Shown here: positions 1 to 24,482 of the stretch, in pieces
Layout of the letters: every line of letters starts with the position of its first letter
Numbering within the stretch: position 1 is the stretch's first letter
IMG/VR virus record: IMGVR_UViG_3300031227_004792
Coordinates: 1 to 24,482 of that record
Strand: one strand, 5' to 3'
From: a virus
DNA: 24,482 nucleotides
The notes under the pieces: generated by a model
Seen by the model: the letters and a program-made list of their open reading frames with translations, nothing else
Database searches by the model: none
Told to the model about the DNA's origin: nothing
Translations under genes and position numbers: made by a program

Positions 1-186
1 GGCGCTGGCTCAGGATCAGGATCTGGAGATGGAGCTGGATCAGGATCAGGATCTGGAGATGGATCAGGATCTGGAGATGGAGATGGAGATGGATATGGAG
101 CTGGATCAGGATCAGGATCTGGAGATGGAGATGGAGATGGAGATGGAGATGGAGATGGATATGGAGCTGGAGATGGATCTGGATCT
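1..186 (+). repeat. Hexanucleotide tandem repeat (GGANNN GGANNN)
   Basis: The DNA is built from 6-base units such as GGAGAT, GGATCA, GGATCT and GGAGCT. A larger block of about 33 bases (encoding GAGSGSGSGDG) occurs at 1-33 (slightly diverged), 31-63 and 97-129. A pure GGAGAT tract lies at 121-156. Because the units are 6 bases long, gain or loss of units keeps the coding frame, so the tail length could vary between isolates. Confidence 0.85.
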
Positions 187-213
187 AGATTCGGATTTAG
201 AGCTGGAAATTAA
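1..213 (+). CDS. Gly-rich repeat C-terminus of an upstream gene (5' partial)
   Basis: Frame 1 is open from the first base to TAA at 211-213 and has no start in the window, so this is the end of a gene that begins upstream. Almost every second codon is glycine, alternating with Ser, Asp, Ala or Tyr (units GS, GD, GA, GY), and the protein ends in a short non-repeat tail, RFGFRAGN. The composition predicts a flexible, acidic, disordered tail. No function can be assigned from the tail alone. Frame 2 is also open and would read as a Met/Asp/Glu/Gln repeat from an ATG at 29, but I prefer frame 1 because it gives a plausible Gly-X repeat that runs in from the window edge. Confidence 0.6.
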   Translation, partial: GAGSGSGSGDGAGSGSGSGDGSGSGDGDGDGYGAGSGSGSGDGDGDGDGDGDGYGAGDGSGSRFGFRAGN

Positions 214-238
214 ATAAAAAAAACAATGGAGAAAACAA

Positions 239-547
239 ATGGAAAATGATAACAATTTAGCAAAGGGATTATACTTTTATCAACCGCATGAGCGGGCGCC
301 GGAATTTGTAAAGGGAAATTTAAGCATTGACTGTAAAGAGTTTTACGCTTATATGCAAGCGAACCATAAGGACGGGCAGATAAAAATTGATTTGCTTGTA
401 TCGAAAAATGGCAAAGGATACGGAAAGCTAAATACTTACGTTAAAGAAGAGCAACCTCAGAACTTCCAACAGCCACCACAACAGCCCGCATTTAGCAGTC
501 CGGCACCGACTGATACATGCCAACAACCGTCAAACGAACCATTTTAA
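239..547 (+). CDS. Small protein with SSB-like architecture (possible ssDNA-binding protein)
   Basis: A 102-residue protein. The first 70 residues or so look folded (GLYFYQPHERAPEFVKGNLS near the start). They are followed by a Gln/Pro/Ser-rich linker (about residues 71-97) and end in NEPF. A folded domain, a low-complexity linker and an acidic-hydrophobic tip ending in Pro-Phe is the layout of bacterial and phage SSB proteins, whose tip recruits partner proteins. I do not see a clear OB-fold signature, so the function is an inference. The start at 239 is supported by GGAG at 228-231 with 7-base spacing. An earlier ATG at 226 gives only a 7-residue peptide. It follows the Gly-rich gene by 25 bases. 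Confidence 0.55.
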   Translation: MENDNNLAKGLYFYQPHERAPEFVKGNLSIDCKEFYAYMQANHKDGQIKIDLLVSKNGKGYGKLNTYVKEEQPQNFQQPPQQPAFSSPAPTDTCQQPSNEPF

Positions 548-566
548 TAATTAAGAGATTACAGAA

Positions 567-1028
567 ATGATAATTAAAGAAGAAATAATAACAAACGATA
601 AAAGAATAACTCTTAATAATGGAGCAGTTATTAATAGGTATTCGCACGTGAGAGCAGGGGCAGAAATCGGGAGAGATGTTATGATAGGTCAATGTTGTTA
701 TGTGGCACCTGATACAATGATAGGAGATTATACCAGAGTGCAAAACGGAGTCAGTATCTGGGATGGCGTTACAATAGGAAAAAACGTATTTGTGGGGCCA
801 GGAGTATGCTTTACAAACGATCATGATCCTGGAGAACGATTTGAACGTGATAAAAAAGGATTTGAATTTGTACCAGATAAAACCTATATACATGATAATG
901 TAACATTATGCGCATTCGCACTTATTATAGCGCCATGTGTAGTGTCAATTAATTCATTCGTTGCTGCCGGAACTACAGTATTAAGGGATGTATCAGCTAA
1001 TGAGCGAGTTTATGGAATAGCAAAATGA
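567..1028 (+). CDS. Hexapeptide-repeat (left-handed beta-helix) acyltransferase, WlbB-like
   Basis: A 153-residue protein with hexapeptide repeats of the form I-G-x-x-x from about residue 20 to 80 (for example AEIGRDVMIG and VTIGKNVFVG). A loop carrying FTNDHDP at 82-88 interrupts them, a further beta-helix turn follows (110-140), and it ends in VYGIAK, close to the usual VxGxPAK end of the family. Relatives such as WlbB transfer an acetyl group from acetyl-CoA to an amino sugar on a UDP-sugar during surface polysaccharide synthesis. The size matches a single-domain member. The true acyl acceptor cannot be read from sequence. Its stop overlaps the ATG of the dehydrogenase-like gene (ATGA), so the two are probably co-translated and may act on one sugar precursor. 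Confidence 0.8.
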   Translation: MIIKEEIITNDKRITLNNGAVINRYSHVRAGAEIGRDVMIGQCCYVAPDTMIGDYTRVQNGVSIWDGVTIGKNVFVGPGVCFTNDHDPGERFERDKKGFEFVPDKTYIHDNVTLCAFALIIAPCVVSINSFVAAGTTVLRDVSANERVYGIAK

Positions 1029-1738
1029 TAAATATAATATTAGGTAACGGCGAAGTGGCCGGAGCTATAAAGCCTAGTATTAAAATACCGGTTATTTATA
1101 ATAAGGGTGAGTGGGAAACACTTAATTTTAAAGATGAGTGTTGTTTACACATTACAATACCATTTAACGATTTATTTATTGATACGGTAGTTAAAGCAGA
1201 TGAGGTATTTAGTCCAAAAATAACAGTTATACATAGCACAATAAGCCCGGGGACAACGGATAAAATAATTTTTAATATAGGCCGTGATAATATATATTAT
1301 TCACCTGTCATGGGTAGACATAAAGACGATTTCAAAGCAAATATTTTATATTATAATAAATTCATATCAGGTAATTTTAATACTTTTTGCGAAGTTAAAG
1401 AGATATTGAAACTCATGAACCCAGTACACTGGGGAGAAAATCATGAAAGTCTAGAATATTCTAAAATAATGAGCACGTCCTATATGTATTATAATCTAGT
1501 ATTCGAAAAAATAATGCATGATGACTGTAAAAAAAATAACTGGGATTTTTCAAAAGTTTATTTATGGTGGAATTTTAATTATAATCAAGGTATCTCAAAA
1601 GCACACCCAGAATGGAGAAGACCTGTTTATGAACATGATGATAATAAATTACCTGGGGGACATTGTTTAAGTCCTAACATTAATTTATACGATAATAAAA
1701 TAACTGGATTTTTAAAAGACTATGAAAAAGACAATTAA
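1025..1738 (+). CDS. Shortened nucleotide-sugar dehydrogenase-like protein
   Basis: A 237-residue protein with a Rossmann-type LGNGEVAG at 6-13, STISPGT at 71-77 (compare the ST-x-PPGT segment of UDP-glucose/GDP-mannose dehydrogenases), YSPVMGRH at 92-99 and a helix with LEYSKIMSTSY after residue 143 that resembles their central helix. GGHCLSP at 211-217 matches the GGxCxP motif that carries the catalytic cysteine (here C214). Full enzymes are around 400 residues. This protein stops just after the Cys motif and lacks the C-terminal nucleotide-sugar domain, so it is either a minimal oxidoreductase acting on another substrate or a relative that has lost classical activity. It overlaps the acyltransferase upstream (ATGA) and the next small gene by 17 bases. 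Confidence 0.6.
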   Translation: MINIILGNGEVAGAIKPSIKIPVIYNKGEWETLNFKDECCLHITIPFNDLFIDTVVKADEVFSPKITVIHSTISPGTTDKIIFNIGRDNIYYSPVMGRHKDDFKANILYYNKFISGNFNTFCEVKEILKLMNPVHWGENHESLEYSKIMSTSYMYYNLVFEKIMHDDCKKNNWDFSKVYLWWNFNYNQGISKAHPEWRRPVYEHDDNKLPGGHCLSPNINLYDNKITGFLKDYEKDN

Positions 1739-1922
1739 TATATCTGTTGAATTACCTAGTATAGCAGGATTTCAATACACTGGGGAGTATAGATTTCCAA
1801 AAGAAGGGGAGCATGTACTTAGTAATAACGAGGTTTTTCTTATTGACGATAGAAAGTATTATAACTGTTATCATATACTTATAAAACATATCGGAGTAAA
1901 AAATGCAAGTATACAAAAGTAG
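1722..1922 (+). CDS. Small protein of unknown function (66 aa)
   Basis: I do not recognise this 66-residue protein. The predicted chain is beta-rich at the start (TINISVELPS), contains FPKEGEHVL and ends NASIQK. It overlaps the dehydrogenase-like gene by 17 bases and the next gene by 20 bases, which fits a compact phage operon. It has no signal peptide or membrane segment. It is kept as a gene because of its position in a tightly coupled series and because the opposite-strand ORF here is a plain shadow. Confidence 0.5.
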   Translation: MKKTINISVELPSIAGFQYTGEYRFPKEGEHVLSNNEVFLIDDRKYYNCYHILIKHIGVKNASIQK

Positions 1923-2088
1923 TAAGCTTAATCTAAAATTCTTTACGAGGGATAATGGTAACATACGATTTGAGGACGGCGTTGAATACACTCAAAAAGA
2001 GGTATCAATACTGTCTTTAACCGTAGGGGCAAATCATAGAGATATACACAACGCTAAAAAGCATTTTAACGGGAGAGTAATTGAATGA
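1903..2088 (+). CDS. Small protein of unknown function (61 aa)
   Basis: A 61-residue protein I cannot assign. It contains EYTQKEVSILSL and ends in a basic segment (AKKHFNGRVIE). The middle resembles nucleic-acid-associated small phage proteins only in size and charge, so no function is claimed. The start is well supported: GGAG lies 6 bases upstream of the ATG. Its end overlaps the next start by four bases (ATGA), which suggests coupled translation. Confidence 0.5.
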   Translation: MQVYKSSKLNLKFFTRDNGNIRFEDGVEYTQKEVSILSLTVGANHRDIHNAKKHFNGRVIE

Positions 2089-2318
2089 AACCATGTAAGA
2101 TAACAGATTGTGGTAACTGGGTAAAATATCCTAGCCAAAATAACTGTAAGGAGTTTTCTCAAATCGAAAATTGCCCACGATATTTATTAAATAAATATTA
2201 TAATCTTAAAGATAAATATAAAGCTTTAAAGAAAAAGATAAAGAAAAAAGATGATATAATAAATAATAGTGATATTGATATTTATAAATCACGCATAAAA
2301 AAAACCGATAGAGATTAA
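2085..2318 (+). CDS. Small Cys-containing basic protein of unknown function (77 aa)
   Basis: A 77-residue protein. The N-terminal third has four cysteines (C4, C9, C21, C30) and the remainder is a Lys-rich, probably helical segment (ALKKKIKKKDD). Four spaced cysteines could bind one zinc ion, with the basic helix contacting nucleic acid, but the spacing does not match a named finger that I know. GGGAGAG just upstream is a good ribosome-binding site, and the start overlaps the preceding stop by four bases. Confidence 0.5.
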   Translation: MKPCKITDCGNWVKYPSQNNCKEFSQIENCPRYLLNKYYNLKDKYKALKKKIKKKDDIINNSDIDIYKSRIKKTDRD

Positions 2319-2321
2319 AAT

Positions 2322-2438
2322 ATGAAACGTATACTCGCACTTATTTACTGCTTAAATCAATTCATAAGGCAAGTACCGTTATTCGGCTTTAAGTCGGCAG
2401 TCCAGAATTTGAGAGAAAATATGAGGGTTTTATTTTAA
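2322..2438 (+). CDS. Possible 38-residue peptide in the pre-terminase gap
   Basis: The stretch 2319-2495 holds no clear gene. The best candidate is a 38-codon ORF starting MKRILALIYCLNQ and ending NMRVLF. Its first part is hydrophobic with a Lys-Arg start, like a very small membrane peptide. The Shine-Dalgarno match is poor, and the remainder of the gap (2439-2495) is A-rich with no recognisable signal except AGG before the next start. It is listed because the gene packing elsewhere is so tight, but it could be chance. Confidence 0.25.
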   Translation: MKRILALIYCLNQFIRQVPLFGFKSAVQNLRENMRVLF

Positions 2439-2495
2439 TAGAGTAAAATGTGATAAATGAGAAAAAAAAACAATTTAAACCGATAGGTAACCGAT

Positions 2496-2798
2496 ATGTC
2501 AAGACATAAACTAACAAAAGCAGATAGTAAAAAGGGCGGTGAAACTTCCGTCCGTACCGTTTCACTAAAGAAAGCATTAAGAGAGTCATTTTTAAAAGAA
2601 ATTGAAACCGATGGTAATATGACACCGGAAAAATTCGTGAATAAATGTATACAGAATGGTATGGAAGGAAACAGCGGTATGGCGAAGATGATCTTTGAGT
2701 ATGTCGATGGTAAAGTCAAAGACGAAATTGAAGTCAAGACCCTTGATATATCAACACCGCTTACGGATGCTATAAACAAGAAGCGTAAAACGAAATAA
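2496..2798 (+). CDS. Candidate terminase small subunit
   Basis: A 100-residue, highly charged protein. It opens with a basic KKGGETS segment and is then mostly helical. The part around MAKMIFEYVDGKVKDEIEVK resembles the tail of small phage proteins often found upstream of large terminases and annotated as small terminase or DUF5681-type. Its role would be to recognise phage DNA and hand it to the large subunit at the portal. Assignment rests on position (two genes before the large subunit) and overall character, since I see no clear helix-turn-helix motif. The adjacent ribbon-helix-helix-like gene at 2813 is the rival candidate for DNA recognition. Confidence 0.45.
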   Translation: MSRHKLTKADSKKGGETSVRTVSLKKALRESFLKEIETDGNMTPEKFVNKCIQNGMEGNSGMAKMIFEYVDGKVKDEIEVKTLDISTPLTDAINKKRKTK

Positions 2799-2812
2799 CA
2801 TAAGGGGCAGGC

Positions 2813-3112
2813 ATGATAAAAATAGAAGATATTGACGAGTTATTAACAAAGGTAACAGACATAAGGATGGAAAAGAGATTAATTGATAAAATAATAGATT
2901 TCCAGACAGAAAAAGGAATAAAAAACTTTTCGTTAGTAGTAAGGTATTTTATTAGACTAGGCATTTCAGCACATTATAATCACAAAAAAATAACAGACGA
3001 ATTTATACAAAAGAATGAAAAGTTATTAATATTTTTAGCTAAGAATAATAAAAAAGATATAAGGTCTCAATTATATGAAGCTATAGACCACCCCGGAGAA
3101 GTATATAAATAA
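2813..3112 (+). CDS. Ribbon-helix-helix-like small protein next to terminase
   Basis: A 99-residue protein. Residues about 18-50 (MEKRLIDKIIDFQTEKGIKN then FSLVVRYFIRLGIS) follow the ribbon-helix-helix pattern: a short strand, a helix, a Gly-containing turn, then a second helix beginning near a Ser and ending in a Leu-Gly. Such proteins bind DNA as dimers and act as repressors or small terminase-like factors. The strand residues are not strongly diagnostic, so this is a fold-level suggestion. AAGGGG precedes the start, and the stop codon directly abuts the ATG of the large terminase at 3113, so the two are likely translated together. Confidence 0.5.
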   Translation: MIKIEDIDELLTKVTDIRMEKRLIDKIIDFQTEKGIKNFSLVVRYFIRLGISAHYNHKKITDEFIQKNEKLLIFLAKNNKKDIRSQLYEAIDHPGEVYK

Positions 3113-4372
3113 ATGGAACTATCCGACATACAATACGACTACCTTATAAACTCGACCTACGATATAAACCTAGCAACTGGAAGTATACGCTCAGGGAAAA
3201 CATTTATCCAATTAATCCGTTGGCATGAGTTTCTGGTTAATCAGGCAATACCAAACATCGATTGTTTAATCTCAGCTAAAAAGGGAGACGGGGCAGAGCG
3301 TAATTTGATTAAACCATTTCTGGACTTTGTAGAGTCTGAAAATTGCCGAGGGTTATATAAATATACTCGGATGCCTAGATGTTTGACATATTTACCAAAG
3401 AATATAAGCTGTTGGGTAGAAGGCGCCAACGATGAAGGCAGTGAAGCACGTATTCGAGGTATGACGGCACAAGCACACCTGGGCGACGAAGTAACATTAT
3501 ATCCGAAGTCATTTTTTTATCAGGCTATTGGTAGATGCAGTTCCGGTCTAAGAATTAAGTTTTACACGTGCAATCCAGACGCACCGAGTCATTATATAAA
3601 AGAAGAGATAATAGACAATCCAAAGGTCAATAAAAATGTATGGCATTTTAATCTATTAGACAATCCTAGTTTAGACCCTGCTTATAAGATACAACTGGAA
3701 AGCATGTATACCGGAGTATTCCGTCAACGGATGATTGAGGGCTTATGGGTCCAATCAGAGGGTATTATTTACGACTCATTTAATCGTAACAAATCAGTTA
3801 TTAAAGATTATCCGGCAACACAGATAAAAGAGTATGTACTAGGTATCGATTGGGGATATGAGCATCCATTATCTATTGTATTATGCGCTATTGATCACGA
3901 TGAGAATTATTATATCATTGATGAGATATATCGAAAGCATCAATTAATAGATCAATCGTTGAAGATAATTATGGAATCAAAAGGATGGTTTGATTTAAAG
4001 CGTGGTAGTGTAAGGATGCCGATTTCTTACAGCTATTGTGATACTAACAGACCTGAACAAATGGTAGAGTTCAACAGGCTTACAGGAATTCCCACAATGG
4101 GAGCATTAAAAAGCGTATTAGAAGGAATACAGGCGGTACAATCAACTATGACAGTCAGGCAGAACGGATTACCAAGATTATTCATTATTGATAAATGCGT
4201 TAATCTGTTAAAAGAGATTGGGTCTTATGCATGGAAGCAAAACAAATCCGGTGTTGGACGTGACGAACCCATTAAGGAACAAGACGATTTATCGGACGCA
4301 TTAAGATACCTCATATTCACTCGTGAGCGCAACAGACCGAGAATGATAACATCAAATCCATTTAGGAGTTAA
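3113..4372 (+). CDS. terL: Terminase large subunit (ATPase and nuclease)
   Basis: A 419-residue DNA-packaging motor. The N-terminal ATPase has a Walker A motif GSIRSGKT at 23-30, a conserved RIRG at 113-116, a Walker B region AHLGDEV at 121-127 (D125, E126) and a coupling segment TCNPDAPSHYIK near 152-163. The C-terminal RNase H-like nuclease shows GIDWGYEHP (D246), a second acidic site around E271 and DDLSDALRYL near 391-400 (D391/D392, D395), which fit its metal-binding acids. The length is typical for the family. It would cut concatemers and drive DNA into the prohead through the portal at 4819. GGAG lies upstream of the start. Confidence 0.95.
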   Translation: MELSDIQYDYLINSTYDINLATGSIRSGKTFIQLIRWHEFLVNQAIPNIDCLISAKKGDGAERNLIKPFLDFVESENCRGLYKYTRMPRCLTYLPKNISCWVEGANDEGSEARIRGMTAQAHLGDEVTLYPKSFFYQAIGRCSSGLRIKFYTCNPDAPSHYIKEEIIDNPKVNKNVWHFNLLDNPSLDPAYKIQLESMYTGVFRQRMIEGLWVQSEGIIYDSFNRNKSVIKDYPATQIKEYVLGIDWGYEHPLSIVLCAIDHDENYYIIDEIYRKHQLIDQSLKIIMESKGWFDLKRGSVRMPISYSYCDTNRPEQMVEFNRLTGIPTMGALKSVLEGIQAVQSTMTVRQNGLPRLFIIDKCVNLLKEIGSYAWKQNKSGVGRDEPIKEQDDLSDALRYLIFTRERNRPRMITSNPFRS

Positions 4373-4373
4373 C

Positions 4374-4733
4374 ATGGACAATATAAAAGAACTAAAAGAA
4401 ATAATAAAATTACAACTTGAAACAATCGATAACGAAATAAATATATTTAGTGGTAGAGTAAAGAATTATTCTAAAGAAGAGTTTAATATTCATGTATCAT
4501 TAGACAATAATCTTAGTATAATAAGAGATACTAGAAAATACTTAGAAAAAGCAAAAAAAGAATTAGGTAATTGCTATAGAGACCAGATAAAAAATGAGAT
4601 GACAAGCGAAATAAAAATAGAAATAAAAATAGAAGCATTAAAAGAAGCATCTTACGAAATAGATCATTACAAAAGAAGATATAATAATCTTGTATCTAAA
4701 CTGCACGATATAAGCGAATATGAAGAAAGTTAA
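4374..4733 (+). CDS. Coiled-coil protein of unknown function (119 aa)
   Basis: A 119-residue, Lys/Glu/Ile-rich protein that is probably almost all helix (MDNIKELKEIIKLQLETID at the start, KIEIKIEALKEASYEIDHYK later). No known domain is visible. It starts 1 base after the terminase stop with GGAG upstream, so it belongs to the packaging transcript. It sits just before a strong promoter, which makes it the last gene of that unit. A role as a packaging accessory is possible but rests only on position. Confidence 0.6.
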   Translation: MDNIKELKEIIKLQLETIDNEINIFSGRVKNYSKEEFNIHVSLDNNLSIIRDTRKYLEKAKKELGNCYRDQIKNEMTSEIKIEIKIEALKEASYEIDHYKRRYNNLVSKLHDISEYEES

Positions 4734-4772
4734 TTAACTTATTAACATCTTAACTAACTTATTAACTTATTA
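4734..4772 (+). repeat. AT-rich direct repeats upstream of the head-operon promoter
   Basis: TAACTTATTAAC occurs at 4735-4746 and again at 4755-4766, 20 bases apart, which is about two helical turns. A third, partial copy (TTAACTTATTA) overlaps the second at 4762-4772 and touches the -35 box. The core TTAAC also appears at 4750. The arrangement could be an operator for a phage activator or repressor, or simply an AT-rich UP element that contacts RNA polymerase. Confidence 0.6.
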
Positions 4773-4801
4773 TTGACAAAATGCGAAAAACATCGTATAA
4801 T
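4773..4801 (+). promoter_or_regulatory. Consensus sigma70-type promoter for the head genes
   Basis: A perfect -35 box TTGACA at 4773-4778 and a perfect -10 box TATAAT at 4796-4801 are separated by exactly 17 bases. Transcription would start near 4808, leaving a leader of only about 11 bases that begins close to AGGA at 4809-4812, the ribosome-binding site of the portal gene. The promoter lies in the only clear gap between the terminase block and the portal. Confidence 0.85.
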
Positions 4802-4818
4802 GTACAATAGGATTAATA

Positions 4819-6198
4819 ATGTCAGAAAAAGAAACATACAAATTCCCAGATGAGTCCAATTTAGTACGCATTGCACAGGAGCAGGCGTGGTATAATATGC
4901 TTATGTCAAAAGACTATGGCAATGCAAAGATGCTTTATAATAAACAGTCCGGAAAAATTGAACGTAAGATACTTGACCCTATGATTCCTATTCCTGCTAC
5001 GATATCAGATATAACATCAGATTTACTTTTCGGAGAATTTCCAAACATCGAAGTAGAGCAAGGCAATGAAACAATAAACGATGCTTTTAATGACTTTCTT
5101 TTCAACACCGATTTTGATACAAACGTATTGGAACTTGCAAACGTTATAAGTGCTCAGGGAACCGGATTTTGTAGATTTTGGAAACTAGACGGACAAACCT
5201 ATTATGATTTTGTCAAGGTATCGGAAACGATATGGCAAGAAGACAACTTTCAATTTACAAACGTTAAATTTATTGAGTCAGTTGAAAAGCAAGACAACGT
5301 TAATTTAGTATACGAGATACAAGAACATGATTTAGAAAACGGACGGCATGTTTTAAAGCATTACCGATTAATTACCGATGCTACGACTAGAGACGTAAAA
5401 GACCGTGTTGAAATTGATCCCGACATATACACAGACTTAGATTTTATCCCTGTTGTAAAGATACTTAATCAGGGGCAGTTAGGACGCAAGACCGGCCGTT
5501 CCGATTATGCAGGAAAAGAGCAGTTATTTAGTGAAATTGATAATCGTATCGACCAGAATAATTCTTTACTTGAAGAGAACGCCGATCCATGGATAGGGCT
5601 TCCACCTGGTATCTTAAATCAGAACGGACAATTTAATAAACAAAACGGTAAAATGTTTGAGCGTACAATATCAGGAAACCCGGGCGATAACGAAGTTAAT
5701 ATCATTGCTTGGGGGAGTGAGTCAATATTACCCTCAATGGAGCATACAAAACAAATGATAGAAATGTGTTTTTTTACCTCACGGATATCGGGTCCAATTG
5801 CAGGATTGACAACAAGCGAAGGCGGACAGGCAGAAAGCGGACGGGCGTTAAAATGGAAGTCTGTTAACACATTATCAATGATATCCAGAAAGCGTAAATA
5901 CTGGGATAACTTTATAAGACATTTTATTAAAATCTGGGGAGTTTTTGAAGGTCATGAGATTGACAAGAAAGGGATCATAATTGCATGGCAAGACGGTCTA
6001 CCAATGGATTCCGATGAAATGATAGATAGCACAGTAAAACAAGTACAAGCGCAAATCATGAGCCGGGAGACAGCTATTAAAAAAGCGCAAGAATTAGAAT
6101 TAGACGACGCAACCGCAGAACTCCAAAAGATCAACGGTGAAGAGTCAGCACGAGTCGCCCGGGAAACTGTTAATTTAAATGAGGCTATAACGATCTAA
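4819..6198 (+). CDS. Portal protein
   Basis: A 459-residue protein matching the portal family in size, position and local sequence. It directly follows the packaging genes. Its C-terminal third contains the SEGGQAESGRALKWKS segment, which resembles A118/SPP1-type portals. Twelve copies would form the ring at one capsid vertex that binds terminase, passes DNA and later joins the connector. The N-terminal MSEKETYKFPDES is unremarkable. AGGA at 4809-4812 sets the start. Its TAA overlaps the ATG of the minor head gene by one base (TAATG), so the two are translationally coupled. Confidence 0.88.
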   Translation: MSEKETYKFPDESNLVRIAQEQAWYNMLMSKDYGNAKMLYNKQSGKIERKILDPMIPIPATISDITSDLLFGEFPNIEVEQGNETINDAFNDFLFNTDFDTNVLELANVISAQGTGFCRFWKLDGQTYYDFVKVSETIWQEDNFQFTNVKFIESVEKQDNVNLVYEIQEHDLENGRHVLKHYRLITDATTRDVKDRVEIDPDIYTDLDFIPVVKILNQGQLGRKTGRSDYAGKEQLFSEIDNRIDQNNSLLEENADPWIGLPPGILNQNGQFNKQNGKMFERTISGNPGDNEVNIIAWGSESILPSMEHTKQMIEMCFFTSRISGPIAGLTTSEGGQAESGRALKWKSVNTLSMISRKRKYWDNFIRHFIKIWGVFEGHEIDKKGIIIAWQDGLPMDSDEMIDSTVKQVQAQIMSRETAIKKAQELELDDATAELQKINGEESARVARETVNLNEAITI

Positions 6199-7151
6199 TG
6201 GCAGAGGCAATATCAGCAATTCTTTTTACAGATATCGGCGCCGGTGCTGTCAAAGTACGTTTTCAGTTAGCTATGAGAGCATGGGAACGTGCAGTTATAA
6301 GCAAGACCGTTGTAAACATGTCAGACAAAGCGAAACGAGATTTTATTAATAATTGGTTGAATGATTTCACAAAGATATTTTCAAGCAATGAAGCAAAAGT
6401 AAATGTATTAAAAGCATTTAGTGGTGCAATATCTAGCACACGAACATTAGGAATTGAATTAAGCATAGATGATTTTTTAGACTCATACCGTGAGCAGTTA
6501 GCATTATTTAGTCGTACTGATTTTACAAAAGCAATGTTGCTCAGAAACGATGTAGCATCGAGAATGAAAGATTATAAAACGTTTTACTTAGAGTATGATA
6601 AATACTTAGACTCAGCGCAAACATTGGGATTATCTCAGCCAGAACGTGTCAACGGATTTTTAAATTCAGGTGGTAGAAAATACACTAATTTGAGAGACTC
6701 ATTTAGGTCACCAAAATTTCCAAACGGTAGACTATGGAAACCAGAGCGATACGCTTCTATGTATGCAAACACACGGGGTGCAGAAAGCTATGATAACTTT
6801 TTTCAACAATCGTACGTAGATAATGGCGGTGATATAGTTCAAGTATCTCAGCACGGCACGACTACTCCAGTATGTTTACAATATGAAGGAAAGTTTTTTT
6901 CCCTTACTGGTCGACAACAAGGTATTCAGCAATTAACAGTACGCCCGCCATACCATCCTAACTGTAAACATATTTTACAGGCTCGACCATTCGCAGAACA
7001 AAAACAAATGCGTACAAAAAACATTCAGGTTAACACAAAATATAATCAAGAAAAAGCAAACTTTACGAAGGGACAAAAAAGAACTATCCGAAAGCAAAAC
7101 GCTTACATAGTTAAAAACAGACCGCTAGTGGCCGTACCAATAGCAGTTTAA
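6198..7151 (+). CDS. Minor head protein (SPP1 gp7 / Mu F-like)
   Basis: A 317-residue protein with the C-terminal signature of phage minor head proteins: TTPVCLQYEGKFFSL at about 221-235, followed by RPPYHPNCKH at 249-258. The Cys/His pairs in these segments (C226, H253, C256, H258) are conserved in the family and probably bind a metal. The long N-terminal half is helical. Members sit inside the prohead near the portal and help early DNA ejection or head assembly. The position between portal and scaffold is standard. The end is basic and may contact DNA. Confidence 0.85.
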   Translation: MAEAISAILFTDIGAGAVKVRFQLAMRAWERAVISKTVVNMSDKAKRDFINNWLNDFTKIFSSNEAKVNVLKAFSGAISSTRTLGIELSIDDFLDSYREQLALFSRTDFTKAMLLRNDVASRMKDYKTFYLEYDKYLDSAQTLGLSQPERVNGFLNSGGRKYTNLRDSFRSPKFPNGRLWKPERYASMYANTRGAESYDNFFQQSYVDNGGDIVQVSQHGTTTPVCLQYEGKFFSLTGRQQGIQQLTVRPPYHPNCKHILQARPFAEQKQMRTKNIQVNTKYNQEKANFTKGQKRTIRKQNAYIVKNRPLVAVPIAV

Positions 7152-7170
7152 ATCAAGGGGGTTCTTTCAA

Positions 7171-7758
7171 ATGGAAGAGCAAATAACAAAATCAGAACAA
7201 ATTGTAAATAAAGAGAGTACAGAGGAAATTGAGAAACAGTCTAGCAGGTCATGGACTCAAAGCGAAGTTGATGCTCACACCGCTAAATTACTGAACAAAG
7301 AACTTGAAAAGTTCAAGGGTTACGACGACATGAAAACCCAACTTGACCAGTTATTAACGGAAAAGAAAGCTATTGACGACTCCCAAAAGAGTGAAACTGA
7401 AAAGGCAACAGACGTAATTGCAAACCTTACAGAGCGTAACACGGAATTAGAATTGTTAACGGAAAACTTTAAAAAAGAACAACTTAGAAACTCAGTGCTG
7501 GGCGACCCTAAGTATTCGCAGTTAACCAAAGCATATCGAAATTTAGTGACGCTTTCATCGAGTGATGAAGAAGTAAGAAAAGCAGCAGACGCCGCCTTAG
7601 AAGAATACAAAACAGACTTTGCAGGGAGCGCAGCTAAAACATTCGGGATACCCGCGCCAAAACAAGACGACGTTGTAAAACCATCCGTAGTAGTTGACTC
7701 AGCAGACAAAATGCGAAACATTCTCAAAAGTAAAATAACCTCTATGCTCCAAAAATAA
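7171..7758 (+). CDS. Capsid scaffold protein
   Basis: A 195-residue, strongly acidic and helical protein, directly before the major capsid gene and after GGGGG in the Shine-Dalgarno position. The middle (about residues 40-110) is a coiled coil with Lys/Glu/Gln and contains TERNTELELLTENFKKEQL, the type of segment seen in gp20-like scaffolds. The C-terminus (MRNILKSKITSMLQK) is a short basic amphipathic helix of the kind that binds the inner capsid surface. It would guide prohead assembly and then leave. No protease is seen nearby, so removal may not require cleavage. Confidence 0.8.
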   Translation: MEEQITKSEQIVNKESTEEIEKQSSRSWTQSEVDAHTAKLLNKELEKFKGYDDMKTQLDQLLTEKKAIDDSQKSETEKATDVIANLTERNTELELLTENFKKEQLRNSVLGDPKYSQLTKAYRNLVTLSSSDEEVRKAADAALEEYKTDFAGSAAKTFGIPAPKQDDVVKPSVVVDSADKMRNILKSKITSMLQK

Positions 7759-7771
7759 TAAGGAGCCTATT

Positions 7772-8728
7772 ATGGCAGATACATTTATTGATATTGCAAG
7801 TCAAGCCGCAGTTATAGCAACCGCCCTTGATTCTATGAGTTTAAAAGCACTCAGACCAAAGTACATTTTTGACGGTGTAGCGTCAGGCAAAGTATGGAAC
7901 TTAAACGCCATGCCTAGAAAGGGTGACACTATTGAATGGCCGGTACTTGCAGCATTTTCAAGTAATACTGCAGCACTTGACCCAACGTCAACCGCTATTA
8001 ACGGTGGTGGTAAAACTACTTACACAAGAGCAAGTGTAGCAATGGACGCATATGGCGATTATTCAGTAATCGATACATTCGAGTTCGGAAGCGAAACTTT
8101 TATTGACATTGTGTCAGACGTTGCGTTTAGTTTACAAGATCAGGGCGCAAACTCTATAAACTTACTTGCACGAGCTGTAATTGATAAGAATAAGTATGCT
8201 AATAGTGTCTCGGGCACTTTGTCAAGTTCTTATCATTATTATGGTTCTCAAGGAACTGCATCAAGCGTGGGACCTTTGAAAGCAAAAGATGTTAGAGAGA
8301 TTGTACGTGATATGAAAGCAGATCATGTAAGCGCGTTCGATGATGGCTTTTATGTAGCTATTGTACACCCAACTCAAGCAAACCAGATCAAAGCAGAAAC
8401 AGGTAATGCCTCTTGGGGTGCTGCCGTTCTTGCAGGCGACCAATCCATCCAACAACGGTTCACCGGTGATATCGGTACTTTTGAAGGTGCTAGATTTATC
8501 GTTGATACTCAAGTTTCCGGTGGAGCAACTGGCACAATGTCAGCTTATTTTATGGGAAAAGAGGGCGTAGGAAAAGCAATCGGGCGAGACCTTAATGTTT
8601 CTCTTAAACCTTACTTGGACGGTCCCCACTCAAATCTATTAACAGTTCGTTGGAATGCGTTAATCGGTTACGGTGTAATCAGACGTCAAGCGGTAAGAAT
8701 TATAGAGTGTTCAAGCACAGTTCTATAA
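7772..8728 (+). CDS. Major capsid protein (N4-gp56 type, HK97 fold)
   Basis: A 318-residue protein with the pattern of the N4-gp56 capsid family: an N-terminal helix with LKALRPKYIFDG, then MPRKGDTIEWPVL, then a segment like MDAYGDYSVIDTFEFGS (compare the YGDYVEVTDLL pattern of the family), and a conserved C-terminal sheet region. It forms the icosahedral shell. A perfect AAGGAG sits before the ATG, as expected for a highly made protein, and a strong hairpin follows at 8745. The N-terminus looks unprocessed, since there is no long delta domain and scaffold is a separate gene. Confidence 0.9.
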   Translation: MADTFIDIASQAAVIATALDSMSLKALRPKYIFDGVASGKVWNLNAMPRKGDTIEWPVLAAFSSNTAALDPTSTAINGGGKTTYTRASVAMDAYGDYSVIDTFEFGSETFIDIVSDVAFSLQDQGANSINLLARAVIDKNKYANSVSGTLSSSYHYYGSQGTASSVGPLKAKDVREIVRDMKADHVSAFDDGFYVAIVHPTQANQIKAETGNASWGAAVLAGDQSIQQRFTGDIGTFEGARFIVDTQVSGGATGTMSAYFMGKEGVGKAIGRDLNVSLKPYLDGPHSNLLTVRWNALIGYGVIRRQAVRIIECSSTVL

Positions 8729-8744
8729 ACAATTTCAAATAATC

Positions 8745-8775
8745 CTATAGGGAGGGGGGAAACCCCCTCCCCTAT
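8745..8775 (+). terminator. Strong hairpin after the major capsid gene (probable partial terminator)
   Basis: ATAGGGAGGGGG pairs with CCCCCTCCCCTAT around a GAAA tetraloop, a stem of about 12 pairs with one bulged C. A GNRA loop on a G-C stem is very stable. The downstream sequence (CTTTAT) is not a full U-tract, so the hairpin may terminate only some transcripts or protect the 3' end of the capsid mRNA. No promoter is evident between it and the next gene at 8796, which implies read-through. Confidence 0.8.
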
Positions 8776-8795
8776 CTTTATCGGGGGCAGATAAA

Positions 8796-10805
8796 ATGAT
8801 TAAACTTTCAACATGCTTAATTCTACGGGATGAGGGCACAACAATTTATAAATGCTTAGACTCATGTAAGCACATTACCGATGAGTTCATTGTCGGTATT
8901 GACACAATAACCACAGACAATACAAAAGAAGAAGTAGTAAGATTTTTCCATGACAACCAAAACTTAAAGCATGAGATATACGACTCAGTATTTAATGAGT
9001 CATTTTCTAATGCTAGAAATATCGGTATGGATAAAGCAACAGGCGATTATATTATGATTATAGACGGTCATGAATATTTTCCCGAAACTTATTTTAACAT
9101 AACCGAGAATAGAGAAATCCCTATTAAGTCATTTTTGTCCGAGTGGAAAAAGAAGCAAACTGTTGACGCCGACGAAATATTTTTCCATTTATACCAACAG
9201 CCATTTATCGGGAAAATACCAAATAATTATTTTTTACAACCCAGAGTATACAGAAACGGAAAAGGTGATAATGGCAAAATGATACGATATGGTAGGGCGT
9301 CTCATAACGTTATACAAAATACCAACCCTGAAAAGTCAAGCCATTTTCCAGAGATCATCTTAATCCATGATGCACCGGATAGTAATCGTAAATGGCGCAA
9401 AGAACAGCGGATTAAAATGAATACTACGCAGTTAACCGCCGACCTTGAAAAGAATAGCAAAGATCATAGAGCACTTTTTTACTTAGGCAATACACACTTG
9501 GAGGCAACACGCTTTTATGATGCAATGGATTGTTACGAAAAGTATATTGCACTCAAGAAGCCAAACACCGCAGAGAAATACCAGGTATATTATCACTGGG
9601 CGCTTGCTCTTAAAGAAATTGACGATAAAGACGGTTCTATTGATATGCTTTATAAAGCTATGCGTATCGATCCTAGCCGGAGAGATGCTTATATATTAGC
9701 GGGCGATCTATGTATGGAAAGTGACCTAGTAGACGATGCAATCCACTTGATAAATAATGCTTTAATGATTAAACCACAAATAACTAGAATGTTTTCAGAC
9801 GGCAATATTAACACGTGGAAACCCTTTGAGATGATATCACGTGCTTACGAAATGAAGGGCGATCTAGTCAATGCAGGCTCACACCTTAAAATGGCTTTAC
9901 GATTTATAGACGTTCCTGAATGGCATGAAAAGCTTAATCTATGGGCGAAGGATAAAATCAATATCCTTGTCATAGATGCAATAGGCACATTTTCAAAACC
10001 AATTGTAGACAGCATAAAAGCCGATGGCCATAATGTAATTACAATTAATAAATATGATAACAAACTGGCATCATGGGCGGACTTAATCTGGCAGGAGTGG
10101 GGCGATAGTAATCTTATGTCAAATCAATACTTGTTTAAAACGGTATTGCGAATACACGGTTACGAAGCTTATTTAAATCAGGACATATTGAAATCAATTA
10201 ATCCTGAACACTTAAAAGCCGTTGTATGCGTTGCGAAACATATTCAAGACATGATACCTGCTCCGACTAGTAAACTTGTTTATAATGGAGTTGACTGTAA
10301 ATCTTTTTACGATAAAAAAACAAGCCGTGAAAAAGATACTATCGGATGCGCCGGATTAATGAACGTAAAGAAAAATCCTATGCGTTTGGCTCAGATTATA
10401 AAAGATTTTAAATATTATAACTTCCATTTACGGATAACATGGCAAGATCCTTTTTTACAAGAAGCGTTTAAATATGAAACACGTGATTGTAAAAATATAA
10501 TCTATCATGGGTATTATGATGACCTTAATGACTTTTGGAATAAAGTACAATACGTTATTAGTACCTCAGATATCGAGTCATTTAGTTATAACATAGCCGA
10601 AGCAATGGCATGTAATTGTATACCTCTAATATACAATTGGAAAGGTGCTAACGATATATGGCCGGAAGAATATATCTTTAAAAGCAATAATGAGATTAGA
10701 GAGCTATTGAAAATGCGCCATCACACAATTCAGCGCAAATTTATACTAGAAAAATACGAACAGAAAAAACAAATCAAACAATTTAAGGATGTACTCTATG
10801 GATAA
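8796..10805 (+). CDS. Fused glycosyltransferase: GT2, TPR and GT4-like domains
   Basis: A 669-residue protein with three parts. Residues 1-200 form a GT2 (GT-A fold) domain with IDGHE at 89-93 in the place of the usual DxD metal site. About 215-385 carries TPR-like helices (HRALFYLGNTHLEATRFYDA, then repeats with DAYILAGDLCMESDL). From about 388 a GT4-like (GT-B) domain follows, with ESFSYNIAEAMACNC near 594-608 giving the E-x7-E pattern (E594, E602) that binds the sugar nucleotide. A single chain thus holds two transferases, probably adding successive sugars, with TPRs as a scaffold. GGGGG precedes the ATG. It opens the sugar-transfer cassette after the capsid terminator. Confidence 0.85.
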   Translation: MIKLSTCLILRDEGTTIYKCLDSCKHITDEFIVGIDTITTDNTKEEVVRFFHDNQNLKHEIYDSVFNESFSNARNIGMDKATGDYIMIIDGHEYFPETYFNITENREIPIKSFLSEWKKKQTVDADEIFFHLYQQPFIGKIPNNYFLQPRVYRNGKGDNGKMIRYGRASHNVIQNTNPEKSSHFPEIILIHDAPDSNRKWRKEQRIKMNTTQLTADLEKNSKDHRALFYLGNTHLEATRFYDAMDCYEKYIALKKPNTAEKYQVYYHWALALKEIDDKDGSIDMLYKAMRIDPSRRDAYILAGDLCMESDLVDDAIHLINNALMIKPQITRMFSDGNINTWKPFEMISRAYEMKGDLVNAGSHLKMALRFIDVPEWHEKLNLWAKDKINILVIDAIGTFSKPIVDSIKADGHNVITINKYDNKLASWADLIWQEWGDSNLMSNQYLFKTVLRIHGYEAYLNQDILKSINPEHLKAVVCVAKHIQDMIPAPTSKLVYNGVDCKSFYDKKTSREKDTIGCAGLMNVKKNPMRLAQIIKDFKYYNFHLRITWQDPFLQEAFKYETRDCKNIIYHGYYDDLNDFWNKVQYVISTSDIESFSYNIAEAMACNCIPLIYNWKGANDIWPEEYIFKSNNEIRELLKMRHHTIQRKFILEKYEQKKQIKQFKDVLYG

Positions 10806-11514
10806 TGTCAGTGATAAATATTATGATGATAAATGGAAAAAAGTTATAAAACAATTACCTAACGGTGGTGATTATTATTTTAACATGAGACAGCACGGAT
10901 ATAATATCATCAAAGGTGCTATTGTAGACGGCTCAACAGTTTTTGACTATGCTTGCGGGCTAGGTGTTATTGATAAACAACTCGCAAATGATAAAGATTG
11001 TATTGTATCAGGCAATGACTTTTCGAGTGTTGCGGTTGACTACGTTAAAAGCCAAACACACGGAGATTTCAGAACTACAGGTGATTTTTTCCCGCAAGGT
11101 GGTAGATATGCTTATGTAATAGCTATCTATTTCTTAGAGCATATCAAAGAACCTGTTAAATGGCTTAACGAAGCGTTTCAATATACTGATACTGTTATTA
11201 TAGCTCTGCCAAACAATTTTCGACAGCTTGGAGAGCATGTTAATATGCAATGGAGTAATTGGAATGAATTTAAAATTTTATTTAAAGACTTTAACAGAGA
11301 GCGAATAGACGAGGGTAAATACCCCGATAAACTAAGTAATGCTTTTAAGCATCCAATATTTAAATTTACAAAAGGAAAAATTAATGCATGTATCGATGAT
11401 AGAGGAACTTCAGAAACCACAAATAAAGAAATTAGCGAAGGAAATGAAAAAGCTGAAAATGAAGAAACAGTTAAAGACGTTCCAAAAAAAAGAAGACGAA
11501 AAAAAAGAGTATAA
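10798..11514 (+). CDS. Class I SAM-dependent methyltransferase with a charged tail
   Basis: From the chosen ATG at 10798 the protein has 238 residues. Motif I is VFDYACGLGVIDK at 48-60, the acidic residue after strand 2 is in GNDFS at 72-76, and EHIKEP at 114-119 marks the helix after strand 4. This is a Ubi/Bio-type methyltransferase core, so a sugar O-methylation role is likely given the neighbours, though the substrate is unknown. The final 45 residues are low complexity: Glu/Asn-rich, then strongly basic (KKRRRKKRV). I chose 10798 over an in-frame ATG at 10789 because AAGGA lies 8 bases before it. It overlaps the upstream gene by 8 bases. Confidence 0.8.
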   Translation: MDNVSDKYYDDKWKKVIKQLPNGGDYYFNMRQHGYNIIKGAIVDGSTVFDYACGLGVIDKQLANDKDCIVSGNDFSSVAVDYVKSQTHGDFRTTGDFFPQGGRYAYVIAIYFLEHIKEPVKWLNEAFQYTDTVIIALPNNFRQLGEHVNMQWSNWNEFKILFKDFNRERIDEGKYPDKLSNAFKHPIFKFTKGKINACIDDRGTSETTNKEISEGNEKAENEETVKDVPKKRRRKKRV

Positions 11515-11539
11515 AAAAATAGATGATCCAATTATCTAA
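11384..11539 (+). CDS. Possible nested Lys-rich 51-residue ORF bridging methyltransferase and sulfotransferase
   Basis: In another frame inside the methyltransferase tail, an ATG at 11384 has a good Shine-Dalgarno AAGGA at 11372-11376 with 7-base spacing. It is open for 51 residues (MHVSMIEELQKPQIKKLAKE, then more Lys/Glu helix) and stops at 11539, 17 bases past the start of the sulfotransferase-like gene, whose own ribosome-binding site is weak. It could be a small coiled-coil protein or a leader that delivers ribosomes to the next start. It may also be chance, because A-rich DNA keeps Lys-rich frames open. Confidence 0.3.
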   Translation: MHVSMIEELQKPQIKKLAKEMKKLKMKKQLKTFQKKEDEKKEYKKIDDPII

Positions 11540-12110
11540 CTCTTATTACTTACACATACCGAAAACAGCGGGAACTTTTATAAGGCGTGTTCTAAAAGAA
11601 GCATCTTTATTTGAAAGTGAAATAGGTCATAGTCATGATAAAGCCTTTGACTATAGGCCTAACACTTTTACTTTTGTCAGGTTACCAGACTCATGGATTC
11701 AAAGTTTATGGAGTGATTGGAATAGAAATCATACTGCAAGAAATAGTAATAAGATAGGTATACGAAAAGGGATATGGAGTTATAAGACATTTTCGCCTGT
11801 TATGTTAGACATTGTAAAACCAAAACTAAATGATACTGTTGAATGTTTAATTAATAAGTATCCAGGCTTTATATCTCAAATGTATAAAGAGTATACTGCA
11901 AATTGTAACATGGTAGGTAAACAAGAAAATTTAAGAAATGATCTTATAACAATACTAACAACGTATGATGATATAAGCGATGATACGATCAATACAATTA
12001 AACGATATCCGAAACAAAACGTAAACGGCACAAAAGAAAAGATAGACAGCACACTTTTAAAAGAATTGCTCAACTCTGAAAGTTATATCATGGATAAATG
12101 GTATGGTTAA
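11523..12110 (+). CDS. Sulfotransferase-like protein
   Basis: A 195-residue protein whose N-terminus reads LHIPKTAGTFIRRVL (about residues 10-24), the 5'-phosphosulfate-binding loop (consensus HxPKTAGTS) of Golgi/carbohydrate-type sulfotransferases. FVRLPDSWIQSLW at 51-63 matches the 3'-phosphate motif (FxRxPxxRxxS, here R53, P55, S61). These residues bind PAPS, the sulfate donor, so the predicted reaction is sulfation of a sugar hydroxyl. The family usually runs 220-300 residues, so this is a compact version. Host-made PAPS would be needed, since no PAPS synthesis gene is in the window. It overlaps the GT8 gene by 8 bases. Confidence 0.75.
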   Translation: MIQLSNSYYLHIPKTAGTFIRRVLKEASLFESEIGHSHDKAFDYRPNTFTFVRLPDSWIQSLWSDWNRNHTARNSNKIGIRKGIWSYKTFSPVMLDIVKPKLNDTVECLINKYPGFISQMYKEYTANCNMVGKQENLRNDLITILTTYDDISDDTINTIKRYPKQNVNGTKEKIDSTLLKELLNSESYIMDKWYG

Positions 12111-12864
12111 TATATGTTTAACGTTTGATAATAATTATGTAAAGTACGTACTTACATTATGCAATAGTATCAATATTCATAATAAAAAAGTGTATTTTCA
12201 TTTTATTATTAATAATGTTGACTCCGAAACTCAGTACTATCTCGCTAAAAAGTTAAACGATCAATGTCAATTTTATCATAATATACCAGATATCGATCCT
12301 AATAAAATGTATGAAGGTAAAAGACTTAATAGTTATGCAATTTATAACACATTATATATAGCAACGCTTTTAAAAGATATTGACCGTGTATTATACTTAG
12401 ACGTTGACAGCCTTGTTATATCAGACTTAAGCGATATCTATAATATCAATACTGGAGTAAAAGGAATTGCAGCCGTTATGGATTATGGTAATAATGATCT
12501 ATTCGAATTAATTAATAACCAGGGGAAAATGGCAATACCTTTTATTAAGCAGGGAAAAGAAGTATTTAATAATTCTGTTATGGTAATGGATTTAAAAAAG
12601 CTTAGAGAAAACAATGCCGATGAGATAATGCAGTATATAGCACGTAAATTTATTACAAGTGATATGGTAGCACAAAATGTTTACGCAAATGGAGAGTGGG
12701 AACGATTAGACCGTAAGTGGTGCGTAAGTGCAAACCATGTAAAACTTAAATTATTCAAAGGTATTATGCAAAAAGACTTTAAAATATTAACATGGCATGG
12801 AGAGCATAAGCCGTGGAATACTGGACATATGCGAAGACATTGGGAAAATTATGAGTGCTATTAG
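12103..12864 (+). CDS. Glycosyltransferase family 8 protein
   Basis: A 253-residue retaining glycosyltransferase. The metal-binding DxD is YLDVDSLV (DVD at 100-102), the central conserved segment is FNNSVMVMDLKKLRE at 155-169, and the C-terminal HGEHKPWNT at 232-240 matches the HxxGxxKPW motif that contacts the sugar phosphate. Family members, such as LgtC-like galactosyltransferases and glycogenin-type enzymes, use UDP-sugars. Length and motif order are complete, so the enzyme looks intact. It overlaps the sulfotransferase-like gene and, by 14 bases, the next methyltransferase. Confidence 0.88.
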   Translation: MVNICLTFDNNYVKYVLTLCNSINIHNKKVYFHFIINNVDSETQYYLAKKLNDQCQFYHNIPDIDPNKMYEGKRLNSYAIYNTLYIATLLKDIDRVLYLDVDSLVISDLSDIYNINTGVKGIAAVMDYGNNDLFELINNQGKMAIPFIKQGKEVFNNSVMVMDLKKLRENNADEIMQYIARKFITSDMVAQNVYANGEWERLDRKWCVSANHVKLKLFKGIMQKDFKILTWHGEHKPWNTGHMRRHWENYECY

Positions 12865-13387
12865 CCGATATGAGCAAATACCATTAATTGTAGAGACAAT
12901 TATGAAAATACAGCCTAGGAAAATACTTGATATCGGGGCGGGGTTTGGTATGTTAGGATTTTTAACAAAAGCTTATATTGATTTATGGCAACGCAAATGG
13001 TTTAAGAAAAATCATATTACAACTATCCATGCGCTAGATGCTTATACAGATTACTATACTTTTCAGTACGATTTATACGATAAAATAATAAAAATAAACG
13101 TGTTAGACTTTAATGACTTTGATAATTATGATACAATCTATTGTTTCGATCTATTACAACACTTGAAAAAGGATAAGGCAAAAACCATATTAAATAAGCT
13201 AGAAAAGCATACCGGAAATGTATTATTAAGTATCCCGCTTGGTAATGGATGGATAAGAAACCATCCAGACCCATATGAGAGTCATTTAAGTGAATGGGAG
13301 ATTAAAGAATTAGTAGACTATGGTTTTAATCTACTCAAGGAATACAGCATACCAGACGGTAGAAAAATAGGTCTGTTTTTAAAATGA
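12851..13387 (+). CDS. Class I SAM-dependent methyltransferase (second in cassette)
   Basis: Starting at ATG 12851 the protein has 178 residues, with motif I ILDIGAGFGMLGF at 25-37, an acidic position after strand 2 in ALDAY, and YCFDLLQHL as the strand 4 region. It is a compact Rossmann methyltransferase with no extra domain. A longer in-frame start exists at 12797, but its extra 18 residues would lie inside the GT8 coding region and precede motif I without a conserved element, so 12851 is preferred. It ends in ATGA shared with the next gene. The substrate is unknown, and a glycan or its lipid carrier fits the context. Confidence 0.75.
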   Translation: MSAISRYEQIPLIVETIMKIQPRKILDIGAGFGMLGFLTKAYIDLWQRKWFKKNHITTIHALDAYTDYYTFQYDLYDKIIKINVLDFNDFDNYDTIYCFDLLQHLKKDKAKTILNKLEKHTGNVLLSIPLGNGWIRNHPDPYESHLSEWEIKELVDYGFNLLKEYSIPDGRKIGLFLK

Positions 13388-14025
13388 ATGATTGTTTTTT
13401 AAAATATAAAGATAAATACAAGGGTAAAAGCTGTATATTGTTTGGAACTGGCACGACACTTGACATGTACCAAAACAGGGACGATTTAATTAAGATAGGA
13501 AGTAATGAGATCATATACAAACCTTATAAAATGGATTTCTATTTTTTAGGAGACCCGGGCAGTAAGAAGCGAGGGTTTTTAAGTGACGAAAAAAGCTATA
13601 TTGATTATAAGCCAAACATTGATAAATTCTTCAGAAATCATGAAAATGACACCCATAAAGGAATAGTATGTGAATGTGAAAATGCATCATGGTATGATGT
13701 AACTCGCATGAAAAGAGCAAAGATAAAATTTAGCCCAGATATACATAGTGAAATTGTTGGGTGGGCATCGATCACTTACGAGATGATACAATTTGCAGTA
13801 TACGCAGGATTTAAAACGATTTATTTAGTAGGACATGATTGTAATTATAAAGAAGGCAGTTTTCATGATAAGGGTGAAGCTTTAACAAACAATGCAGTTA
13901 TAATACTTAAAATGTGGAAGCTTGTAAAAGAAAGCGTAACAGATACGAAGATATTTAGTATAAACAAAATAGGTTTAAATTTATTTAACGAAAAAGACTA
14001 TAAACATTTAGAGGGGCAAAAATGA
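13384..14025 (+). CDS. DUF115 / motility accessory factor-like protein
   Basis: A 213-residue protein with the features of the DUF115/MAF and GT42-like group: a Gly-rich start SCILFGTGTTLD near 16-27, KMDFYFLGDP at 49-58 (compare KPDYYxxxDP), and ASITYEMIQFAVYAGFKTIY followed by LVGHDCNY (128-155), which closely follows the pattern of these proteins. Members transfer nonulosonic acids or related sugars, for example onto flagellin, or are sialyltransferases. The exact activity here is uncertain. It shares ATGA junctions on both sides (13384 and 14022), so it is translated as part of the cassette. Confidence 0.7.
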   Translation: MNDCFLKYKDKYKGKSCILFGTGTTLDMYQNRDDLIKIGSNEIIYKPYKMDFYFLGDPGSKKRGFLSDEKSYIDYKPNIDKFFRNHENDTHKGIVCECENASWYDVTRMKRAKIKFSPDIHSEIVGWASITYEMIQFAVYAGFKTIYLVGHDCNYKEGSFHDKGEALTNNAVIILKMWKLVKESVTDTKIFSINKIGLNLFNEKDYKHLEGQK

Positions 14026-14201
14026 AAAAAATATCGTTTATGACAACAAATGATACAGATAAAATATTAAATGATCTGGAAATTATGAAAAAGTCATCAA
14101 TTAAAATGAATAATATTATTGCTGAATGGTTTTTATTAAAAAATGAAAAGCAAATATTAATTAGTAAAAAAGCTAGGAAGAAATTTTGGGGGATTATATG
14201 A
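14022..14201 (+). CDS. 59-residue protein, weakly ribbon-helix-helix-like
   Basis: A short gene between two cassette genes, with GAGGGG just upstream and ATGA junctions on both sides (14022-14025 and 14198-14201), which makes it very likely real. The N-terminus (KKISFMTTNDTDKILNDLEI then MKKSSIKMNNIIAEWFLLKN) could form a strand and two helices, the ribbon-helix-helix pattern, and it ends KKFWGII. A DNA-binding role is only a suggestion. Alternatively it could be a small partner of the neighbouring transferases. Nothing else is recognisable. Confidence 0.65.
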   Translation: MKKISFMTTNDTDKILNDLEIMKKSSIKMNNIIAEWFLLKNEKQILISKKARKKFWGII

Positions 14202-15064
14202 TTACAGCATCATTAATATTAATCAATTATAACGATAAAAAAAGGATATGCAGGGCGATAGACTCATGTATAAATCAAACGTGGAAAGACACCGAAGTAA
14301 TAGTGGTTGACGATGGAAGCGATAAAGAAACTCGGGAGCTTTATAAACAATATGGTGATAAAATAAACCTTGTACAATTAGAGCGTGACGATAAAGCAAG
14401 CCGAACACCTTCACGGGCACGTAATGCAGGCTACGAAAAAAGCACAGGAGACTACGTGGCTTTTCTTGATTCAGATAACTATTACGCTACAAATTTTATA
14501 TCAGAGTGCTTTAAAAACGAAGCAGACGTATATTTTGTTAACTGGGAAATCATCGGTTTACAATCTTATGTATGCGATATTGAGAAAGTTTGGGATTTTA
14601 ATGAGCAATTAATGAGTAATTATCTACGTTTTCAGCACATGGATCATCAATGTCTTTTGACAAAAAGAGAAATGTATGTTATACTTAAAGAACAGTACGG
14701 ACATTTATATGATGTAAGATTACCACGTTCACAAGACTGCGATTTAATTGTTAGATTGCTAAAGTCAGATTGTGAATGGCGGCACGTTCAAGAACGATTA
14801 TTCTTTTTTGAAAAGCATGAGTCAGACCAAAATAAGACTTACGCTTCAATACATGGAAAAACGCTCTGGACTCTCAAAAATGACATTAACTACGCATGGT
14901 TGATGGACATTATAAAAAAAGACCCTTTTTTAATAGCGTCATTCTATCAAGCTATTTTTGATTTCTCAAACGATCCACAATGGACAGTTGACTATGATAA
15001 ATCCGCTTACAAAAAAATGATGATAGAACACGCTAAAGTCTTAAACGGAGAGCGCAGAGAATGA
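14198..15064 (+). CDS. Glycosyltransferase family 2 protein
   Basis: A 288-residue GT-A enzyme. VVDDGSD at 36-42 binds the nucleotide, SRARNAGYEKSTGDYVAFLD leads into the metal site DSDN at 91-94, and SQDCDLIVRLL carries the ED-like acceptor site near residue 185. It would transfer a sugar from a nucleotide donor to an acceptor. The start at ATG 14198 has GGGGG upstream, while the in-frame TTG at 14186 is less likely. It overlaps the DUF285-repeat gene by ATGA (15061-15064), tying the cassette to a probable virion surface protein. Confidence 0.88.
   Translation: MITASLILINYNDKKRICRAIDSCINQTWKDTEVIVVDDGSDKETRELYKQYGDKINLVQLERDDKASRTPSRARNAGYEKSTGDYVAFLDSDNYYATNFISECFKNEADVYFVNWEIIGLQSYVCDIEKVWDFNEQLMSNYLRFQHMDHQCLLTKREMYVILKEQYGHLYDVRLPRSQDCDLIVRLLKSDCEWRHVQERLFFFEKHESDQNKTYASIHGKTLWTLKNDINYAWLMDIIKKDPFLIASFYQAIFDFSNDPQWTVDYDKSAYKKMMIEHAKVLNGERRE
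14657..14685 (+). promoter_or_regulatory. Possible internal promoter in the GT2 gene
   Basis: TTGACA at 14657-14662 and TATACT at 14680-14685 are separated by exactly 17 bases. The site is inside the coding region. It would allow transcription of the DUF285 and connector genes at a level independent of read-through past the capsid terminator and through the cassette. AT-rich coding DNA produces such matches by chance. Confidence 0.35.
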
Positions 15065-16224
15065 GTGTATTTTTAAGTGTTAACGGTGCGAAAACTAATG
15101 TATTATTATCGAGTGGTGGAGAGTTCACTTTTTCTCCAGACGCTCCAACCCATAAGTTTATTTTATTAGGCGCAGTTTCAAATATCGGAGTAACTGCCGG
15201 TGCTGCCTTCCCTTTACAAAGTGGTGGTACTTTTCACCATTATGCAACGCTTATGAGTCGGGTAACTAATATCCCTTTAACAGTAGACGGCCGAGTTATA
15301 GACTCAACAAGACTGGATAAATACTTACTACCATTCAGCAATGCCACCGCCACCACTTCCGAAAACGCTTTTATTTTCACCGTTAAAACCGACAATTTAG
15401 GTACTTCCACGGACGTTCAATTTTCATTACCTGTTAACGGTGGGACTTTCCTTTTTGATGCAGACTGGGGTGATGCGACAACAAGCGAAGGATTAACTGG
15501 AAACACTACACACACTTATGCAGTGGCAGGGACTTACACAATAAAGATAACTGGAATTTTTCCAAATATATGCTTTAATGATGGCGGCGATAAACTAAAA
15601 TTACTAGAAGTATCACAATGGGGAAATATTGTCTGGGGAACTTTGGAGGATGCTTTTTTTGGTTGCGCAAACTTTAATTTAACCGCCACTGATAAACCAA
15701 ATTTTTCAGTACTTGCAAGCCTTAGGAATTGTTTTAGAGGTTGTAGTTTATTTAATGGTGATATTTCACAATTAGACACCTCATCTGTTACAAATATTAT
15801 TGCGATGTTTAGAGGTTGTACAATTTTTAATCAGCCTGTTAATCATTTTGATTTAACAAATATTACTCAGCTTATTTCTGTATTCGCAGAATGTCCGGCT
15901 TTTAACCAGTCAGTTTCAAACTGGGATACAACAGGTATGACGAGTTTCACTAACCTTTTTAGAAGTTGCACTATTTTTAATCAAGACGTATCACATTTTA
16001 ATATTGAGTCATTAACAGTCGCAACAGACATGTTTGAAGCCACTGCATTTTCTCAAACTAATTATGACAAATTATTAATAGCATGGGAAGCGCAAACAGA
16101 ACTTGCAAATGTAGTATTTAGTGCTGGGCTTGCTAAATATGGGTCAGGAGCACCGGCAACAGCAAAAGCGGCACTTGAAGCCGCACCGAGTCTATGGATT
16201 ATAACAGACGGTGGCGCCGTATAA
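15061..16224 (+). CDS. PKD and DUF285-repeat protein, likely virion surface decoration
   Basis: A 387-residue protein. The N-terminal 100 residues are beta-rich and unassigned. Residues about 115-165 form a PKD-like Ig domain (FDADWGDATTSEGL then THTYAVAGTYTIKITG). Five 25-residue repeats begin at 221, 246, 271, 296 and 321 with the core xxFxxCxxFNxxVxxxDxxxxT (AMFRGCTIFNQPV, SVFAECPAFNQSV, NLFRSCTIFNQDV), matching the DUF285/BspA-like surface repeat. The C-terminus is Ala-rich. Sitting between capsid and connector genes, it could be a capsid decoration protein that binds a host surface or mucus, or the acceptor for the glycan made by the upstream cassette. There is no signal peptide, which fits a cytosolic assembly protein. 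Confidence 0.75.
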   Translation: MSVFLSVNGAKTNVLLSSGGEFTFSPDAPTHKFILLGAVSNIGVTAGAAFPLQSGGTFHHYATLMSRVTNIPLTVDGRVIDSTRLDKYLLPFSNATATTSENAFIFTVKTDNLGTSTDVQFSLPVNGGTFLFDADWGDATTSEGLTGNTTHTYAVAGTYTIKITGIFPNICFNDGGDKLKLLEVSQWGNIVWGTLEDAFFGCANFNLTATDKPNFSVLASLRNCFRGCSLFNGDISQLDTSSVTNIIAMFRGCTIFNQPVNHFDLTNITQLISVFAECPAFNQSVSNWDTTGMTSFTNLFRSCTIFNQDVSHFNIESLTVATDMFEATAFSQTNYDKLLIAWEAQTELANVVFSAGLAKYGSGAPATAKAALEAAPSLWIITDGGAV

Positions 16225-16244
16225 TTATTATAAAAGGAATTAAA

Positions 16245-16727
16245 ATGAGTATACAAACAAGCATCGGAACGCCAACCGCAACAAGTTACATAAGCGTAGC
16301 AAGCGCAACAGAGTACTTTAACACAAGAGAAAGTTCGGAAGAGTGGCTCGACATGGGAACTACTGGCACTCTGGGAAGCACAGCACGTAGAGAAAATTTA
16401 CTTAAACAATCCGCCCGAGAACTTGACCGGACATATCGTTTTATGTCAAGTAAATATAATCAGGGGACTAGAAACGCCGATGATTTTCAAAACTTAGAAT
16501 TTCCACGAAATTACAACACCGATAATGATGGTGATTTATATATCCCGTTTGAAGTACAAAACGCACAATGCGAGCAGGCATTATACATTATGCAGAGAGG
16601 TGCCACCAGATATTCACAAGAAGCCAACAGCATAAACACGCCTTTTATATCAGAGGACGCTTACAGCTACCTTAAATTGCATATCACAAGACAAGTCGTA
16701 CCTGTTGGTAAACCATCCTGGAAATAA
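16245..16727 (+). CDS. Head-tail connector (DnaT-like/gp6-like adaptor)
   Basis: A 160-residue protein from ATG 16245, preceded by AAGGA; an upstream in-frame alternative start at 16194 lies inside the previous gene. The pattern GTPTATSYISVASATEYFNT, then a long helix with RRENLLKQSARELDR, LEFPRNY and a helical end, is that of the small phage adaptors often named DnaT-like ssDNA-binding protein. In this position it attaches to the portal to extend the channel. It is not expected to bind ssDNA in the phage context. Confidence 0.75.
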   Translation: MSIQTSIGTPTATSYISVASATEYFNTRESSEEWLDMGTTGTLGSTARRENLLKQSARELDRTYRFMSSKYNQGTRNADDFQNLEFPRNYNTDNDGDLYIPFEVQNAQCEQALYIMQRGATRYSQEANSINTPFISEDAYSYLKLHITRQVVPVGKPSWK

Positions 16728-16730
16728 TCA

Positions 16731-17159
16731 ATGCCTAAAAAAGAAACACTCGATACATTTTTAAACAATATCAATTCGCTTGATAATATTATCTTAAAAG
16801 AAGTTATCAGAGGTTTTAACCAGGTCACACAAAATGTACTATCATATTCACAAGACTTAGTACCTATTGCATCGGGGACACTTGAAAGGTCAGGGGCAGT
16901 AAAGCAAGCCAAACAAACATCAAAAGGAATTGTAAGCAGTGTATTTTATAAAGCTAATTATGCTCTTAAAGTACATGATGGACTCGATGGTATTAAGCTT
17001 AAAAATGCCGGTAAAGTATCATACTATGATGACGGTCAGAAATGGATTAAAGAGCGTAAGGGTGTTTTTGGGTTTCTTCAAAAGTCTGTTGATAAATATT
17101 CAAAAAACCTTATGAAACAAGTCTCAAACGCAATAGACAGATCATGGGATAAACTATAA
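16731..17159 (+). CDS. HK97 gp10-like head-tail joining protein
   Basis: A 142-residue protein. It has an N-terminal helical stretch, then VPIASGTLERSG and YKANYALKVHDG (compare the YAxxVHxG pattern of gp10/tail completion proteins), and a C-terminal helix rich in Lys. This fits proteins that close the head-to-tail joint. Gene order (adaptor, gp10-like, tail terminator, major tail protein) supports the call. Its TAA overlaps the next ATG (TAATG). Confidence 0.75.
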   Translation: MPKKETLDTFLNNINSLDNIILKEVIRGFNQVTQNVLSYSQDLVPIASGTLERSGAVKQAKQTSKGIVSSVFYKANYALKVHDGLDGIKLKNAGKVSYYDDGQKWIKERKGVFGFLQKSVDKYSKNLMKQVSNAIDRSWDKL

Positions 17160-17536
17160 TGTTAATTGACACAGTAGTAACTTTATTAGACAAACAGTTT
17201 TCAGACGGTCGATATCAATTTAGAGCGACCCTTTATTCAGACGATACAATACCACAACGCTGTATTGTAGTTTATTACGGAGAGGAAACGACACCGATTG
17301 CACTCGGCAGACATACTCCCATTGGCTTATACAATCAAAGAATACAAGTGGCCATTTATCACCCGATCCATGACACTTGCCGAAGGGTTGCATTTAGCGC
17401 CTTTGAATGGTTAAACACTCAAAGACCAACAGGGTTAACTCTCAGCATAGCAACTGCCCCCGCCTATGCTGGGGTAAATCCTGTTAAAGCTCAGCACGTT
17501 TATACTATTGATTATTTTATGAAAGGAGATAAATAA
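17159..17536 (+). CDS. Tail terminator / minor capsid-type protein
   Basis: A 125-residue protein in the slot for the tail terminator, immediately before the major tail protein. The alpha/beta pattern (MLIDTVVTLLDKQFSDG, then IPQRCIVVYYGEETTP, NQRIQVAIYHPIH and a C-terminal strand HVYTIDYFMK) is that of the small proteins that cap the tail tube where it meets the head. Single motifs are not diagnostic, so the call depends mainly on order and fold-like pattern. Confidence 0.6.
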   Translation: MLIDTVVTLLDKQFSDGRYQFRATLYSDDTIPQRCIVVYYGEETTPIALGRHTPIGLYNQRIQVAIYHPIHDTCRRVAFSAFEWLNTQRPTGLTLSIATAPAYAGVNPVKAQHVYTIDYFMKGDK

Positions 17537-18130
17537 ATGGCAAAATATACAACACTCGGAGAAATCACAACAAATTTTTTGTTGAATGACTTCGATGTTT
17601 ATGTTATGAATACCAGTGCAACAGGTGGTTATACCTCTACGGACTGGACATTACTAGGCTTTACAGGTCAAGAGAAAAACATAAACAGAATACAAGAAAA
17701 GTATGAAAAAGAGGGTAAAATACCTCGTGTAATACAATACACAAAAACCATTCGTAAAGGTCTTGAATTAACATTCGATCTTTCAAATCAAAACAGTGAA
17801 ATCATTGCAGAAATGACTCAGGCAACGTCCGTTAGTCTTGGCGCAACAGGCGCAGAACTTGACCACGGCACAACCGAAGCAACTAAAGTTTATAAAGCGT
17901 TTAGGCTTGCTTCTACGCTTGACGATGGCACAGTTTACACAATCACTATTCCAAAAACTGATTTTATCCTTAATGGAGAGCAGACAGTGGGTGGTGAAAC
18001 TGAAACGGTACTACCGACAATGCTTAAAGCCGTTTACAATCCAGCGGCAGCGGCTACTAAAAACTTGTACTACGAACAGTTTTTAGCAAGTGGTGTAAGT
18101 GCTACGTCCGACGTTGGCATAGCGTTCTAA
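17537..18130 (+). CDS. Major tail protein
   Basis: A 197-residue protein with AAGGAG directly upstream and a position between terminator and chaperone. It is rich in Thr, Gly and Ala with alternating strands (LELTFDLSNQNSEI, TVYTITIPKTDFIL), consistent with a tube-forming beta-sandwich. The middle ATGAELDHGTTEATKVYKAF is a loop-like segment. Rings of this protein would form the non-contractile tail tube. No sheath gene is present, so a siphovirus morphology is expected. Confidence 0.75.
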   Translation: MAKYTTLGEITTNFLLNDFDVYVMNTSATGGYTSTDWTLLGFTGQEKNINRIQEKYEKEGKIPRVIQYTKTIRKGLELTFDLSNQNSEIIAEMTQATSVSLGATGAELDHGTTEATKVYKAFRLASTLDDGTVYTITIPKTDFILNGEQTVGGETETVLPTMLKAVYNPAAAATKNLYYEQFLASGVSATSDVGIAF

Positions 18131-18149
18131 CAATTATAAGAGGGGCAGT

Positions 18150-18641
18150 ATGGACATTAAAGAAATCGAAAAAAATGTAATTGTAGAGGACGGCCAAATT
18201 TTAATAGACCGTCCTTTACAATACATTAAATACGGCAAAAGAATAACGGTAAAACAATTAAATTATTATTATGAGTGGGGAACATTTTCATATTATTTAG
18301 CTAAATTATTAGAGAGGTATTATTTGTTAGTAGAAAATTGTACATTACCTGATAACCTGAATGATATTGAGAAATTCAGATCAAACTTTAAAAAGATTTT
18401 AGTTGATAAATCAGTATTTAAATTACTTGAAAGGGTATGCTCTTTTTTCTTGCTACAGTATAAAGCATGGGGAAAATGGCATAACGGATATTTATTTAAG
18501 CTTAATAAAATAAAATGGATGCGAAAAAATTTCAGCATTGACGATTACTTAGAACTGTTTGTGTATGTGTATTTATACAACATACAAGGGCAAAAAAAAA
18601 ACTTCAAAGACGCATTAAATCTAATTTCAAAAGCCCAGTAG
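18150..18641 (+). CDS. Tail assembly chaperone, short (zero-frame) form
   Basis: A 163-residue protein between the major tail protein and the tape measure, where the gpG-type chaperone lies. It is aromatic- and Leu-rich (LNYYYEWGTFSYYLAKLLER, FSIDDYLELFVYVYLYN) and helical. Near its end, codons CAA AAA AAA AAC form a slippery A-run (18592-18601), and the -1 frame is open past this point. The short form would bind the tape measure during tail assembly, with the long form at lower level. AGAGGGG precedes the ATG. Confidence 0.7.
   Translation: MDIKEIEKNVIVEDGQILIDRPLQYIKYGKRITVKQLNYYYEWGTFSYYLAKLLERYYLLVENCTLPDNLNDIEKFRSNFKKILVDKSVFKLLERVCSFFLLQYKAWGKWHNGYLFKLNKIKWMRKNFSIDDYLELFVYVYLYNIQGQKKNFKDALNLISKAQ
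18591..18602 (+). promoter_or_regulatory. Slippery A-run for programmed -1 frameshift
   Basis: C followed by ten A residues (18592-18601) and C. The zero frame reads CAA AAA AAA AAC. A slip of one base back would enter the frame CTT CAA AGA from 18602, open to 18817. I saw no strong hairpin directly downstream. Runs of A-AAA-AAx are classic slip sites, and this one sits at the expected place in the tail chaperone gene. Confidence 0.7.
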
Positions 18642-18817
18642 AGCTTAACACAACAAGCGGCGATATGGAATTATTTTTACGTAAAGAATTATTGTTAACG
18701 ACTGACGATATTAAGCAAATTACAATGCTTAAGATTAATTTGTTAGTGCAGCGTAATAATGAACCTCATTATAAAAGAGAGATAGACCAAAAATTAATGG
18801 ACGATAAAAATGGCTGA
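18599..18817 (+). CDS. Frameshift extension of tail assembly chaperone (long form, GT-like)
   Basis: The -1 frame is open from 18542 to TGA at 18815-18817. After a slip at the A-run, translation would add about 72 residues beginning KLQRRIKSNFKSPVELNTTS and ending DQKLMDDKNG, giving a fusion of about 222 residues. It fills the otherwise empty 168 bases before the tape measure and overlaps its start by 8 bases. The first internal ATG (18665) has no good Shine-Dalgarno sequence, so frameshifting explains the ORF better than an independent gene. In lambda-like phages the long form links the chaperone to the major tail protein. Confidence 0.65.
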   Translation, partial: KLQRRIKSNFKSPVELNTTSGDMELFLRKELLLTTDDIKQITMLKINLLVQRNNEPHYKREIDQKLMDDKNG

Positions 18818-21530
18818 CACGAAACAACTTATAATCGAACTATCTTTACAAAATGATAAACTTAAAAAAGAACTAAATGACGTAGGGAAAGCGGGTAAAA
18901 AGGTAGGAGCAAAGTTAAAACAATCATTTATTGCCGCCGGTGCTGCCATTGTTGCGACTATCGCAATAACTAAAAAGCTTATAGGATTATATGCCAAACA
19001 AGAACAGGCAGAAATCCAACTTGCAGCACGGATAAAGTCAACAGGTGGTGCGGCTGGGTTAACCGCTAAAGAACTTAAGAAAATGGCAAGCGAACTCCAA
19101 AGCGTAACAACCTTTGGAGACGAAGCAATTATAGAGTCTCAAGCTTTACTATTAACATTCACTAAAATTGGTAAAGATGTTTTCCCAAAAGCAACCGAGG
19201 CGATACTGAATTTATCACAAGCAACAGGACAGGATTTAAAATCATCTACTATACAACTTGGTAAAGCGCTTAATGACCCTGTTGCTGGTATTGGCGCACT
19301 ATCAAGGGTTGGTATTCAATTATCAGACGATCAAAAAAAACAGATTAAAACATTCACAGAATTAAACAACGTTGCGGGTGCTCAACAAGTAATATTAAAA
19401 GAACTTAAAACACAGTTTGGAGGAGCAGCGAGGGCAGCGACTCAAGGAACTGGGGCATTTAAACAGCTTGGTAATGAACTTGGCGACGTAGGAGAAGAAT
19501 TAGGAAAAGGACTTGTACCAATAATTAAAGAGTTCTTGCCGTTTCTAAGAAATTTTATAAAAGGATTCCAATCTTTACCAAAAGGTTTAAAAGTTACAGC
19601 CTCAGCAGTATTCGCTTTAGCCCCGGCATTCATTGCACTTAATGCTTCACTTGGACCCGTTGGACTAGCAATAACGGGTTTAGTTATTGGACTAACGTTA
19701 ATAGCAACAAAATTAGCATCAACTCGTGTTGAAATAGATGAGCTAGAAAAACGGCAAGCAAAATTAGCATTAGTTAATGACAAGTTAACGAATTCAATGG
19801 AAGATCAAATTGCCGCCTATGGAGATATCCATGCAATATCAAGAAAAAGAATAAAAGAGATTGATGCAGAAATTAAATCCACAAAAGAGAATGTAGAGCA
19901 AGGTAAAAATTTAATAGGAACATACAACATATTATTAGGTAAATATTACACTAAAGCAGACTATGAAAAGGCAACTGTAAAAGCTAACATGTTAATAATT
20001 AAACTCGAAAAGGAAAAAGCAGATATAATAAAAAACGGTGGTATCGTTGTAGAAGACACGATACCAATAATAAAAGACGTTAACAAATTAACAGATGAGG
20101 AGATAATATTAATACAAAAATTAATTAAAACACAAGAAGACGCCTTAGCAATAAGACTTGTTGAACTTAAAGCAATTAGCACAAGAATAGATTTAAGCGA
20201 TGCACAACGTTCAGCTATAAATGCTGAAATAAAAGTAATTGAAACAGAGATCGAAGCACGGGGAAAACTTAATAATCAACTAGACGAAACATTAGAAAAA
20301 ACAGAGGCGACATTATCTGCTATTGATACACAAATTACAAAATCAATCGGTGGTGTTCAAGACGCATTTAATAAATACAAAGAAACAGCAAATGACACAA
20401 GCGCAACGGCAATAGACAAAGCCGGTGGTATCGTTGGAATCATTCAAGGTATATTACAACTAGTAAAACAACTAGGTAATAATTTTATCGAGTTAGGCGA
20501 GAATATACAAACAAGTGAACGATTTATAAAAAAGTTCGGCAAGACTGCCGCCATCGAACTCGGCAGCGCATCAAAAGCCCTTGGTGGCTTTCTATCAAAC
20601 TTTGCAGAGGGAGCAAAGAAAGGAATCCCAACGCTAACGGCAAATATAATATTATCAGTTAAAAAGATTAAGTCAGAAGCAAATCAAGCGGTCAATGACT
20701 CAAACCAGGAATTATTATCATCGTTAGCAACTATTAATGAAGAGATAGCAAGAAATGAATTTGCATTGTCACGAAAAAGGGTAGATGATGCAGAACAAGC
20801 AAATATTGATATTATAAATAGTAATCTTGATGCTTCAATTAAATCAGCTGCTATTGAAACAGGATTAACAAAAATATTAGGTGAAGAAGAAGAGGATCGT
20901 GTTGACGATTTAAAAGATCAATTAGAAAATGCAACGACAGCAGAAGAAAAGTCTGATATAACTAGGCAGCTTAATAAAATAAACGCACTTAAATTATATA
21001 ACTCTAAGAAAAGCGCACTTGAAAAACAAGCCGAAACCGATAGAATAACAACCGAAGCGGCTGCAGACTTAGAACGACAGGAAATTAGAAGAGAAGAATA
21101 TTTATTTGATCTAGCATTAAGAAAAGCAGAAATTGACGGGCAACGAGAAAGCGCACTTGCAAACGCAGAGGGGATTATCGGCAAGGATAGACGCGAGAAA
21201 GCACAAATAAGAATTGAAAAATCCTTCGCTTCTATTAGTGCAAAACTTGATAGTATACCAGTTCCAACCTTCGCGCAAGGCGGAATGATACGAGGTCTCC
21301 CAAACATAGGACCCGAGGATGGATTTATAGCAGCGCAAAATGGCGAGTCAGTTTTAAATCGTAGAGCAACCGCCGAACTTGGGGAAGCTACTATAAACGC
21401 TCTAAATAGTGGGCGTGGTGCTTCACCTTCCAATGTAACGATAAACGTACAAGACGGCCGGGGAGCTGTCAAAATATTAGATGATTACTTTAAGACCGAA
21501 GGGTCAAGTAGTCGAGGGATAAGAATATGA
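18810..21530 (+). CDS. Tail tape measure protein
   Basis: A 906-residue protein, the longest in the window. It has an N-terminal amphipathic helix (QNDKLKKELNDVGKAGKKVG) and a hydrophobic stretch at about 42-62. A long alpha-helical body rich in Lys, Glu, Ala and Thr follows, with a second hydrophobic zone (about 258-305) and Gln/Glu/Lys repeats around 600-770. It ends with AQGGMIRGLPNIGPEDGFIA and a Gly/Ser tail. At roughly 0.15 nm per residue this would set a tail of about 135 nm (inference). The hydrophobic parts may insert in the host membrane at DNA entry. It overlaps the next gene by ATGA. Confidence 0.9.
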   Translation: MADTKQLIIELSLQNDKLKKELNDVGKAGKKVGAKLKQSFIAAGAAIVATIAITKKLIGLYAKQEQAEIQLAARIKSTGGAAGLTAKELKKMASELQSVTTFGDEAIIESQALLLTFTKIGKDVFPKATEAILNLSQATGQDLKSSTIQLGKALNDPVAGIGALSRVGIQLSDDQKKQIKTFTELNNVAGAQQVILKELKTQFGGAARAATQGTGAFKQLGNELGDVGEELGKGLVPIIKEFLPFLRNFIKGFQSLPKGLKVTASAVFALAPAFIALNASLGPVGLAITGLVIGLTLIATKLASTRVEIDELEKRQAKLALVNDKLTNSMEDQIAAYGDIHAISRKRIKEIDAEIKSTKENVEQGKNLIGTYNILLGKYYTKADYEKATVKANMLIIKLEKEKADIIKNGGIVVEDTIPIIKDVNKLTDEEIILIQKLIKTQEDALAIRLVELKAISTRIDLSDAQRSAINAEIKVIETEIEARGKLNNQLDETLEKTEATLSAIDTQITKSIGGVQDAFNKYKETANDTSATAIDKAGGIVGIIQGILQLVKQLGNNFIELGENIQTSERFIKKFGKTAAIELGSASKALGGFLSNFAEGAKKGIPTLTANIILSVKKIKSEANQAVNDSNQELLSSLATINEEIARNEFALSRKRVDDAEQANIDIINSNLDASIKSAAIETGLTKILGEEEEDRVDDLKDQLENATTAEEKSDITRQLNKINALKLYNSKKSALEKQAETDRITTEAAADLERQEIRREEYLFDLALRKAEIDGQRESALANAEGIIGKDRREKAQIRIEKSFASISAKLDSIPVPTFAQGGMIRGLPNIGPEDGFIAAQNGESVLNRRATAELGEATINALNSGRGASPSNVTINVQDGRGAVKILDDYFKTEGSSSRGIRI

Positions 21531-21907
21531 TAACTAGCATAATTACAATAGACTCAGTTTATAGTTTTACGCCGAATTATGATACTTCATTCGCAATACT
21601 CGACGAATTTATTTTGCAGAATAATAACATAAAAGCCGATACACAAGGATTTTTAAGAAAAATACAAGTAGGCTATAGCCGGATACAAGCAGTCAGCACT
21701 ATCAAAGGCACTAAAGCAGATCTGGAAGCAAACATGTTCCCGATGCTTACATATTCGTTACCAGTTACGGTAACATTCGACAGAAATATCTTAACAAAAA
21801 CAATATCATATATGACATGTGTAATTGAGGGAATGAGATTATTACAAGAATTTGACAACGGAAACGAGCAGGAATACGAAATTATATTAACCGAGGTACT
21901 TAGTTGA
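21527..21907 (+). CDS. Small tail protein of unknown function (126 aa)
   Basis: A 126-residue protein directly after the tape measure, in the place of a distal tail-type component but shorter than most Dit proteins. It is predicted mixed alpha/beta (SIITIDSVYSFTPNYD, then VTVTFDRNILTKTISYMT). I do not recognise a domain. Its TGA lies within the TTG start of the next gene (TTGA), so translation is coupled. A hub or Dit-like role is plausible from order only. Confidence 0.55.
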   Translation: MITSIITIDSVYSFTPNYDTSFAILDEFILQNNNIKADTQGFLRKIQVGYSRIQAVSTIKGTKADLEANMFPMLTYSLPVTVTFDRNILTKTISYMTCVIEGMRLLQEFDNGNEQEYEIILTEVLS

Positions 21908-23865
21908 AATCAGCCCCAACCGCGACACTTACAGAAACATTATTATATGATGTTATTGGCGGAGCAGTTAGCAAGCCACGTATCAAGACACAATATTATG
22001 ATACTGTCAATTCCACCTGGGCAAGCTTTGACGATATCCAAAGCAGGGAAATTAATCTATCTACCGAAAATAAAAGGTATCAAGCTTATTCATTTCTACC
22101 ACCTGTAAAAACAATCAAATTCACTTTAAACAATTTTAATCAGATTTATTCTATAGGCTCAGGCAATGCAAAAGCTACTATACTCAAGAAAAATTTACTT
22201 GTTAGAGCGTATACAGGGTATCAATTAACCGCCGGTCAAACAACACTTTCAACCGATAATCTAATTTCTAATAATGAATTATTCCATACAATAAAATCAG
22301 GTAGTACAATTATACCGAGTAGTAATAATATAACAGATACATATTTGACAGCGGCACAACTTGGAACGTCTGCTTATGGATCAAGTACTTATGGATCAGG
22401 TGCTTATGCATATGCAAGTTACTATAAAAAAACATTTACTACAGACGAAGAGCAACAACCACTTGCATTAAATTGTAATGTATCAACAAATAAATTCAGC
22501 CTTAAATACAAACTTGACATGGACGCATGGAGTAGTTACCAAACACTTGCTACAGGAGCAAACGAAATAACACTTGTTTCGACTCCATTGTATAAAAATG
22601 TACAAACTATTGTAAGATTTAATACAGACTCATACGCCACCGCAAGCCATATTAACAGCCTTGCACTATCATACGATCAGAAGTCTTTATATTTTAAACG
22701 TGGCACTTTTATAATTGACGAACCATTTTATAATGAAACCGTGGAAGTAGTAGGACGTGACTATTTAAGAAAAGCACTTGAAACAGAGATCAATTTACCG
22801 ACTTATTTATCATCAACACCTGCCACTACTATTCTTACAAATATACTTGACCGGTGTAATATCCCTTACGCGACATCTACATGGGATTCAATAAGCACCG
22901 CAACTCAGATTACAAGCGCAACGGCAGCGCAAGCACTAAATAATATATCAGGGTGGAAAGCCCTTGATTACGCAATGGACATTATAAACGCAGGCGATAA
23001 CGATATTATTTTTACCTTTGATAATGACGGGAAAGCCGTTATAAGAAAAGTACCTACAGACGTGGAAGCCGACTGGATGACACATTATAGATATAACATT
23101 GAGAGCATTGATAAATCATTCGACTCTGATAAACAACTCCAAAGGATAACCGCCGTTAATAAAGATATCATTGTAAATTCAGAGGCATTACTTAAAACCG
23201 TAACAGGAACTATTTCAACATATGGTAATTTAACAGCGACTTACTCAGATGCTTTATACATACGATATGATGATAATAATAGTAATATATTAACAGAGTC
23301 AGCACGAACTAACGGGAGTGTATCATTTACAATGACCGCCGGTGCTTATGATATAGACATTTATGGATGCACTCCGAAAAACGCAATAACTGACGAAATA
23401 TGGTCTGAATTCGGGAACTCTGATAACTTGATAAATAATAAGGGTTCTACTTTTAAAAAGATTAACCCTATGCTTAATCAGACTGCCTCAGATGCTTATG
23501 TAAAATACATGATAGCAACCAACGCAGACCCTAAGAAATCTATAACATTATCACAAGTCCCAAATCCGTTAACCGAACTTGGAAAAGATAAATGGGTAAT
23601 ATTCGACAGATACACTTATACCGATGATCTTTATATACCACAACAGATTAATGAAATATGGAATATGGATAGCGGATTAAAAGAAACGGTAACTTTAAAG
23701 GATAGCGGAGATGACTTAAGTAATTTTATATGGGATAGAAACGGAATACAAAGCGGTTTAAACGATCTTAAGTATGATATTGGTTTAGTTTGGGATCAGG
23801 ATATCGCAATCGGTGTATCAGACACAACAGATTATACAGGAACTAAGGAGGTTCAATTCTCATGA
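21904..23865 (+). CDS. Tail-tip/baseplate hub-like protein (TTG start)
   Basis: A 653-residue protein. The start is TTG at 21904, supported by GAGG at 21893-21896 with 7-base spacing and by the lack of an early in-frame ATG. The N-terminal part is beta-rich (TQYYDTVNSTWASFDDIQSR), the middle has Thr/Ser/Tyr repeats (TSAYGSSTYGSGAYAYASYY), and the segment YNETVEVVGRDYLRKAL with LTNILDRCNIP resembles the D-type late-control/hub fold used to close the tail tube. The rest is unassigned. It would sit at the tail tip and may hold the fibre encoded next. Confidence 0.6.
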   Translation: MKSAPTATLTETLLYDVIGGAVSKPRIKTQYYDTVNSTWASFDDIQSREINLSTENKRYQAYSFLPPVKTIKFTLNNFNQIYSIGSGNAKATILKKNLLVRAYTGYQLTAGQTTLSTDNLISNNELFHTIKSGSTIIPSSNNITDTYLTAAQLGTSAYGSSTYGSGAYAYASYYKKTFTTDEEQQPLALNCNVSTNKFSLKYKLDMDAWSSYQTLATGANEITLVSTPLYKNVQTIVRFNTDSYATASHINSLALSYDQKSLYFKRGTFIIDEPFYNETVEVVGRDYLRKALETEINLPTYLSSTPATTILTNILDRCNIPYATSTWDSISTATQITSATAAQALNNISGWKALDYAMDIINAGDNDIIFTFDNDGKAVIRKVPTDVEADWMTHYRYNIESIDKSFDSDKQLQRITAVNKDIIVNSEALLKTVTGTISTYGNLTATYSDALYIRYDDNNSNILTESARTNGSVSFTMTAGAYDIDIYGCTPKNAITDEIWSEFGNSDNLINNKGSTFKKINPMLNQTASDAYVKYMIATNADPKKSITLSQVPNPLTELGKDKWVIFDRYTYTDDLYIPQQINEIWNMDSGLKETVTLKDSGDDLSNFIWDRNGIQSGLNDLKYDIGLVWDQDIAIGVSDTTDYTGTKEVQFS

Positions 23866-24482
23866 GTAGCAATTTAAATTTAAACAAAGTGGTATTTCAA
23901 AGTCAATTAAGATCAAAACCGGTAAGAGAAAATTTTACAGACATTGAAAATAATTATAATTCTTTACGCTCGGAAGTTAATGCAAGTATTGCAAGTACGG
24001 CAAGTGAGGTAACCTCCGCAAGAGATAATTTTAGTAATTTATCAAATAATATTAATGCTCGTAAGGGGTATGTTAATGTTTTAAACGGTGGTTCGATAAC
24101 AGAAACAACACCGAATAGTTTAAAACTAAATGTTGTTGCTGGAAGCGGTATTGTAAACGGTATTGGCGTAAGCTGGGCAAGTGGTACAAGCGCAACTATG
24201 GCCGCACCTGCAAGTAATTCAAGGATTGATCTAGTTGTTGCTAATACTGATAATAGTATTAGTATCGTAGCTGGTAGTTTAGCAGCCACCCCGAGAATAC
24301 CAGACATAGGGGCAACACAATATCCGATTGCTAAAGTAAAATTGTATAGCACAACCGGAACTTTAACAAATAGCCATATTACTAACTATAGACAAAATAC
24401 ACCTTATAGTCAAATTGGCGAAATCATCCCGATCCATCCCGATGTATTAACCGCATCATTGCCAAATCAATATCATTATTCA
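23862..24482 (+). CDS. Tail fibre/appendage-like protein (3' partial)
   Basis: The gene starts at ATG 23862 with a perfect AAGGAGGT at 23845-23852 and is open to the window end (207 residues seen). The start is helical (RENFTDIENNYNSLRSEVN), then a repeat-like beta region follows. Residues about 98-180 (GIVNGIGVSWASGTSATM, RIDLVVANTD, PRIPDIGATQYPIAKVKL, HITNYR) match the pattern of many phage fibre N-terminal domains that attach to the baseplate. The host-binding C-terminus is outside the window. It overlaps the preceding stop (ATGA). An opposite-strand ORF at 23954-24352 is a shadow of this gene. Confidence 0.7.
   Translation, partial: MSSNLNLNKVVFQSQLRSKPVRENFTDIENNYNSLRSEVNASIASTASEVTSARDNFSNLSNNINARKGYVNVLNGGSITETTPNSLKLNVVAGSGIVNGIGVSWASGTSATMAAPASNSRIDLVVANTDNSISIVAGSLAATPRIPDIGATQYPIAKVKLYSTTGTLTNSHITNYRQNTPYSQIGEIIPIHPDVLTASLPNQYHYS

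Follow-up and report, generated by a model that had tools for sequence, protein, structure and literature searches.

An eight-gene sugar island between the capsid and connector genes of an uncultivated tailed phage, probably a locus for virion-protein glycosylation, its core conserved and its middle genes variable

Results

Layout and borders of the island

The window analyzed here (24,482 nt; positions 1 to 24,482 of IMG/VR record IMGVR_UViG_3300031227_004792) comes from an uncultivated tailed phage, in which an eight-gene sugar island sits between the gene of the major capsid protein (MCP) and the head-tail connectors (Table 1). The first-pass annotation of the sequence had described seven recognizable genes and one small gene in this interval, and all were found in their places; the flanking virion genes are also recognized (i.e., MCP, portal, MuF, scaffold, Ad1 adaptor and neck). 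The ATGA coupling that it had noted for several gene pairs is real at 13384, 14022 and 14198, and at 15061 it joins the last GT2 gene to that of the surface protein, while the remaining junctions are an 8-bp overlap (10798), an 8-bp gap (11523), another 8-bp overlap (12103) and a 14-bp overlap (12851). Start positions were revised for MT1 (10798), MT2 (12851, chosen from the ribosome-binding site), the last GT2 (14198) and Ad1 (16245).

Table 1. Features of the sugar island and its surroundings, by position in the window
Feature	Position	Strand	Evidence
Hexapeptide sugar acetyltransferase-like protein, outside the cassette	567..1028	+	PF00132, NeuD-like
MCP, first candidate acceptor	7772..8728	+	phrog_1357, E 1.5e-10
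Terminator-like hairpin in the MCP/cassette gap	8749..8773	+	about -25 kcal/mol, strong
GT2-TPR-GT4 fusion, core, 669 aa	8796..10805	+	Pfam; PDB profile matches; full-length homologues
MT1, core methyltransferase, MetW-like	10798..11514	+	PF07021, 27.9 bits
Sulfotransferase-like protein, variable middle	11523..12110	+	PAPS-site motifs; L205 homologue matches PF03567
GT8, variable middle	12103..12864	+	PF01501, 93.5 bits; LgtC-like in PDB search
MT2 methyltransferase, variable middle	12851..13387	+	Weak PF13489; DIGAGFG motif
DUF115/GT42-like protein, variable middle	13384..14025	+	Weak PF01973, WaaZ-like and sialyltransferase-like matches
59-aa ORF without family	14022..14201	+	
GT2b, core GT2	14198..15064	+	PF00535, 89 bits
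PKD + BspA/DUF285 repeat protein, probable virion surface protein, second candidate acceptor	15061..16224	+	PF03382, 116.7 bits
Ad1 head-tail adaptor, right border	16245..16727	+	phrog_477, E 5e-15; 53% identity in L181

Since a hairpin separates the MCP gene from the cassette, the latter is probably transcribed by read-through, at a lower level than the MCP. The GC content of the cassette is 0.327 vs. 0.378 for the head and tail genes, with a minimum in the middle genes (0.30-0.31), and core-gene GC is near background in the sister phages described below; that is, recent foreign acquisition of the cassette holds only in part. Shine-Dalgarno-like sites are common in this phage, which makes a Bacteroidota host less likely. 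An anti-phage defense system was considered as well and rejected, given that no PADLOC model matched.

Enzymes encoded by the island

The fusion scores above the curated Pfam cut-off for all of its parts (GT2 43 bits, GT4 30.5, TPR 28), and its GT2 domain, which is followed directly by the TPR repeats, is homologous with them to solved GT2-TPR glycosyltransferases acting on proteins or peptides. When a profile of the fusion family was searched against the PDB, the best solved-structure relatives were GmaR (flagellin GlcNAc-transferase, E 5e-31) and SunS (peptide S-glycosyltransferase, 1e-21), and the TPR part of O-GlcNAc transferase and the GT4 enzyme WaaB were also matched. The fusion carries DGHE at residues 90-93 and EX7E at 594-602. 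The former motif, DxHE (DGHE or DAHE), is present in six of six phage fusions and in a further phage enzyme (that of L191, below) in place of the DxD metal site, which is absent from the GT2 domain of all seven and is what the cellular relatives carry. On sequence grounds, we file the phage fusions as a putative divergent clade among the SgtA/GmaR/SunS GT2-TPR glycosyltransferases, in which the DxH site of the GT2 domain, invariant in the phage fusions, would be responsible for catalysis. Relatives of the fusion in Bacilli have collagen-like, spore-coat and ABC-transporter genes as neighbors.

Among the remaining enzymes, GT8, GT2b and the MetW-type MT1 are all above the curated Pfam cut-off, while two proteins fall below it, the DUF115/MptE-like protein at E 3.5e-4 and MT2, which has DxGxGxG, at E 1e-4 (Methyltransf_23). 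The sulfotransferase-like protein itself had no Pfam match, and thus did not reach the PF03567 cut-off; it has the 5'-PSB and 3'-PB PAPS-binding motifs (HIPKTAGT at 11 and RLPDSWIQS at 53), and the same motifs occur in its viral homologue L205 (32% identity, E 2e-15), which reaches 42.9 bits with PF03567, where the cut-off is 22. The sulfotransferase-like and DUF115 proteins are only weakly assigned to their families, and AlphaFold models computed without an alignment were too poor for use (pLDDT 41 and 30, respectively). No membrane helix was detected in any cassette protein (the top 19-residue hydropathy among the cassette enzymes was 1.32). The acetyltransferase-like protein encoded outside the cassette possibly belongs to the same pathway; L181 encodes a homologue of it (41%), as does the sugar island of L191 (37%).

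A fixed core and a swapped middle in related phages

Several searches returned no close relatives: scans of viral and genome collections that used the MCP, portal, DUF115, GT8 or fusion singly as the query found none, the exact 8-mer patterns used probably being too strict; terminase and MCP alignments found distant kin only, all without cassettes; and tblastn against 50,697 phage records found none for MT1, the sulfotransferase, GT8 and DUF115, and only partial GT2 matches for the remaining cassette proteins. Relatives were found by an alignment-based scan with the GT2-TPR half of the fusion, in which MCP adjacency was not among the search criteria. Full-length homologues of the fusion were present in five phages, and in all of them (L181, L182, L186, L183 and L184) the fusion again follows the MCP. 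In the sisters L181 and L182 and the more distant L186, the same kind of MCP is followed by a hairpin and then by the same fusion, and the MCP (53%, 50% and 33% identity to the window phage, respectively), fusion (50%, 44% and 27%) and GT2b (57%, 48% and 25%) diverge in parallel. The terminase and portal of L186 are unrecognizable, yet the linkage of MCP and cassette is retained. In L183 and L184 the MCP belongs to a different family (phrog_10), and the fusion lies 0.6-0.7 kb after it, with a 129-aa gene in between. MT1 is kept in L181 (52%) and L182 (54%), while the middle genes are missing altogether from L181, replaced by a pyruvyl-transferase in L182, and by aminotransferase, epimerase, GT4 and radical-SAM genes in L186. 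The cassette is, therefore, a conserved core with a variable middle rather than one fixed set. Accordingly, the earlier suggestion that its composition is new stands for the full set and fails for the core, which is common to the sister phages, while the suggestion that most siphophages have no such genes at this site agrees with our finding that 0/50 records with related terminases carry any GT2 (the search's own control was positive).

The right end of the island is also variable: in the slot of the PKD/BspA protein, L181 has an unrelated 588-aa ORF. The same PKD/BspA architecture occurs near the packaging genes of phage KZY1. Finally, L191 combines a phrog_1357 MCP with a sugar island in which a gene for a collagen-like protein with 91 G-X-Y triplets is followed, after 5 nt, by a DGHE GT2-TPR gene, an arrangement resembling that of C. 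difficile sgtA beside bclA3.

Discussion

A model of virion-protein glycosylation and its alternatives

Based on these sequence data, we favor, with reasonable though not full confidence, the hypothesis that the island is a cytosolic glycosylation locus for virion proteins, with the MCP and/or the adjoining surface protein as acceptor, and with a fixed core and exchangeable decorating enzymes. Under this hypothesis, glycosylation would begin in the cytosol, where the TPR repeats of the fusion would guide its GT2 domain in placing the first sugar onto Ser/Thr (or Cys) of freshly synthesized virion protein. The likeliest acceptors would be the product of the gene directly upstream, the MCP, and/or the PKD/BspA protein, the gene of which overlaps that of the last GT2 by ATGA. 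Chain extension would then fall to the fusion's GT4 domain and to GT2b, methylation would fall to MT1, and the exchangeable set (sulfotransferase-like, GT8, MT2 and DUF115/GT42-like proteins) would add phage-specific branches, methyl groups and probably sulfate, all with donors from the host (i.e., nucleotide sugars, SAM and PAPS). The activities, acceptor, linkage and order of steps given here are inferred, as is sulfation; of the sulfated, methylated glycan proposed earlier, methylation is reasonable and sulfation plausible, the latter resting on motifs and one homologue. The modification might benefit the phage by hiding particles from receptors, antibodies or grazers, or by helping them adhere to surfaces.

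Alternatively, the enzymes might serve superinfection exclusion or serotype conversion by altering a polysaccharide of the host surface (capsule, O-antigen or teichoic acid), their place in the late operon being incidental. Phage glycosyltransferase genes often modify host surface polysaccharide. Cyanophage glycosyltransferase clusters have been interpreted in this manner (PMC7824862), the last GT2 of the island has a GtrB-like PHROG match, and the bacterial WaaZ-like and LgtC-like relatives of the DUF115 protein and GT8 act on LPS. However, the cassette encodes no flippase, polymerase, membrane-anchored glycosyltransferase or membrane helix, and late expression, if the phage is lytic, would leave little time for remodeling the host. 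Further, the solved GT2-TPR relatives of the fusion use proteins or peptides, and the fusion follows the MCP, behind a hairpin, in phages with two MCP families. The first-pass annotation had left the choice between a capsid or tail glycan and host-surface remodeling undecided; we consider the latter quite unlikely and favor a virion-protein target because the fusion is homologous to protein-directed glycosyltransferases, because it follows the MCP in phages with two capsid families, and because the cassette is without the membrane proteins that serotype conversion needs. Even less probable, to the point that we give it little weight, is modification of phage DNA bases instead of protein. Virus-encoded glycosyltransferases that glycosylate DNA are known (work cited in PMC12619734), but the homology of the enzymes is to peptide and protein glycosyltransferases, the cassette lies among virion genes, and genes for base modification or nucleotide metabolism are absent from it (though, the record being a fragment, they could lie elsewhere).

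A sub-case of virion glycosylation that is somewhat unlikely, albeit a closer contender than the two preceding alternatives, is that only the adjoining surface protein (BspA/PKD here, the 588-aa ORF in L181) or a tail protein is the acceptor, with the MCP unmodified and the site merely tolerant of insertions. The ATGA coupling of the GT2 and BspA-like genes is consistent with this sub-case, as are the L191 arrangement, where the GT2-TPR gene adjoins the collagen-like gene and not the MCP, the unrelated genes that Spocter has inserted at the same site, and the MCP itself, whose C-terminus has no special Ser/Thr tract beyond that of phages without the cassette. On the other hand, the slot protein differs between the window phage and L181 while the fusion and MCP persist at 50% and 53% identity, respectively, which argues that the conserved partner is the MCP.

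Implications

We further propose, tentatively and at slightly less than even odds, that several unrelated phage lineages perform head-linked protein O-glycosylation, with a DxHE GT2-TPR(-GT4) enzyme fixed behind an MCP or collagen-like virion gene, and that relatives exchange a hypervariable cassette (sulfation, pyruvylation, amino-sugar, methyl); such a cassette would be a capsid serotype locus similar to the O-antigen or flagellin-glycan loci of bacteria. Most documented cases of phage virion glycosylation are from mycobacteriophages, and there the modification protects the particles against antibodies. The locus described here suggests that environmental phages have an independent and modular version, based on an enzyme design that in bacteria serves flagella, spore surfaces and glycocins. 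If so, capsid surface chemistry would be a fast-evolving trait with its own locus, and phages may vary their coat chemistry much as bacteria vary theirs. This would matter for particle stability, adhesion to surfaces, grazing and the use of receptors, and the DxHE enzyme would offer a convenient way to recognize virion-glycosylating phages.

Comparison with known glycosylation systems

In mycobacteriophages, O-methyltransferase and glycosyltransferase genes lie among the virion genes, and the capsid and tail tube are reported to be glycosylated (PMC4351075, PMC11600133, PMC12363180). The cluster O phages (Corndog, Firecracker) resemble the window phage in having a methyltransferase and several glycosyltransferases within the head-gene module of a siphophage, but at a different site (portal to protease) and with no TPR fusion, GT4, GT8 or sulfotransferase described; Firecracker gp33-36 showed no match above chance to the cassette, and we do not file the locus as a homologous member of the Corndog type. 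Chlorovirus PBCV-1 A064R also represents virus-encoded, cytosolic MCP glycosylation by a fused multi-domain glycosyltransferase with glycan methylation (PMC7019647), but it belongs to a eukaryotic virus and the likeness is by analogy only. GtrABS serotype conversion relies on a flippase and membrane-anchored glycosyltransferases, neither of which is present in the cassette. Among bacterial systems, Caulobacter FlmG is similarly modular, this flagellin O-glycosyltransferase having a domain of its own for binding the substrate (PMC7591256); the likeness is again by analogy only, and FlmG has the reversed domain order and pseudaminic acid as donor. A further likeness is to SgtA (C. difficile), GmaR (Listeria) and SunS (Bacillus), all with an N-terminal GT2 followed by a TPR or helical domain, although the phage fusion differs by its extra C-terminal GT4 domain and by DxHE for DxD. 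The genes of these enzymes are often beside that of the acceptor: SgtA (GT2+TPR) starts the glycan on BclA3 by linking O-GlcNAc to Thr, and the two proteins are encoded by neighboring genes (PMC7157674). The phage fusion adjoins the MCP, a candidate acceptor.

Results

The window, a 24.5-kb piece of a virus record, carries an SPP1-like packaging and head module upstream of the cassette; the adaptor, neck and more tail genes lie 3' of the PKD/BspA-type gene. All of the genes that the first-pass annotation had placed in the cassette were recognised, in the order GT2-TPR-GT4 fusion (669 aa), methyltransferase MT1, sulfotransferase-like, GT8, methyltransferase MT2, DUF115/GT42-like, a 59-aa ORF and GT2, with catalytic motifs in the fusion's GT4 domain (EX7E at 594-602), GT8 (DVD), GT2 (DSD) and the methyltransferases (glycine motifs). 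The sulfotransferase-like protein has both PAPS-binding motifs, and its putative assignment rests on these and on one homologue that meets PF03567, encoded in a 527-kb viral record (L205); the DUF115 assignment is tentative. The MCP and fusion genes are separated by a strong hairpin that has a T-rich tail. The C-terminus of MT1 is a Lys/Arg-rich tail (VPKKRRRKKRV), and the homologue in the sister locus L181 matches residues 10-195 only.

Features of the window and of compared records
Feature	Record	Position	Strand	Remark
Low-complexity repeat	window	1-217		left end
Acetyltransferase-like gene	window	567-1028		hexapeptide type
Dehydrogenase-like gene	window	1025-1738		weak nucleotide-sugar dehydrogenase similarity
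Terminase	window	3113		packaging/head module
Portal	window	4819		packaging/head module
MuF	window	6198		packaging/head module
Scaffold	window	7171		packaging/head module
MCP	window	7772-8728		packaging/head module
Cassette	window	8796-15064		directly after MCP
MT1	window	10798-11514		cassette
PKD/BspA-type protein	window	15061-16224		after cassette
Insertion, MCP to head-to-tail adaptor	Streptomyces phage Spocter (L010)	6809-12859		annotated methyltransferase and 1101-aa protein
PF03567 sulfotransferase	L205	5809-6447	-	32% identity to window's sulfotransferase-like protein
GT2-TPR gene	L205	10001-11404		~4 kb from the sulfotransferase
Phage collagen-like protein	L261 (reverse complement)	ORF 12252-13673		91 uninterrupted G-X-Y triplets; directly 5' of DGHE GT2-TPR gene

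A scan that used the GT2-TPR half aligned with three bacterial relatives revealed two sister loci. L181 keeps the window's gene order from terminase through tail (identity 54% for terminase, 43% portal, 53% MCP, 53% adaptor, 55% tail tube) and shares the fusion (50% across the full protein), MT1 (52%) and GT2 (57%); it has no sulfotransferase, GT8, MT2, DUF115 or 59-aa ORF, and the place of the BspA-like gene is taken by an ORF of 588 aa that looks beta-helix-like by eye and has no match in a family search. L182 (MCP 50%, fusion 44%, GT2 48%, MT1 54%) reads MCP, fusion, 86-aa ORF, polysaccharide pyruvyl-transferase (PF04230), GT2, MT1, the last two swapped relative to the window. The more distant L186, from an 87-kb record without a match to the window's terminase or portal (MCP 31-33%, fusion 27%, GT2 25%), has a DegT aminotransferase, an epimerase, a GT4 and a radical SAM gene between fusion and GT2, followed by a 140-aa ORF and the Neck1 connector. 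That is, gene-order comparison showed the fusion and GT2 recurring in all three loci and the full middle set in none; given these gene contents, the two enzymes bracket a variable middle in each locus, as in the window. Connectors follow the cassette in the window, L181 and L186; L182 stops short of them.

The fusion also occurs with another capsid family. MCP adjacency was no search criterion, although the ranking of loci followed their similarity to the enzyme of the window. L183 and L184 (fusions 29 and 27% identical to the window's) encode an MCP of a different family (phrog_10), then one 129-aa gene and the fusion. In L185, a 968-aa GT2-TPR-GT4 protein is encoded downstream of a head protease and a 463-aa ORF without a family assignment. 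The gap preceding the fusion at these loci is predicted to form stable hairpins, unrelated in sequence; only the hairpins of the window, L181 and L182 are compact enough for a direct comparison.

The earlier statement that most siphophages have no such genes at this position agrees with a search in which none of 50 viral records that encode related terminases (many of these records are fragments) contained a GT2 domain; the same search recovered both terminase and GT2 in the window. Corynebacterium phage PSonyx, a canonical relative, has one small gene between MCP and adaptor. The Spocter insertion is unrelated, so the same site hosts different accessory genes and tolerates insertions in other phages.

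In the GT2 domain of the fusion, DGHE stands in place of the DADE or DADD of related bacterial enzymes. Six fusions all carry this D-x-H-E motif, as does a seventh enzyme (L191); in this small comparative set of seven DxHE records, they form a clade with L185 (DADE) and L187 (DGDD) at a support of 0.93, and DxD is found in most of the remaining viral and plasmid GT2-TPR proteins. In the L191 phage, a sugar island comes after a phrog_1357 MCP (epimerase, oxidoreductase by eye, hexapeptide acetyltransferase, DegT, two GT2 and two more ORFs sugar-enzyme-like by eye). A collagen-like gene 3' of the island, 5 nt from the DGHE GT2-TPR gene, encodes 91 G-X-Y triplets (62 G-x-T).

Elsewhere in the window, the acetyltransferase-like gene overlaps the dehydrogenase-like gene; since both L181 (41%) and the L191 island (37%) contain homologues of the former, its product may serve the same glycan as the cassette. 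The left-end repeat (e.g., GSGSGDGDGDG) is open in all three forward frames and may form the end of a gene for a surface or fibre protein. Over 70% of its length, the PKD/BspA-type protein shares 40.6% identity with part of LR756500, a 462-kb uncultured phage, and phage KZY1 has a protein of this size and architecture beside its packaging genes.

Discussion

Against solved structures, the fusion-family profile matches GmaR, SunS and the TPR region of O-GlcNAc transferase; its C-terminal part matches the GT4 enzyme WaaB. GmaR combines a GT with TPRs proposed to recognise flagellin (PMC9638930), and FlmG is a modular flagellin O-glycosyltransferase whose specificity comes from a substrate-binding domain (PMC7591256). 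Membrane helices are absent from all cassette proteins. We infer that the GT2-TPR half would act in the cytosol, initiating on a virion protein a glycan that GT4 and GT2 would lengthen and MT1 methylate, with the middle genes contributing lineage-specific groups. The MCP is the leading candidate acceptor because of its position and co-inheritance, and the BspA-like protein is the second candidate.

The collagen-like/GT2-TPR pair of L191 resembles bclA3/sgtA of C. difficile, in which a GT2-TPR enzyme adds O-GlcNAc to threonines of a collagen-like protein (PMC7157674). Openly accessible papers yielded no report of this enzyme family in phages, which does not prove absence. Between portal and protease, Corndog-type mycobacteriophages encode an O-methyltransferase together with GTs (PMC4351075), and glycosylation of capsid and tail tube is reported in this group (PMC11600133, PMC12363180). 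No homology was detected between the Firecracker set and the cassette; the latter would work like the Corndog-type system without being a homologous member of it. Chlorovirus PBCV-1 is a further analogue (PMC7019647).
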